A DNA stretch of 64,000 nt from assembly GCF_017094465.1 (NCBI RefSeq), contig NZ_CP064791.1, positions 2,108,001 to 2,172,000 of the forward strand, written 5' to 3'. The notes under the pieces are model-generated. The model was not told the DNA's origin. It made no database searches and worked only from the letters and a program-made list of their open reading frames with translations. This DNA is from Halapricum desulfuricans. Lineage in GTDB: Archaea; Halobacteriota; Halobacteria; Halobacteriales; Haloarculaceae. Shown here in pieces: positions 1 to 64,000 of this stretch. Position numbers and translations under genes: made by a program. Within the stretch, counting starts at the first letter, position 1. Every line of letters starts with the position of its first letter.

Positions 1-776
1 ACTACAGCCAACCCGGCAACTACACAGTGAGTCTGACGGTGACCGACGACGACGGCGCAACGGATACCGTGTCTCGGGAGATCGAAGTCAGCCAGCCGCC
101 CACAGCGTCGTTCACGTACGACTGCACCGGGACGAACTGCACGTTTGATGCCTCCGATTCTTCCGATCCGGACGGGACGATCCAGACCTACGAGTGGGAC
201 TGGACTGACGACGGCGCGGTCGATCAGACCACGACGACAGCGACTACTACTCACACGTACGACCAGGCGGGGACGTACACGGTGACTCTCGTCGTCACTG
301 ACGACGACGGTGTCACCGACACTGTTCGACAGACGGTTTCGACTGGCGGTGGTATCTCATACGGCTCCACGGCGCGAGGGCCAAATTACGATTCTGTGGT
401 CGAACAGGTGTTTACCAGCAATCGAAACGACGATGTCACTGTCGTCAGAGCGAAAACCAATGAGACAAGCAACAACTTGGTCCAAATCGACGCGAGCGGG
501 ACACGCTACTATGAGGTCGAATGGTATGACGCGTATGGGCTCGTGGGGTATGGAAGTCCCGAAAGCGGATACACTCTCCCTGCTGACGTGAATTTGTCTG
601 CTGACGGCGTCCCGGCACTGTTCGAGGCTGGCGAGTACAGAACCTTGTATCTCACTCGCTTCCTAAACAATGGAGGACAACCGGTAGATATGAGCGGCGA
701 ACAGTTGCGAATTACGATCACGTATGAAGTCGGAGGCCGCCGTTACACAGCCAGCGAAGTTGTGACTGTCGGCTAA
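1..776 (+). CDS. PKD-repeat surface protein, C-terminal part
   Basis: The reading frame is open from base 3, so this is the end of a longer gene that starts before the window. A GTG at 27 is internal. The visible part begins inside one PKD-type repeat ([11 protein letters not shown]), followed by a complete second repeat at about residues 36-115 with the usual [14 protein letters not shown] and [18 protein letters not shown] strands. About 140 more residues follow, probably a beta-sandwich of unknown family with no membrane anchor. PKD repeats in haloarchaea occur in secreted and cell-surface proteins, including glycoside hydrolases, where they act as spacers. The enzymatic or binding part is outside the window, so the function cannot be given. 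It precedes a carbohydrate-use block, which fits but does not prove a polysaccharide role. Confidence 0.85.
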
Positions 777-786
777 TTTGCAGTGG

Positions 787-819
787 CACCTGCAGACCAG
801 TGTCGACTCGCCGCAGGTG
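787..819. promoter_or_regulatory. Inverted repeat between the PKD gene and the ThuA gene
   Basis: Arms CACCTGC (787-793) and GCAGGTG (813-819) are perfectly complementary over 7 bp with 19 bases between them. The repeat starts 10 bases after the stop of the PKD gene and ends 28 bases before the preferred ThuA start. It could be a terminator of the upstream gene or an operator over the ThuA promoter. There is no T-run after it, which slightly favours an operator. Confidence 0.35.
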
Positions 820-847
820 TTTACTTGCTGCTATGAGTACTAGAAAT

Positions 848-1585
848 ATGCCCACAATTACAGTCTGGAACGAGTACATCCACGAGAAAGAGAACGACCG
901 CGCTGCCGAACTCTATCCCGACGGCATCCACGCCCATATCGCGGACGTGCTCGCCGAGGCTGGCCACGACACCCACACTGCAACCTTACAGGAACCCGAT
1001 CACGGCCTCACCGAAGACGTCCTCGAGGACACTGACGTCCTCTACTGGTGGGGCCACATCGCCCACGACGAGGTCGACGACGCCGTCGCTGACCGCGTCG
1101 CCCGCCACGTCCGCGAGGGGATGGGACTGATCGTGTTGCACTCGGGCCACCACGCCAAACCCTTCCGGCAATTGCTGGGGATGGACGCCGACCTGACCTG
1201 GCGGGAGGCCGAGGAGCGCGAGCGCCTGCACGTGATCGATCCCGGTCATCCGATCGCCAGTGGCTTGCCCGAGAGCTTCGTCGTGCCCGAGGCCGAGATG
1301 TACGGTGAGCCCTTTACCGTGCCTGAGCCCGACCGGCTGGTGTTCGTCTCCTGGTTCGAGGGCGGGGAAGTCTTCCGCTCGGGCTGTTGCTATCGCCGCG
1401 GCAAGGGCCGGATTTTCTACTTCCGACCCGGCCACGAGACCTACCCGGTCTACCACCAGGACGAGATCCAGACCGTCCTGCGCAACGCCGCCGAGTGGGC
1501 CGCGCCCGTCGAGGGCAGCCCCTACCCGACGGCGCCGCGCAACGTTCCCGATCCCGCCGAAGACATCGACGGCTACGACCGCTGA
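848..1585 (+). CDS. ThuA-like trehalose-utilisation domain protein
   Basis: The 245-residue product is a single ThuA domain (class I glutamine amidotransferase-like fold). It starts [13 protein letters not shown] and contains the family's [13 protein letters not shown] segment, the [19 protein letters not shown] segment and the C-terminal [19 protein letters not shown] stretch. ThuA proteins act in trehalose and related disaccharide catabolism, probably on keto-disaccharides, but the exact reaction is not settled. Starts at 800 (GTG) and 833 (ATG) are in frame. The ATG at 848 begins directly at the conserved domain and is preferred. Its place ahead of a GH15 enzyme and a sugar ABC importer supports a role in alpha-glucoside use. 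Confidence 0.85.
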
Positions 1586-1660
1586 ACGCGACTCGCTACC
1601 GGTCCGCTCGTCACCGGTCGCAATGATCAGGATTAATGCATCCTGGGGGAAACTCGACCT

Positions 1661-3706
1661 ATGACGCTCCGTAGCGCTCTCGACGATTACAAGCGCACCC
1701 GCAACGACGCGCGCGTGTTCCCTGGTGAACGTCGCTCGACGACCGGTACGTTCTCGGGACTGGACGAACGGCTCGTCTACGTCGACCAGGACGGCTGGCA
1801 TCGCGATTACTCGTATCCAATCTCGGGCCTCTCCGGCGTGAACCGATCGCGGTTCGGGATCGAACTGCTCGATGGAACGACCTGGCTCGGCGACCTCGAA
1901 ACCGTCGAACATGGGTACGTCGACGATACCGCGCTCGTCCGAACCGTCCACGAGGCGGGCGATTATACAGTCACCCAATACGATCTAACGCTCGGTGCCG
2001 TCCATCTCACACGGTTCGAACTCGAGGGCGAACTACCGACCGATCCGACGCTGCAGGCGTTTTTCGATCTGACCCCCGAACGGCAGGAGAGTCGGCTCGG
2101 AAAACTCGAATACGAGAACACGCTCGAGATCCACCATCGTCGGCAGTCCAACCTCGTCACTGCCACGACCGGCCTCGAGAACGTGTTCGGCCAGTTGCCC
2201 GAACAGTTCGACGAACTCGTCACCGGGACCGAAACCGTGTCGTTCCCGCGGGCGAAGACCGGCGGCCAAAAGTACGAGGACGCACTGTTGAACGGGACGG
2301 TCGCTCTGGAGATACCCTTCGACGTCGAGCAGACAGACTCCGAAACGATTGCGACGACGACTGTCGGATCGCTGCTGCTGGACCTCGACGGGACGGCTCG
2401 CGAGGACGGGCTGACGACAGTTCACGAGACCGCCAGCGAACACGATTCGGTCGCCGCACTGCGGGCGGCTGCCGAAACGCAGGCCTCGATTACGGTTCCG
2501 GACGACACGCCCCGTCGGGAGGTCGCCGTCGATGATCTGCGCGTACTGTCGCTGCTGGCCGCCGAGAGCGGCGCACACATCGCCGGCCCCGATCCGGATC
2601 CGTTCTACGTGTACACCGGCGGGTACGGCTACACCTGGTTCCGTGACGACTCTGAAATCGCCCGCTACCTGCTGGAGGCTGACCAGCGACTCGGCATTGG
2701 GCTCGAGGACTGGTTCGCCGATAGCGCCGACTTCTACATGGAGACACAACTCGAGGACGGCTCCTGGCCACACCGTGTCTGGGCACACGACGGCTCGATC
2801 GCACCCGGATGGGCACACGCGCGGCTGGAAGCCGGCGACGACGTGGACTATCAGGCCGACCAGACCGGGAGCGTTGCCTCGTTCCTGGCCACGTATCTTC
2901 GCCTGGGCAATCCGTCGGACCCGGATGCTATCGAATCGGCGCTCGAACGAGCGCTGGATGGGCTCGACTCGACGCTGGAAGACGACGGACTCCCGATCGA
3001 GTGTCAGAACGCCTGGGAGAACATGACCGGACGGTTCGTCCACACGGCCGCGACGTTCCTACAGGGGTATGCGGCCATCGCCCGCGCACCCGTTTCCGAT
3101 TCGCTTCGTGAACGTGCACGCGAAGGGGCCAACGCCGTCTACGACGGTCTCGATCAGTTGTGGAGCGATCAGAACGACGTCTTTGCGCTTCGGATTGATC
3201 CCGACGGCGACCTCGACGCCCGGCTCGATTCGGGGTCATTCGCGCTCGCGGAAGCTCACCGCGAGTATGCGGCTATCGGCTCGATCGGCGAACGACGGAT
3301 CGACCGGTTGGTCGCTCATTTCGAGACCACCCTCGACGGACTCTGGCGCGAGACGGACTCGATCGCGGGGCTATACCGGTTTGAGGACGACGAGTGGCGT
3401 CGACGAGTGCAAGACGACGAGAAAGTCTGGACCGTCTCGACGGCGTGGGGTGCGAACGCCACAACACAGCTGGCAGCGCTGTTGGCTGACCGTGCGGACA
3501 CCCGGGCGGACGAGTTCTATGCGGAAGCCAGGACACTATTCGACGAGATCGACACCGGTGGTTCACTCGTGATGGACAACGGCTACCTGCCGGAACAGCT
3601 GTTCGACGACGGCACACCGGACTGTGCGACGCCGCTCGGATGGCCCCACGCGATTCGACTCGCGACGGTAGCCCAACTCACAACAGCGGGCGAACTCGCC
3701 CAATAA
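1661..3706 (+). CDS. Glycoside hydrolase family 15 (glucoamylase-type) enzyme
   Basis: The 681-residue protein has the archaeal and bacterial GH15 layout. An N-terminal beta-sandwich (about 1-280) precedes an (alpha/alpha)6 catalytic barrel that opens near residue 320 with GGYGYTWFRDDSEI. Other family landmarks are QLEDGSWPHRVWAHDG and, near residue 450, the segment around NAWENMTGRFVHTAATF, where GH15 enzymes carry a catalytic acid. No signal peptide is visible, so it is probably cytoplasmic and acts on imported oligosaccharides. GH15 enzymes release glucose from alpha-glucans, maltooligosaccharides or trehalose, and the substrate cannot be read from sequence. The gene is convergent with the MalK-like ATPase and next to the ThuA gene. 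Confidence 0.88.
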   Translation: MTLRSALDDYKRTRNDARVFPGERRSTTGTFSGLDERLVYVDQDGWHRDYSYPISGLSGVNRSRFGIELLDGTTWLGDLETVEHGYVDDTALVRTVHEAGDYTVTQYDLTLGAVHLTRFELEGELPTDPTLQAFFDLTPERQESRLGKLEYENTLEIHHRRQSNLVTATTGLENVFGQLPEQFDELVTGTETVSFPRAKTGGQKYEDALLNGTVALEIPFDVEQTDSETIATTTVGSLLLDLDGTAREDGLTTVHETASEHDSVAALRAAAETQASITVPDDTPRREVAVDDLRVLSLLAAESGAHIAGPDPDPFYVYTGGYGYTWFRDDSEIARYLLEADQRLGIGLEDWFADSADFYMETQLEDGSWPHRVWAHDGSIAPGWAHARLEAGDDVDYQADQTGSVASFLATYLRLGNPSDPDAIESALERALDGLDSTLEDDGLPIECQNAWENMTGRFVHTAATFLQGYAAIARAPVSDSLRERAREGANAVYDGLDQLWSDQNDVFALRIDPDGDLDARLDSGSFALAEAHREYAAIGSIGERRIDRLVAHFETTLDGLWRETDSIAGLYRFEDDEWRRRVQDDEKVWTVSTAWGANATTQLAALLADRADTRADEFYAEARTLFDEIDTGGSLVMDNGYLPEQLFDDGTPDCATPLGWPHAIRLATVAQLTTAGELAQ

Positions 3707-3761
3707 TAGCCGGACTGCTGTCGCTATCGAAGTTGGCGACAGAAAGACGGGAAAGAGCAGT

Positions 3762-4979
3762 CTAGTCGTCGGCGATGGAACTCTCGTCGGCGCTCGATTC
3801 CGCGGTGGTGACACCGCCCGTATGACCTTGTTCGTACAGGACTGACGATCCGGTTGCCGGATCGAACAGGTGGACGTCTTCGTCGGAGAAGACCACTTCG
3901 ACCTCCTGGCCGGTTTCGGGCGCGAACGACGCGTCCGTGCGAGCGATGAAGTCGGACTCCTCGACCCGTTCCGCTGACATACCGGTGTCGAGCTCGCCGC
4001 TCAGATCAAGGTAGACGTAGTTGTCCGACCCGATCGGCTCGACGACTTCGACGACTGCGGTGACTGTATCCCGCTCAGTCCCCTCAGCCGGGAACACGTC
4101 TTCCGGTCGGATCCCCATAACGTACTCGCCGCCGCTTTCGAGTACTCCGAATCGATCGACGACGTCCGGGGAGAGATGATACCGGAAGTCTTCATCGACG
4201 CCGACCAGAACCATCCCGCTGTCAGTCTGCTCGACGACGACATCGACGAAGTTCATACTCGGCGAGCCGATGAATCCGCCGACGAACTCGTTTATCGGAT
4301 CGTTGTACACCTCTTCGGGTTTCCCGACCTGCTGCTTTTTGCCGTCACGGAGGATGAGGATCCGGTCACCCATCGTCATCGCCTCTTCCTGGTCGTGGGT
4401 CACGTAGATCGACGTGACGCCCAGCTCGTCCTGCAGGCGCTGGACCTCCGTCCGCATGGTCTTGCGGAGTTTGGCGTCGAGGTTACTCAGCGGCTCGTCG
4501 AAGAGGAACACTTCGGGATCACGTACGATTGCGCGCCCGAGCGCAACGCGCTGTTTCTGTCCACCCGAGAGCTCGTCAGGCTTGTCCTCGAGCAGCTCCT
4601 CGATCCCCATCATCTCGGCCGCCCACTGAACCTTCTCGTTGCGCTCTTCCGCGCTGAGGTCGGTGCTCATCCGGAGCCCGAACTCCATGTTCGCCTTGAC
4701 CGTCTTGTGCGGATACAGCGCGTAGTTCTGGAACACCATCGCGATGTCCCGGTTTTTCGCGTGCAGGTCGGTTACGTCCTCATCGCCGATGACGATCGAC
4801 CCGCTCGTCGGCCGTTCGAGGCCGGCGACCATCCGCAGCGTCGTCGTTTTCCCGCACCCTGACGGGCCGACGACGGTGATGAATTCCCCGTCGTTGATCT
4901 CCATGTCCAGGTCGTCGACCGCGACGATGGTTCCTCGATCGTACTCCTTTCGGAGGTCACGCAGTTCGACGCTTGCCAT
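3762..4979 (-). CDS. Sugar ABC transporter ATPase (MalK/UgpC type)
   Basis: The 405-residue nucleotide-binding subunit has Walker A GPSGCGKTT (38-46), the Q-loop segment VFQNYALYPHKT, signature LSGGQKQRVALGRA, Walker B VFLFDEPLSNLDA and switch THDQEEA. About 170 residues of TOBE-type regulatory domain follow (GEYVMGIRPEDVF), and an acidic tail ends the protein. This is the CUT1 sugar-importer ATPase pattern. It is divergent from the binding-protein and permease genes across a 241-base shared promoter region, and it almost certainly powers that importer. A TATA-like box (ATATAAT, reading either strand) at 5003-5010 lies 24-31 bases ahead of the start, which suggests a leaderless transcript. 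Confidence 0.92.
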   Translation of the reverse strand: MASVELRDLRKEYDRGTIVAVDDLDMEINDGEFITVVGPSGCGKTTTLRMVAGLERPTSGSIVIGDEDVTDLHAKNRDIAMVFQNYALYPHKTVKANMEFGLRMSTDLSAEERNEKVQWAAEMMGIEELLEDKPDELSGGQKQRVALGRAIVRDPEVFLFDEPLSNLDAKLRKTMRTEVQRLQDELGVTSIYVTHDQEEAMTMGDRILILRDGKKQQVGKPEEVYNDPINEFVGGFIGSPSMNFVDVVVEQTDSGMVLVGVDEDFRYHLSPDVVDRFGVLESGGEYVMGIRPEDVFPAEGTERDTVTAVVEVVEPIGSDNYVYLDLSGELDTGMSAERVEESDFIARTDASFAPETGQEVEVVFSDEDVHLFDPATGSSVLYEQGHTGGVTTAESSADESSIADD

Positions 4980-5220
4980 TGGCTAAACCCAGTATAGTCA
5001 ATGATATAATTCTTGCCCTCCTCGCTCGATTCAGGATAAAATATTTCAACAAACGTTGGTGGCGCATATATTACATACTCCGGCGTAGCTCACGTCCGAC
5101 GCACGTTCCTGCCGTATCCGTCGGCTACCGATAGATTCCGCCGACAGCGGTTCAGTTGTCTTGAACGAATGTTCGTAATACATAAATAGGTGAAGACGTA
5201 ATTCATCAGGTGTTCACACA
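4980..5220. promoter_or_regulatory. Divergent promoter region of the sugar ABC transporter
   Basis: This AT-rich gap serves the ATPase gene (minus) and the binding-protein operon (plus). On the minus strand an A/T-rich box at 5003-5010 sits at leaderless distance from the ATPase start. On the plus strand CATAAATA at 5181-5188 would place the transcript start near 5210. Immediately upstream of that box an inverted repeat, ACGAA-TG-TTCGT (5165-5176), overlaps where the BRE and an operator would sit. I did not find the TACT-N7/8-GAGTA pattern known for haloarchaeal TrmB. Which regulator binds here is unknown. Confidence 0.55.
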
Positions 5221-6543
5221 ATGTCCTACGACCGTCGAACACTGCTAAAATACATGGCCGGCACGTCGGCTGCCGGTCTACTCGCGGGGTGTGGAGGCGA
5301 CGCAGATGACAGCGGCGGACCTGCCGAGACAGTCACGACGTTCCTCGGCGACTGTCCGGACGGCTGTAACTGCTCGACCATCAACCCGGAAGTCACCGAA
5401 GGGAGTTTTACCCTGTGGCACAACCGCACTGACGCTGCGTCCAGGCTCTTTAACGGGTCGCAGAACAAGTTCAACGCGATGGAGGGGCCGACAGCGAAGC
5501 TCCAGAACATTCCCACCGCGTTCCAGGACAAGCTCCGACAGGATATCGGTGCCAACCAGGGCCCGCACGCCTTCCAGTGGGCACACGACCTGATAGGTGA
5601 GTTCGTCAACCAAAACATGCTCACGGACATGTCCGATCAGCTCCGTGTCGACGAATGCATGTTCACGGATCGGGCGTGGGAGGCAGCCCAGTACGACGGT
5701 GGCGTCTACGGGCTTCCGTTCACGACGGAGACGCCGGCGCTGATCTACAACCAGGACGCGCTGGACGACATGGGCGTCGAGCCGCCCGAAACCATCGAGG
5801 AGATGAAGTCCATCATGGACGACTGGGACGGCGACTACGGCTTCTGCCAGCCGATCGACACCTACCACGTGACCTGGGCCGCCCACATGTTCGGATCGGT
5901 CATGTACGACGGCGAAGAACTCGGGCTGGGCGATGAGGAGTTCGCCGCAGGACTGCGTGTCCTGCTCGATGAGCTCAAACCGTATATGCCGACTGACGGC
6001 AATTACGGCGCACAGACAGCCGCATTCAAGGACGCCGCAGCGCCCTTTGTCATCACGGGTCCGTGGGAGATTACCGGCTTCATCGAGGACGTCGACTTCA
6101 ACGTCGGTGTCACGAATATTCCGGACAAGACCGGTCACAGCGAATTTGGCGACGGTACCGCGCGACCGTATATGGGCGTGAAGCTAATTTACTTCACGAG
6201 TATGCTCGAGTCGCCGGACAGCCAGACAGCCAAGGCGGCCCGCGACTTCGTCGAATGGTATGCCACCAGCAACGAGCGCCAGATCAACCTGGCCGAAAAC
6301 GCCGGCTTCCTGCCCGCGAAGAGCAACCTCTCCGGCAGCGATCAGCTGCCCAGCAAGGTTCAAAGCTTCAGCAAACAGACCGAAGAAGCGGTTCTGATGC
6401 CGCAGAATCCGCGACTTGCTGCCGTCTGGGCGCCGTACTCCGACGTTCTGACGCAAGCGTGGGACGGCGGCACCGACGGTCTCGAAGGCGACCTTCAGGA
6501 TGCGGCTGAAGACGTCCGGACCACCTGGGAAGAAGACTACTAA
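5221..6543 (+). CDS. Sugar-binding lipoprotein of the ABC importer
   Basis: The 440-residue family 1 extracellular solute-binding protein starts with a Tat-lipoprotein signal: twin arginine in YDRRTLLKY (RR at 5-6), then lipobox LLAGC with the lipid-bearing Cys at 24. It is therefore exported folded and anchored outside the cell. The mature protein has the two-lobed MalE-like pattern (TLWHNRTDAASRLFNG, GLPFTTETPALIYNQDAL, FVITGPWEITGF). Together with the two permeases downstream and the divergent ATPase it makes a complete CUT1 importer, probably for maltose-, trehalose- or maltodextrin-type sugars, judging by the GH15 and ThuA neighbours. The substrate is an inference. Confidence 0.92.
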   Translation: MSYDRRTLLKYMAGTSAAGLLAGCGGDADDSGGPAETVTTFLGDCPDGCNCSTINPEVTEGSFTLWHNRTDAASRLFNGSQNKFNAMEGPTAKLQNIPTAFQDKLRQDIGANQGPHAFQWAHDLIGEFVNQNMLTDMSDQLRVDECMFTDRAWEAAQYDGGVYGLPFTTETPALIYNQDALDDMGVEPPETIEEMKSIMDDWDGDYGFCQPIDTYHVTWAAHMFGSVMYDGEELGLGDEEFAAGLRVLLDELKPYMPTDGNYGAQTAAFKDAAAPFVITGPWEITGFIEDVDFNVGVTNIPDKTGHSEFGDGTARPYMGVKLIYFTSMLESPDSQTAKAARDFVEWYATSNERQINLAENAGFLPAKSNLSGSDQLPSKVQSFSKQTEEAVLMPQNPRLAAVWAPYSDVLTQAWDGGTDGLEGDLQDAAEDVRTTWEEDY

Positions 6544-6590
6544 CGACAGCTGTCGCTTACGACTACTACGGTATTTCACACGATCAAATC

Positions 6591-7652
6591 ATGAGTACAT
6601 CCAACGTCGTACAGAGATACAAGGAGAGCAATATCAGCTCAGTCCTTAGCGAGAACAAGCCGGCACTGCTGGTCCTACCGGGATTCCTGCTGTGGGCGGC
6701 GTTTATGGTCGTCCCGATGTTCTACCTTTCTGTCCTCTCGCTGACGAATGCGACACAGTCAGGTCAGAACAGCCTGTACCGTGGCGATGGGACGCTCCTC
6801 GGAATTCTACCGGTTGGTTCGGCGGATGTCGTTGGTCTCGAGAACTATATGGATCTGCTGTTCACCGACAGCGCACTCCAGCAGGGCGTGATCAACGCGT
6901 TCATGTCCGATCCGCTGTCGATCTTCGAGTTCGCGTTCTGGAACTCGATGCTCGTGACGTGGCTGTTCGTCGCTGTCAGCGTGTTCGGAAAGGTCGTACT
7001 CGGTGTTGGCCTCTCGATGGTTCTCACCGGCAATCGAGTTCGTGGGAAACGGTTCTTCCGCGGCATTCTGATTATGCCGATGGGCATCCCCGTGATCTTC
7101 TCGATCGTCGTCTGGCGGGCCGTGTTCAGCAGTGCTGACTTCGGCTTGCTGAACAATCTGCTCCTCCGTGCCGGGCTGATATCCGAGTCGATCGGGTGGT
7201 TACAGGACCGGTGGCTCGCGTTCGGCACGTACGTCGTGACGGAGATGTGGTTGGCGTATCCGTTCATGATGCTGATTACTGTCAGTGCGCTACAGAACGT
7301 CAATGGAGAGCTGCTCGACGCGGCGAAAGTCGACGGTGCGGGCTGGTTCGCACGGTTCTGGCACGTCGTTCTGCCATCGATCAAGCGCCCGGTCCTGTTC
7401 GGCACGATCCTGACTTCCGCGGCGTCGTTCCAGCAGTTCCTCGTTCCGTGGATCTTCAACAAAGGTGGTCCCGGGACCGAACCGGGCCAAAACGCGCTGA
7501 TTCTCGTCTACGCGTATCGGGAAGCGCTTGTCTCGCCGGCCGACTACGCCCTCGGTGGAGCGATCAGTATCGTGATGTTGGTCTTCCTCGGAGGGTTCAT
7601 GTACGTCGCAGTCAAGCGTGGCAATCTCGCAGAGGAGGCTGGTGAAACATGA
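6591..7652 (+). CDS. Sugar ABC transporter permease (MalF type)
   Basis: The 353-residue membrane protein has about seven hydrophobic segments and the EAA-loop of binding-protein-dependent permeases near residues 240-263 (ELLDAAKVDGAGWFARFWHVV), which couples to the ATPase. A periplasm-facing stretch of about 70 residues after the first membrane segment contains SLYRGDGTLLGI. It follows the binding-protein gene by 47 bases and overlaps the next permease gene by 4 bases (ATGA), so the three are one operon. It is the first of the two transmembrane subunits of the importer. Confidence 0.92.
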   Translation: MSTSNVVQRYKESNISSVLSENKPALLVLPGFLLWAAFMVVPMFYLSVLSLTNATQSGQNSLYRGDGTLLGILPVGSADVVGLENYMDLLFTDSALQQGVINAFMSDPLSIFEFAFWNSMLVTWLFVAVSVFGKVVLGVGLSMVLTGNRVRGKRFFRGILIMPMGIPVIFSIVVWRAVFSSADFGLLNNLLLRAGLISESIGWLQDRWLAFGTYVVTEMWLAYPFMMLITVSALQNVNGELLDAAKVDGAGWFARFWHVVLPSIKRPVLFGTILTSAASFQQFLVPWIFNKGGPGTEPGQNALILVYAYREALVSPADYALGGAISIVMLVFLGGFMYVAVKRGNLAEEAGET

Positions 7653-8767
7653 GTCAAGCATCGGATATCGCACGGCTGCTTTACGAGGACATCCGTCACG
7701 TGGCGCTCGCGCCGTACCGAGGTGCGAAGGAGATTCGATACACGGTCAACGGGCTTCAGGAAGGGACGATCCCGCCCAAGAAGGTCGCCTGGACGGTCGT
7801 GTCGACGATGGCAGCGTTCCTCGTGACCGCGATGCTGATGTTTCCGATCTACTGGATCTTGACCATCGCGCTCAATCCCTCCGGCGGGGTCTACACGACC
7901 TCCGGAGTGCAACTCATCCCAAATACTGTTTCACTCCGGGAGTTCGCGTGGGTCATTGGACCGATCACCACGCCGGAGGCGATTTCGATCAGCCTTCCCT
8001 TCATCGGGAAACTGTTCTCGATTCCGGTTCCGGGAGCGATTGCTAACAAATACGTTTTCAACCCCGCCGCGTTCGGGGTCGAAAACATATACACCTCCGG
8101 GCAGATCATCCAGTACGGGAAAAACAGCGCGTACGTCGCCCTCTGGACGGTCGTCATCGGGATGTCGGTAATCCTCCCCGGCGCGTACGGAATGTCCCGG
8201 CGTGACTTCCTCGGGCGGAAGCGCCTCCTGTACGTGTACGTCCTGCTGACGCAGGTCGCCGGCAGTCTCGGGGTCGCACTCCTGATCTCACTGTATGCCC
8301 TGTTCAACCTTCTGGGCTTTATGGATCCAGGAGCGAGCACCCGGTTCTGGCTGGCGGTCTACTACGCTGGTGGCGCAGTTCCCTTTAACACCTGGCTGTT
8401 GAAGACCTACATGGACGGGATCCCGATCTCCTACGAGGAGGCCGCTATCGTCGACGGCGCCCCGTCGTGGCGTATCGTCTACGAGATCATCATACCCCTC
8501 GCGAAAGCGGGGCTCGCAACCGTGTTCGTGTTCGTCTTCCTGGCCGGGTGGACCGAGTACATTGTCGCACAGACGATCCTCGGTGCAGGACAGTACACGC
8601 TTCCGGTCGGTGTGTACGCGCTCTCGCCGGCGAGTCCGGGCTTCAGCGTTGCCTGGTCGAAATTCGCCGCGTTCTCACTGACATTCGCGGTCCCGCTCAT
8701 GCTGGTGTACTTCTTCATGCAGCGGTACATCCAGCAAGGTCTCTCCTTTGGCGGCATGGAAGGATAG
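7649..8767 (+). CDS. Sugar ABC transporter permease (MalG type)
   Basis: The 372-residue second transmembrane subunit has an EAA-loop near residue 262 (YEEAAIVDGAPSWRIVYEII) and the typical C-terminal permease helices. After the first membrane segment (AAFLVTAMLMFPIYWILTIAL) comes an external insert of about 80 residues before the next segment, longer than in E. coli MalG. The start overlaps the upstream stop as ATGA, which indicates translational coupling. It is the last gene of the importer operon, and the gap to gyrB (144 bases) holds the gyrBA promoter. Confidence 0.92.
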   Translation: MSQASDIARLLYEDIRHVALAPYRGAKEIRYTVNGLQEGTIPPKKVAWTVVSTMAAFLVTAMLMFPIYWILTIALNPSGGVYTTSGVQLIPNTVSLREFAWVIGPITTPEAISISLPFIGKLFSIPVPGAIANKYVFNPAAFGVENIYTSGQIIQYGKNSAYVALWTVVIGMSVILPGAYGMSRRDFLGRKRLLYVYVLLTQVAGSLGVALLISLYALFNLLGFMDPGASTRFWLAVYYAGGAVPFNTWLLKTYMDGIPISYEEAAIVDGAPSWRIVYEIIIPLAKAGLATVFVFVFLAGWTEYIVAQTILGAGQYTLPVGVYALSPASPGFSVAWSKFAAFSLTFAVPLMLVYFFMQRYIQQGLSFGGMEG

Positions 8768-8854
8768 ACCGCACAATCTCGTTTCAGCGACGCGACGGTT
8801 TCCTGCGTTTTTCGGCGCGTTCGGACGTGTCACTCATTCCCAATACAATTGAAT

Positions 8855-13305
<4,451 letters not shown>

Positions 13306-13320
13306 GGCGGACTCTCGACG

Positions 13321-13372
13321 CTTTTCCCCACGTTTTGCGCGAGTGACCAGTGGGAACGAGCGGAAAAGTGGT
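13321..13372. repeat. Hairpin element copy A, 3' of gyrA
   Basis: This 52-base imperfect hairpin starts 16 bases after the gyrA stop. Reading inward, CCAC pairs with GTGG, TTTT with AAAA, CGC with GCG, then GA/GA (tandem G-A mismatch), GT with AC, GA/GA again and CC with GG, around a loop AGT. It is the shortest of five copies of the same element in the window and the one with the clearest ladder of paired G-A mismatches. The T-run at its start could also act in transcript termination after gyrA. Confidence 0.6.
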
Positions 13373-13376
13373 CATT

Positions 13377-13436
13377 GGACGTCGAAGGCGACGACAACGT
13401 GGTCTGTGTGGACGTGATTCCGGCGGGATCTGATTG
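13377..13436 (+). repeat. Second, diverged copy of the gyrA 3' end
   Basis: Bases 13377-13427 match gyrA 13221-13271 with four substitutions in 51 positions. The copied frame reads DVEGDDNVVCVDVIPAGSD and then a TGA stop at 13434-13436. The resident gyrA reads [19 protein letters not shown] and then a longer acidic tail. Frame and stop are kept, and the changes look like those between orthologues rather than random decay. No start codon or gene body precedes the copy. It lies directly after hairpin element A. Confidence 0.75.
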
Positions 13437-13508
13437 AGGGGCTCAGTCCGCGTCTGAGTGCCGTTCCGCGACCGGTCGATATTTTTTCCAGCCGGTAGAA
13501 GCGACGGT

Positions 13509-13970
13509 ATGGACATCAGTCGAGAAGCCGCCCTGATCGGAATCCTCCTCGTCGCGGGTGCCGTCCTGATCGCGCTCCCGATTCTCGTTCCGCCAGATAT
13601 CCCGGACGACCGGGTCGAGTACTACGTGGAAGACGACTGGATGGACAACGAGGATCAGTCGAACCTCGTCTACGCGAACCTCACCGAGGCCGAACGTGCG
13701 GTCTTCGAGGAGGCACGTCGGACGAACGAGCGAACGGAACGCGGCACGACAGTCAACTTCTCAGTCCGCGATACACCCGAGTCGCTAACGCCACCACCGG
13801 ACAGTATCAGGATCTACAACGTTCGATACGAGGGCGAGTGGTACCTTCTGCAGGTCAAACATCTCACGTACGAGGCGGATTTCGTGACCCAACACCTCCC
13901 GCGGCTGGGGTCGATGGCTCTCGGGACCGTGTGTCTCCTCGGAGCCGCGTACCGACGGTTCGCCGTCTGA
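13509..13970 (+). CDS. Small membrane protein of unknown function
   Basis: The 153-residue protein has one N-terminal membrane segment (AALIGILLVAGAVLIALPILV), an acidic external middle with a compact beta-rich part (NVRYEGEWYLLQVKHLTYEADF), and a second membrane segment close to the C terminus (SMALGTVCLLGAAYRRFAV). I do not recognise the family. The ATG at 13509 is chosen because it is followed directly by the membrane segment. The upstream GTG at 13458 would add an unlikely arginine-rich leader. It stands alone between gyrA and the radical SAM gene. Confidence 0.7.
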   Translation: MDISREAALIGILLVAGAVLIALPILVPPDIPDDRVEYYVEDDWMDNEDQSNLVYANLTEAERAVFEEARRTNERTERGTTVNFSVRDTPESLTPPPDSIRIYNVRYEGEWYLLQVKHLTYEADFVTQHLPRLGSMALGTVCLLGAAYRRFAV

Positions 13971-14029
13971 TCGCCGAGTACTTTCGCACGACTTTTGAGT
14001 ATGCCCCAATTATAGGGGGTCACGATACG

Positions 14030-15025
14030 ATGATCTCCAAGGGTTGCGAGCAGTGTGCCAAAGGCGGGAAGATGGTCATATTCGTCTACGGCTACTGTGA
14101 CCAGCGCGATTGTTTCTACTGTCCCCTTGGGGAGAACCGCAAGAACGTCACCGACGTCTACGCCAACGAACGGAAAGTGGAGGAAGATCAGGACATCATC
14201 CGCGAGGCCGAGCGGATGAGTGCGATGGGCTCGTCGATCACTGGCGGGGAACCCCAGGAAGTGATGGATCGGACGACACGATACATCTCGCTGCTCAAAG
14301 ACGAGTTCGGCGAGGACCACCACATCCACCTCTACACTGGGATCACTGGCGGTCGGGAGAACATGCGCCGGCTGGCCGAGGCCGGACTGGACGAGATTCG
14401 GTTCCACCCGCCCTTAGAGCAGTGGGGCGATCTCCACGGCACCGAGTGGGAGGAGATCCTCTATATCGCTCGCGAGGAGGGGATCACACCCGCCTTCGAG
14501 ATTCCGGGGATCCGGCCTGAGACGGAGTTTCTGGAGTTCCTCGACGAGGGAGCCGCGGAGTTCTGTAACGTCAACGAGTTCGAGATGTCGGACGGGAACT
14601 TCCGGCGGATGCAAGAGCAGGGCTACGAACTGCGAGAGGGGCACATGAGTGCCGTCGACGGCGACCGCGAGGAGATCCTGGACGTGATGGGAAGCCACGA
14701 GAAGGTCTACTTCTGTACGTCCGTGTTCAAAGACGCCGCCCAGCATCGCCGTCGGCTCAAGCGGATGGCCCGGAACGTCCGGCGGCCGTTCGACGAGATC
14801 ACCGACGACGGGACGCTGGTCTACGGGAAGACGACGGTCGATCCCGAGCGATTCGAAGCTTTGGGCGTTCCAGAAGAGTACTACACTGTCAAATCCGAGC
14901 ACGTCGAGGTCGCCTGGTGGCTCCTGGAGGAGATGATCGCGGAAGGCGATATCGAGCGTGGCGAGATCGTCGAGCAGTACCCGACGGTCGATGGAACCGT
15001 TGTCGAACGGACGCCGGTGGCGTAG
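14030..15025 (+). CDS. Radical SAM protein related to PFL-activating enzymes
   Basis: The 331-residue protein resembles the archaeal family of uncharacterised radical SAM proteins related to pyruvate formate-lyase activases (COG2108-like, from memory). The cluster motif is CDQRDCFYC, which is C-X4-C-X2-C rather than the standard C-X3-C-X2-C. The SAM-binding ITGGEP motif follows at the expected distance (SSITGGEPQEVM). Other conserved stretches are HIHLYTGITGG and FCNVNEFEMSDGNFRRM. The start at 14030 is preceded by a purine-rich GGGGGT. The reaction is unknown. The last nine codons and stop are repeated downstream in a 161-base tandem duplication. Confidence 0.85.
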   Translation: MISKGCEQCAKGGKMVIFVYGYCDQRDCFYCPLGENRKNVTDVYANERKVEEDQDIIREAERMSAMGSSITGGEPQEVMDRTTRYISLLKDEFGEDHHIHLYTGITGGRENMRRLAEAGLDEIRFHPPLEQWGDLHGTEWEEILYIAREEGITPAFEIPGIRPETEFLEFLDEGAAEFCNVNEFEMSDGNFRRMQEQGYELREGHMSAVDGDREEILDVMGSHEKVYFCTSVFKDAAQHRRRLKRMARNVRRPFDEITDDGTLVYGKTTVDPERFEALGVPEEYYTVKSEHVEVAWWLLEEMIAEGDIERGEIVEQYPTVDGTVVERTPVA

Positions 15026-15053
15026 CAGACGCCGAACTGCGTGAGGCGTTTCA

Positions 15054-15080
15054 CCGGAGCCGAGTGTAACGAGGCTCCGG
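15054..15080. terminator. GA-loop hairpin and T-run after the radical SAM gene
   Basis: Stem CCGGAGCC/GGCTCCGG (8 bp) closes the 11-base loop GAGTGTAACGA and is followed at once by CTTTTT. The loop can fold further: outer GA/GA mismatches, then a G-C pair, a T-A pair and the triloop GTA. A stable hairpin plus T-run 30 bases after a stop codon is a plausible terminator. An identical copy lies at 15215-15241 in the second tandem unit. Confidence 0.5.
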
Positions 15081-15150
15081 CTTTTTCCCCATGTTTTTGC
15101 GAGGAGTGGTAGCCGAGAGAAGCGAGGCTACCCGACGAGGAAAAAGTGGG
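15081..15150. repeat. Hairpin element copy B1
   Basis: The outer arms are CCCCATGTTTTTGCG and the matching AAAAAGTGGG end, with one bulged G. The inner stem GGTAGCC/GGCTACC (15108-15114 with 15126-15132) closes the loop GAGAGAAGCGA. Between outer and inner stems the two strands carry GAGGAGTGG and CCCGACGAG, which align as two tandem G-A mismatch pairs separated by G-C pairs. Confidence 0.65.
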
Positions 15151-15214
15151 ACTGGGACCGTTGTCGAGCGGACGCCGGTGGCGTAGCAGACGCCGAACTG
15201 CGTGAGGCGTTTCA

Positions 15215-15241
15215 CCGGAGCCGAGTGTAACGAGGCTCCGG
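15215..15241. terminator. Second copy of the GA-loop hairpin and T-run
   Basis: This is identical to the hairpin at 15054-15080 and lies inside the second 161-bp unit. In the opposite direction it lies beyond the 3' end of the convergent Gdx/SugE gene, so it could also stop transcripts from that side. Confidence 0.5.
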
Positions 15242-15311
15242 CTTTTTCCCCATGTTTTTGCGAGGAGTGGTAGCCGAGAGAAGCGAGGCTACCCGACGAG
15301 GAAAAAGTGGG
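15242..15311. repeat. Hairpin element copy B2
   Basis: This is identical to copy B1 at 15081-15150. It lies between two convergent genes and is followed by the third, decayed copy of the radical SAM gene end. Confidence 0.65.
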
Positions 15312-15353
15312 ACTGGGACGCCGATGGCGTGATCACCCGCAGCTGTTTCCCGA

Positions 15354-15677
15354 TCAGTGCCCACCCGACGTGAGGTTGAGGCCGACGATGCCGACGACGA
15401 TCACGCCGATGAACGCGATGCGGGCGGGCGTGACGGGCTCGTCTAGGAGCACAATCCCGAGTGAAGCGGTCCCAACGGCTCCGATACCGGTCCACACCGC
15501 ATACGCCGTCCCGACAGGTAGCTCCTGAACAGCGTGTGCGAGCAGAATCATACTGACGAGGAGTGCGACGATAGTTCCGAGCGTCGGGAGCGGCTTCGAG
15601 AGCCCGTCGGAGTACGCGAGCCCGATTGCCCACGCGATTTCGAACAGTCCGGCGACGAACAGCACGGTCCACGACAT
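15354..15677 (-). CDS. Small multidrug-resistance family exporter, Gdx/SugE type
   Basis: The 107-residue, four-helix membrane protein begins MSWTVLFVAGLFEIAWAIGL. The membrane-embedded glutamate (FEIAW) is the proton/substrate site of the SMR family. The sequence follows E. coli SugE closely, including SMILLAHAVQELPVGTAYAVWTGIGAVG and the C-terminal GVIVVGIVGLNL. SugE-type members (Gdx) export guanidinium in exchange for protons and function as antiparallel dimers. The ATG at 15677 matches the SugE start. A GTG three codons earlier (15686) is possible. The gene is convergent with the radical SAM gene. Confidence 0.9.
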   Translation of the reverse strand: MSWTVLFVAGLFEIAWAIGLAYSDGLSKPLPTLGTIVALLVSMILLAHAVQELPVGTAYAVWTGIGAVGTASLGIVLLDEPVTPARIAFIGVIVVGIVGLNLTSGGH

Positions 15678-15749
15678 ATTGATCACAGCTCCGTGCTGGA
15701 GCCGTATGGGTGCTGTTCCTCGGGAGCTGTCGTTGGCCAGGCACGGCGC

Positions 15750-16184
15750 CTACCGTTCGCCGACGACCCACTTCTGGCTGTATCGCTGGCCGCAGTTACA
15801 GACTGCATAGGCGTGGACGACATCGCCCTCCGCGTAGAGGCCACCGACCTCCTCGTTCTGTTCCTCGGCGAACGCGAACACGAAGCGTGTCGTGTGATCC
15901 GCGTCCGGGTCGTCCCCGGCGACAGGGCAGACACCGCCGGTCAGATCCGACTCGACTGTCCCGTCGGTTCCCATGGCAGCCTGTGCGAGCTCCATCGGAT
16001 CGGTTCCGGCGGCTTTCTGGAAGGCGTTGCGGCCGTTCTCTCCGGGGAGGACGAGGACGACGCCGTCCTCGACAGTCTCCGCGTAGTCCTCCAGGGCATC
16101 GAGGTTCTCGACGGCGTCTTCGTGCAGGAAGAAGGCGATGTCGTCCGGGCGCTCACCGGCCAGGAACTCGGATCGCTTGCTCAT
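15750..16184 (-). CDS. Conserved haloarchaeal protein (DUF5807-like)
   Basis: The 144-residue soluble acidic protein begins MSKRSEFLAGERPDDIAFFLHEDAVENL. It contains DGVVLVLPGENGRNAFQKAAG and DLTGGVCPVAGDDPDADHTTRFVFAFAEEQNEEVGG, and it ends with CNCGQRYSQKWVVGER, a possible metal-binding Cys pair. From memory this matches the haloarchaea-restricted DUF5807 family, whose function is unknown. The ATG at 16184 is used because upstream sequence in the frame is non-coding in character. It lies downstream of the archaellum genes on the same strand but is separated from them by hairpin element D. Confidence 0.75.
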   Translation of the reverse strand: MSKRSEFLAGERPDDIAFFLHEDAVENLDALEDYAETVEDGVVLVLPGENGRNAFQKAAGTDPMELAQAAMGTDGTVESDLTGGVCPVAGDDPDADHTTRFVFAFAEEQNEEVGGLYAEGDVVHAYAVCNCGQRYSQKWVVGER

Positions 16185-16310
16185 GCCTATCAGGAGGCGA
16201 TCCGCGTGGAAAAGTGACCCGATGCGGACGGAGAGCAGTTGCAAGAGCATACGGCGGCCGTCGCCCGCCGTTTCCCCGGAATCGCCCTGACGAGGGGATT
16301 CCGGCCATTG

Positions 16311-16391
16311 TCCCCAAGTTTTTCTCGCGAGTGGTGCCCGCTGCGAGCGCCTGAACGCGCTCGCGAGGACACCCGAGCGAGAAAACGTGGT
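16311..16391. repeat. Hairpin element copy D, 3' of arlJ
   Basis: This is the longest copy, 81 bases. CTCGC pairs with GCGAG inside the T and A runs. The strands then carry GAGTGG and CCCGA, the same internal pattern as in copy B. The inner stem GCGAGCGC/GCGCTCGC closes the loop CTGAAC. It ends 2 bases before the arlJ stop on the minus strand. A separate inverted repeat, CCGGAATC with GATTCCGG (16276-16283 and 16297-16304), lies beside it. Confidence 0.6.
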
Positions 16392-16393
16392 GC

Positions 16394-18139
16394 CTAGATA
16401 GACAGGAACTGCGAGACCATCCACTTGGTGAGGATAGCCGTCAGCGCACCGAGCCAGGTGAGAAGCACGAAGTGCATGTAGGAATTCATGTTGTGGCCGC
16501 CGTCGAGCGTACGGACCATCAACGCCGAGAGCATCGCGTTGAACACGATGACGACGATCAGCAGAAACTCGATGAGCGGGATGTTGTAGACGCTGGTGTT
16601 GATCAGCGACGCGACGTCGAGCTGGCTCGTACTGGCGAGATTGAGCGTGAGACCGGCGAGGATGTTGACGACCTGGAGCCCGATGAAGAAGGCGAACGTC
16701 GAAGCGGCGGTGATCCCGTAGAGGAGGCCGATCAGGGTGGTCGTTTCCTGCCGGCGCTGCTGGCGAAGCTGGAGCACCTCGTTCATGTTCTCTGCGATCA
16801 ACTCGCCGAGCATCTTGGGATCTCCGCCCATCTCCCGGCCGACGAGATACATTTCGGAGAACGTCTGAATGAGATACGAGCGCGACTCCGCGGTGAAGTG
16901 GCGCCACGCGCTGGCGGGTTCGATTCGCATGTTCAATCGCTTGTAGAGGTTGTCTATCTGTGGCGTCAGCGATCCGAAGTCCTTCTTTCGGAGGCTCTGC
17001 AGGACCGTCGACGTCGTCGATTGCTTCGCACCTTCGGTCGCGCCCAGCCCCCGGATGAAGCTGGGGAACTCGGCGTCGCGGCCCTGGATCCGCTGCTCTT
17101 CTGCGCGGGCGACGAGTCCGGGGATCAACAGCGGTGTAACCGGCACTGCCGCGTACAGCGTCAGCGGCACCGGTGACCAGATCGGGACGAGCATATCGAG
17201 CGTGATCGGGCTGATGCCGGCTCGGCCGCCGAACGTGATAAACGAGAGGACGGCAGTCAGCGCGACCCCGATCGCGAACGCGCGATCGAGCCGCCCGTCC
17301 ACGGGCGAGGGATACTCCTCCGGGTGGAACCAGATCGGGTCGTACGGCGCGATCGACCGGATCGCGAGATAGAACCCCGCCTGGACGAACACGAACAGGA
17401 GAATGACCGAGGCGACCGTCATCGTCGGATTCGTTCCGGTCAGGACGGGCAGCACAACCGAAAACACGAGCGCGAACGTCATCGAGAGGATCATCGACAG
17501 GTAGAGGTCTTTCATCACGTTGAGATTGCCGAGCGTCCCCTCGTAGACGGTCGTGTAGTTCTCGATGATCATGTCCTGCTCGTTGACGAGGTAGTCCTCG
17601 AGGGACTGGCCGGCACCGATATTGTACGCCAGCCGGTCGAAAAAGTCCGACAGCGTATCGCTTGGCACCTGTTTCGCGCGGCGACGACAGGCGTCGTCGA
17701 GGCTCTGATTCCAGGTATCGACCAGCTCGACGACCCGTCCTAGTTCGGTCGCGAGTTCACCGTACTCGTCTTCGGACGCGAGCGCGCGAAACACCTCCAT
17801 CCGGTCGATCTTGGTCGTCGAGAGGACGGTCATGTGCGTGACCATCAGATGAAACCGGTTGTTGAGCTGGCGCTTGCGCTGTGACAGCTGGACCTTGGGG
17901 AAAAACACAGCAGTTCCGAAAATCAACAGACCGAGCAGCGGGATCGGCGCTCGGATGAACAGCGGCATCTCCAGGAGCAGCGTCGCGAGGAGCGAACCGA
18001 CGAAAAACACCGTCGCCGGTAGCAGGATCGTCAGGAGATACCGCTGCAACGGAATGTCGAGCCTCCGGTAGGAGTCCAGTAGCCCCGCGAAGGTGCTCGA
18101 CAGCGACAGATCGATCGTAGCGGAGTCTTTCGTTGCCAT
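16394..18139 (-). CDS. arlJ: Archaellum platform membrane protein ArlJ (FlaJ)
   Basis: The 581-residue TadC/GspF-family polytopic protein is the membrane base on which the ArlI motor turns. Two cytoplasmic helical modules (around 100-190 and 350-450, with SEMYLVGREMGGDPKMLGELI) alternate with clusters of membrane helices, and the C terminus is a hydrophobic helix (HFVLLTWLGALTAILTKWMVSQFL). It is the last gene of the arlCEFGHIJ operon, and its start overlaps the arlI stop by one base. The length is typical for haloarchaeal ArlJ. Confidence 0.95.
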   Translation of the reverse strand: MATKDSATIDLSLSSTFAGLLDSYRRLDIPLQRYLLTILLPATVFFVGSLLATLLLEMPLFIRAPIPLLGLLIFGTAVFFPKVQLSQRKRQLNNRFHLMVTHMTVLSTTKIDRMEVFRALASEDEYGELATELGRVVELVDTWNQSLDDACRRRAKQVPSDTLSDFFDRLAYNIGAGQSLEDYLVNEQDMIIENYTTVYEGTLGNLNVMKDLYLSMILSMTFALVFSVVLPVLTGTNPTMTVASVILLFVFVQAGFYLAIRSIAPYDPIWFHPEEYPSPVDGRLDRAFAIGVALTAVLSFITFGGRAGISPITLDMLVPIWSPVPLTLYAAVPVTPLLIPGLVARAEEQRIQGRDAEFPSFIRGLGATEGAKQSTTSTVLQSLRKKDFGSLTPQIDNLYKRLNMRIEPASAWRHFTAESRSYLIQTFSEMYLVGREMGGDPKMLGELIAENMNEVLQLRQQRRQETTTLIGLLYGITAASTFAFFIGLQVVNILAGLTLNLASTSQLDVASLINTSVYNIPLIEFLLIVVIVFNAMLSALMVRTLDGGHNMNSYMHFVLLTWLGALTAILTKWMVSQFLSI

Positions 18140-19821
18140 CAGTCAGGGCGGTGGATGTCGAAGGGGACGCCCTCCAGTCCGTCCCGCTGGAAGTCCTCGA
18201 TGAACTCGTTGACCTCGTGGTAGCCGAGGATGTTCTCCTGGATCGCACGCTCGATCAGGTCCGCCCGGAACTGCAGATCGTCGTAGATGTCCCGAGTGTC
18301 CTCGTAGCCCAGCAGCGTCGCGATCTGCTCCTCGAGGACGAACGAGTTGTTCATCCCCTGGAAGACGATCTCGTCCTCGACGGGATCCCAGTAGAACACC
18401 TGCCGGGTGATGACCCCCTCCATCTCCTTGGAGTAGCCTTCGATTTCCTGGACGCTCGTGACCCGACGCAGCACGTCGTCGCCCTGCTTGACTCGGTTCT
18501 GGAACAGCGCGATGTCGGCGACGTCCATGAACGTCTCGGGGACGTTGATCGGTTCACCGGTGAACCGCTGGATCATCGAGACGATGTCGCTGGCGTGGAA
18601 CGTCAGCATGACGGGGTGGCCAGTCTGTGCGGCCTGGAAGGCCATCCGACCCTCCTCGCCACGGACCTCACCCACGATGATGTAGTCGGGACGGGACCGC
18701 AGGGCTGCGGCGACCAGATCGAACATGTCGACGCCGGTGCCGCCGCTTTGCTCGTCACCCTCGCGGGTCAGGAGTTGTTGCCAGGTGTCGTGTGGCGGCA
18801 GCACCTCGGCGGTGTCCTCGGCCGTGTAGATCTTGTGGTCCCGGGGGATGAACGCCATGCTGGCGTTCAGCGTCGTCGTCTTCCCGGAGGCCGTCTCCCC
18901 GACAACGAAGACGGTCTGTTCGTTCTCCAGGGCGAGCCAGAGGTACGCGGCCAGTTGCGGACTGAGCGTCCCCCACTTGGTGATCTGGAAGATCGACAGC
19001 GGCGTCTCGTCGCCCTGACGGATCGTGAGACTGGGACCTTTGACGCTCACGTCGTCGGAGTAGATGAGGTTCAGACGCGAGCCGTCCGGTAGCGTCGAGT
19101 CGACGATCGGATCGCTGTCGGAGACGGGATCGCCGATGCGTTCGCCCATGTTGCGCAGCCACTGGTCGAATCCCTCGTTGCTGTCCCATTCGACGGTCGT
19201 CTCGAGCATGCCGAAGACGCCGTGGTCGACGTAACACTCCGTGGGCCCGATGACGTGGATGTCCTCGTTGGCCGGGTCACGCATGACCGGTTCGAGGGGG
19301 CCGAGACCGACGATGTCCCGGTTGAGTCGATACCGGATGTTCTCGTAGGTCTCGGGTTTGACGTCGACCTTGCCGATCGAGCTGATGTTGTTCCGCAGTC
19401 GGCTCAGGACGCCGCTACCGCTCTCGCGTTTCTTGACGTTGGTCGTCTCCTGGAGGAGTTCCTCGATGCGGTCGTCGTACTCGGACTCGTCGGTCGGCGC
19501 GGGCTTGTTGACGCTGCGCTGGAGCAGGCGGTTGCGAACCTTGTTGAACACGACCTGCTCCTCGTCGGACAGCTCCGGCTCGATCGCGTAGTACTTCATG
19601 TCCTGGCCGACGTCGCCGTAGATGTGTGTGAAGATGGGGCCGCCGACGGGATACAGCACGTTCGGCCGGTCGGTTTCGAGGTCGCCAGCGGCTTCCTCGG
19701 CGAACATCGGGAACTCGCCGGTGATCTGCTTGAACTTCTTGAGATGGTCCCGGAGGTGCGGGCGGTTCGACGCGTACTGTCTGAGTTCGTCCGACGGTTT
19801 CGGTCGTCCCTGTTCTGTCAT
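18139..19821 (-). CDS. arlI: Archaellum motor ATPase ArlI (FlaI)
   Basis: The 560-residue type II/IV secretion-type ATPase has Walker [14 protein letters not shown], the Asp box, the Walker B region [14 protein letters not shown] and the His-box region [13 protein letters not shown]. The N-terminal 120 residues are the variable ArlI domain needed for assembly and rotation. ArlI forms a hexamer under ArlJ, first building the archaellum and then rotating it. The gene is followed by arlJ with a one-base overlap and preceded by arlH with a 13-base gap. Confidence 0.97.
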
Positions 19822-19834
19822 TGTGCGCCCTCCA

Positions 19835-20596
19835 TCATGCCACGCTCCGTGATTCGATCACGATGCCGGTCCCCGAACGGACCGAGTAGCCGATCGTGTC
19901 GCCGACCTGTTCGCCCATGCCGGCGAACCGCTTGACAGAGATCTGTCGGCGGACGTCGTTGCCGACTTCGATCATCTCCAACTCGAGGAAGACGTCGGCG
20001 ATCGACCGGAACGGCCCGATAGCGTCCTCGTCGAGCGTCGAGGGGTCGACCGTGAGTACGATCACTTTCCCCTCGGCGATGATATCACGGAAAAACGAGA
20101 TGATCTCCAGAGCCGCCTGTCGTTCCTCGTTTTTCCGGACGAGCGCCTCGAACTTGGGGTCGTTGCGCAAGATGGCGTCGAACGTGTCGATGATGATCAC
20201 TTCGGAGTCCCACATCACTTCCGCGTCCATCAACCGCTTGAGGAGGTCCATGCGGTCGCCCCCGTCGTCCTCGTCGGAAAACGTGTTGGAGTCCCCGATG
20301 TCAGCGTGCAAAAACAGCACGTTCTCATCGAGCATGTGCTCGACCATGTCGTAATCGAGACTGTGCATCTGATCGAGAAAGCTCCCGACGGTGAGTTCGG
20401 TCGAGAGCATCGTGACGCGGTGGCCCTCCTCACAGAGCCCGTAGGTGAACCGCTGGCTCATCGCGGACTTGCCGGCCCCGTAGTCACCCTCGACGAGGAC
20501 GATACTACCCGGGGGGATGCCGCCACCGAGCTCCTTGTTCAGCCGGTCTCGCTCGTCGAGTCCGAGTGAGAACAGATCAGTCGTTGCGATACTCAT
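19835..20596 (-). CDS. arlH: Archaellum regulatory ATPase ArlH (FlaH)
   Basis: The 253-residue RecA/KaiC-like protein has Walker [17 protein letters not shown] and Walker [13 protein letters not shown]. ArlH binds ATP and joins ArlI beneath the platform, where its nucleotide state is thought to switch the machine between assembly and rotation. The ATG overlaps the arlG stop (ATGA at 20593-20596). Confidence 0.95.
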
Positions 20597-21051
20597 AGGT
20601 TGAACCTGAACACCTCTTTGTCACCGTTGACAGTCACCTGGACCCGATGGTCGCCGGTGTCGAGATTCGGCACGCTGACGTTGACCCGCACTACGTCACC
20701 CGGCTGCCAGCTGTCCGGACTCGCCCCGTCGACGACCGTCACCCCGACTGCCGACTGAAACTGCCCGTCGACGAGGACGTCCATCTGAGAGGGTTGTGGG
20801 ACGAGCGATCTCGATCCGGTGTTTTTCACCAGGAGCGTAATGTTCCCGTTCCCGTCCCGGTCGTACACCGGTGCGCCGCTGTCGCTTATGATCTCGATGT
20901 CGGTCTGAACGTCCTGACTCAGCGCGTCGCCTTGCTGAGAGATGCCGTCGCTCAGACGCCCGACTGTCGTCGTGATCGTCCCGGCGACGCTGGCAGCGAC
21001 GAGGACGCTCGCGATGAACAGGATCAGATGCGAGGCGGAGACGCTAGCCAC
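20593..21051 (-). CDS. arlG: Archaellum stator protein ArlG (FlaG)
   Basis: The 152-residue protein has one N-terminal membrane helix ([24 protein letters not shown]) and an external beta-sandwich ([26 protein letters not shown]). ArlG and ArlF form the stator filament that reaches the S-layer. The start is the GTG at 21051, overlapping the arlF stop by 8 bases. Longer in-frame starts run into the arlF gene and give non-family sequence. Confidence 0.9.
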
Positions 21052-21481
21052 GGGTGACCACCTCTGTCGCAGCCACGCCGGTTCCAGTCGCCACTTTGAC
21101 TCGGTCGGGCTGGGTCGCGACACTGACGTTGTAGGTGAGTCGCTGGCCGGACGCCCAGACGTCGGTCCCGGCGTCTCCATCCACGTCACTGCGTTCCGGG
21201 AACAGATACTCGTTGTCGGCGATCAGATCCGTCTCGTCGACCGACAGCGCCGTTGCGCCGGTGTTGTTGATCTCGACGGCCAGACGTTCAGTCGTGTTGT
21301 TGTAGGTCGCAGCGGTAATCTCGATGTCCGTGTTCCGCTGGGCGAGGTCCCGATCCCCCCAGTCCGACCGCGCGTCAGTCACTTGCTCCATCGTGTTGGT
21401 ACTGGCACTGTAGAAGGTCCCGAACGCGATAAACAGCCCGACGAAGACGATCGCGGCCGAACCACTAACGCTGAAGCCCAT
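21044..21481 (-). CDS. arlF: Archaellum stator protein ArlF (FlaF)
   Basis: The 145-residue protein starts MGFSVSGSAAIVFVGLFIAFGTFY, the single membrane helix, and continues as a beta-sandwich that binds the S-layer and anchors ArlG. The ATG at 21481 is chosen. A GTG three codons earlier is possible. The start lies inside the last codons of arlCE (17-base overlap). Confidence 0.9.
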   Translation of the reverse strand: MGFSVSGSAAIVFVGLFIAFGTFYSASTNTMEQVTDARSDWGDRDLAQRNTDIEITAATYNNTTERLAVEINNTGATALSVDETDLIADNEYLFPERSDVDGDAGTDVWASGQRLTYNVSVATQPDRVKVATGTGVAATEVVTRG

Positions 21482-23195
21482 CGGAACCACCTCCGGAAAG
21501 CCCCATCTGCGTCCCCGGGGTGCCGTTGAGCTGGCCGATGTACTTCAGTGACTGTGTGTGATGGTCGATCGTCAGATCAGCGTCGACACCGCGCTCGTCG
21601 AACCCGCGCAAGTACTCCTGGAGGTCGTCCGCGACCGGTTCACTCACCCAGTCGATGCGCTCGTAATAGTCGATCGCCTCCGCAGTCGACCGGATTCCGA
21701 CCTCCTCGACGAGATATTCGAGCCACTCGATGACGATCAGCTCCGATCCGAACCCCTCCGGCATCGCCGCCAGGTACGGCTTGCCCTCGCCAGTAGCCGT
21801 CGCCTCGGACTCCGATGGCGTATCCGTGGATGGAGTCGGCTGCGCCTCGGCTTCGCTCGGTTCGTCCGTCACTGATTCAGATCCACTGACTGGCGAGGTC
21901 CCGGATGTCGCCTCGTCATCTACTGCGTCGGCGACTTCGTCGGGGTCCGAGTCGTGTTCGCCGTCAGCCTCGGACGTCGATGCGGCCTCGCCATCCGTTT
22001 CGGACGCTGACTGGCCATCAGCAGCCGTCGCCGATTCGCTGTCGTCACCGTCGTCCTCGATGACTGTATCGAAGAGGTCGTCGTCGGCCAACTCGTCGTC
22101 GAGATCGTCGACGTCGCTGTCCGACTCGTCGGTCTCGAACGCCTCGGAAGCGAACGCGTCGGCGTCGTCCTCGATGCTATCGCCAGCATCGTCATGCGAA
22201 TCCTGCTCGGTGCTACTCGTTTCACCGGGTTTTTCTTCGTCTTCGGCCCAGTCGGCGTCGCCGGACTCGTACTCGTCTTTGAGCTCCTGGAACGATTTGC
22301 CGCCGCCACCGCCGTCGTCACTGTCCGTCTCCGCCTCGAATCCGCCCTCGTCCATGCCGCTGTCGCCGAACCCATCGTCGTCGAAATCATCGTCGAGCCC
22401 GTCGTCGTCGAACGCGTCGTCGTTGAACTCCTCTTCGAACGGATCGCCGCCATCATCGACGTCATCGCCCATCATGTCGTCGACGGACTCGTCGAAGCTC
22501 TCGTCGTCGTCTTCCACCAGGTCGTCGTCGAAGAACCCTTCCGCGTCCGCGTTCGCGATGTCCTCGTCGAGGTCCTCGTCGTCGCTCTCGTCCTGGCCGT
22601 TATCGAAGAGACCGAACGAGTTGCCGTCACCGCCACCGCTGAGGCCGCCACCCTCGATGTCGTCGGCAAAGGGGTTGACGCCCCGTGTGACCATCTCGTA
22701 GATGTCGAGCAACTTCCGGACGTTCTCTTCGACGTCGTCGACGGTCTCGCTGATCTGCTCGTTCTCGTTGCGCACGGTGTTGACCGTCGAGGAGAGACTC
22801 CCGACCTCGGTCTCGAGCTCGTCGAGCCGATGCTCGAGTTCGTCCGTATCGGCGCCGCCGTCCATGTCGCCGAACTCGTCGTCCCCGAAGTCGCCGAACT
22901 CGTCGTCACCCTCGTCTTCGAACCCACCGAGGCCACCCAGATCGTCGCCGCCTTCCTCGTCCATCAGACCGGCTCCGTCGCTCATCTGCTCGCCCGCGTT
23001 CTCTTCGTCCTCGTCCGAGAGAATAGAGTCGAAAACGTTCTTGATACTCATGCCAACGACACCCGCCGAAAACAGCGTCAAAACGGCTGGATCCGTCGGA
23101 ATTGCCACCTGACCGATGCCGGACACACCGCTGGTTGCGGCCATCGCTGACCCGACCAGACTCGATAGTGCGGCGACGGTGGCGAAATCACTCAT
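21465..23195 (-). CDS. arlCE: Archaellum switch-complex protein ArlCE
   Basis: The 576-residue fused ArlC/ArlE-type protein is the haloarchaeal part that links the motor to chemotaxis signals through CheF. A coiled coil lies around residues 110-165 (DELEHRLDELETEVGSL). A linker of some 280 residues, extremely rich in Asp, Glu and Ser, follows. The conserved FlaD/E domain (GKPYLAAMPEGFGSELIVIEWL) is at the C terminus. The frame opens at 23195 with about 48 residues holding two hydrophobic stretches, which is unusual for a soluble switch protein. An alternative ATG near 23052 (MSIKNVFDSIL) would give a soluble protein. Confidence 0.88.
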   Translation of the reverse strand: MSDFATVAALSSLVGSAMAATSGVSGIGQVAIPTDPAVLTLFSAGVVGMSIKNVFDSILSDEDEENAGEQMSDGAGLMDEEGGDDLGGLGGFEDEGDDEFGDFGDDEFGDMDGGADTDELEHRLDELETEVGSLSSTVNTVRNENEQISETVDDVEENVRKLLDIYEMVTRGVNPFADDIEGGGLSGGGDGNSFGLFDNGQDESDDEDLDEDIANADAEGFFDDDLVEDDDESFDESVDDMMGDDVDDGGDPFEEEFNDDAFDDDGLDDDFDDDGFGDSGMDEGGFEAETDSDDGGGGGKSFQELKDEYESGDADWAEDEEKPGETSSTEQDSHDDAGDSIEDDADAFASEAFETDESDSDVDDLDDELADDDLFDTVIEDDGDDSESATAADGQSASETDGEAASTSEADGEHDSDPDEVADAVDDEATSGTSPVSGSESVTDEPSEAEAQPTPSTDTPSESEATATGEGKPYLAAMPEGFGSELIVIEWLEYLVEEVGIRSTAEAIDYYERIDWVSEPVADDLQEYLRGFDERGVDADLTIDHHTQSLKYIGQLNGTPGTQMGLSGGGSDGLQR

Positions 23196-23196
23196 T

Positions 23197-23220
23197 GGTA
23201 TGAGAAACCGCTCTCATACC
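23197..23220. promoter_or_regulatory. Strong hairpin abutting the arlCE start
   Basis: Arms GGTATGAGA (23197-23205) and TCTCATACC (23212-23220) pair perfectly over 9 bp with a 6-base loop. The hairpin is one base from the ATG at 23195. In an mRNA it would block ribosome access to that ATG. As DNA it would be a good dimer-binding operator. It either controls the archaellum operon or indicates that the true start is the downstream ATG near 23052. Confidence 0.6.
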
Positions 23221-23462
23221 CTTCAATGTACCGTTTAGAGTATCGTATTTGATAATTGACGGGTGTATACACGCGCGCTCGGCAGAAACAATCGTCAGAC
23301 ACCAGAGTGAAACAGATTATGCCAGACACGATACGAGTACAATTCTCAATATTTCGGTCGTGCTGAGGGATTTACAGCGGATCTGTCTATATCTGGAGAC
23401 GATCCGTCGGCCGAAGTGGTTTCCGTTTTCTTGTCGATTCGATTAAGCCATCAGCGCGAAAA
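23221..23462. promoter_or_regulatory. Promoter region of the arlCEFGHIJ operon
   Basis: Together with the hairpin this makes a 267-base gap between cheD and arlCE. It is AT-rich relative to the genes, and on the minus strand it contains several possible TATA-like boxes (for example around 23240-23250). I cannot choose one with confidence. Its length and composition support separate transcription of the structural archaellum genes from the cheYCD genes. Confidence 0.45.
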
Positions 23463-23981
23463 TTACAGCGTTCTGCTGCCCTTGTTCGCACTTTTGACAA
23501 CCAATTCACCACTCGCGCCTTTGAGTTTGATCGAGCGGCCGTGGTTCCCACCGACGTCTTCGCCAACGACGGAAATCCCGTAGTCGTTGAGTGTCTCTTT
23601 GACTTGCTCGACGTTTCGTTGTCCGATACCGGACCCGCTCTCGGAGAAATCAAGCATGTCACTGCCGCCAGCGATTTTCGCGACCATATTATTTCTGTTC
23701 CCCCCTGCGTCTTCGAGCGCCTCGATGAGCGTCTCGACGCCGGTGTCAGCGAACTTCGCTCGATTTCCGTCTTCCATGTCGTCGGCGGACGGCAACATCA
23801 CGTGCACCAGCCCGGAGACGGGCACAGTCTCGTCGTGGAGTGCAACCCCGATGCAGGACCCGAGACCGCTCGTCGTCAACACGGCCCCGTTCTTGCTCAC
23901 GTCGTACTCGGCGATCCCGACCTTGATCTGTTCGGGTTTACTCTCGGTCTCCGAACTCGTCTGTCCGTCGTAGACCTTCAT
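23463..23981 (-). CDS. cheD: Chemoreceptor glutamine deamidase CheD
   Basis: The 172-residue CheD has the catalytic cysteine in TTSGLGSCIGVALHD and the partner histidine in SGLVHVMLPS. Conserved AKIAGGSDML and the IGQRNVEQVKETL region follow. CheD deamidates receptor glutamines and binds CheC, which modulates both proteins. The start at 23981 overlaps the cheC stop by 4 bases. An upstream extension of the frame is an antisense shadow of cheC and is rejected. Confidence 0.95.
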   Translation of the reverse strand: MKVYDGQTSSETESKPEQIKVGIAEYDVSKNGAVLTTSGLGSCIGVALHDETVPVSGLVHVMLPSADDMEDGNRAKFADTGVETLIEALEDAGGNRNNMVAKIAGGSDMLDFSESGSGIGQRNVEQVKETLNDYGISVVGEDVGGNHGRSIKLKGASGELVVKSANKGSRTL

Positions 23982-25195
23982 CCTTGGAATATCTGTTCGG
24001 GGTCCGCCTCGGTCTCGTCGACCCGGTCGACCAGCAGCTCGTCTAGTGCTTCCCGGAGCTCCTGTTCGTTCGGCAGCGCGTGGATCTCCGCTTCGAACTC
24101 GATCTCGTCGGTCCGCATCGTCGAGTCGACGATAAACGCATGTTCCTGCTGGCGACCGACCTGTGCCGCGAGCGGATCGATGATCGCCTGGCCCATATCG
24201 TGGACCAACCGCGGCGGCGTGTGATCCACCGAGGTCTGTAGCACGTTCGCCCACCCGTCGACGAACCCGCTCGTCATGATGTTCCCCAACTCTTCGATGG
24301 CTGCCTTGTGTTGGTCGGTCAGTTCGTCGCCTTGGACGTCGATTGGCATCATCGCCTCGGCGACGTTCTTGGCCGACACTTCGTCGAACAGCACCATCAG
24401 ATAGCCGCTCGGGAGGCCCGTGAACTCGACGACCGTTCCCACGTACGTCTCGTTGCTCACCTGCTTTGGGACATCCGTGACGGGTGCGAAACTGATCTGC
24501 GAGACCTCGGCCGTGGTTTCGACACCGGTCATCATAGTGACGTTCTCGGCGGCCTTTTCGGTCCCGCTGCGGGTCATCTCGTTGAACACTTCGAGCTTGT
24601 CGACGGGGATCGCGTCGTCGCCGGTGTCAGCGTGATCGGCCATGATCGAGGTCAGCGGATCGTACTCCGGGAGCATATAAATGTAGAACTCGACCGACTC
24701 GTCGACCCACTCGATCCGGCTTTTGAACACGAAGACATGGTCCGAATCGTCACTGCCGGTCGTGTCCGGGAGCACAGCAGGTCCGTTGCCCTCGATGTAC
24801 GTCGGCGGCGAGTGATCGATCGAGGTTTCGAGGTAGTCGGCCCACCCGTCGATGAACCCACTCATCATGATGTTGCCGATCTCCTTGACACCGCTTTTGG
24901 CCATCGCCTCGTCGTCCGCACTGCCGATCAGCGCCTCGACCAGCGACGCACTGCACGCCCGGCCGAACACCAGCACGGTTTCACCCGCGAGTTCGCCCTC
25001 GTAATCGAATTGCACACCGACGAACGCTCTGTCACCGAGCTCTTCCCCGAGATCTTTGCGGTCGACGAGCGACATCTTCGTCACTTCGACGTCGGCCTCG
25101 ATCCCGGTCATCTGGGTCATCGACGCTGTCGCCTGTTCGGCACCCTCGCGAGCCAGCTGATTGAACGTTTCGAGCGACTGAATGTCGACTTTCAT
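23978..25195 (-). CDS. cheC: CheY-P phosphatase CheC, double-domain form
   Basis: The 405-residue protein consists of two tandem CheC domains (about 1-195 and 200-390). Each domain has one intact D/E-X3-N catalytic helix: VKEIGNIMMSGFIDGWADYL in the first and IEELGNIMTSGFVDGWANVL in the second. Bacterial CheC of about 205 residues carries two such helices in one domain, so this protein is a fusion of two units. CheC removes phosphate from CheY-P and is regulated by CheD, the next gene. It sits directly after cheY with no gap. Confidence 0.93.
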   Translation of the reverse strand: MKVDIQSLETFNQLAREGAEQATASMTQMTGIEADVEVTKMSLVDRKDLGEELGDRAFVGVQFDYEGELAGETVLVFGRACSASLVEALIGSADDEAMAKSGVKEIGNIMMSGFIDGWADYLETSIDHSPPTYIEGNGPAVLPDTTGSDDSDHVFVFKSRIEWVDESVEFYIYMLPEYDPLTSIMADHADTGDDAIPVDKLEVFNEMTRSGTEKAAENVTMMTGVETTAEVSQISFAPVTDVPKQVSNETYVGTVVEFTGLPSGYLMVLFDEVSAKNVAEAMMPIDVQGDELTDQHKAAIEELGNIMTSGFVDGWANVLQTSVDHTPPRLVHDMGQAIIDPLAAQVGRQQEHAFIVDSTMRTDEIEFEAEIHALPNEQELREALDELLVDRVDETEADPEQIFQG

Positions 25196-25555
25196 TTATG
25201 AGGGAACGACGTCCTCGATGGCTTCCATCACGCTCGGTTTCTGGAACGGCTTCGTGATATACCCGTCCGCCCCCGCCTTGACCGCCTCTTTCATCTTCTC
25301 TTCCTGGCCGACGCTCGTACACATGATGACGTTCGCGTTGGGGTCGGTATTCTTGATCTCGTCGGTCGCTTCGATACCGTCCCGGATCGGCATCACGATA
25401 TCCATCATGACCAGATCCGGATTCTCCTCCTTGTATGTCTCGACGGCTTCGACGCCGTTTTCGACTTCACCCACGATCTGGTGATCCTCTTCGAGGATCT
25501 CCCGCAGGAGGTTGCGCATGAACTCGGAGTCATCGGCGATCAGCACTTCAGGCAT
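25196..25555 (-). CDS. cheY: Chemotaxis response regulator CheY
   Basis: The 119-residue single receiver domain has the acidic pair D8-D9, phosphoacceptor D52 in LVMMDIVMP, T80 in MCTSVGQ and K102 in YITKPF. Archaeal CheY-P acts on the archaellum through CheF and ArlCE rather than binding a FliM. The ATG at 25555 is chosen over a TTG two codons earlier. A TATA-like stretch (reverse complement TTTATTTG, around 25590-25600) lies about 40 bases upstream, so the cheY-cheC-cheD operon has its own promoter. Confidence 0.95.
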   Translation of the reverse strand: MPEVLIADDSEFMRNLLREILEEDHQIVGEVENGVEAVETYKEENPDLVMMDIVMPIRDGIEATDEIKNTDPNANVIMCTSVGQEEKMKEAVKAGADGYITKPFQKPSVMEAIEDVVPS

Positions 25556-25639
25556 GATCAATCACTCCGTACGTACTGCGATCGTTCAAATAAATGCTTC
25601 CGCCGGATTATCGCCATTGATACCGATCGACGGCGGTAG

Positions 25640-26269
25640 TTACAGCCGGAATCCGTCTTCGACCTGTTCGAGTAATTCTCCGATCGTATCGTCCGGTTCG
25701 AGCCCCTCGCGTTTGATCGCTTCCGAGAGACTCTCGGTCGGATACGTGATCGGCACGTTCGACTCGGTCAGCAGGATCCCGAGAATCTCCTCGACCGGCG
25801 TCTCGCTGTCGATATGCTGGGCGTACCAGAGAATGAGACTCTCGAAGATCGTCACCACGTCGTTGGACATCATCCGCCGCTGGAACACTCGGCCGTCGAA
25901 CGTCGCGGTCACGTGAAAACCATACCGGGAATTGGCGTCCTCGAAGTTCGATTCCAGCCACTGCGAGACGTCCCGTTCGGTCAGCTCGGAGACGTCCGTC
26001 GGCTGACTGTCGGTTGCGGGCGGACGATCCGGGCTGTTCGATTGCTTCGGTCGTGACTCGGGTTCGCTGTCCGCGCCAGCCGCGGTATCGGCGCGCTCGC
26101 GCGCAGGCTGACTCGAGGCGACGTTCGGCTCGTCGTCGATCGGATCGTTCGGGGAGACGACGTATCGGCCGTCGTCGATCTCGGCGACGTGTTCGTCTTC
26201 CGAGATATCGAGCTCTTCGGGGGCGAGCACGCGGCCGTCGTCGTCGTTCGGGTCGTCCCCGGATCCCAT
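25640..26269 (-). CDS. Conserved haloarchaeal protein of the archaellum region (DUF7500-like)
   Basis: The 209-residue protein has two parts. Residues 1-105 are acidic and probably disordered, with a short conserved start (RVLAPEELDISEDEHVAEIDDGRYVVSP). Residues 110-209 are a compact helical domain (DVSQWLESNFEDANSRYGFHVTATFDGRVFQRRMMSNDVVTIFESLILWYAQ). From memory this resembles the haloarchaeal DUF7500 group. No catalytic motif is visible. It lies between the archaellins and cheY on the same strand, so a role in archaellum assembly, glycosylation or switching is likely but unproven. Confidence 0.65.
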   Translation of the reverse strand: MGSGDDPNDDDGRVLAPEELDISEDEHVAEIDDGRYVVSPNDPIDDEPNVASSQPARERADTAAGADSEPESRPKQSNSPDRPPATDSQPTDVSELTERDVSQWLESNFEDANSRYGFHVTATFDGRVFQRRMMSNDVVTIFESLILWYAQHIDSETPVEEILGILLTESNVPITYPTESLSEAIKREGLEPDDTIGELLEQVEDGFRL

Positions 26270-26354
26270 ACGTGTGTCTCTATGGCGGGCGAGTATAATT
26301 CCGTCGGTGATGTCACTCGCCGGTATGATAAAACGGAAAATCGAAATTTGCGCG

Positions 26355-26960
26355 TTACAGCTGGACGGTGTTCTTGTTCGACAGCGAATCCGGCACGACC
26401 AGCGTTATAGTCGTCTGCCCGCCCGAGCGCGTTGAGATCTGCAGTTCAGCCGACTGACCGGCATCAAGCGTGTTCAGTTCGTTCTGTGACAAATTGACCG
26501 TGACTTCCGCTCGGTCAACCGGGTCGTTAAGCGTATCATCGTTCTGGACCGACGCGTCATTATCCCGGACGGTCGTCCAGTTGAATATTGGGTAGTTATC
26601 ATCAGTTGACGTCTTTCTAGCAACGAGTTGGCTACTCCCATCCGGTGAGACCCATTGCATCGTCGTGTCGTTAAGGTTCACGTCGCTGGATCCCGGCGCA
26701 AGTCGAGTCGTCATATTCACCCAGTCGACCTGCCCGTCCGTCACGTTCCCGACGGTATTCACTTCGACCAGGCGGTTAGTAACCTGCTCGGAGGCTTGTT
26801 CACCACTCTGTTCGGCACTGCTCTGGAGGAAGCCGGCCGTGTTGATCAGTACGCCCGCGGCAATGGCGGCGACCAGGACCATCGCGATGAACACGATGAG
26901 CGTCCCGATCCCGACCTGCCCGCGGTCTCGGTCTCGTCTGTCGTCAGTTCGGTCAAACAT
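26355..26960 (-). CDS. Archaellin (filament protein), paralogue 1
   Basis: The 201-residue archaellin has a class III signal peptide. The charged leader is cut by the prepilin peptidase before the hydrophobic helix [20 protein letters not shown], which builds the filament core. The external domain contains several N-glycosylation sequons (NVT, NMT, NDT, NWT, NLS), as usual for haloarchaeal archaellins. The N- and C-terminal parts are almost identical to the second archaellin at 27287-27934, and only the middle differs. It has its own promoter copy upstream. Confidence 0.95.
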
Positions 26961-27286
26961 TGGTGGGTCACGCCTGAGTTGTCAGGCTCTACCCAAACTG
27001 AAACGCATTCCAACTTAACCCTAACCCCCTAGTTATCACGTCTGAATACGGCTATACGAGGGATATGAATAGATCTCATCTATGAAAACAGGCGAGAGAA
27101 CGGCTACACAAAATTAGCGCAGAGCAACACTCGACAAGGGCGGAACCATTAGCCCCCGACAACTCGTCGGACGTTCGACGGCTCAGGTAACGGACACGCT
27201 CTCAGCAGAACATAGTCCAAGCAACGAATCTTGAAAGTGAAGTGTCTGTACAGGCGACTGTGCGAAAACAGAAAGAAGCGTCGGCG
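26961..27286. promoter_or_regulatory. Promoter and leader of archaellin 1; spacer between archaellin genes
   Basis: On the minus strand a TATA-like TTAAG (27018-27014) would start the transcript near 26990. The leader then holds a hairpin with arms GCCTGA and TCAGGC (26972-26987) about 11 bases before the ATG. About 75 bases of this region are nearly identical to the region ahead of archaellin 2. Nothing recognisable is seen in the remaining spacer (27050-27286). Confidence 0.6.
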
Positions 27287-27934
27287 TTACAGCTGGACGG
27301 TGTTCTTGTTCGACAGCGAATCCGGCACGACCAGCGTTATAGTCGTCTGCCCGCCCGAGCGCGTTGAGATCTGCAGTTCAGCCGATTGACCGGCATCAAG
27401 CGTGCTCAGCTGAGTCTGGTTGAGATTGATCGTGATTTCTGCCCGATCAACCGGGTCGTTAAGCGTATCATCGTTCTGGACCGACGCGTCATTATCCCGG
27501 ACGGTCGTCCAGTTGAATATTGGGTAATCACCGGAAGTCGACGTATCTCTTGCAACAAGTTGGCTGCTCTCGTCGGGTGAGACCCACTGCATCGTCGTAT
27601 CGTTGAGGTTCACGTCGCTGGATCCCGGCGCCAGTCGAGTCGTCATATTGACGTAGTCGATGGTACCGTTCTCAATCAGGTCCTCTGCACCAGCACCGGA
27701 GTCATTCGCGTTGTTCACATGGCCGACTGTATTCACTTCGACCAGGCGGTTAGTAACCTGCTCAGAAGCTTGTTCACCGCTTTCTTCGGCACTGCTCTGG
27801 AGGAATCCGGCCGTGTTAATCAGTACGCCCGCTGCAATCGCCGCGACCAGGACCATCGCGATGAACACGATGAGCGTCCCGATCCCGACCTGCCCGCGGT
27901 CTCGGTCTCGTCTGTCGTCAGTTCGGTCAAACAT
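27287..27934 (-). CDS. Archaellin (filament protein), paralogue 2
   Basis: The 215-residue archaellin has the same leader, processing site and core helix as paralogue 1. It differs by a 14-residue longer segment after residue 70 ([21 protein letters not shown]), and some substitutions lie in the middle and in the NLNQTQLST segment. Sequons are NDS, NGT, NMT, NDT, NWT and NQT. It is the promoter-proximal gene of the pair and could be the major filament subunit, though order alone does not prove that. The identical ends suggest recent duplication or gene conversion. Confidence 0.95.
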
Positions 27935-28108
27935 TGATGGGTCACGCCTGAGTCGTCAGGCTCTACCCCAAACTGAAACGCATTCCAACTTAACCCTGCT
28001 CCCCCGATTATCACGTCTGAAATAGAGATGTTACGTCCAAATAGATGTTGTCACTGGTGAAAATGACAGTCACAAACTCCAAAACAGCCGATACCAGACT
28101 AGTCTGGT
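27935..28108. promoter_or_regulatory. Promoter and leader of archaellin 2, with upstream palindrome
   Basis: On the minus strand TTAAG at 27993-27989 is the likely TATA region. A leader hairpin, arms GCCTGA and TCAGGC (27946-27961), matches that of archaellin 1 except for one loop base. Farther upstream ACCAGACTAGTCTGGT (28093-28108) is a perfect 16-bp palindrome, about 100 bases from the TATA box and 10 bases after the stop of the neighbouring gene. It may be a regulator site or a terminator stem. Confidence 0.55.
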
Positions 28109-28118
28109 TTGGACCACA

Positions 28119-28412
28119 TTATGCCTCGTAACTTACGAGGCTGTAGATCACGAACAGGTATCCGAACGTGGTCAACGCGCTGTTGACCAGTAACAACGAC
28201 TCGGGGTTGGTAGTCGAGGACGCACCGAAGTCGGTCATGAACGCACTGATCATCGTCGCAGCCGCGCCGGCGACTGCAAGCGCGAACCCCAGCGAGAGGT
28301 GCAACATCGCCCGCCGTGATGTCTGCACGTACGCGCGCATCGCCATACCAACCATAGTCAGGCCCGCCACGACGAAGACGAGCGTCAGGACAGCATAGAG
28401 GAACTCGATCAT
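28119..28412 (-). CDS. Small three-helix membrane protein (DUF7521-like)
   Basis: The 97-residue protein has three hydrophobic helices: FLYAVLTLVFVVAGLTMVGM, LSLGFALAVAGAAATMISA and LTTFGYLFVIYSLV. From memory it fits the haloarchaeal DUF7521 group, which often sits beside an ArsR-type regulator as it does here (next gene upstream, 82-base gap). No function is known. A sensor or anti-regulator in the membrane would fit the pairing but is only inferred. The ATG at 28412 is chosen because the longer frame gives an arginine-rich leader of non-coding type. Confidence 0.7.
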   Translation of the reverse strand: MIEFLYAVLTLVFVVAGLTMVGMAMRAYVQTSRRAMLHLSLGFALAVAGAAATMISAFMTDFGASSTTNPESLLLVNSALTTFGYLFVIYSLVSYEA

Positions 28413-28494
28413 CCTAGACGTACCTCTCTCACATCTACTATTAAATCCACCCTCGAAAATATCGTCGGTGATAACTGTACCCGCGAGCGCGCGA

Positions 28495-28830
28495 CTACCC
28501 CTCGGAGAGCGTGCGCCAGGCCTCGTCAAGCTTGTTCGTCACTTCCGACCGTTCTTCGACGGAGATGGCCATCGACTGATCGAAGTCGACAGTAACTGAC
28601 TCGACGTTTCGACGGTAGACCTTGATCCGTCGCCGATCGTCGGAGAGCACACTATCGTGTAATTCGAGCAACCCGTGCTCGGTCAGTTCGTCGATACGTC
28701 GATAACAGGTCGCGATCGGAATGTCGAGTTCGTCGCTGAGGTCCTGAGCAGATTGTGGCTCGTCCGCCGCGTCGAGGATCTCCGCACTGTATTTGTTCCC
28801 CAGTGTCCGGAGAAGATCCACCGAAGCCAT
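28495..28830 (-). CDS. ArsR-type winged-helix transcriptional regulator
   Basis: The 111-residue protein has a winged helix-turn-helix at about 1-65 (LGNKYSAEILDAADEPQSAQDLSDELDIPIATCYRRIDEL). A basic wing (DDRRRIKVYRR) and a C-terminal helix for dimer contact (VEERSEVTNKLDEAW) follow. No metal-binding cysteine cluster is seen beyond a single Cys. It lies with the DUF7521-like gene between the archaellins and the CirA-like gene, so it may control motility genes. Its targets are unknown. Confidence 0.82.
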   Translation of the reverse strand: MASVDLLRTLGNKYSAEILDAADEPQSAQDLSDELDIPIATCYRRIDELTEHGLLELHDSVLSDDRRRIKVYRRNVESVTVDFDQSMAISVEERSEVTNKLDEAWRTLSEG

Positions 28831-28961
28831 CGTTATCAGCACTTGAATTCAGCCACCAATAAATGTACCGTCTTCCACAGCTCTCGATTAGGATGGAGCC
28901 GTAGCTTTCAGCTGTGATATTTTCGGCGTAGCGGCGCTAAAAGCGGACGCAAGGACGTCGA

Positions 28962-29690
28962 CTACTGGATGGGTGAGTCACCGTGATTCATCATCGAGAA
29001 CTCGCTGGCGTTCTCGTGTACGGTGATGCCACTGTCGGTAATCTCCATCGGGAAGATGTCGGTCTCGATATTCTGTTTTCGCATCTTCGAAACCCAGACG
29101 TAGCGTTTGACGCCCGAATCGGTCGGCGTCTGCAACAGGTAGATGTTTCCGTCAGTGAGGTAGTTCTCCAGTCCGATGTCGGACTGCGGGATGGCGGCAC
29201 CCTGTTCGTTGGTCATCAGCGTCGTCAATCCGTTCTCCTTGAGGATGTCCGAGAACTTCAGCAGATACGTACGCCGTTCGCGCTCGTCGTCGAAGAAGAG
29301 GTTGAACATCGCGAGCGAATCCAACACGAGTCGCTCGTAGTCGCTGTCCGTGAAGTCCTCGAGCAACATGTCGAGCGACGACGAGAAGTCGTTCTTGCTC
29401 AGGAGTTCCTTCTTATCGTAGACGAGGATGTCGCCCCGTTCGACGTACTCCGACCACTGCTCGAGCCCGATCGCCTCGGCGGCTTCCCGAAGGTCCTGCT
29501 GGTTCTCCTCGAAAGAGAGATAGATCCCTTTCTCGTCGAACATATCGACGCCGTTGTAGATGTACTGTAGTCCCAGAATGCTCTTTCCGGCACCGGGATT
29601 TCCGCTGACGAGCGTCGTCGAGTCTTTCACGATGCCTCCGTTGAGAATCGCGTCCAGGCCGTCGATGCCAGTTTCAGTGAGTTCGATCAT
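28962..29690 (-). CDS. cirA: KaiC/RadA-family ATPase, CirA-like
   Basis: The 242-residue single KaiC-like domain has Walker A VSGNPGAGKSILGLQ, the catalytic Glu pair region YLSFEENQ, and Walker B YERLVLDSLAMFNLFF. It resembles ArlH in fold, but its place outside the arl operon and its C-terminal part (VWVSKMRKQNIETDIFPMEI) fit the haloarchaeal CirA proteins encoded beside archaellum genes, which influence motility. The symbol is used by analogy. It could be any KaiC-like regulator. It is followed by the ArsR gene and preceded by cheW. Confidence 0.7.
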   Translation of the reverse strand: MIELTETGIDGLDAILNGGIVKDSTTLVSGNPGAGKSILGLQYIYNGVDMFDEKGIYLSFEENQQDLREAAEAIGLEQWSEYVERGDILVYDKKELLSKNDFSSSLDMLLEDFTDSDYERLVLDSLAMFNLFFDDERERRTYLLKFSDILKENGLTTLMTNEQGAAIPQSDIGLENYLTDGNIYLLQTPTDSGVKRYVWVSKMRKQNIETDIFPMEITDSGITVHENASEFSMMNHGDSPIQ

Positions 29691-29812
29691 TGCTCTCCCT
29701 GCGTCACGCGACGCTCGGTTGGATGTGATTCCGATGGCAAAGCAAAAAAGTCTTGTTCATGTCGAGTTACACCCTGACCCGGCAACTGAGATTCCCAGGA
29801 CAAGTGAGATAC

Positions 29813-30238
29813 TCAGGACATCTGTATCGCGTCCGGGTTGACCCAGATGACGAATCCGTCGTCGCGTTTGACGACCCCGCGGACGGAGTTGGCGCCTTCG
29901 GTCGTCGGCGACTGGTCGACGTTTGCAGGGTCGACCTGACTCACCTGGTCGACTTCGTCGACCAGCCAGCCGACGGCGCCCTGTTCGTCGTCGGCGACCT
30001 CCGGATCGAAGACGATGATCCGGGACGGTGCACCGCCGTCGATATCGAAGACGACTTTCGGGTTGACGATCGACGTCGTTCGACCCCGTAGATCCATGAC
30101 TCCCTCGACGTGGGGCGGCGCGTTCGGAACTGTAGTCAACTCACCGACGTCGACGATTTCCGTCACGTAATCGATACTCACACAGTATGTCTCGTCCCCG
30201 AGCTGGAATTCGAGGACCTGATTCGTTGCGTCTGACAT
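29813..30238 (-). CDS. cheW: Chemotaxis coupling protein CheW
   Basis: The 141-residue single CheW domain starts with VLEFQLGDETYCVSIDYVTEIV and includes the conserved PNAPPHVEGVMDLRGRTTSIVNPKVVF stretch. It links receptors to CheA. It is divergent from the cheB operon across 204 bases that must contain both promoters. Confidence 0.95.
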   Translation of the reverse strand: MSDATNQVLEFQLGDETYCVSIDYVTEIVDVGELTTVPNAPPHVEGVMDLRGRTTSIVNPKVVFDIDGGAPSRIIVFDPEVADDEQGAVGWLVDEVDQVSQVDPANVDQSPTTEGANSVRGVVKRDDGFVIWVNPDAIQMS

Positions 30239-30442
30239 GGTCTTGTTAGGTACGAACGGCTCGGTTCCGGCAGTCGATACCTGAATCTCCCGGCAGAATC
30301 CCTTAAACGTGTCTCCTGTGCTATCAAGATTGATTACCAGGGCGGTGTCTTTATTTTGGCGCTCCGGATAGACGAGGGCAACGTGGACGGACGACCGGGT
30401 GAGATTTACGTCGTGTCCACATACCTCACAGGTAACTGACCT
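30239..30442. promoter_or_regulatory. Divergent promoter region of cheW and the cheBAR operon
   Basis: The gap holds AT-rich patches, CTTTATTTTGG around 30350-30360 and TTAAAC near 30305, that could serve as TATA boxes for the two directions. Neither lies at leaderless distance from a start, so both transcripts probably have leaders. No clear operator is seen. Confidence 0.4.
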
Positions 30443-31498
30443 ATGCCACGATCATCGACGCGGGCTGTCGTCGCCGACGACTCCCACTTCATGCGGAGTG
30501 TCATCTCCGACATCCTCTCGGAGGGCGGAATCGACGTCGTCGCACAGGCGAAAAACGGCCGCGAGGCCGTCAAAGCCGTACGTGAACACGAGCCCGACGT
30601 GGTCACGATGGACGTCGAGATGCCGGAGATGGACGGGATCGAGGCCGTCGAGCGGATCATGGCTCAGCATCCGACGCCGATCCTCATGCTGAGCGCACAC
30701 ACCGACGAGGACGCAGACGTCACGTTCGAGGCGCTCCAGAAGGGCGCGGTGGATTTCTTCACCAAGCCCGGCGGCGAGGTCTCGATGGAGATGTCCCGGC
30801 TGAAAGACCAGCTGGTCGATATCGTGCTAACCGTTGCGGAGGCCGAGCCGAGGACGGAAGCCGATGCCACGAACACGAACGCCGCGGCTGACGTCGCTAC
30901 CGAGAGTTACGGCGGTCAGCCGACGCTCGTGATCGGCTCTTCGACTGGCGGCCCGACCGTCGTCGAGGAGGTCATGTCGTCGCTGCCGCTTTCGGCCTCG
31001 CTTCGGATATTGGTCGTCCAGCACATGCCCGGCGGTTTCACCGGCCGGTTCGCCGAGCGGCTGGACGCCCGAAGCGAATACGACGTTTCGGAAGCACGTG
31101 ACGGTGCCCGCATCGGGGGCGGCGAGGCGCTCGTGGCCGCCGGTGACCGGCACATGGAGGTCGCCAACTACAGCCACGGACGGCTCCGCGTGTCGCTGAC
31201 CGACGATCCGCCAGTCAACAGCGTCCGCCCGTCCGTCGACGTGACGATGCGGACGGCCGCGGAAGCGATCGACGACGCGCTCATCGGCGTCATCCTCACC
31301 GGCATGGGCGAGGACGGCGCCGACGGAATCCGGGCCCTCAAAGAGCGAGGGGGTCGGACAATCGCCCAGGACGAGGCCAGTTCGGCGGTGTTTGGCATGC
31401 CAAAGAGGGCGATCGAAACCGGCTGTGTCGACACGGTCACGTCGGTCGAGTCGATCCCGGCTGCGATTCTCGATGCGGTACCACAGGAGGCCTACTAA
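30443..31498 (+). CDS. cheB: Receptor methylesterase/deamidase CheB
   Basis: The 351-residue protein has a receiver domain (phosphoacceptor D57 in VVTMDVEMP, K in FFTKPGG). A linker around 130-160 leads to the CheB esterase domain. The catalytic triad is visible as Ser in IGSSTGGP (about 166), His in VVQHMPGGF (about 194) and Asp in GMGEDGADG (about 291). It removes methyl groups from receptors after phosphorylation by CheA. It is the first gene of cheB-cheA-cheR-HEAT-cheF. Confidence 0.97.
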   Translation: MPRSSTRAVVADDSHFMRSVISDILSEGGIDVVAQAKNGREAVKAVREHEPDVVTMDVEMPEMDGIEAVERIMAQHPTPILMLSAHTDEDADVTFEALQKGAVDFFTKPGGEVSMEMSRLKDQLVDIVLTVAEAEPRTEADATNTNAAADVATESYGGQPTLVIGSSTGGPTVVEEVMSSLPLSASLRILVVQHMPGGFTGRFAERLDARSEYDVSEARDGARIGGGEALVAAGDRHMEVANYSHGRLRVSLTDDPPVNSVRPSVDVTMRTAAEAIDDALIGVILTGMGEDGADGIRALKERGGRTIAQDEASSAVFGMPKRAIETGCVDTVTSVESIPAAILDAVPQEAY

Positions 31499-31499
31499 C

Positions 31500-33515
31500 A
31501 TGGACGATCAGTATCTCGACGCGTTCATCCGCGAAAGCGAGGAAGCGATCACGGAACTGAACAACTCGCTGCTCGAACTCGAATCGGACCCGGAGAACAC
31601 CGAGGCGATGGATTCGATCTTTCGGACGGCCCACACCCTGAAGGGTAATTTCGGCGCGATGGGCTTCGACGACGCATCCGATCTCGCTCACGCCATCGAG
31701 GACCTCCTCGATGAGATGCGGGACGATCACCTGGAAGTGACTCCGGAGATCATGGATCTGATCTTCGCCGGCGTCGATCGGATCGAAACGATCGTCCACG
31801 AAATCGACGAGACCGGCGGATCGACGGCCGACACCGACGCCATCGTCGCCGACATCCGCGGGATCATGGACGGGGAGGGTGGTAGAGCCACAACGAGGGA
31901 GGAGACAGCGGACGAGCAGGGCACCGATCCAGCCGAGCTCGTCGACGGCGTCGCGGTTTCGGCCGTCGACGGACCGGTCTATCACGCGTCCGTATCGGTC
32001 GGCGATTCGCAGATGCTCGGCGTCGACGCGATGCTGGCACTGGAGTCAATCGAAGCGGAGCTGGACATCGTCGCGACCGATCCGGATCGCGATGCGATCG
32101 AAAGCGGTGACTTCGAGGACGCGTTCGGCGTCTTCCTCACTGGAGCCCAACAGTCCGCGGTCGAAGCGGCGCTCTCCGCGACGGGGAAAATCGACGACGC
32201 GACAGTGACCGACGTGACCGACGCCATCGAGGCGAGTTCAGTCCCGGTGGGCGACGGAACGGACGATAACGTAGCGGGTGACGACGCTGGCTCTAATACT
32301 GCTGGGGAGTCAGCTCCGGCCGCCGCGTCCACAGGGACGACGGAAAGCGTCGACGACGGCGACGGCGCCGGTTCGGTCGAGGAGATCAAGTCGGTGCGGG
32401 TCGACGTCGATCAGCTCGACGAACTGCACGGACTGGTCGAACAGCTGGTGACGAGCCGGATCAAACTCCGGCGGGCCGTCGAGCAGGAACAGCTCGACTC
32501 GGCCTCGGAGAATCTCAACGAACTCGACAAGATCACCGCGAACCTCCAGAACACGGTCATGGACATGCGGTTGATCCCGCTGAAGAAGGTCGTCGGGAAG
32601 TTCCCGCGACTGGTCAGAGACCTCTCTCGGGACCTGGGAAAGGAGATCGATTTCACCATCGAGGGCGAGGAGATCGAACTCGACCGAACGATCCTCACAG
32701 AGATCTCCGACCCGCTGATGCACATCCTGCGCAACGCCGTCGATCACGGGATCGAGCCGCCGGAAGAGCGCGAACAGGTCGGCAAGCCTCGGACGGGCGA
32801 GGTCACGCTGTCGGCCTCGCGCGAGCGCGATCACGTAATCATCGAGGTCGCCGACGACGGGGCCGGACTCGACGTCGAGGCGATCAAGCAGCAGGCGCTC
32901 GATCAGGGGGTTCGCTCCCCGGAAGAGATCGAGGCGATGACCGATTCGGACCTCTATGATCTGGTCTTCCATCCCGGCTTTTCGACCGCCGACGAAGTCA
33001 CTGACACAAGCGGTCGTGGCGTCGGGATGGACGTCGTCCACGACACGGTCACGAAACTCGACGGGAGCGTCAACGTCGAGTCCACGCCTGGTGAGGGGAC
33101 GACCGTCTCGTTGCGTCTGCCGGTGACGATGGCGATCGTGAAGGTCCTGTTCGTCCAGGTCGGCGACGAACAGTACGGCATCCCGATCAAGAACGTCGAC
33201 GAGATCACCCGGGCGACCGAGGCCAAAACGATCAACGGCACCGAGGTCATCAAGCACAACGACGACATCTATCCGGTCGTCAATCTCGCGGAGACCTTCG
33301 ACGTACCCGGAGAGACGAAAAACGGCGACGGGATGCTCGTCCGGATCCGCGAGTCCGAGCGCCGGGTCGCCCTGCACTGTGATTCCGTCGAAAGTCAGGA
33401 GGAGGTCGTCGTCAAGCCCCTGGAGGGGATCCTGTCGGGGACGCCCGGCCTCTCCGGGACAGCAGTCCTGGGCGACGGAAACATCGTCCACATCCTCGAC
33501 GTGGTGACGCTGTAA
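31500..33515 (+). CDS. cheA: Chemotaxis histidine kinase CheA
   Basis: The 671-residue CheA starts at the ATG at 31500, one base after the cheB stop, with a strong ribosome site (GGAGG) inside the end of cheB. Domains in order are Hpt (H45 in FRTAHTLKGN), the CheY/CheB-binding P2 with acidic linkers, the dimerisation helices (LDELHGLVEQLVTSRIKLRR), the ATPase (ILRNAVDHGIE, VADDGAGLD, GRGVGMDVV) and the C-terminal CheW-like regulatory domain. It autophosphorylates and passes phosphate to CheY and CheB. An in-frame start at 31392 lies inside cheB and is rejected. Confidence 0.97.
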   Translation: MDDQYLDAFIRESEEAITELNNSLLELESDPENTEAMDSIFRTAHTLKGNFGAMGFDDASDLAHAIEDLLDEMRDDHLEVTPEIMDLIFAGVDRIETIVHEIDETGGSTADTDAIVADIRGIMDGEGGRATTREETADEQGTDPAELVDGVAVSAVDGPVYHASVSVGDSQMLGVDAMLALESIEAELDIVATDPDRDAIESGDFEDAFGVFLTGAQQSAVEAALSATGKIDDATVTDVTDAIEASSVPVGDGTDDNVAGDDAGSNTAGESAPAAASTGTTESVDDGDGAGSVEEIKSVRVDVDQLDELHGLVEQLVTSRIKLRRAVEQEQLDSASENLNELDKITANLQNTVMDMRLIPLKKVVGKFPRLVRDLSRDLGKEIDFTIEGEEIELDRTILTEISDPLMHILRNAVDHGIEPPEEREQVGKPRTGEVTLSASRERDHVIIEVADDGAGLDVEAIKQQALDQGVRSPEEIEAMTDSDLYDLVFHPGFSTADEVTDTSGRGVGMDVVHDTVTKLDGSVNVESTPGEGTTVSLRLPVTMAIVKVLFVQVGDEQYGIPIKNVDEITRATEAKTINGTEVIKHNDDIYPVVNLAETFDVPGETKNGDGMLVRIRESERRVALHCDSVESQEEVVVKPLEGILSGTPGLSGTAVLGDGNIVHILDVVTL

Positions 33516-33545
33516 GATGGTCCGAATCCTGTCGAGGTGGCGACG

Positions 33546-34361
33546 ATGACGCGCCGATCCGGATCACAACAGGGGTTCGAGCAGTTACTCGAATACATCG
33601 GCGAGCACCTGGACTTCGAGTCCGGCTTCTACAACGACGCCTACATGGACCGGCGGATCACCGCGCGGATGCGCCGGACTGACACGGACAGCTACCGGGC
33701 CTACCGGCGGTTGCTCGAACGCGACGACGGCGAACGCGAGGAACTGCTCGATTCGCTGTCGATCAACGTCACCGGCTTCTTCCGCAATCCCGATGCCTGG
33801 GACGGGCTACGGTCGGTATTGCGGGATCTGACGGGACAGAACCGTCAGGTGGACGTCTGGAGCGCACCGAGTGCCGACGGACGCGAACCGTACTCGGTCG
33901 CGATGCTCGCACTCGATGACCCCGAGATCGACGCGGACCGGATCGACATTCTCGGGACCGACATCAACCACGAGATTCTCCGGACGGCCCGGGCAGGTGT
34001 CTACGAGACCTCGAAGACGACCGATATCGCCGACGAACTCGAGCCGCTCTCGGAGATCGAACCGTACGTCGACCGGGACGGCAACGCCTTCGCGGTGCGC
34101 GACGGCGTCAAGGACATGGTTAGCTTCGAGCAACACGATCTCATCCGCGGCGACCCGAAGGGGACTTTCGATCTGATCCTGTGTCGGAACCTGCTGATCT
34201 ACATCGATTCCGCCTACAAGGTACCGATATTCGAGACGATCGAAGGATCACTGCGCGATGGCGGCCACCTGATGATCGGTATGACCGAAACGATCCCCAC
34301 GGAGATGCGCGACACCTTCGAGGCGGCGGACAAACAACACCGCATCTACCGGAAGCGCTGA
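33546..34361 (+). CDS. cheR: Receptor methyltransferase CheR
   Basis: The 271-residue CheR (from the ATG at 33546, with GGTGG 5 bases ahead) has the N-terminal helical domain (YMDRRITARMRRTDTDSYRAY) and a Rossmann methyltransferase domain (VWSAPSADGREPYSVAML, FDLILCRNLLIYID). The family SAM-loop is usually close to GCSTGEEPYS. Here the first part reads APSADGREPYS, which changes the small Cys-Ser-Thr segment but keeps the EPYS helix. It methylates receptor glutamates using SAM. A GTG three codons earlier (33537) is an alternative start. Confidence 0.94.
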   Translation: MTRRSGSQQGFEQLLEYIGEHLDFESGFYNDAYMDRRITARMRRTDTDSYRAYRRLLERDDGEREELLDSLSINVTGFFRNPDAWDGLRSVLRDLTGQNRQVDVWSAPSADGREPYSVAMLALDDPEIDADRIDILGTDINHEILRTARAGVYETSKTTDIADELEPLSEIEPYVDRDGNAFAVRDGVKDMVSFEQHDLIRGDPKGTFDLILCRNLLIYIDSAYKVPIFETIEGSLRDGGHLMIGMTETIPTEMRDTFEAADKQHRIYRKR

Positions 34362-34362
34362 A

Positions 34363-35598
34363 ATGTCCCTCTACCAGCTCGAACGCGACGGCGACGCACA
34401 GGAACTCATTCGCCTGCTCCGGGAGAGCGACAACCCCGAGATCCGGGAGCGTGCGGCCGATATGCTCGGCGGGTTCGACGATCACGACGACCGTCGCGAC
34501 GTCGTGAACGCGCTGATCGAGGCCGCCGAAACCGACGACGCCGACAGCGTGACAGCGGCCGCCGTCGACTCGCTTGAAGAGCTGGGCGGTGACGCCATCG
34601 AGCAGTTGATCGCCAGCATGGCCGGGATCGACTTCGACGAGGGGGCTGACTGGGTGAAGGCGAAGGCCTTTACCCGGGCGCTGGACAGCAACATTCCCGA
34701 ACTGCGTATGGCCGCCGCCAACGGTCTCGGGCAGTTCGGCGAGAGCGACACGCTCGGGCAACTGATCGAGGCGTTCGATGACGAGGACTACCGGGTTCGC
34801 GCACGGGCCGCCCGGGCGACGGGTACGATCGGCGACCCGCGTGCGACCGACGCACTCGAAGCGCTCCTCGACGATCGGAGTCCGGCGGTCCGGCGGGAGG
34901 CGGCCGACGCGCTGGGACAGATCGCCAACCGGCAGGCGCTGCAGGCGCTGCTGGAGCTGTACGACGACCCGGACGAGCGCGTCCGGCGGGTCGCGATCGG
35001 CGCGTTCGGCAACTTCGACAACGGCCGCCCGGTCGAACACCTGGTCGAAGCACTCGACGACGGGTCGGCGGTCGTGCGGCGGACGGCGGTCTACTCGCTG
35101 ATCGAGTTGCTCTCGAACGTCCCCCGCCAGCGCAGCCACGAGATCAGGGAATCGATCGTCGACGAACTCAGCGCCACCGAGGACGCGACGGTCGTCGTCC
35201 CGCTGGTCGAGATACTCGAGGAGAGTACCCAGACCGCACAGCGGCGCAACACGGCCTGGCTGCTCGGCCGAGTCACCGACGGCGACCACGAGCGCGTCAT
35301 CGAGGCGCTGATCGACTGTCTCGACGACGACGATCAGATGACCGGCCAGTTCGCGGCGACGAGTCTGGCTGAGTTCGACGGCGAGACCGTCGAAGACGAA
35401 CTTCTCGATGTCGTCGAAGACGACGACCGCAGCAGCGACGTGCGTGCACAGGCGATTTTCACGCTGGGCAAAGTCGGCGGACAGCGCTCGCGGGACGCCT
35501 TGGAGTCGATCATCGACGAGACCGAGGACGAGCAGATCCGCAAGCGGGCGTTTTCGGCACTGTCGAAGCTCGGCGGACAGGCCGGGGACGTGCTGTGA
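34363..35598 (+). CDS. HEAT-repeat protein of the chemotaxis operon
   Basis: The 411-residue protein is built almost wholly of PBS-lyase-type HEAT repeats of about 31 residues (for example DYRVRARAARATGTIGDPRATDALEALLDD and SPAVRREAADALGQIANRQALQALLELYDD). It has no catalytic site and is a binding scaffold. It is one base from cheR and just before cheF. In Halobacterium salinarum a HEAT_PBS protein in the equivalent place interacts with CheY, CheF and ArlCE, so the same bridging role is likely here. Confidence 0.9.
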   Translation: MSLYQLERDGDAQELIRLLRESDNPEIRERAADMLGGFDDHDDRRDVVNALIEAAETDDADSVTAAAVDSLEELGGDAIEQLIASMAGIDFDEGADWVKAKAFTRALDSNIPELRMAAANGLGQFGESDTLGQLIEAFDDEDYRVRARAARATGTIGDPRATDALEALLDDRSPAVRREAADALGQIANRQALQALLELYDDPDERVRRVAIGAFGNFDNGRPVEHLVEALDDGSAVVRRTAVYSLIELLSNVPRQRSHEIRESIVDELSATEDATVVVPLVEILEESTQTAQRRNTAWLLGRVTDGDHERVIEALIDCLDDDDQMTGQFAATSLAEFDGETVEDELLDVVEDDDRSSDVRAQAIFTLGKVGGQRSRDALESIIDETEDEQIRKRAFSALSKLGGQAGDVL

Positions 35599-35688
35599 CC
35601 GCATCGAGCGCCATTCCCCGATGTCGACCGGCACCGTGAGACCAACCGTTATTAGCGCGGCCGGCCAACGTAGCGGTACCGAGAGACG

Positions 35689-36543
35689 ATGGCCGAGGGC
35701 GAACAGAAACTCGCGGACGTGCAGGGCAGGTTCATGCAGGTCGTCTCGGACGGCCGCAAGGCCAGCGACGTCGAGTGGCAGTCGTGTCGCCTGCTGTTGT
35801 CGAACAAACGCCTGCTCATTCTGACTAACGAGGACAAACAGACGATCCCCCTCGGGAAGGTTTCCAGCATCAAGAGCCGCGGAGACGTCAACGAGGCGAT
35901 CGCGCAGGTGTCGAGTTACCTCTCGATACAGATCGCCTCGGACGTCTACCTGATTGCTCCACAGGACCAGGAATCCTTCGAGGAGAAGGTGTACGGCGCC
36001 GTACTCGACCAGCAGGTCGTCTACGTCAAGCACCCGGCGGTCAAGGGCGGCGTCGTTCAGGACGCCGGCTGGCAGAAGTCCCGGCTCAAGATCGGCGATG
36101 GAACGGTCGACCTGGCGATCGCCTCGGGCCAGTTCGTAGAGATCGATCGCAGCGATGTCGGGACGGTCGAGATAACCGAACAGACCGTCAACGACGCCCA
36201 GCGCCGCGTCGCGGAGATCGAACATCTCGTCGACGATACCGTCGTCCAGACGCACGTCACCGGGCCCGGTCGGATCGTGACGATTCTCGCCGGATTAGTC
36301 GGTCAGGAACACGAACCCGAAGCGGACATCAGCCAGGCCGAACACGAGGTGTTGATGGCACTGTATTCTGGCGTCTCGCCGTTCAAGATCCCCGATTTCG
36401 TCGGGATGGAGGTCGAGAAGGTCGAGGAGATCTACGACGTGCTCGTCGAGAAAGGGCTGCTGCAGGAAGTGCGAGCGCGGCGGGAGGTTTCGCTGCAACC
36501 GCGCGGGCGCAACATCGCCAGCGAGGTCATCGAAAACCAGTGA
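35689..36543 (+). CDS. cheF: Archaeal chemotaxis adaptor CheF
   Basis: The 284-residue protein of the archaea-specific DUF439 family begins with KLADVQGRFMQVVSDGRKASDVEWQSCRLLLSNKRLLI and ends with a winged-helix-like region (EHEVLMALYSGVSPFKIPDFVGMEVEKVEEIYDVLVEKGLL). CheF carries the CheY-P signal to the archaellum motor by contacting ArlCE and ArlH. Only one CheF copy is present in the window, whereas some haloarchaea have two. It ends the che operon, and mutS follows after about 100 bases. Confidence 0.93.
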   Translation: MAEGEQKLADVQGRFMQVVSDGRKASDVEWQSCRLLLSNKRLLILTNEDKQTIPLGKVSSIKSRGDVNEAIAQVSSYLSIQIASDVYLIAPQDQESFEEKVYGAVLDQQVVYVKHPAVKGGVVQDAGWQKSRLKIGDGTVDLAIASGQFVEIDRSDVGTVEITEQTVNDAQRRVAEIEHLVDDTVVQTHVTGPGRIVTILAGLVGQEHEPEADISQAEHEVLMALYSGVSPFKIPDFVGMEVEKVEEIYDVLVEKGLLQEVRARREVSLQPRGRNIASEVIENQ

Positions 36544-36647
36544 CCGCAAACGCGGCCACCAGATGCCAACGACCTCAACCGAAGTGACGGTGATCGCTCC
36601 GGTCGGTTTCGAGAAGCCTATGGGCCGCGAGCGCCTGCGCTTTCGGC

Positions 36648-39284
36648 ATGGACGGGGCACTCGGGGCACCCGAAAAGATGACCGAACGGGCCGACGAGCT
36701 GACGCCGATGATGGCCCAGTACTTCGAGTTGACCCGCCAGTACGACGATGCACTCGTGCTCTTTCAGGTCGGTGACTTCTATGAGGCCTTCTGCGAGGCG
36801 GCCGAGCGCGTCGCCCGCCTCTGTGAGATCACGCTCACGAAGCGTGAGGACTCCACCGGCGAGTACGCGATGGCCGGCATCCCCATCGACAACGCCGAGA
36901 GTTACATCGAAACGCTGCTCGATGCCGGCTATCGGGTCGCCATCGCCGATCAGGTCGAGGATCCCGAGGAAGCGAGCGGGGTCGTCGACCGGGCAGTCAC
37001 CCGCATCATCACGCCGGGCACGCTCACCGAGGACGAACTGCTGGGCGGGGCCGCGAACAACTACGTCGCCGCGCTGGCCCGCGAGGACGACCGCTACGGG
37101 CTGGCAGTCCTGGACGTCTCGACCGGCGACGCCTACGCGACCGGCAGCGATTCGCTCGCGACGATCGAGGACGAACTCGGTCGTTTCGCCCCCTCGGAGG
37201 CGATCGTCGGGCCGGCCGCGCCGACCGACCCCTTCGAGTGTATGGTCACACCCTACGACGAACGTTCCTTCAGCGCCGAGCAGGCACGCGAGCGGGTCGG
37301 AGAGTATTTCGGCCCGCCGGAGCGGTTACTCGCAAGCGACGCGGAAGTCCGCGCCTGTGGGGCATTGCTCGCGTACGCCGAGTACACCCGCGGCGGGACT
37401 GGCATCGGCGAGGACGGTCGGCTGGAGTACCTCAATCACCTCACGCGATACGATCCGCGCGAGTACATGGTGCTCGACGCCGTCGCGCTGGAGAGTCTCG
37501 AGGTGTTCAACCGCCGTTCCGTCCGGAGTTCGGATGGGCTGACGCTGGTCGAAGCGATCGACGAGACCGCGTGTGCGATGGGGCGTCGGGAGCTGACCGA
37601 CTGGCTGCGCCGGCCATTGATCGACCGCGATCGGATCGAGGCGCGCCACGAGGCGGTCGACGAACTCGTCGGCGCGGTCCGGACCCGTGAGCGGCTCCAC
37701 GGGCGCCTGCGGGAGGTGTACGACCTTGAACGGCTGATCTCGCGCGTCTCCCGTGGGCGGGCGAACGCCCGCGATCTCGACTCGCTCGGTTCGACGCTGG
37801 ACGTTGTCCCCGAGATACGCGAGACGATCGCCGACAGCGACAGCGCGAAGCTCCAGGCGATTCACGACCGCCTGGACGACGTACCCGAGGTCAGATCGCT
37901 CATCGCGGAGGCGATCGCCGACGATCCACCGCCGGAACTCACAGAGGGTGGCGTCATCGCACCCGGCTACGACGGGACGCTCGACGAGTTGCGCGAGACC
38001 GAGCGCACCGGCAAGGCCTGGGTCGAGGACCTGGAGCAACAGGAGCGCGAACGGACCGGTATCGACTCGCTGAAGGTCGGGCACAATTCCGTCCACGGCT
38101 ACTACATCGAGGTGACCGACGCCAATCTCGATCAGGTGCCCGAAGACTACCAGCGCCGCCAGACGCTGAAAAACAGCGAGCGCTACTACACGCCCGAACT
38201 CAAAGAGCGCGAAGAGGAGATCATCAGCGCCGAACAGCGGGCCGACGACCGCGAGTACGAACTGTTCGTCGACGTACGCGAGACCGTTGCCGCTGAGTCC
38301 GAACGCATCCAGGACCTGGCGGACGCGCTAGCGCAACTCGACGTGCTCGTCTCCTTTGGGACCGTCGCCGCGGAGTTCGACTATACCCGCCCGGAAATCG
38401 TCGAGGCGGGTATCGAGATCGAGGCCGGCCGCCATCCCGTCGTCGAGCGGACGGAGGACGCGTTCGTCCCGAACGGGGCCAGTCTCGACCGCGAGCATCG
38501 CGTGATGATCGTCACCGGGCCGAACATGAGCGGCAAGTCCACCTACATGCGCCAGGTCGCGCTGACCGCGCTACTCGCCCAGGCCGGGAGCTTCGTGCCC
38601 GCCGAGCGCGCGCAATTGGGTATCGTCGATCGGATCTTCACGCGCGTCGGGGCCAGCGACGACATCGCCGGCGGACGATCGACGTTTATGATCGAGATGT
38701 CCGAACTCGCCGAGATTCTCGACCACGCGACCGAGGACTCGCTGGTCTTGCTCGACGAGGTCGGGCGCGGCACCTCGACGACCGACGGGCTGGCGATCGC
38801 CCGCGCAGTGACGGAGTTCGTTCACGACGAACTCGGCGCGACGACGCTCTTTGCGACCCACCACCACGAACTCACAGACGTCGCCGACGAACTGCCGGGT
38901 GTGTTCAATCGGCACTTCAGGACCAGCCGCGAGGACAGGGTCGTCTTCGAGCACGAGATCGCCCCGGGTGCGGCAAAGGCGTCCTACGGCGTCGAGGTCG
39001 CCGACGTCGCGGGCGTGCCCGAAACGGTCGTCCAGCGAGCCGCCGACTTGCTCGAAGGTAGCGAGACGACCGCCCCGGCGGACGACGGCCGCACGCCGAC
39101 ACGGACGAACGGCCACGGACCGACCGCGCCGGGCCACGATGGCGAACTGGCGAGCGCGGACGACGAGACAGTGGCCGGGTCCGGCGCGATCCGCGATCGT
39201 CTGCGCGAGGTGTCGATCGCCGAAACGACACCACTGGAGGCGTTGCAACTACTCTCGGAGTTGCAATCCGAGATCGAGGAGTGA
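36648..39284 (+). CDS. mutS: DNA mismatch recognition protein MutS
   Basis: The 878-residue MutS1 has the N-terminal mismatch-binding domain with the key Phe-X-Glu-type motif ([12 protein letters not shown]), followed by connector, lever and clamp domains. The ATPase has Walker [15 protein letters not shown] near 623, the MutS signature [14 protein letters not shown] and the [12 protein letters not shown] motif. A low-complexity linker near 800-850 precedes a short C-terminal helical piece ([14 protein letters not shown]). No mutL follows, although mutS and mutL are often adjacent. An internal ATG ten codons in is an alternative start. Confidence 0.97.
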
Positions 39285-39341
39285 CCGGTCGCGGCGTTTC
39301 GAGGCTGACACTTTTAATGACACGTGCCGAAGTTACTGAGA

Positions 39342-40028
39342 ATGACACGTTTGCGGCGGTACTTCGGCGAGCGCCACCGCCTGCTCGTGTGGACGCTACT
39401 GCTCGCTGGCGGGGGCTGGGTCGCGCTGACGGAGTTCGAGAGGACACTCGCCACGTACGCGGATCGACCGACCGCGATCGCCGCGCTCGCGGGCGTGTGG
39501 CTGGCGGGCGTGCTAGTCGTTCGACGACGCGAGCGACGCGCCTGGCGACGGTTGATCGATGAGACGCCGTTCGAACCGCAGCACGAGGGCGATCGGCGAC
39601 CGCCCCTCCAGCGGTCGCTGAAGGGCAGCGTGATCACTGCCGAGTCGGTCGGGCGCGGGCTCGTCCGCCAACGGGGTATCCGCATCGAAGCGACGGCCGG
39701 TGGCGTCACCGAGCCGATCGACGTGACGCTCACCTATGTCGGGAGCGGCGGAACCGAACGCGGTATCCGAACCGGGACCGACGCGCTCGACGAACGGTTC
39801 GTCTTCGAGGTCGACGCCGGATCGAACCTCGCATCGGTGTTCGACGCCGAGGTCCAGTCGGCGCTGCTGGATATCTCGGTCCCCGGACGACTGCGGATCG
39901 ACGGCCGCCACGTCAGTTACGAGATTCCGTTCACGCACGTCCGGCCGTCGGAGCTGGGAACCGTCTCGAAGACCGTGGCGACGATAGCGGCCCGCATGGA
40001 ACATCTCGTCGGGGCCGGTCGACTGTGA
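39342..40028 (+). CDS. Haloarchaeal membrane protein of unknown function
   Basis: The 228-residue protein has two N-terminal membrane helices (LLVWTLLLAGGGWVALTEF and PTAIAALAGVWLAGVLVV), a basic turn, and a cytoplasmic domain of about 165 residues (IDVTLTYVGSGGTERGIRTGTDALDERFVFEVDAG). I do not recognise the family. TTTTAAT at 39312-39318 lies 24-30 bases before the ATG at 39342, so it has its own leaderless promoter even though it follows mutS closely. Confidence 0.7.
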   Translation: MTRLRRYFGERHRLLVWTLLLAGGGWVALTEFERTLATYADRPTAIAALAGVWLAGVLVVRRRERRAWRRLIDETPFEPQHEGDRRPPLQRSLKGSVITAESVGRGLVRQRGIRIEATAGGVTEPIDVTLTYVGSGGTERGIRTGTDALDERFVFEVDAGSNLASVFDAEVQSALLDISVPGRLRIDGRHVSYEIPFTHVRPSELGTVSKTVATIAARMEHLVGAGRL

Positions 40029-40049
40029 AGGGGGCCGAAGAGCGGCCCG

Positions 40050-40769
40050 TCACGGTTCCAGCGCCACGAACTCCAGTTCACGCTCGGCCAGCAGCGACCG
40101 GGCACGGTCGGTGACCGACGGCGCGACGAGTATGCCACGGACGCCGGTCTCGGCGTGGAGATCGCGCTGCAGCGCCTCGACGTAGCGCGCCAGTTGGCCG
40201 ACGGCGTCCGGACCGACGCGACGGCGCTTGAGCTCCAGGACGACGGCTCGTCCGTCCCCGTCTTCGCCGTAAATGTCGACGGCACCGGCAGGGGTTTCTC
40301 GCTCGGTCGCCAGTGGGGTGAATCCGGGCTCGATCAGCGACGGCTCCGCCAGGATCCGCTGGCGGAGGTCCTCTTCGGTGCCGGACAGCGACAGTTCCTC
40401 GGGATCGGTCACGTCGAACGCCGCGACGTGCTCGACGGCGTCGAACGTTACTACGAGCCGTTCGTCGGGGTTGTCCCGCTGACTGTCGAGCACGAGCGCG
40501 TCGTCAGTGATCGACACTTCGTGGGTGCATCCCGGCGGTTGCCAGTTGACCGGCTGGTGACCCTCGTCGGTGTGAACGAGGACGGTCCCGTCCGGCTTGC
40601 ACATGACGTGACGATCGCCGGGGCCGAGCGTGCTCGCGGCCCGACCGTCGTACTCGACCGTACATTCGCCGAAGATCGTCACGACGGCACCGCTGTCGAG
40701 ACCCGTCTCGACGACCGACCGTGCCGTCTCGATTGCGGGATCGGTCCGGGCGCGAACGTTGGATGGCAC
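40050..40769 (-). CDS. nucS: Mismatch-cutting endonuclease NucS (EndoMS)
   Basis: The 239-residue protein has the N-terminal DNA-binding beta-domain (GECTVEYDGRAASTLGPGDRHVMCKPDGTVLVH) and the C-terminal RecB-like nuclease domain. The active-site residues are in GAVDIY and VVLELKRRRVG (Asp, Glu-X-Lys). The QLARYVEAL helix and the C-terminal LEFVALEP, which resembles the end through which NucS meets the sliding clamp, follow. NucS cuts both strands at mismatches and replaces MutSL in some archaea and actinobacteria. Here it lies about 770 bases from mutS, convergent with the membrane-protein gene. Confidence 0.93.
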   Translation of the reverse strand: MPSNVRARTDPAIETARSVVETGLDSGAVVTIFGECTVEYDGRAASTLGPGDRHVMCKPDGTVLVHTDEGHQPVNWQPPGCTHEVSITDDALVLDSQRDNPDERLVVTFDAVEHVAAFDVTDPEELSLSGTEEDLRQRILAEPSLIEPGFTPLATERETPAGAVDIYGEDGDGRAVVLELKRRRVGPDAVGQLARYVEALQRDLHAETGVRGILVAPSVTDRARSLLAERELEFVALEP

Positions 40770-40793
40770 GTCAGCCCGTATTCGATCCGGCCA

Positions 40794-41297
40794 CTAATAC
40801 CCGTCCGTTCCGTCCGGTCGATGGATCTCGCCGTCCACGCGTGTTCGAACCGCCTCCGTGAGTATCCTGTCGGCATCGGCCACACCGAGCGCTCCGTCCG
40901 AGATGCCGTCCGCGAGCACGCCTTTCGCCGACTGGAACCACGTCCGGAGTCGAGCCGCCTCGTCCGGACCATCGACGGCGACGATCAGCCCACGGTCCGC
41001 CGGCGCGTCCGGGCCGACGTAGTGGTCGAGTCCGAACCACAGGGGCAGGTACGTCCTCACCCGGTAGTCGGTCCCGACACGGTAGATCGCCTCGTGTCGG
41101 GCGAGATCGACCATCGTGAGCACGTGCTCGAACGGCCGCGCGACGACGTTCGGTTCCGGGTCGACATCGCCACCGGCGTATGGGTCGGTGGGCGAGATCG
41201 TCCGGGCGAGGCGGCAGTCGAGTCCGCCGAGTCGCGACGTGTGCACGTCGTATCGGCCGTCCGGTCGCTCGTAGGCGACCAGCGCGCGGTGGGCCAC
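40794..41297 (-). CDS. Conserved haloarchaeal protein (DUF6735-like)
   Basis: The 167-residue protein begins MAHRALVAYERPDGRYDVHTSRLGG and includes TDYRVRTYLPLWFGLDHYVGPDAPADRGLIVAVD. From memory this fits the haloarchaeal DUF6735 group, function unknown. The start is the GTG at 41297, with a purine-rich GGGGGGA just ahead. A good TATA box (TTTATATA on the minus strand, 41362-41355) lies 60 bases upstream. It ends 24 bases before nucS on the same strand, so the two may be co-transcribed. Confidence 0.75.
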   Translation of the reverse strand: MAHRALVAYERPDGRYDVHTSRLGGLDCRLARTISPTDPYAGGDVDPEPNVVARPFEHVLTMVDLARHEAIYRVGTDYRVRTYLPLWFGLDHYVGPDAPADRGLIVAVDGPDEAARLRTWFQSAKGVLADGISDGALGVADADRILTEAVRTRVDGEIHRPDGTDGY

Positions 41298-41378
41298 TAT
41301 CGTCCCCCCTGACCTGGTATCGTCTCGTTCACGACCCGGCGTGGGTCGGATCTCTATATAAACGTCCGGCCACCGCTG

Positions 41379-41546
41379 TTACTTCGGGGATCGCGAGCGG
41401 CCCACGCTGTCGATGAGTTTGAGTGCGATGAAGATCGGCAGGAGCGGCAACAGCAACAGTGCCACACCCAGTCCGATGATGTAGCCCATCATGCCCATGT
41501 GCAGAACCCGTTTCGGACCGCTGGCTCGTGCGATGCTCTCCGCCAT
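41379..41546 (-). CDS. Small single-helix membrane protein (DUF7535-like)
   Basis: The 55-residue protein has a short N-terminal part (MAESIARASGPKRVLHMG), one long hydrophobic stretch (MMGYIIGLGVALLLLPLLPI, then FIALKLI) and a basic end. Codon use matches the neighbours and the ATG-to-TAA frame is clean. It resembles the small haloarchaeal DUF7535 group from memory. It lies between the DUF6735-like and the polytopic membrane protein genes, all on the minus strand. Confidence 0.65.
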   Translation of the reverse strand: MAESIARASGPKRVLHMGMMGYIIGLGVALLLLPLLPIFIALKLIDSVGRSRSPK

Positions 41547-41651
41547 GCGCGATAATACACCCGACAGCGCGAAATAGCTTCGTGAACTGCTTTCCGAGTC
41601 GATGGCAGTTCATGCCGAGAGCAGCGCGGAAGCCTGCGGATGTGGATTACC

Positions 41652-42260
41652 TTACCGCAACTGTCCGGCGAGGCCGGATTCCGCCCCACCATCGTCGTCC
41701 TTGTAGTAGTGCAAATAGCCGTACAGTCCGACCTGGACGGCGATACCGACGACGAAGACGCCGTACAACCACGGGGAGACAAACGCATCGACGACCTCGG
41801 TGACGCTCGTGACGTCGTCGATCGGGGGCGCGAGTGCGATCGAGACCAGCGCCGCCCCCCAGGCCGCCGAGACGACGAGGACGATCACTTTCCGGAGGAA
41901 CCACCCCGCGATCGCACCGATCAGGACGCCGGCGGCAACCACCGGATCGACCAGCGTCATGGGTTCGGTGATCGATCCCCCGACAGCGTACAGTCCGACC
42001 GCCAGTCCGCTTGCCCCGCCGGCCGCGAGGATCGCCGTCCGATACCCGGCCGTCACGAGCCAGACTCCGACGACCGATCCGACGAGAGCGGCCCCAGCGA
42101 GCACGACTGGCTCAGCTGAGACGCCGGTCCCGGCGAGCAAGCCGCCCGCCGCCCCGGCAAGTCCGCCGAAGCCGTACAGCGCCTTTCGGTAGATGAACAC
42201 GCCAGTCGTCGCCAGCACGAGTCCGACCACCGCGAGCAGTAGATCGAGTGGGAGTGCCAT
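41652..42260 (-). CDS. Polytopic membrane protein of unknown function
   Basis: The 202-residue protein is almost wholly hydrophobic, with six to seven predicted helices (for example LLLAVVGLVLATTGVFIY, AAGVLIGAIAGWFLRKVIVLVV and LYGVFVVGIAVQVGLYGY) and a short polar tail. The pattern resembles DUF4203/TMEM198-type proteins, but I cannot assign it firmly. It is divergent from the LysW gene across 90 bases. Confidence 0.7.
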   Translation of the reverse strand: MALPLDLLLAVVGLVLATTGVFIYRKALYGFGGLAGAAGGLLAGTGVSAEPVVLAGAALVGSVVGVWLVTAGYRTAILAAGGASGLAVGLYAVGGSITEPMTLVDPVVAAGVLIGAIAGWFLRKVIVLVVSAAWGAALVSIALAPPIDDVTSVTEVVDAFVSPWLYGVFVVGIAVQVGLYGYLHYYKDDDGGAESGLAGQLR

Positions 42261-42350
42261 ATCACGATAGCGATAGGCCGGCTACAAAAGCCTGTCCGCC
42301 GAGCGGATTTCGACCGTTTGATAGGGGACCGCGTCCACGTTTCGCATGCT

Positions 42351-42515
42351 ATGGCAACCTGTCCTGAATGCGGTGGCGACGTGACACTGCACGACGACGT
42401 CGAGATCGGTGAAATCGTCGACTGCTCGACCTGTGGTGCGGAGCTGGAGGTCGTCGCGGTCGACCCCGTCGAACTGGAGACCGCCCCGGAACTGGAAGAA
42501 GACTGGGGCGAGTAA
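42351..42515 (+). CDS. lysW: Amino-group carrier protein LysW
   Basis: The 54-residue protein has a zinc-binding half (CPECGGDV and CSTCGAELEVV) and the acidic end EDWGE. In LysW the C-terminal glutamate carries alpha-aminoadipate or glutamate during lysine or arginine synthesis. Haloarchaea use this carrier mainly for arginine. The ATG at 42351 directly precedes the zinc ribbon. No lysX/argX or other pathway gene lies beside it, so it is either a detached or an additional copy. Confidence 0.85.
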   Translation: MATCPECGGDVTLHDDVEIGEIVDCSTCGAELEVVAVDPVELETAPELEEDWGE

Positions 42516-42552
42516 CGCGACCCCGTTTTCGAGTAGCGCCGCGCGTGTCCCG

Positions 42553-43254
42553 CTAGTGGCTGGTGTCCGCCGGTAGCCCCGCGTCGCCGGTGCCCAGACG
42601 CGCACAGTAGCGAACGTCGGCTTCCGGATCGAGCAGATGCGTCCGGCGACAGAAGGCCTCGACAGGTTCGCCGGTCACGGCGACGAACTCGTCGCCCTCG
42701 AGTAACTCCCGCTTCTGTTCGAGGCTGCCCAGCCGCTCCTCAGCCCAAAAGTACGTCGTCCGCACGCGGATACAGTCATTGCCGTCACTGACGAAAAACG
42801 CTCGTTCGACCCGCGCATCGCCCGCGGCATGGGACCCCTCATACCGGAGCGCCGCGCCGTCCTCGACGGTCACTGTCCGGGCGGGTTGAAACGTGGATTG
42901 AACGTCCACGTCCGGCGAGTCGTGCGCCGTCCGTTCCCCTTCGAGACAGAACCGGATGTCGGTGGCGGGATCCTCGAAGTGGTGTGTGCGACAGAACCGT
43001 GCCAGCGGTTCGCCCGTGTGTCGGAGGTGACCGTCCGCGAGCAGCCAGCTCTCCGTGACAGTCGTTACCTCCGCTCCCGCGTCGATGTATGCGGTTTCGA
43101 CGTTGAGAACCGATCCCTGCGTATAGTACGTGCGCTCGACTGTCGCGTGCTCGTAGTGATGCGTCCCTCTGAACAGTGGCTGTCCGGCTGTCGCCGTTTC
43201 GAGGGCTTCGAACTCCGAGTTGATGTCGTCCGCCGATGGTTCGGGGGAGCCCAT
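42553..43254 (-). CDS. Protein with two copies of an FCR-TH-DP-D-R-C motif, function unknown
   Basis: The 233-residue protein carries an internal duplication. TGEPLARFCRTHHFEDPATD followed by IRFC, and TGEPVEAFCRRTHLLDPEAD followed by VRYC, are about 115 residues apart. Each copy is preceded by similar beta-rich sequence (YTQGSVLNVETAYIDAG, VRTTYFWAEE). The repeated Cys, His and Cys could bind a metal or form disulfides. I do not recognise the family. The start at 43254 (MGSPEPSADD) is preferred, and a longer start at 43275 is possible. Confidence 0.65.
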   Translation of the reverse strand: MGSPEPSADDINSEFEALETATAGQPLFRGTHHYEHATVERTYYTQGSVLNVETAYIDAGAEVTTVTESWLLADGHLRHTGEPLARFCRTHHFEDPATDIRFCLEGERTAHDSPDVDVQSTFQPARTVTVEDGAALRYEGSHAAGDARVERAFFVSDGNDCIRVRTTYFWAEERLGSLEQKRELLEGDEFVAVTGEPVEAFCRRTHLLDPEADVRYCARLGTGDAGLPADTSH

Positions 43255-43285
43255 CACTATGATATGGGCTGGCAAGCACCAAAAG

Positions 43286-43738
43286 TCACTCGCCAGCCAG
43301 CGTCTTTCGCATCTCGACGTGTGGGATTCCGGCCTCTTCGAACCGCTCTCCGACGCGCTCGTATCCGAACCGGGCGTAGAACGGGGCGGCCCGGACCTGG
43401 GAGTGCAGTCGCATGGTTTCGAGACCGCGGTCGCGGGCCACCGCTTCGAGTCGCTCCATGAGTGCAGTGCCGACGTCGCGCTCGCGATACGCCGACCGTA
43501 CCGCGACGCGTTCGACTTTGCCAGTCGTCTCGCCCGGCCGTCGAAGCCGGGCCGCCCCGATGGGTTCGTCGTCGTCGTAGGCGACGAGATGGATCGCGTC
43601 CGATTCGTGTTCGTCGACTTCGAGGTCGGCAGGAACGCCCTGTTCCTCGACGAAGACGGTCGTCCGAACCGAAAGGGCGTCTTGATAGACGGAATCGTCC
43701 TCGTCCGGTGCGTCGACGGTCCGTATCTCGGGGTTCAT
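43286..43738 (-). CDS. GNAT-family N-acetyltransferase (ElaA-like)
   Basis: The 150-residue protein has the GNAT fold. VRTTVFVEEQGVPADLEVDEHE is typical of the ElaA-type subgroup, the acetyl-CoA loop region is VAVRSAYRERDVGTALMERLE, and the C-terminal strand is PFYARFGYERVGERFEEAGIPHVEM. The substrate is unknown. The ATG at 43738 is used. The upstream extension overlaps the divergent aminopeptidase promoter. Confidence 0.88.
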   Translation of the reverse strand: MNPEIRTVDAPDEDDSVYQDALSVRTTVFVEEQGVPADLEVDEHESDAIHLVAYDDDEPIGAARLRRPGETTGKVERVAVRSAYRERDVGTALMERLEAVARDRGLETMRLHSQVRAAPFYARFGYERVGERFEEAGIPHVEMRKTLAGE

Positions 43739-43821
43739 ATGCGTCGATACGTCCCGACCGGCCCAAGAGCCTGACCATCGGTCCGGAAGGAACTTACAGA
43801 TGTCACTCCGAATACCCAGGT

Positions 43822-44904
43822 ATGGATCCACGCGTTCGCGAACACGCCGAGATCATCGTCAATCACTCGATCGACTGCAGCGAGGGCGATCACGTCGTCA
43901 TCGACGCCCACCCGGTCGCGGAGGACCTCGTCACGGCCATCGTCGAGTCCGTCGCCGAGGTGGGCGGTCACCCGCTCGTGATCCAGGAGCGACTGGGCAA
44001 GCGCTTCCGACGGGCGTATCTCAAGCACTACGACGGCGAGTTCGAGGAGCCAGAGCATACCCACGCGCTCTACGAGGCGATGGACGCCTACATCGCGATC
44101 AAGGGCGGTGACAACGAGACCGAGCTCGGCGACGTCGACACCGAAACCCAATCCGCCTACGAGAAAGCGTACGAGCCGGTCAGAGAAACCCGTCTGAACA
44201 AGACCTGGAACCTGACACTCCATCCGGCGGCGGCCAACGCCCAGCAGGCCGAGATGGCGACCGAAGAGTACGAGACCTTCGTCTACGACGCCATCAACAA
44301 GGACTGGGACGCGGTCCGCGAGCAGCAACAGGAGATGGCCGACCGGCTGACCGACGCCGAGAAGGTCCGTATCGTCTCGGGCGACACCACCGACATCACG
44401 ATGTCGGTCGCCGGCAACGAGACGCTCAACGACCACGGCGAGAACAACCTCCCCGGCGGGGAGGTCTTTACGGCCCCCGTCAAAGACAGCGTCTCCGGGG
44501 AGGCGTACTTCGACATCCCGATCTACCACCAGGGCCGGGAGATCGCGGGCGCCCGTCTCGTCTTCGAGGACGGAGAAGTCGTCGAGCACAGCGCCGAAAA
44601 GAACGAGGCGCTGCTGACCGACGTACTGGAGACCGACGACGGGGCCAGCTACCTCGGTGAACTCGGAATCGGCATGAACCGCGACATCGATCGGTTCACT
44701 CGCAACATCCTCTTCGACGAGAAGATGGGCGACACCGTCCACATGGCCGTCGGCCGGGCCTACCCCGAAACGGTGGGCGAGGACAACGAACAGAACGAAT
44801 CCGCCGTCCACGTCGACATGATCCTCGACATGAGCGAGGATTCGTACATCGAGCTGGACGGCGAAGTCGTCCAGCGCGATGGGAAATTTTGGTTCGAGGA
44901 GTAG
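43822..44904 (+). CDS. M29-family metallo-aminopeptidase
   Basis: The 360-residue protein is of the AmpS/aminopeptidase II family. It contains DPRVREHAEIIVNHSIDCSEGDHVVIDA at the start, the metal-ligand segments GEVFTAPVKDSVSGEAYFDIP and LGELGIGMNRDIDRFTRNILFDEK, and the C-terminal VHVDMILDM. These enzymes remove N-terminal amino acids in the cytoplasm with two metal ions, often cobalt or zinc. The ATG at 43822 is the correct start because the upstream frame is arginine-rich and non-coding. Its stop codon ends in the first base of a GA-loop hairpin. Confidence 0.93.
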   Translation: MDPRVREHAEIIVNHSIDCSEGDHVVIDAHPVAEDLVTAIVESVAEVGGHPLVIQERLGKRFRRAYLKHYDGEFEEPEHTHALYEAMDAYIAIKGGDNETELGDVDTETQSAYEKAYEPVRETRLNKTWNLTLHPAAANAQQAEMATEEYETFVYDAINKDWDAVREQQQEMADRLTDAEKVRIVSGDTTDITMSVAGNETLNDHGENNLPGGEVFTAPVKDSVSGEAYFDIPIYHQGREIAGARLVFEDGEVVEHSAEKNEALLTDVLETDDGASYLGELGIGMNRDIDRFTRNILFDEKMGDTVHMAVGRAYPETVGEDNEQNESAVHVDMILDMSEDSYIELDGEVVQRDGKFWFEE

Positions 44905-44930
44905 GAGTCGCGACCAACGGGAGCGACTCC
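44904..44930. terminator. GA-loop hairpin at the aminopeptidase stop codon
   Basis: Stem GGAGTCGC/GCGACTCC (8 bp) closes the loop GACCAACGGGA. The loop folds as GA/GA mismatches, two C-G pairs and the triloop AAC. The first G is the last base of the TAG stop. No T-run follows. The rest of the gap to 45093 holds another GGAGCGACTCC with GAGTAG just before it (45018-45032), a short echo of the gene end and hairpin arm, and nothing coding. Confidence 0.45.
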
Positions 44931-45093
44931 AGACCGACGCGGGGAGGGACGACCCGCGGAGGCGTAGGGAGACTCGACTGAAAGGAGCGGCTCGGGTTGT
45001 ACGAACGGCGAAGCCGTGAGTAGGGAGCGACTCCGAACGTGTGTCGTGTGACCGACCAACACGCATTACCTGTTGCAGTCCGTACGGCGGCGC

Positions 45094-45347
45094 ATGGAAG
45101 CGGTCCTGGCCCTGGTGATCACGGTCGTGATCGCCGTCCTGCCGGCGCTGTTGTTCCTGGGGCTGTGGCACGGGCTGAACTACATGCGGGACGACGATCT
45201 CGTCCGGCGGGCCCGCGACCGGGCAGAGGTAGCAGTCCCACGTATCCGGCCGCGTCGCCGACCGGGTCGGGGCCGCGGTGTCCGAACTGCGGGGCGGTCA
45301 ACCGCGGCGGGATGGACTACTGCAAGCAGTGTCTCGGCGAACTGTAG
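45094..45347 (+). pseudogene. Frameshifted zinc-ribbon membrane protein gene (DUF7577-like)
   Basis: The first half in one frame reads MEAVLALVITVVIAVLPALL then FLGLWHGLNYMRDDDLVRRA, a membrane helix and short polar part. The second half in another frame reads GSSPTYPAASPTGSGPRCPN then CGAVNRGGMDYCKQCLGEL, a CxxC-CxxC zinc ribbon and natural stop. Together they match the layout of small haloarchaeal membrane zinc-ribbon proteins (DUF7577-like, from memory). The frames part in the GC-rich stretch about 45205-45230. The length of 254 bases fits a one-base deletion. A sequencing error is the alternative. Confidence 0.7.
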
Positions 45348-45400
45348 CGAGAGGGGAGACGGTGCGGTCAAGCATACGCCGACCGCAGGGAAGCGTTTCC

Positions 45401-45425
45401 CTCGACCGAGCGAAGCGAGGTCGAG
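45401..45425. terminator. GA-loop hairpin and T-run before hairpin element E
   Basis: Stem CTCGACC/GGTCGAG (7 bp) closes the loop GAGCGAAGCGA and is followed by CCTTTTT. The loop contains GCGAAGC, a known unusually stable mini-hairpin, flanked by GA on both sides. It has the same order as at the radical SAM gene: GA-loop hairpin, T-run, then the larger element. It lies between two convergent genes. Confidence 0.5.
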
Positions 45426-45426
45426 C

Positions 45427-45488
45427 CTTTTTCCCCAAGTTTTTGCGCGAGGGGGTCGCTTTGCGACCCCCTCGACGGAAAAAGTGGG
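45427..45488. repeat. Hairpin element copy E, 3' of aEF-2
   Basis: The outer arms are CTTTTTCCCCAAGTTTTTGC and the matching GGAAAAAGTGGG end. The inner stem GAGGGGGTCGC/GCGACCCCCTC (45449-45459 with 45463-45473) is a perfect 11 bp around TTT. It touches the aEF-2 stop on the minus strand. It has the most stable inner stem of the five copies and lacks the GA-loop. Confidence 0.65.
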
Positions 45489-47678
45489 TTAGAAGTAGTC
45501 GATCATCTCGGGCAGTTCCGTCTTCATGCCCTTGCGCTCGCGGATTTCGGCGATCTTCTCGGGCTGGAGGTTGTCGGCCATGACCCGGAAGCCGGCGTTC
45601 TCGGTGTTCCAGGAGGCACGACCCTCGGTCGCGCTCCGGATGTCACTGGAGAAGCCGATCATCTCGTCGACGGGCGCGATACCCTCGACGACCATGAGGT
45701 CGCCTTCCTGGTACATGTCGTCGACGCGGCCACGGCGGCCCTGAATCTCGCCGCTCGCTGCGCCCATGTGCTCGTTGGGGACGTCGATGCGGACGTCCTG
45801 GATCGGTTCGAGCAGCCGGATCTCGGCGTCCATCAGGGCGTTGTGGACGGCCTGTCGGACGGCCGGGATGACCTGCGCGGGACCGCGGTGGATGGCGTCC
45901 TCGTGCAGACGGGCGTCGTGTAGGCGGATGAGCGACCCCTGGACCGGCTCGTTGGCCAGCGGGCCGTCGTTGAGCGCCTCCTGCAGCCCCTCGATGACCA
46001 GTTCCATCGTCTCGTTGAGGTGCTGGATCCCCTTCGTGTCGTCGACGAAAATGTTGGATCCATGGATGGTCTCGACCTCCTGGGACGTGTCCTTGTCGAG
46101 GCCGGCCTCCTGCAGCGCCTCGCGGCGTTCGAGTTCGGGCATGTCCATCGATGCCTCGCCGCGTTTGATCGCTTCGACGATGTCCGCATCGAGCGGCTCG
46201 ACTGTGATGTAAAAGCGGTTGTGGCGGTTCGGCGAGATGCCTTCGACCTCGCGGGAGGACTCCTGGGGCGCCTCGCGGTAGACGACGATCGGTTCGCCGG
46301 TGTTCACGGGGATGCCCTGGTTGCGCTCGATGCGCTGGGTGACGACTTCGAGGTGAAGCTCACCCTGCCCGGAGATGAGGTGTTCGCCGGTGTCCTCGTT
46401 GATCTCGATGTTGATCGTCGGGTCCTCCTTGGCGACCTGCTGGAGCGTCTCGATGAGTTTCGGCAGGTCGTCCATGCTCTGGGCCTCCACGGACTTGGTG
46501 ATGACCGGCTCCGAGATGTGTTCGATCGACTCGAAGGGGGTCATCTCGGTGCTGGAGACCGTCGATCCCGCGATGGCGTCTTTCAGACCGGTGACGGCGG
46601 CGATGTTCCCGGCCGGTACTTTCTCGACTTCCTCGCGCTCGCCGCCCATGTAGATCCCGACGGACTGGACGCGGTTTTTACCCGCAGTGCCGGAGACGTA
46701 CAGCTCCTGTCCTTTCTCGATGGTGCCCGAGAACACACGACCAGCGGCGATCTCGCCGGCGTGGGGGTCGATCCCGATGTCAGTGACCATCAGGACGACT
46801 TCGCCGTCTTCGTCGACCAGTTGCATCTGCTCGGCGACGTCGGTGTCCTCGTCGCCGCGCCAGATGCGCGGAATTCGGCGGGGCTGAGCGTCGACCGGGT
46901 TCGGGAAGTGCTCGACGACCATGTCCAGCACGACGTCCGAAAGGGGCGTCCGCTCGTGGAGCTCCTGGCGCTTGTCGGCCCGCTCCAGTTCCATGATCTC
47001 GCCGAAGTCCATGCCGGTCCGCTGCATCGAGGGCATCGAGACACCCCACTTGTAGAGCGCGGACCCGAAGCCGACGGTCCCCTCCTCGACGCTCACCGTC
47101 CAGTCCTCGTCGATGTCGTCCATCTCCTCGGTCATCCCGCGGATGAGTTCGTTGACGTCCCGGATCACGGCCAGGAGACGCTCCTGCATCTCCTCGGGAC
47201 CTTCCTGCAGTTCGGAGATGAGACGGTCGACCTTGTTGATGAACAGGGTCGGCTTGACGCCCTCGCGGAGTGCCTGCCGGAGGACGGTCTCGGTCTGGGG
47301 CATCGCGCCCTCGACGGCGTCCACCACGACGAGCGCGCCGTCGACGGCACGCATCGCGCGGGTGACGTCCCCGCCGAAGTCGACGTGGCCGGGCGTGTCG
47401 ATGAGGTTGATGAGGTGGTTGGTACCCTCGTATTCGTGGGTCATCGAGACGTTGGCCGCGTCGATGGTGATCCCGCGTTCCTGTTCGTCCTCTTCGGTGT
47501 CCATCATCAGCTTCGTCGCCTCGCCCTCGTCGGCGATCATGCCGGCACCGGCGAGGAGATTGTCTGTCAGCGTTGTCTTACCGTGGTCGACGTGAGCAGC
47601 GATGGCGATGTTCCGGATGTTCTCCGGTTTGTCCATCAGCGTCTCACATTCCTGGACAATTTTCTTACGTCGGCCCAT
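45489..47678 (-). CDS. fusA: Translation elongation factor 2 (aEF-2)
   Basis: The 729-residue aEF-2 has the GTPase motifs [14 protein letters not shown], the switch II region [12 protein letters not shown] and NKVDRL. Near the C terminus it has the diphthamide segment [16 protein letters not shown], whose histidine is modified in archaea. It moves tRNA and mRNA through the ribosome after peptide transfer. The start at 47678 ([15 protein letters not shown]) is the family start, and the longer frame upstream is non-coding. In many archaea it follows S12 and S7 directly. Here one plus-strand gene lies between. Confidence 0.98.
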
Positions 47679-48028
47679 TATGCGCGACTCTACCGGCAGG
47701 AGGGTCAAAAGGGTAGTGTTTCGTGGCGAGCGGGGCGTTAGCCCCCAAGCCACGAAGCTCGAAAGAGAGCGACTGTAAAGGAGCGATCTTTCGGTGTTTC
47801 CGTGTGAGTGCGCTATTGGCACGCGAACACGGAAGCTCGTTGGAGGCAGCCGATCAGGAAGGATCCAACGGTGTTTCGACGGGTGGAGTGGGAGTGTCGA
47901 GGCAGGGGAGACGTGACTTTCAAGAACGTCTCCACTGTTTCGCCGCGAGGTGTCAACAACCAGTATCGAAGCCGAATCCACGAGCGGACACAACAGTAAT
48001 ACGTCTGCATACCTTGGCAACGCTACCC
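47679..48028. promoter_or_regulatory. Divergent upstream region of aEF-2 and the HEFAH protein, with two hairpins
   Basis: Two hairpins stand out in this 350-base gap. The first (47720-47756) has perfect arms TTCGTGGC/GCCACGAA enclosing a smaller GGGGC-GTTA-GCCCC. The second (47798-47834) has perfect arms TTCCGTGT/ACACGGAA, both followed inward by GA as in the GA-loop hairpins. The aEF-2 core promoter is probably near 47700-47715 (CTTTTGACC on the minus strand). GTAATACG near 47997 may serve the plus-strand gene. No coding sequence is seen. Confidence 0.45.
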
Positions 48029-48781
48029 ATGGACGTACAGGTTCGGGGCGGCGGCCCGGAACGACCGTTTCTCGGTGCAGCGAGTCTCTTCGGGACGGAA
48101 TACGACCTCCAACGGCCGGTGCAGGTCGAGGTACGGGACGATCCAGACGAACGCACGCGCGTTGGCCACACCGACGACCGCCACCGACTGATCATCTCCC
48201 GGCAGGCCGCGACGAGCGCGATGGCCCGCGAGCTCGCGCTTCACGAGTTCGCTCATATGTACCGCCACGAGCGGAGCCATCCCTCCCACGTCCAATCGAC
48301 GGACGAAGTGCTCTTTCTGGCGCTGGCCGGTCGCAGCGTCGAACGCCGGAAGGTCACCCACTGCTATCAGATCGCCAATCACGTCAAGGATATCTACGCC
48401 GACGACCTGTGGCTGGACCTGGCTCCGGGGGAGAAACTCGTTCGGTTCTTCGAGTCGACGCTGGCGATTGCGGTCTCGGATCGGCCGGCCGAACGGCAGC
48501 CGACCTGGACGCGCCGGACACCCGCGTCCGACCCCGACATCACGGCTGTCAACGCTGCCTTCGCGCTGGCGCAGGCGGAACGACACGACCTGATCGACCG
48601 TGACCACCGATTGTACGACCTCGCTCACGCGGCCGCCGAAGACGCCCCAGACGTGAGTCTCAATACGTTCAAGCACCGATTTCTGTCGCTCGAACCCGAC
48701 CCGGACGACAGCGGGTTCCGCAAAGCGCTGGTCGATCTCACCCGCGAGTACGTGCTGGAGGAAAGACGGGCCGCCGATTGA
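48029..48781 (+). CDS. Haloarchaeal protein with a HEFAH zinc-peptidase motif (DUF5781-like)
   Basis: The 250-residue protein contains [12 protein letters not shown], an HExxH motif of zinc metallopeptidases, in the context [20 protein letters not shown]. Candidate further ligands are His residues in [17 protein letters not shown]. From memory it matches the haloarchaeal DUF5781 family. Peptidase activity is not shown. The ATG at 48029 fits the family start ([15 protein letters not shown]). The gene lies between S7 and aEF-2 on the opposite strand. Confidence 0.8.
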
Positions 48782-48828
48782 CGGCGCAACCGCTATACCC
48801 GGCGGAGAACTGAGAAGACAGAGAGTCG

Positions 48829-49416
48829 TTACCGCGCGGCGGCCGCGACGCGTTCTTTCTCCTCTTTCTGGGAGACGGCGTAGGTCTGCACGTCGTTGTT
48901 GGCGGCGCCGATGAGCTGCTGGGCGAGCGCCTCGGCGGCGTCGGTCGTCGTCTTGAACGAACTGTTGTAGACGCCCTCGGCGATGAACTTCAGGGCCTGA
49001 TCGACGCGGCGCTGGGGCGCGACGTCGACGGCCTTCGGGACGGAGATGCCACCGTACTTCAGGCGGACGGTCTCCTCGCGCGGGGCGCTGTTCTCGACGG
49101 CGCTGACGAGGATCTGGACCGGGTTGTCCTCGGTTCGCTCGTGGACGATCTCGAAGGCCTCACGAGTGATCCGGGTCGTCTGCTGTTTCTTGCCCGTGTT
49201 CTCGTCGGTCTGCATCAGACGGTTGATGAGCCGCTCGACGATGGAGATCTCGCTTTTCTTGAACTGCTTTTCGGCGTGACGCCCCATCGTGTGTGCGATC
49301 GGAGTGACCGTGATGTAGCGCTCGGTCGAGGGATCGCTGAACTCGATGTCGTCGACGCTGTAGACGCCGAACAGCTGTGCGCCCGTCTCGGTGTCGGGGG
49401 ATTCTGCTTCGGACAT
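48829..49416 (-). CDS. rps7: 30S ribosomal protein S7 (uS7)
   Basis: The 195-residue archaeal uS7 has an acidic N-terminal extension. The conserved core includes RHAEKQFKKSEISIVERLINRLMQT, NPVQILVSAVENSAPREETVRLKYGG and RRVDQALKFIAEGV. It organises the 3' major domain of 16S rRNA near the exit site. It is two bases after rps12 and in the same operon. Confidence 0.98.
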   Translation of the reverse strand: MSEAESPDTETGAQLFGVYSVDDIEFSDPSTERYITVTPIAHTMGRHAEKQFKKSEISIVERLINRLMQTDENTGKKQQTTRITREAFEIVHERTEDNPVQILVSAVENSAPREETVRLKYGGISVPKAVDVAPQRRVDQALKFIAEGVYNSSFKTTTDAAEALAQQLIGAANNDVQTYAVSQKEEKERVAAAAR

Positions 49417-49418
49417 AG

Positions 49419-49847
49419 TTATCGCACCGGCTTTTCCGCGTTACCACGGACGAGTTCGATCAGCGAGACGCCGTTGACTTTCTCAACCTTGTAGTTGACA
49501 CCCGAGAGGTCACCCATGGCACGACCCTTCGCGCCACCGATCCCGGCGATGGTGACTTCGTCGTGCTCGTCGATGAACGAGATCGCCCCGTCGCCCGGCG
49601 CGAACGCGGTGACCTGTTTCCCGTTTTTGATCAGCTGGACCCGGACGCATTTCCGGATCGCGGAGTTGGGCTGTTTGGCCTCGATGCCGACCTTCTCGAG
49701 TACGATACCTCGACCCTGGGGGGCGCCCTCGAGGGGGTCGGACTGCTCGCCCAGCCCACGCTCTCGGCGCGCGTAATCAGAGTCGGACCACCGGTGTTTC
49801 TGGCGGTCCTTCTTGAGTTTGCGTGCGGCGTATTTGCCGTTCGCCAT
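49419..49847 (-). CDS. rps12: 30S ribosomal protein S12 (uS12)
   Basis: The 142-residue archaeal uS12 has the decoding-site signature [20 protein letters not shown] and the [19 protein letters not shown] segment. The ATG at 49847 is the family start ([14 protein letters not shown]). A TATA-like CTTAAG at 49875-49880 lies about 30 bases upstream, so S12-S7 are transcribed from their own promoter. RNA polymerase and nusA genes, which usually precede it in archaea, are absent here. Confidence 0.98.
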
Positions 49848-50042
49848 AGTACAAGCTCGTACCCTGCCGAGGCACTTAAGCGTCTTCTTTTGGATTCCGA
49901 GCCGTGTGTCGGTGTCACAGGCCCCATCTCGCGGTTCGGCCGGCCAGCTGGAGGCGAGGACCCAACCGGGGAGAAGCGAGCCGATCGCCAGCCTGAAGGG
50001 CGAAACCCGGCGGTTTTGTGTGGCGAGTCCAATGAGACGACG

Positions 50043-50411
50043 ATGAACGCGATACGTCCGGACGAGTTGGACGAGCGCCTGTCCGCGGGGCAGGAACTGC
50101 ACGTCCTCGATATCCGACCGGCGTCGTCCTACGAGAACGGATCGATCGAGGGCAGCGACAACGTCCCGGTATACGACGAGCTGCGAAGCGGCGACGAGTC
50201 CGCCCTGCGGGATCGACTCGACGAGATACCGAGCGACCGGGAAGTGGTGGTCGTCTGCAAGATGGGGATCGTCGCGAAAAAGGCCACCAGACTACTCGAG
50301 GGGGAAGGATACGACGCAACCACGCTCCGCGGCGGGATGAGCGGGTGGGACGGATACCAGAAGGGGTCGCTGATCTACAGGATTCGGTCGCTGTTCTGGA
50401 AGCTCCGGTAG
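50043..50411 (+). CDS. Rhodanese-domain protein
   Basis: The 122-residue single rhodanese domain has [24 protein letters not shown] and the active-site loop [17 protein letters not shown], whose Cys would carry the persulfide. [14 protein letters not shown] and a basic, hydrophobic tail ([13 protein letters not shown]), possibly membrane-touching, follow. The sulfur acceptor is unknown. It is divergent from rps12 and convergent with the phosphodiesterase gene, with no gap to it. Confidence 0.88.
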
Positions 50412-51953
50412 TTACTCCATATAGCCGAGTTGCTTGAGGCGTTCGGAAACCTCCTCGCCCGCGCCAGCGCCGCGGTTGGCGTCGGCCAGCGGATCGCGTT
50501 TCTCGATGTCGGGTTCGTCAGCGAAGATGTCCAGTACGTCGCCGCGCATATCGGTGGGGATCGCACAACCGGCGTTCGCCAGCACTGTCGGGGCGATATC
50601 AGTGATCGAGATCTGCTCGCGCTCGCCGTCGGACCGGAACGAGGGGCCCGAAGCGACGAAGATTCCGGTGTTCGTGTTCTCGGCGGCCCAGCGAGCGGGT
50701 TCGGTCATGATCTCGCCGCCGCCCATCCCGTCGTTGACGTGGACACCGGGCCGTTGTTCGACGACGACCTCCGGCGCGTCGTCGACGTAGGGGCCGTTGT
50801 AGACCTCCTCGCCGCGGTAGACGTTCGTGAAGATCCGGCCGTGCTCGTCCTCGACCGTCCGGAGGTCCTCGATCAGCGACTGGGCGACGCTGTCGATGTC
50901 GTATGCGGGGTTGATGTAGATCGGTCCCTGGGAGCTGGCGACGGCTTTCGTATTCGGCAGGTCGATGGCGTCGAGTTTCTGCCCGCGTTTGAGTCCGGCT
51001 TCCTGTGGCACGAGTTGCTGGACGCGCTCGGGGACGACACGCGAGAGTACTCCGACGAGACCGAGGCGCTTGGCGATAGTCAAAGCGTTCTCCCGGGTGA
51101 CACCGACCTGCTGGAAAATACTTCCTATCGAACGCGTGCGGGCCTGGTAGCCGTTCTCGGCCAGCCACTCGTTGACGTAAAACTCCGTCTGGGTCGGACC
51201 GCTACCGTGATCAGACATGACGATCAGGTCCGTGTCGTCGAGGTCGTCGATCCGGCCGATCCACTCGTCGACCAGTTTCCAGCCGCGTTTGGTCGGCTCG
51301 GCGTCCCAGAAGAAGTGATGGAGCACGTTCAGATAGAACAGCGTCAGGTGCATGAACTCCAGATCCCGCTCCTCGAACAGCGTGAGCGCAGCCTCGAACC
51401 GGGCCTCGAACAACTCCAGAATTGCGTCGACTTCCGCGCCGGTCTCGTCGTTGCTGGACAGCAGTGGCTCGGGGTGGACCCGATACCCGAATCGGTCCTC
51501 GAGTTCCGCGGCCAGTTCGGGCGGTGACGTATACCCCTCTTCGAGCGATCGGTACTCGCCCTCGACGGCGTCGGGACCGCCCGAGACCATGAACCCGTCC
51601 AGTTCGCGCGGCGGGTACGTCGAGGGCATGTTCATCACGCCAGTCGATTGTCCGTCGTCGTTGAGGTAATCCCACAACTCGGGCGTGTCGAAGTCGCTGC
51701 CGTTGCAGACAGTGATCTCCTCGGCGTCGAGATCGACGTTTTCGAACCAGAACACGCCGAATCCGCCGGGATCCTTGCCCGAGGCGTAGCATTTCCAGTT
51801 CGGGAACGTCACGGGCGGGAGACAGCTCCGGCTGTCCGCCCAGGTGCCCGACTCCCGCAGGGCTTGCAGGTTCGGTAGCTCGCCGGCTTCGATCCAGGGA
51901 TCGAGCAGCCGCCAACTGGCCCCGTCGAGACCCAGTACGAACGTTCGGCTCAT
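50412..51953 (-). CDS. Alkaline-phosphatase-superfamily phosphodiesterase/nucleotide pyrophosphatase
   Basis: The 513-residue cytoplasmic-looking enzyme begins with FVLGLDGASWRLLDPWIEAGELPNL (first metal Asp). It continues with PPVTFPNWKCYASGKDP, where the Thr is the likely nucleophile, and IVMSDHGSGPT with the second metal Asp-His. This is the type I phosphodiesterase pattern common in haloarchaeal glycan clusters. The C terminus, SERLKQLGYME, is a short motif also seen at the end of the divergent sulfatase-like protein. The start at 51953 directly precedes the first strand. Substrate unknown. Confidence 0.85.
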   Translation of the reverse strand: MSRTFVLGLDGASWRLLDPWIEAGELPNLQALRESGTWADSRSCLPPVTFPNWKCYASGKDPGGFGVFWFENVDLDAEEITVCNGSDFDTPELWDYLNDDGQSTGVMNMPSTYPPRELDGFMVSGGPDAVEGEYRSLEEGYTSPPELAAELEDRFGYRVHPEPLLSSNDETGAEVDAILELFEARFEAALTLFEERDLEFMHLTLFYLNVLHHFFWDAEPTKRGWKLVDEWIGRIDDLDDTDLIVMSDHGSGPTQTEFYVNEWLAENGYQARTRSIGSIFQQVGVTRENALTIAKRLGLVGVLSRVVPERVQQLVPQEAGLKRGQKLDAIDLPNTKAVASSQGPIYINPAYDIDSVAQSLIEDLRTVEDEHGRIFTNVYRGEEVYNGPYVDDAPEVVVEQRPGVHVNDGMGGGEIMTEPARWAAENTNTGIFVASGPSFRSDGEREQISITDIAPTVLANAGCAIPTDMRGDVLDIFADEPDIEKRDPLADANRGAGAGEEVSERLKQLGYME

Positions 51954-52065
51954 TGGGTTTCGTTCGGGGGGTGTGTCATATGTAGTTTTATACTGACGGC
52001 GGCGCGTGCCCGCAGCTAACCAGGTATCGAAAGTCTCAAACGAGTACTGAGTGATGTACCGCCTG

Positions 52066-53172
52066 ATGGACGACATCGTCTTCGTCACCGCGGACTCCGT
52101 GCGATACGATTATATGGACGCAATGGAGTTCCTCTCGTCGTTCGACGTGCAGAAGGGGGTGACTGCCGCCCACTACACGCGGCCGAGTCTCGCGAGCATT
52201 CAGGCGTCGAGTCTCAGTTCGGTCCTGACGGGTCGCGTCGAGCGTCCGACGCTCGCCGAGACGCTCTCGGAGGCGGGGTATACGTGTCTCGGCCTGTCGC
52301 CGAATCCGAACACCGATGGGGAGTTCGGGTTCGACGCCGGCTTCGATCGCTACGACAGTTTCCTCGAGACCGGGAACCGGGGGAGCAGTCTACGCCAGTA
52401 CCTCGCCAGGTTCGATCTCCTCCGGCGGATCTACTACAAGTTCTATCCGCCCCAGGCCAAAAGCGAGGACCGTCCGAGCGACCGCGAGGTCGTCGAGCAA
52501 GCCATCGAATGGTTCAACGACGCCGAGTCGCCCCGATTTCTGTGGATCCACCTGATGGAAACCCACCGACCCTACGGCGCTGGGGAGGAGGCCGTCTCGA
52601 AGAAACTCGACCAGAAGGCCTTCTTCAAGCCGGACAAGCTCACGGCGGCCGAACGCGACGAGATCGAGGGGAAATACCGGGATTCGCTCCGTCGAGCCGA
52701 CGAAAACGTCGAACACCTCCTGTCGGAAGTCGACAGCGATCCCGCGCTGGTGTTCACGGCCGATCACGGGGAAGGGTTCAACGACAACGGGTACTACTTC
52801 CACCAGCCACAGCTCCGGCGCGTCGACGACTGTCTGCTAGACGTGCCGGTCGTCTTCGACGGGATCGACGTCGCCGACGGTCCACTGAGCCTGCTCGATC
52901 TCGCCCCGACGATCGCCGCCAGTGCGGACGCGTCGGTCCCGGACCGCTGGCTCGGCAACAACCTCCTAGAGACGACGACCGACTCCGCGGTCACGATCGC
53001 TCCCTGGCACGAACAGGCCACGGTCGCCTGGCAGGACTTCGAGAACAAACTCATCAGCCGTGACGCGGACGTGACGTTCGAGGGGAGTTCACGATCGACC
53101 GATGCCACGGACGAACAGGAGGTGCCCGAAGATCTCAAAGAACAGATGCGTGACCTGGGGTACGTAAAGTGA
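52066..53172 (+). CDS. Sulfatase-like protein of the alkaline phosphatase superfamily
   Basis: The 368-residue protein has IVFVTADSVRYDYMDAMEF at the start, the nucleophile region YTRPSLASIQASSLSSVLTG with no Cys-X-Pro-X-Arg formylglycine motif, and LVFTADHGEGF. It may therefore use Ser or Thr and transfer phosphate groups rather than cut sulfate. It ends LKEQMRDLGYVK. Starts at 52051 (GTG), 52054 and 52066 are in frame. The last is closest to the conserved strand. It overlaps the deacetylase gene by one base and starts the plus-strand glycan operon. Confidence 0.83.
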   Translation: MDDIVFVTADSVRYDYMDAMEFLSSFDVQKGVTAAHYTRPSLASIQASSLSSVLTGRVERPTLAETLSEAGYTCLGLSPNPNTDGEFGFDAGFDRYDSFLETGNRGSSLRQYLARFDLLRRIYYKFYPPQAKSEDRPSDREVVEQAIEWFNDAESPRFLWIHLMETHRPYGAGEEAVSKKLDQKAFFKPDKLTAAERDEIEGKYRDSLRRADENVEHLLSEVDSDPALVFTADHGEGFNDNGYYFHQPQLRRVDDCLLDVPVVFDGIDVADGPLSLLDLAPTIAASADASVPDRWLGNNLLETTTDSAVTIAPWHEQATVAWQDFENKLISRDADVTFEGSSRSTDATDEQEVPEDLKEQMRDLGYVK

Positions 53173-54023
53173 TGGGGACGAGCGACAGCACGGTACCGGC
53201 CGTCCTCTCGATCGACCTGGAGTATTTCTCGCATACGCCAGCCTACCGGACAGCGGCGGGGACGACAAACGAATCCGCAGTCGGCCGCGAGGCGATACCG
53301 ACGATCCTGAATGCGCTCGCGGAGACTGACTCGACAGCGACGTTTTTCACCGTCTCCGAGATGCTGGAGGAGACGCCGGAGGTCGTTGAAACGATCGCCG
53401 ACACCGGCCACGAGATCGGATCGCACACGCACACACACAAGCATCTTTCCGAACTCAGCGCAGCACAGCGACGGGAGGAGCTGGCAACGTCACGGCGACG
53501 CCTCGAATCGGTCACTGACCAGTCGGTGGTCGGGTTCCGGGCACCCTCGTTCGACATCACCGAGGACCACTTCGAACTGCTCGAGGCGACCGGATACGAG
53601 TACGATTCGAGCGTCGTGCCGTGCCGTTCGATCCCCGGCTGGTACGGCGGCGAGTACGACGAGACGAGGCCGGTGTCGGCGGCCGAGATCGACCCGACGG
53701 CTCCGACGGCGCTCACGGAGCTGCCGGTCGCCGTGATGCCCGGAGTCGGACTGCCGCTGACCGGGACCTGGATACGGTTTTTCGGCGTCCGGTACACGAT
53801 ATTGGGCATGCGACTGCTCGCTCGTCGCGGGATCCCGCCCGTCCTGTACATCCATCCGTGGGAACTCGTCGACCTTCCGCGCGTTGAGGGGGTGCCGGCT
53901 CGGGTCTACGTTCGGACGGGAGCGTATATGCGACGTGCACTGCGGCGGATTCTGGCGGAGCCCTACGAGTTCGTCGCGGCCAATACCGTCGTCGAAGACC
54001 GCGTGCTGTACGGTCGGGGGTGA
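53172..54023 (+). CDS. Polysaccharide deacetylase (NodB-type)
   Basis: The 283-residue carbohydrate esterase-like protein has VLSIDLEYFSHT (metal Asp and catalytic-base region), the His pair in HEIGSHTHTHKHLSEL, and GFRAPSFDITEDHFELLEATGYEYDSSVVP. The end carries LYIHPWEL. The family removes acetyl groups from amino sugars in glycans or lipid-linked sugars. No signal peptide is seen, so it probably acts on cytoplasmic lipid-linked intermediates. The start overlaps the upstream stop (TGATG). Confidence 0.9.
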   Translation: MGTSDSTVPAVLSIDLEYFSHTPAYRTAAGTTNESAVGREAIPTILNALAETDSTATFFTVSEMLEETPEVVETIADTGHEIGSHTHTHKHLSELSAAQRREELATSRRRLESVTDQSVVGFRAPSFDITEDHFELLEATGYEYDSSVVPCRSIPGWYGGEYDETRPVSAAEIDPTAPTALTELPVAVMPGVGLPLTGTWIRFFGVRYTILGMRLLARRGIPPVLYIHPWELVDLPRVEGVPARVYVRTGAYMRRALRRILAEPYEFVAANTVVEDRVLYGRG

Positions 54024-55045
54024 CCGACGTGGCTAGCTGGCGACGTATCCTGATCCTGGGACTGCAGGCCGCTATTGCCGTCGCGGCACTCGCGTACGTC
54101 ACGACCCAGATCGAGTTGCGTCGGGCCGGGGCGCAACTGCTCGCGCTTGACGCGACAGTCGTCGGTGTCGTCGTGGCTCTCACTGCCGTCGAGTTCCTGA
54201 CGCGGTTCTCGATGTGGTACGCACTGCTTCGGGGACTCGACGGGGTCTCGTTCGCGACGAGCGCGCGGGTCGACCTCGTAGTCAAGTTCATCAACCACGT
54301 CCTGCCTTCGAAAGCCTCGGGACACTCGGTCGCACCGCTGGTCGTGCGCCACTACACGGGCGTGGACTGGACCGACGCGGTGTCCGTCGCCGGCGTGAAC
54401 ACCGGCCTGTACGCCACGCTATACGGTATCGTCTCGGCAGTCGGCGTCGGGATATTCGTCACTCGGCTCCCGGACGGAGTGGCAGCCGTCGTCGTGCTCT
54501 CGACGGCGATGTATCTCGGGGCCGGCGCGGTCGTCCTGCTGGCCGGTCGTCGACTGGAGGTTGCGGGCCGGCTGTTCGGCCGACTCGAACACCTCGCTCG
54601 GATGCTCCCCCGAATCGGGGACCGGGTCGCGTCGCTGGTGGCCGCGCTGCCGACGTTTACCGCCGACTCGGCCGCCACGTTCCGCACGCTGTCGTCTCGT
54701 CCGGCCGTCGTCGTTCCCTACGTGCTGGGCTGGGTCGGGACGTTGGCCGTCGTTCCCGGAATGCGTGTCCTGGTGTTGCTCAACGCACTTGGAGACGGAT
54801 TCGCGCCGGGCGCGTTGCTACCGCTCGTCCTCGTGATGGCGTACAGCGTGACGATTCTGCCGCTCACACCCGGCGGAATTGGCGTTTCAGAGGCCTCGGC
54901 CACGCTCGTGCTCGTCGCGCTCGGGGTCGCACCCGAAGTCGCCGGCGTCGTCGTGTTACTGGACCGATCGTTCGGGGTCTACCTGCCGGCACTGATGGGA
55001 TGGGTACCGGCCGCCCGGATCGATCTCTCCTCGGTACTGTCATGA
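54020..55045 (+). CDS. Flippase-like / lysylphosphatidylglycerol synthase TM-domain protein
   Basis: The 341-residue protein has about eight membrane helices with the UPF0104 pattern (ALYGIVSAV, SYSVTILPLTPGGIG-type segment AYSVTILPLTPGGIGVSEA). Haloarchaeal relatives include AglD-type and AglR-like proteins of N-glycosylation and lipid-linked sugar handling. It may move or modify the lipid-linked sugar made in this operon. The GTG at 54020 overlaps the deacetylase stop by 4 bases. Confidence 0.85.
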   Translation: MTDVASWRRILILGLQAAIAVAALAYVTTQIELRRAGAQLLALDATVVGVVVALTAVEFLTRFSMWYALLRGLDGVSFATSARVDLVVKFINHVLPSKASGHSVAPLVVRHYTGVDWTDAVSVAGVNTGLYATLYGIVSAVGVGIFVTRLPDGVAAVVVLSTAMYLGAGAVVLLAGRRLEVAGRLFGRLEHLARMLPRIGDRVASLVAALPTFTADSAATFRTLSSRPAVVVPYVLGWVGTLAVVPGMRVLVLLNALGDGFAPGALLPLVLVMAYSVTILPLTPGGIGVSEASATLVLVALGVAPEVAGVVVLLDRSFGVYLPALMGWVPAARIDLSSVLS

Positions 55046-55120
55046 GGAGGACGGCCGATCGTGCCACTCGCGAGAGACCAAGACACTTATTTCGAGGGGG
55101 CTGTACAATCCATACAGTAG

Positions 55121-56185
55121 ATGACAGCCGCAGGTGCGGTCCTTCAGGCGAGTGGGCTCAACAGCCCGGAATTGACGGTGGCGCTTGTCGGCGTCGCGCT
55201 CGTGACGCTCGTATGGGGACTCGAACGGTATCGAACGACGTTCTCGAAGGGGGAACTCGGCCTCTCGCTGGCGCTGGCGTTCGGGATCGCACTCCTGGCG
55301 CTCGCGCCGGACGTGTTCGCCGGTATCGGTGAACTGCTCTCGATCGAGCGGCGGCCGCTTGCGGTGGCACTGATCGCGAACGTCACGCTGGTGTTTCTGG
55401 TCCTGTACCTGTTCGCCAGAACCCGTGACAACAAGCAGACGATACACGAGTTGACCCGCAGTCTCGCCGTCGAACAGCTCTCGGACGTGGAAAGAGCAAC
55501 CGACCCGTCGGTGTTCATCGTGATCCCGGCGTACAACGAGGCATCGCAGGTGGCTGATGTCGTCGCTGAACTGCCCGAACGGATCGACGGCTACGACGTG
55601 ACACCGGTGGTCGTCTCGGACGGCTCGACGGACGGTACCCGACGAGCGGCCGCAGAGACACGCGCGCTGGTGGTCGAGCACCCGATCAATCAGGGCCAGG
55701 GCGGCGCGTTACAGACCGGATTCACGATCGCTCGAGAACACGACGCCGACATCGTCGTCACGATGGACGCGGACGGCCAGCATCCGGCCGAGCAGTTGGA
55801 CGAGATGATCGCACCCATCGCCGAAGGCGAGGCCGATTACGTCGTCGGCTCGCGCTATCTCGGCACCGATCGGTCGGACAACGGGCTCGCGCGACAGTCC
55901 GGGATCCGGGTGTTCACCGCGCTGATCAATCTCATCGCGAAGATGAACATCACCGACTGCACGAACGGCTACCGAGCGATCCGCGGGACGGCACTCAAGC
56001 AGATGACGCTCACCGAGGAGCGGTTCAGCGCGCCCGAACTGCTCATCGAGGCTCGGAAATCGGGGCTGCGCATCGCGGAGGTGCCGGTCACGATCGAACA
56101 GCGTGCCGCCGGCGAGACCAAGAAACCGCAGTTGGGCTACGCGCTGGGTCTCACACGGACGATACTCGTCACCTGGCTTCGGTGA
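55121..56185 (+). CDS. DUF2304-GT2 fusion glycosyltransferase
   Basis: The 354-residue protein has two parts. Residues 1-120 hold three membrane helices and a short coiled end that fit DUF2304. Residues 128-354 form a GT2 domain with FIVIPAYNEASQVADVV, the DXD-type motif VTMDADGQHP, and DCTNGYRAIRG, as in dolichol-phosphate mannosyltransferases. DUF2304 and GT2 are separate neighbouring genes in many organisms and are fused here. It likely charges a dolichol or undecaprenol-type lipid with a sugar. A 75-base gap with ACACTTATTT suggests an extra promoter. Confidence 0.88.
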   Translation: MTAAGAVLQASGLNSPELTVALVGVALVTLVWGLERYRTTFSKGELGLSLALAFGIALLALAPDVFAGIGELLSIERRPLAVALIANVTLVFLVLYLFARTRDNKQTIHELTRSLAVEQLSDVERATDPSVFIVIPAYNEASQVADVVAELPERIDGYDVTPVVVSDGSTDGTRRAAAETRALVVEHPINQGQGGALQTGFTIAREHDADIVVTMDADGQHPAEQLDEMIAPIAEGEADYVVGSRYLGTDRSDNGLARQSGIRVFTALINLIAKMNITDCTNGYRAIRGTALKQMTLTEERFSAPELLIEARKSGLRIAEVPVTIEQRAAGETKKPQLGYALGLTRTILVTWLR

Positions 56186-56232
56186 GTTCCGTATCCGACA
56201 CACAATTATTGACGGATTGAGACAGCACACAC

Positions 56233-58164
56233 ATGCGGTTCTCGCCACTCCATCGCGCCCGCAAGCAGGTCAGAGACGACCTTGAGGCGGACCCCTATCT
56301 CAAGTACATCCTGTTGCTCTCGGCGGTGCTGTCGCTGTTCTGGATCTGGCATCGGCTCCCGAACTTCGCGACCAGAGACGAGCGCTGGCGAGTCGTCGAT
56401 AGCATGGAGATCGCCGGCTTCGTCGTCAACGACGGGCTCACCGTCGAAGCGCTACAGGACGGCTCGACGTACTGGCGTGTGTTTGGGCCGACGCTGTATC
56501 TCTACGGGCTCGTGGCTCTACCCGCGATCGCCATCGTCGTCCTCACCGGCGAGGCGAGTGTCTTCAGTGACCTGTTGAGCGCGATCGGGACGGATTTCTA
56601 CGCGCACTGGCAGGCCCTGCCGGCCTGGGTGTGGTGGGCGACGGTCCTGCCGGCCCGGCTGGTCAACGTCGTGTTTGCCGTCGGATCGGTGTACCTGCTT
56701 TACCGGATCGGGACACACGTGCGCGATCGGGCGACCGGTCGGCTCGCCTCGTTGTTGCTCGCGCTGACCTGGGGCGTGGTCGTTCTCACACACGAGGCCG
56801 GCGAGGACGTCCCGGCGCTGTTCTGTCTCCTGCTCGTGTTCTATCTCGCGTTGCGCTACGTCGAAACCGGCTCGCGGCGGCTGTTCCTGACTGGGAGCGC
56901 CATCGGTGGCTTCGCGATTGCGCTCAAGCCGACGACCGGCGTGACGGCGATCTTGCTCGGGATCGCGTATCTGTTCCGTATCCGACGAGCGCCCGACACT
57001 CGCGACGCACTGTTCCGGCCCGAACTACTGATCGGCGGACCGGCCGTCGCGATCGTCGTGATGTACCTCTCGTACCCGAGCGCCGTGCTCAACACCCTGC
57101 CGAGTAGCCTCTCCGGCGACATCCTGGCCAGCATGTGGGACGGTCCCGAAGTGTTGATCGACCGGATCGATCGCCTGGCCGGCGAGAAGACGTCATCCCA
57201 CGGCTGGCTCTCCAGACCGGCCTGGTGGTGGTACGTCCGGGGCACAGCCAACGGGCTCGGGTGGCCGCTGACGCTGGCTGCCGTCGGGGGGATCGCGGCG
57301 TCCATCGTCGTTCTCGCTCGGCGTGCGGGGGCGACGCTGCGGTCCGAATCGGGAGTCCTGTCCGACAGTCAGGATCCGGCCCCGTCGATCGAGACCGCAG
57401 CGATCGCCTTCGCGCTGTCGGTGATCGCCGTTATGACCGCCGTCTATTCGACGTGGGCGTACTTCCGGACCCACCACCTGCTGCCGATGTTCCCGATGGC
57501 GATCCTCCTGATCGCGCTTGCCTTCCAGTGGCTCGATGTCGAGTACGGGCAGGCCGCACGCGTGCTGGCCGTCCTGTTGATCGTCTCGACGGCGATCTAC
57601 ACCGGTATCGGGACGCTCGGCTACGCCAGCCAGCCGCGCGACGAGGCCGTCGGCTGGTTGCAGGCCCACGGCGGTGCCGACGCGACAGTCGAGACCTACG
57701 CGGAGGACTCCCAGGAGGCCGCCGTCCCCCATGGGTGGACGATCTACCGGCCGACCGCCGAGACCGGCGGATACGCCAGGGTCGCGTGGCTGCAAGACGT
57801 CGAGCAGCGCTGTCCCGACTACATCGCGCTCAACTACCAGCGAGCGATGCTGTGGCTTGCCCCAGACAACCACAGTCAGCTCTCCGAACGCTGGACGTAC
57901 GACGGCGACGCCGCGTACATCCACGACCTGCTGGCCGACAGTGATTACCAGACTGCAAACGCCCCCTACCCCTACGACGTGGCCGCGACCTTCGGTCGGG
58001 AGCCGCCGTTTCTCGACGGCGGACAGCCCTACGACCGGACCTGGAATATGATCCGGGCCGGAATCTACCCGCGGACGATCCAGTACGGCGATCCCCAGGA
58101 CCTCGGCGTCTACGGATACGTGATCGTCCTCGAACGGACGGGCGAATGCGGAGAGCAGAATTGA
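56233..58164 (+). CDS. GT39/ArnT-like membrane glycosyltransferase
   Basis: The 643-residue protein has about ten to eleven membrane helices and a large C-terminal external domain (about 475-643). The first external loop carries LPNFATRDERWRVVDSMEI, where GT39/PMT-type enzymes have an acidic pair. It also holds HEAGEDVPALFCLLLVFYLALR and GFAIALKPTTG, typical of this fold. It would take a sugar from a lipid-phosphate donor, fitting the GT2 gene just upstream (47-base gap), and add it to a glycan or protein outside. The acceptor is unknown. Confidence 0.8.
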   Translation: MRFSPLHRARKQVRDDLEADPYLKYILLLSAVLSLFWIWHRLPNFATRDERWRVVDSMEIAGFVVNDGLTVEALQDGSTYWRVFGPTLYLYGLVALPAIAIVVLTGEASVFSDLLSAIGTDFYAHWQALPAWVWWATVLPARLVNVVFAVGSVYLLYRIGTHVRDRATGRLASLLLALTWGVVVLTHEAGEDVPALFCLLLVFYLALRYVETGSRRLFLTGSAIGGFAIALKPTTGVTAILLGIAYLFRIRRAPDTRDALFRPELLIGGPAVAIVVMYLSYPSAVLNTLPSSLSGDILASMWDGPEVLIDRIDRLAGEKTSSHGWLSRPAWWWYVRGTANGLGWPLTLAAVGGIAASIVVLARRAGATLRSESGVLSDSQDPAPSIETAAIAFALSVIAVMTAVYSTWAYFRTHHLLPMFPMAILLIALAFQWLDVEYGQAARVLAVLLIVSTAIYTGIGTLGYASQPRDEAVGWLQAHGGADATVETYAEDSQEAAVPHGWTIYRPTAETGGYARVAWLQDVEQRCPDYIALNYQRAMLWLAPDNHSQLSERWTYDGDAAYIHDLLADSDYQTANAPYPYDVAATFGREPPFLDGGQPYDRTWNMIRAGIYPRTIQYGDPQDLGVYGYVIVLERTGECGEQN

Positions 58165-58210
58165 ACTCGACAATAGCAATTCAGCCGTCTCACATCCATT
58201 CGACGGAAGA

Positions 58211-58234
58211 ATGGGCCCGGGCGGAGTTGAACCG
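58211..58234. repeat. 24-base copy of the tRNA-Val 3' end (att-like remnant)
   Basis: This stretch is identical to 58336-58359, which covers the last base pairs of the T-arm, the acceptor stem and the discriminator of tRNA-Val. The copies are 125 bases apart. Partial copies of tRNA 3' ends are the usual mark left by integrase-driven elements. The 101 bases between the copies hold a perfect 11-bp hairpin with one wobble (58232-58257 region) and the arms CTGCGAC/GTCGCAG, but no integrase gene. Confidence 0.7.
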
Positions 58235-58336
58235 GAGTGAGACGGTCGTCTCGCTCCGCTCGACGCTGCGACTCCCGGGGTTCGACTCCGGCCGGCAGTA
58301 CGATTCGCTCCTCACCTTCGTTCGTCGCAGAATCGA

Positions 58337-58410
58337 TGGGCCCGGGCGGAGTTGAACCGCCGATTTCGGCCTTGTAAAGGCCGCGTCATAACCAACTAGA
58401 CCACGGACCC
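58337..58410 (-). tRNA. tRNA-Val (anticodon UAC)
   Basis: On the minus strand the sequence starts GGGTCCGTGGTCTAGTTGG and ends CGGGCCC plus discriminator A. The 7-bp acceptor stem pairs with one G-U. The anticodon stem CGGCC/GGCCG encloses TTTACAA, so the anticodon is TAC (UAC, valine GUA/GUG). The T-arm contains GGTTCAACTCC. The length is 74 bases with no intron. CCA is not encoded. Its 3' part is copied at 58211-58234. Confidence 0.95.
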
Positions 58411-58493
58411 GCAGACCTGTCTTGCTCGCCCGAGTGAATAACGCTTTCTCTCTGGACCGACGACCTTACGCCCTCGCCGCCCGTCGATACAGT

Positions 58494-59015
58494 ATGGACT
58501 GGCCCGACCGGGATCGAGTCGTCACGCTCGTCTCCATTGGCCTCGTGGTCCTCGCGATCGGGATCTGGGCGTTCCAGCCGACCGGGCCACTCGCGGGCGT
58601 GTTGTATCCGCTGGAGTACGAGGAGACGACGGTCACCCTCGCCGCGGACGACGGAACCAGACTGGCGACCGTCGACGTGCGGGTCGCTGACAGCGATCGC
58701 GAACGCTACATCGGGCTGAGCGAGACCGAGTCTCTTTCCGACGGCGAGGGCATGCTGTTCGTCTTCGAGGAGTCACAGCGTCGGGAGTTCGTTATGCGTG
58801 AGATGGACTTCCCGCTGGACATCATCTTCGTTGCGCCGAACGGCACGATCACGACGATTCACCACGCGCCCGTACCCGAGGAGACGTCCGGCGACGATCT
58901 GCGACCCTACCCCGGTACCGGCCAGTACGTGCTGGAGGTCCCCCGTGGCTACACCAACGAGACCGGCGTCGAAGTGGGCGACAGCGTCGTCATACCGCAC
59001 AGTGTGAACGCCTGA
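58494..59015 (+). CDS. DUF192 protein with an N-terminal membrane anchor
   Basis: The 173-residue protein has a membrane helix at about 10-30 (VVTLVSIGLVVLAIGIWAF), then the DUF192 domain: VRVADSDRERYIGLSETESLSDGEGMLFVFEE, REFVMREMDFPLDIIFVAPNG and GQYVLEVPRGYTNETGVEVGDSV. The domain faces outside the cell. The function of DUF192 is not established. The start is the ATG at 58494. Earlier codons in the frame run into the tRNA region. Confidence 0.85.
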   Translation: MDWPDRDRVVTLVSIGLVVLAIGIWAFQPTGPLAGVLYPLEYEETTVTLAADDGTRLATVDVRVADSDRERYIGLSETESLSDGEGMLFVFEESQRREFVMREMDFPLDIIFVAPNGTITTIHHAPVPEETSGDDLRPYPGTGQYVLEVPRGYTNETGVEVGDSVVIPHSVNA

Positions 59016-59059
59016 CGCGCTGGCGACGGGCTTTTTTCCGCCGGGTTCCTGAAGCGGGT

Positions 59060-61036
59060 GTGGACGCACCGAATCCCGACGACGATGACGTGTTCGAAGC
59101 CCAGCGCGAGCGCGTCGAGCGGCCGATGGCTCGGCTGTTTCGCGAATACGGGCGAGACAACGCCGGGTACTTCGGCGTCGGACTGTTCGCCAGCGTCTTC
59201 GCACGCGTCCTGGACCTGCTGCCGCCGCTATTCCTGGGGATCGCGATCGACGCGATCATCCGCCAGGAGACGACGTTCTCGCTACTCTTCGTCCCACAGT
59301 CCTGGCTCCCGACCGCGCCGCGCGAGCAGTTGTGGATCGCATCGGGAATCGTCGGCGGGGCCTTCCTCTTCGCGGCAATCTTTCACTGGGCGCGCAACTG
59401 GGGCTGGAACAACTTCGCCCAGCACATCCAGCACGACGTCCGGACCGACACCTACGACAAGATGCAGCGGCTGAACATGGACTTCTTCGCCGACAAGCAG
59501 ACCGGCGAGATGATGTCCGTCCTCTCAAACGACGTCAATCGCCTTGAGCGGTTTCTCAACGACGGGATGAACTCCGCGTTCCGGCTGATCGTGATGGTGA
59601 TCGGCATCGCCGCGATTCTCTTTTATCTCAACTGGCAGCTGGCACTGATCGCGCTGGTCCCGGTGCCGCTGATCGCCTTTTTCACCAAGAAGTTCATCGA
59701 GACGATCCAGCCCAAATACGCCGAGGTGCGCTCGTCGGTCGGACAGCTCAACTCCCGGCTGGAGAACAACCTCGGCGGCATCCAGGTCATCAAGACTGCA
59801 AACACCGAACCCTACGAGTCCGAGCGGGTTGATGACGTCTCACAGGATTACTTCGACGCCAACTGGGACGCCATCCGGACCCGGATCAAGTTCTTTCCCG
59901 GCCTGCGACTGATCTCGGGGATCGGGTTCGTGTTGACCTTCACCGCCGGCGGGTACTGGGCGCTGACCTACGAGACGACCGGAACGGCCCCGCTGATGTT
60001 CACCGAACCGCTGACGACCGGGCAGTTCGTCGTCTTCATCACGCTCACCCAGCGGTTCATCTGGCCGATGGCCCAGTTCGGCCAGATAATCAACATGTAC
60101 CAGCGGGCCTACGCCTCCGCCGAGCGGATCTTCGGGCTGATGGACACGCCTGCCCGGATCGCCGAGGACCCCGACGCCGAGCCGCTCGAAGTGACTGACG
60201 GACGGGTCGCCTACGAGGACGTGACGTTCGGATACGACTACGAACCACCGTCCGGGCCGGACAACGAATCCAGCGGCGAGCCCATCGTCGAGGACATCGA
60301 GTTCACCGTCGAGGGTGGCGATACCGTCGCGCTCGTCGGGCCGACCGGCGCGGGCAAATCGACGATACTCAAGCTCCTGTTGCGGATGTACGACGTCGAC
60401 GAGGGCGCGATCACCGTCGACGGTACGGACCTGCGCGAGGTGACCATCCCCAGCCTCCGTCGACAGATCGGCTACGTCAGCCAGGAAACGTTCCTGTTCT
60501 ACGGCACCGTCGAGGAGAACATCACCTACGGCACGTTTGGCGCCGACCACGAGGCAGTCGTCGAGGCCGCTGAGATGGCCGAGGCCCACCAGTTCATCCA
60601 GAATCTTCCCGACGGGTACGACACCAAGGTCGGCGAGCGCGGCGTCAAACTCTCCGGGGGCCAGCGCCAGCGAATCGCCATCGCCCGCGCGATCCTCAAG
60701 GACCCGGAGATTCTCGTGTTGGACGAGGCGACCAGCGACGTCGACACCGAGACGGAGATGCTCATCCAGAAGAGCCTCGACGCGCTCACCGAGGACCGGA
60801 CGACCTTCGCCATCGCCCACCGGCTCTCGACGATCAAGGACGCCGACACGATCGTCGTGGTCGAGGACGGCCGGATCGTCGAGCGCGGCACCCACGAGCA
60901 GTTGCTGGACGCGGACGGTCTGTACGCCAACCTCTGGGCGGTCCAGGCCGGGGAAATCGACGAGTTACCCCGGGAGTTCGTCGAGCGCGCGGCACGACGG
61001 CGGTCCGAGGTCGACGTCGAGGCGGACGACGACTGA
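59060..61036 (+). CDS. ABC exporter with fused membrane and ATPase domains
   Basis: The 658-residue half-transporter has a six-helix type IV exporter domain (about 30-370, with MNMDFFADKQTGEMMSVLSNDVNRLERFLNDG). The ATPase follows: Walker A VGPTGAGKSTILKLLLRM, YVSQETFLFYGTVEENI, signature VKLSGGQRQRIAIARAI, Walker B ILVLDEATSDVD and the H-loop IAHRLSTI. It works as a dimer. Substrates of this family range from lipids to drugs. The start is the GTG at 59060. An acidic tail ends the protein. Confidence 0.92.
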   Translation: MDAPNPDDDDVFEAQRERVERPMARLFREYGRDNAGYFGVGLFASVFARVLDLLPPLFLGIAIDAIIRQETTFSLLFVPQSWLPTAPREQLWIASGIVGGAFLFAAIFHWARNWGWNNFAQHIQHDVRTDTYDKMQRLNMDFFADKQTGEMMSVLSNDVNRLERFLNDGMNSAFRLIVMVIGIAAILFYLNWQLALIALVPVPLIAFFTKKFIETIQPKYAEVRSSVGQLNSRLENNLGGIQVIKTANTEPYESERVDDVSQDYFDANWDAIRTRIKFFPGLRLISGIGFVLTFTAGGYWALTYETTGTAPLMFTEPLTTGQFVVFITLTQRFIWPMAQFGQIINMYQRAYASAERIFGLMDTPARIAEDPDAEPLEVTDGRVAYEDVTFGYDYEPPSGPDNESSGEPIVEDIEFTVEGGDTVALVGPTGAGKSTILKLLLRMYDVDEGAITVDGTDLREVTIPSLRRQIGYVSQETFLFYGTVEENITYGTFGADHEAVVEAAEMAEAHQFIQNLPDGYDTKVGERGVKLSGGQRQRIAIARAILKDPEILVLDEATSDVDTETEMLIQKSLDALTEDRTTFAIAHRLSTIKDADTIVVVEDGRIVERGTHEQLLDADGLYANLWAVQAGEIDELPREFVERAARRRSEVDVEADDD

Positions 61037-61209
61037 TAGTGACTACTGTAACGACGTGCCGCCCGCTCGTGACAAACGTCTGATGCTGTTGGTTGTGACA
61101 ATTTACCGGTACGATCGCATACCGGGTGCGATCGATCCGGAACAGACGGACAACCGACCGTATGAGAGGCCCGCTTCTTTTAGGTATCCGCGTCGTACCC
61201 CCAGGGTAG

Positions 61210-62058
61210 ATGACAGGCGAGTTCGAACTCGTGGAACCGGAGGCGGTCGACGGCGTCGGCGACGAGTGGGAGGAAATCGACGTCGAGGACACGGAAGCCG
61301 ACCGCATCGCGCGCCAGCGCGACCGCGAGTTCAGCGAGTTCCGCAAGCGGATCAAAAACACCGAGCGGTTCAAACTCGAAGAATCGGTGTTCGACGAGGC
61401 CACCTACGCCGCGATCTACAAGCTGGTGCAGGACGGCTACATCGACGCCTTCGGCGGCCCGATCTCGACGGGCAAGGAGGCCAACGTCTACACGGCAAAA
61501 GCCGGCGACGAGACAGTCGCAGTGAAGGTCTACCGGATCAACGCCAGCGACTTCAAGGACATGCGCGGCTATCTCGACGGCGATCCGCGCTTCGAGGGGA
61601 TCGGCCAGGACAAACGCAAGGTCGTGATGGCCTGGGTCCGCAAGGAGTTCGCCAACCTCAAGCGCGCCCAGAAGGCGGGCGTCCGCGTCCCGAATCCTAT
61701 CGCCGTCGAGCGAAACGTCCTCGTGATGGAGTACATCGCCACGGACGGCGACCGCGCCAAGCGACTCAGCGAGGTCGATGTCGAGAATCCCGAGACTGCC
61801 TACGAGGTCGTCGCCGAGTACATGCGCCGGCTGTACGACGCCGGGCTGGTCCACGGCGATCTCAGCGAGTACAACATCGTCTTCCAGGACGGACAGCTGG
61901 TCGTGATCGATCTCGGCCAGGCCGTGACCAAACACCATCCCAACGCCGACGAATTCCTCGAACGCGACTGTGAGAACGTGGCCGCGTTCTTCTCCCGGCA
62001 AGGCATGGCCGCGACCGGCGAGGAGCTGTGTGAGTTCGTAGTGAGCGAAGACGGCTGA
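61210..62058 (+). CDS. rio1: Serine/threonine protein kinase Rio1
   Basis: The 282-residue RIO-family kinase has the flexible acidic N terminus and a winged-helix segment. The nucleotide loop is ISTGKEANVYTAKAG, the catalytic loop VHGDLSEYNIVF and the metal-binding loop VIDLGQAVTKHHPNADEFLERD. The order and the STGKEA motif mark Rio1 rather than Rio2. It takes part in 40S/30S-type small-subunit maturation. CTTTTAGG about 30-40 bases ahead of the ATG at 61210 is the likely TATA region. Confidence 0.94.
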   Translation: MTGEFELVEPEAVDGVGDEWEEIDVEDTEADRIARQRDREFSEFRKRIKNTERFKLEESVFDEATYAAIYKLVQDGYIDAFGGPISTGKEANVYTAKAGDETVAVKVYRINASDFKDMRGYLDGDPRFEGIGQDKRKVVMAWVRKEFANLKRAQKAGVRVPNPIAVERNVLVMEYIATDGDRAKRLSEVDVENPETAYEVVAEYMRRLYDAGLVHGDLSEYNIVFQDGQLVVIDLGQAVTKHHPNADEFLERDCENVAAFFSRQGMAATGEELCEFVVSEDG

Positions 62059-62144
62059 CCTTCACGGTTCCACAGACACGTTACCATCGGCTGGGAATCC
62101 CCGTGACCCCCTTTTATTGGGGGTAGCAACGCTGGACTGGAACA

Positions 62145-62312
62145 ATGGTTTCAGTAGACGAGTCAATCTGTACGGGTTGTCAGGTGTGCGTGTCGGTCGC
62201 ACCGGAAACGTTCGAGATGGACGGCGCAGTCGCGACGGCCGTCAGCGACGAGGTTACGGACGAGGCCGAGCAGGCCGCCGAACAGTGCCCCGTCGACGCG
62301 ATTTCGCTGTAA
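62145..62312 (+). CDS. Small [4Fe-4S] ferredoxin
   Basis: The 55-residue protein has ESICTGCQVCVSVAPETFEM (C-X2-C-X2-C) and AAEQCPVDAISL (the fourth cysteine followed by Pro). This is the pattern of a single [4Fe-4S] ferredoxin. It would carry one electron at low potential in the cytoplasm. A clear TATA box, CTTTTATT at 62111-62118, lies 27-34 bases before the ATG, so it is a separate, probably leaderless transcript. It is below the usual size cut-off for gene calling. Confidence 0.92.
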   Translation: MVSVDESICTGCQVCVSVAPETFEMDGAVATAVSDEVTDEAEQAAEQCPVDAISL

Positions 62313-62352
62313 GATCGCCGATTCCGTTTTCGTTTCGAGCAGCCAACCAGTA

Positions 62353-63363
62353 TCACGAGCCGTCGCGCAATCGACTCGCCGCCGCCCACGAGGGGTCTGA
62401 CTCGGGCGGCTCCACGCGCTCCCCACGGGCGTACACACCGTCCCCCTCGGTCACTCGACCGACGACGGCGGCCGGCGTGTCCCGGTTTTCGAGCGCGGCC
62501 ACCACGTCCGACGCGTCGCCGGGCGCGACCGCGATCAACAGCGTCCCGCAGCTGGTCACGTGCCACGGGTCGACACCGATCGCGTCACAGACCGCCTCGA
62601 CGCCGTCGGCCATCGGGACCGCGTCGGGATCGATCTCGAAGCGGACGCCTGCGCCGTCGGCCATCTCGTTCAGGCCGCCGGCGATCCCGCCCTCGGTGGC
62701 GTCGTGCATCGCCGTCACTCGACCGGCGTCGTGCGCGGCCAGCGCGTCCGCGACCGCCGGGACGTCCGCGAGTCGCTCCTGGGCGGTCGCGACGGCCCCG
62801 GGATCGAGGCCGAGCCGTTCGGGATACAGCGTCGAGAACAGGCCCGCGACCTCCGCGGCGGGGCCGGTCGAGATCACCAGCGCGTCGCCCGGTCGTGCTC
62901 CGTCCGGACGGACGAGGTCGTCGGGATCGCCGACGCCGAAGGCCGTCCCGGAGCCGATCCAGGAGCTGTCGACACCCGAGTAGCGGCCGGCGCGGCCGGC
63001 GGTGATGCTGACCCCGAGCTCGCGGGTGTGGGCGTCGATCCCCCGCCACAGCGTCGCCAGGTCCGCTGGCGGATACTCCGGTGGCAGCGTGAGTGTCACC
63101 GTCAGGTGCGAGGGGTCGATTCCCGAGACGGCGACGTCCGAGAGGACGATATCGGTAGCCAGGCGGCCCGCGCGTTCGAGCCCGAGGGTCGGGAGCACCG
63201 ATATCGGGTCAGTCGCGGTGACGACGGCCCGTCCGCCGAGTTCGAAGACGCCGAAGTCGATCCCCGCAGTCGGACCGAGCGAGACCGCTCCGCGGTCGGC
63301 GCCGAGGTTCGGCGCGACCACGCGTTCGAAGAAGTCGGCGTCGATCTTGCCGAGGTCCGTCAC
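62353..63363 (-). CDS. AIR-synthase/HypE-like protein
   Basis: The 336-residue protein has the PurM/HypE/ThiL two-domain fold: LGPTAGIDFGVFELGGRAVVTATDPISVLP, DIVLSDVAVSGIDPSHLTVTLTLP and TAMHDATEGGIAGGLNEMADGAGV. In this superfamily these carry the ATP-binding and dimer parts. HypE matures hydrogenases, but no hydrogenase gene is seen, and haloarchaea carry such proteins with unknown roles. The GTG start at 63363 overlaps the stop of the upstream ABC ATPase by 4 bases, so the two are coupled. Confidence 0.8.
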   Translation of the reverse strand: MTDLGKIDADFFERVVAPNLGADRGAVSLGPTAGIDFGVFELGGRAVVTATDPISVLPTLGLERAGRLATDIVLSDVAVSGIDPSHLTVTLTLPPEYPPADLATLWRGIDAHTRELGVSITAGRAGRYSGVDSSWIGSGTAFGVGDPDDLVRPDGARPGDALVISTGPAAEVAGLFSTLYPERLGLDPGAVATAQERLADVPAVADALAAHDAGRVTAMHDATEGGIAGGLNEMADGAGVRFEIDPDAVPMADGVEAVCDAIGVDPWHVTSCGTLLIAVAPGDASDVVAALENRDTPAAVVGRVTEGDGVYARGERVEPPESDPSWAAASRLRDGS

Positions 63364-64000
63364 GGTTCCTCCAGGAGCGTCACGTCCTCGCGATCGAACG
63401 ACAGCGTCACCGCTCCGCTCGGCGGTTCGTCGGCGTCGATCTTGGCCAGTAACTCCCGACCCTGCCACTCGCAGTGAACGCGATAGGCGTCACCCATGAA
63501 CTCGACCGTCGAGACGGTCGCCTGCAGGGTGATCGACCCGGCCGCGCCGGCGGACTGACGCTCGGCGTCCCCGACGATCGAAACCGATTCGGGCCGAATC
63601 GAGAGCGTCACCTCCCGACCGACTCCCGAGACGCCATCGACGGGAATCGTCGTGCCAGGCGCGTCGTCAGAACCCGGATCGAGGCCGACTCGGGGCGGAT
63701 CGGCCGAGACGACGACACCGCCGAAGAGGTTGTTATCGCCGACGAACTCGGCGACGAAGTGGGTCGCCGGTTCGCGGTAGATCGCCTCCGGGGGGCCGAC
63801 CTGTTCGACGCGACCGTCAGCGATCACGGCCACCCGATCGGAAATCGCAAGCGCCTCGGCCTGGTCGTGGGTGACGTAGATCGTCGTGATACCGAGGTCC
63901 TGCTGGAGGTCCCGAATCACGACACGCAGGCGTTCCCGAAGCCGGGCGTCCAGTGCCGACAGCGGTTCGTCAAGCAGGAGTACGTCCGGTCCGGGCGCGA
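63360..64000 (-). CDS. ABC importer ATPase, C-terminal part
   Basis: The gene continues beyond the window end. The visible part starts at Walker B (VLLLDEPLSALDARLRERLR), followed by the switch TIYVTHDQAEALAISDRV and a C-terminal TOBE-type domain (REVTLSIRPESVSIVG, VSTVEFMGDAYRVHCEW). This matches the ATPases of anion, iron, thiamine or polyamine importers (Pot/Fbp/Mod type), and the substrate cannot be decided here. It overlaps and precedes the AIR-synthase-like gene in one operon. Confidence 0.85.
   Translation of the reverse strand, partial: APGPDVLLLDEPLSALDARLRERLRVVIRDLQQDLGITTIYVTHDQAEALAISDRVAVIADGRVEQVGPPEAIYREPATHFVAEFVGDNNLFGGVVVSADPPRVGLDPGSDDAPGTTIPVDGVSGVGREVTLSIRPESVSIVGDAERQSAGAAGSITLQATVSTVEFMGDAYRVHCEWQGRELLAKIDADEPPSGAVTLSFDREDVTLLEEP

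Follow-up and report, generated by a model that had tools for sequence, protein, structure and literature searches.

In the window, a stretch of 64,000 nt of the Halapricum desulfuricans genome, a tRNA-Val(TAC) gene was located with ARAGORN on the minus strand (Table 1). Its 3' end belongs to a direct repeat of 24 nt, ATGGGCCCGGGCGGAGTTGAACCG, positioned at 58211-58234 and 58336-58359. The two copies are identical at 24 of 24 nt, with a start-to-start distance of 125 nt and 101 bases between them. The repeat corresponds to tRNA positions 52/53-73 and one flanking base, and includes the T-loop, the 3' strand of the T-stem, the 3' acceptor strand and the discriminator. The perfect repeat of the acceptor and a part of the T-arm, with its 101-base gap, was thus described exactly in the initial annotation.

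The sequence between the copies contains two hairpins. The order on the tRNA strand was determined to be: tRNA, hairpin A, a short spacer, hairpin B, a copy of tRNA positions 53-73 and, often, a further hairpin A. The unit begins with the base that follows the mature tRNA and closes with the last base of the copy; its size of about 125 nt is composed of a spacer of about 105 nt (median, 105 nt) and the 21-nt copy. The hairpin A-like sequence CCGTCGAATGGATGTGAGACGG beyond the last copy is expected if the basic module is a tRNA end with hairpin A. The inverted T-arm, GGAGTCGAAC, fits the deviating T-arm GTTCAACTCC of the host species' tRNA-Val with one mismatch. Elsewhere in the window, a direct repeat of about 160 bp with CGAACTGCGTGAG hairpin motifs was noticed at 14953-15240 (at 15033 and 15194). 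An ARAGORN tRNA with the anticodon cccg at 7461-7553, where no RF00005 match was listed, looks spurious.

Table 1. Features of the tRNA-Val(TAC) locus and its unit (positions in the window).
Feature	Position	Strand	Basis or remark
tRNA-Val(TAC) gene, target/host tRNA	58337..58410	-	ARAGORN; RF00005 65.4 bits
tRNA positions 53-73 (GTTCAACTCCGCCCGGGCCCA), repeated segment inside the tRNA	58337..58357	-	Ends of the repeat compared at 200 tRNA loci
Unit hairpin A (CGATTCTGCGACGAACGAAGGTGAGGAGCGAATCG), containing the tandem G.A motif CGAAC-GAAG-GTGAG	58301..58335	-	
Inverted T-arm GGAGTCGAAC, left outer arm of hairpin B	58280..58289	-	
Hairpin B core (CCCGGGAGTCGCAGC...GACCGTCTCACTCCG); conserved AGTCGC / CGTCT inner stem	58233..58279	-	
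Hairpin B tip C-GA-GC-GGA-GC-GA-G; GNA triloop, flanking G.A/A.G positions; tRNA strand only	58250..58262	-	
Second (downstream) copy of the segment 53-73; comprises the right outer arm of hairpin B and the acceptor 3' strand	58212..58232	-	
Hairpin A-like sequence (CCGTCGAATGGATGTGAGACGG) beyond the last copy	58185..58206	-	Likewise after other arrays

To determine the frequency of such copies, every tRNA of three complete Halapricum genomes was included without selection, and up to 3 edits in 20 nt were accepted within 300 nt of the gene. In this single genus, a copy of the own 3' end was detected downstream of 61 of the 127 tRNA genes (20/44, 16/42 and 25/41 per genome), whereas an upstream copy was found with 2/127. 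The corresponding values for the first 20 nt of the tRNA and for nt 21-40 were 1/127 and 0/127. The repeat is therefore far beyond chance. A DNA search of six Halapricum genomes, one contig of which matches Halapricum hydrolyticum HArc-curdl7, showed this arrangement downstream of tRNA-Val(TAC) in four other genomes; one of these has two tandem units and another about four. No unit was found behind this tRNA in one congeneric genome. Similar units behind other tRNAs were obtained in the same search.

The T-arm palindrome of hairpin B, expressed as GATTYGAAC-N30-60-GTTCRAATC, was detected in 250 of 292 Halobacteria genomes, representing 70 of 77 genera, and the reversed control pattern gave no match in the 292 genomes. 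In a sample of the phylum Halobacteriota, the palindrome was present in 45/53 Halobacteria vs 2/242 other genomes. All four palindromes of the host genome stand behind tRNAs. In a set of 27 loci 26 of 29 palindromes were located just 3' of a tRNA, and among the matches listed for 80 named loci at least 69 of 82 were directly behind one; in most of these listed matches the bases past the palindrome copy the acceptor of that tRNA. The tRNA-Val repeat is one member of a haloarchaeal family and not a scar of a single locus. A large and apparently undescribed family of hairpin units of about 100 bases is present in most salt-loving archaea.

Outside Halobacteria, a tRNA-end copy together with the T-arm palindrome was observed in a Woesearchaeon (L125), a Rhodospirillaceae MAG (L174) and an alphaproteobacterial MAG (L177), in the last of which the units are in tandem and include CCA. 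Large perfect palindromes of a tRNA 3' half occur in Bifidobacterium genomes, bifidobacterial-type viral contigs and a Verrucomicrobia MAG (L114-L116, L295-L298, L301); these are probably inverted att sites, distinct from the haloarchaeal units. With the exact palindrome pattern, no unit was found in viral contigs, where the matches were limited to the bifidobacterial att palindromes and tRNA clusters. The searches of phage and plasmid collections with the window unit gave no match.

In the initial annotation, the repeat was considered a scar of a tRNA-targeting element, possibly a collapsed island. Similarly to the islands and proviruses integrated by tyrosine recombinases, the unit has the tRNA 3' end as its target and a duplicate of it at the far side, and real islands do use tRNA ends in the host genome. 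The unit differs from these elements in its size of about 125 nt, the lack of an integrase in the 101 bases between the copies and the presence of the inverted T-arm. The same architecture was found at dozens of tRNAs and in 70 of 77 genera, and the island end which was examined has a tail of only 13-15 nt and no hairpin B. Hence, the att-like duplication stands as a description of the locus, whereas its restriction to tRNA-Val does not, and a collapsed island or an ordinary att scar at this one locus, refuted in its locus-specific form by the many occupied tRNAs, has a negligible probability.

Apparent or likely islands and one cassette-like segment were noticed at tRNA ends of the host genome. 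An apparent island of about 66 kb extends from tRNA-Met(CAT) to a displaced repeat unit (G000:C1, ~129.4-196.0 kb; L064, L058, L003) and carries a Phage_integrase (tyrosine recombinase) gene at 129502-130515. Two tRNA-Glu(TTC) genes are 7.7 kb apart at G000:C1:2218007-2225834 (L049); the first is closely followed by a strong integrase match, and the region is likely an integrated element. In the tRNA-Lys(CTT) array (L065 ~1060-2620; G000:C1 ~1628.5-1630.0 kb), a cassette-like segment of about 1.2 kb lies between tRNA-end copies. It encodes a TAT-signal protein of 201 aa with few relatives, for which Pfam gave the TAT signal only; a 97% identical homologue is located near the same tRNA in the genome G005.

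Two other kinds of haloarchaeal repeats were compared. PATEs and MITEs (PMC3119063) are likewise short, non-coding and palindrome-bearing. They are described as dispersed and IS605-like, whereas the units sit behind tRNAs with the end of each tRNA, and the tRNA-bound palindrome counts given above differ from the tRNA-independent insertion of IS605-derived PATEs. CRISPR arrays contain unrelated spacers between identical repeats, whereas the spacers of the units share one structure.

The boundaries and structure of the units were determined from pooled loci. In 200 tRNA loci, the first copy agreed with the tRNA at an identity of 0.88-1.00 from position 52 to 73, and beyond this range the identity did not exceed 0.56. 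The outer arm of hairpin B is complementary to the T-loop and the 3' T-stem, and complementarity deeper into the acceptor was absent. The arm fitted its own copy better than swapped copies, with complementarity of 95% vs 70% at position 57 and 56% vs 35% at position 63. A weaker, direct comparison of 33 units with unusual T-arms resulted in 19 fitting their own T-arm better and 11 the consensus. The inner stem positions were paired in 101/103 and 100/103 units, compared with about 47 and a maximum of 63 in shuffles, and A-T, C-G and G-C pairs were about equally numerous. Compensatory changes maintain the structure of hairpin B. For the tip motif GA-[AC|GC]-NNN-[GT|GC]-GA, 113 units had it on the tRNA strand and 1 on the opposite strand, and the tip loop was GNA in 101/118. 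As the pooled sets were partly picked by the palindrome itself, these values describe the family and not its frequency. The hairpins proposed for the 101 bases are accordingly real as a pattern, two in number and covarying in a conserved arrangement, although the folding energy of the single window copy was not exceptional in comparison with shuffles (z 0.03 as DNA and -1.5 as RNA).

A second type of hairpin insert (..ACCCTCGC...GCTCAGTCCCG..) was observed in, or in place of, the T-arm part of the tail at L091, L133, L152, L193 and L278, where the repeat is limited to the acceptor part. Tails seemingly derived from another tRNA at L129, L133, L143 and L152 were considered as donor scars and rejected: those of L133 and L152 contain other hairpins inserted into the tail, and those of L129 and L143 are truncated or degenerate.

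The closest known case is the 178-bp repeats of E. coli tyrT/tyrV (RtT, Rfam RF00391; rttR/tpr). Three 178-nt units follow tyrV, each ending in the tRNA 3' end as the haloarchaeal units do, and each holds an inverted piece of the tRNA end (GGGGAAGGAT against ATCCTTCCCC), inversion being also a property of the haloarchaeal units. An E. coli unit is located between two tRNA genes as well, comparable with the tRNA duplicates with units between them at L106 and L200. On the other hand, RtT occupies one locus in E. coli, its units are 178 nt long and include CCA, and its palindrome covers the T-stem and acceptor instead of the T-loop, whereas the haloarchaeal units are class-wide, follow many tRNAs and have a different core. 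The Rfam RtT model detected four copies in E. coli and, at E<=1, gave no match in five other loci (four haloarchaeal and one alphaproteobacterial); among the loci tried, haloarchaeal units matched no Rfam family.

In E. coli, the counterpart carries the annotation of a small RNA (rttR), and the haloarchaeal unit could likewise be an RNA-level cis element, transcribed as a tRNA trailer, with hairpins acting in termination, 3' processing or as a small RNA, a role which has been proposed for RtT. The inverted T-arm would then lock the extra T-arm away from competing with the 3' half of the tRNA itself. In agreement with this, the units occur exclusively downstream and on the strand of the tRNA, and their start coincides exactly with the mature tRNA end; strand-specific motifs with covariation suit an RNA. 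GNA triloops, however, are a hallmark of stable DNA mini-hairpins. Moreover, the number of units behind the same tRNA varied from 0 to 4 among congeners, a patchy presence that would be unusual if the RNA element were needed. An RNA function as the explanation of the units is, therefore, regarded as unlikely.

The variation was followed in sister genomes, which include empty sites. Precise differences of 1 vs 0 units were determined for Ser-GGA (690 nt of flank aligned at 90%) and Val-GAC (89% over 715), and a precise indel separates 2 from 1 units at Lys-TTT. At Leu-GAG, one species has a lone unit that shares 97-98% identity with the sister's second unit and not with the sister's first, which is different; judged from the sequences, this pattern is a gain of a unit beside the tRNA. 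The newest unit adjoins the tRNA at Leu-GAG, Ser-TGA and Lys-TTT. By the stricter count, for which a permissive version (<=7 mismatches) was set aside, the distal copies were more diverged in 18 arrays vs 2 (p = 4e-4). Two species with a flank identity of 85.6% share the tRNA-Ser(GGA) and its unit at 100% identity over 214 nt. In Halorubrum, the interiors of tRNA-Asp and tRNA-Ser units were 92-94% identical and the tails were each tRNA's own. The initial annotation had reasoned that a short arrangement fixed in distant haloarchaea with a conserved spacer would point to another function. The units are indeed widespread with a conserved spacer architecture, but they are patchy and turn over fast among congeners instead of being fixed.

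This turnover may not demand a dedicated enzyme. A satellite of direct repeats could vary by unequal exchange and acquire new units by homologous import between species, its hairpins being maintained via palindrome-templated correction or selection. The Leu-TAA array of one species, a 98% tandem duplication of the sister's unit, is in accordance with such a process, and so are the deletions between direct repeats, some of them partial tRNA duplications, reported in Haloquadratum (PMC3119063). Nevertheless, the class-wide conserved core, the one-strand tip and the near-identical interiors behind different tRNAs are left unexplained, and a satellite as the full account seems improbable.

The favoured reading, to which about an even chance is given, is that the units are short non-coding cassettes gained by site-specific, attC-like recombination and accumulating at haloarchaeal tRNA 3' ends. 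The 'miniature element' named in the initial annotation comes near to it. The T-arm/acceptor segment of a unit would recombine with the same segment of the tRNA, and the incoming unit would restore the tRNA end and displace the older end outward. Both ends of the repeat would be explained, because positions 53-73 are what a crossover in the T-loop must bring for a working tRNA. A retro-origin from an RNase Z-cut trailer, suggested by the repeat end at base 73, was dropped, as the restoring of a working tRNA explains this boundary. The polarity of the arrays would follow from insertion at the tRNA, although both polarity and 100% identity can be obtained also by gene conversion and homologous import. 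The spread between tRNAs with own tails does not result from a single T-loop crossover, and gene conversion or a second exchange would therefore be needed. Tandem copies may later grow and shrink by ordinary recombination as well.

Ordinary integration leaves the inverted T-arm unaccounted for. In the attC-like model, a single strand of the unit would pair with itself through this arm, so that the T-arm becomes double-stranded and the missing second strand for recombination is provided, as in integron attC; the very stable one-strand tip would nucleate the fold. In common with integrons, the array grows beside a primary site, and the predicted, imperfect one-strand hairpin consists of an outer arm (starting with GTT and ending with AAC), an internal loop, an inner stem and a variable tip. 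With their strand-specific motif and covarying stems, the units may form a folded single-strand hairpin with the asymmetry known from integrons. In contrast, the attC core GTTRRRY / RYYYAAC is replaced by GTTCRAATCC (box GTTCRAA, fourth base C), the primary site is a tRNA and, as a rule, no gene is carried. No integron integrase stands beside the window unit: the proteins on either side of it have no recombinase domain in Pfam, and none is encoded in the unit. The recombinase would act in trans. The host genome contains seven tyrosine recombinase matches, several of them close to tRNAs; none of the seven, and no recombinase elsewhere, was tied to the units.

Tails specific to each tRNA from any donor, with addition next to the tRNA, would result also from staggered cuts of a Cas1/casposase-like enzyme, the 21-nt tRNA end being the duplicated target and the remainder the insert. 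The inverted T-arm of the insert, however, matches the tRNA at the site and would not be expected in a donor that came from a different tRNA, and a target duplication of 21 nt would be unusually long for enzymes of this type. Target duplication is, hence, very unlikely to be the origin of the units.

A description of the haloarchaeal units was not found in the literature searched, which was composed of open-licence papers. By their distribution, what was a one-locus curiosity in E. coli, the tyrT repeats, becomes a genome-wide and class-wide phenomenon in archaea. The units occupy the site where most islands and proviruses integrate, and tandem copies of tRNA ends alter the behaviour of integrases, tRNA annotation and island-boundary finders. 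Two old questions, the nature of the tyrT repeats and how tRNA ends became a favoured docking site of mobile DNA, are now testable. It is conceivable, though doubtful, that Halobacteria harbour class-wide, non-coding mini-cassettes, unnoticed so far, which recombine as folded single strands with tRNA T-arms via a putative recombinase. If true, an integron-like process with tRNA genes as docking sites would operate throughout the class.
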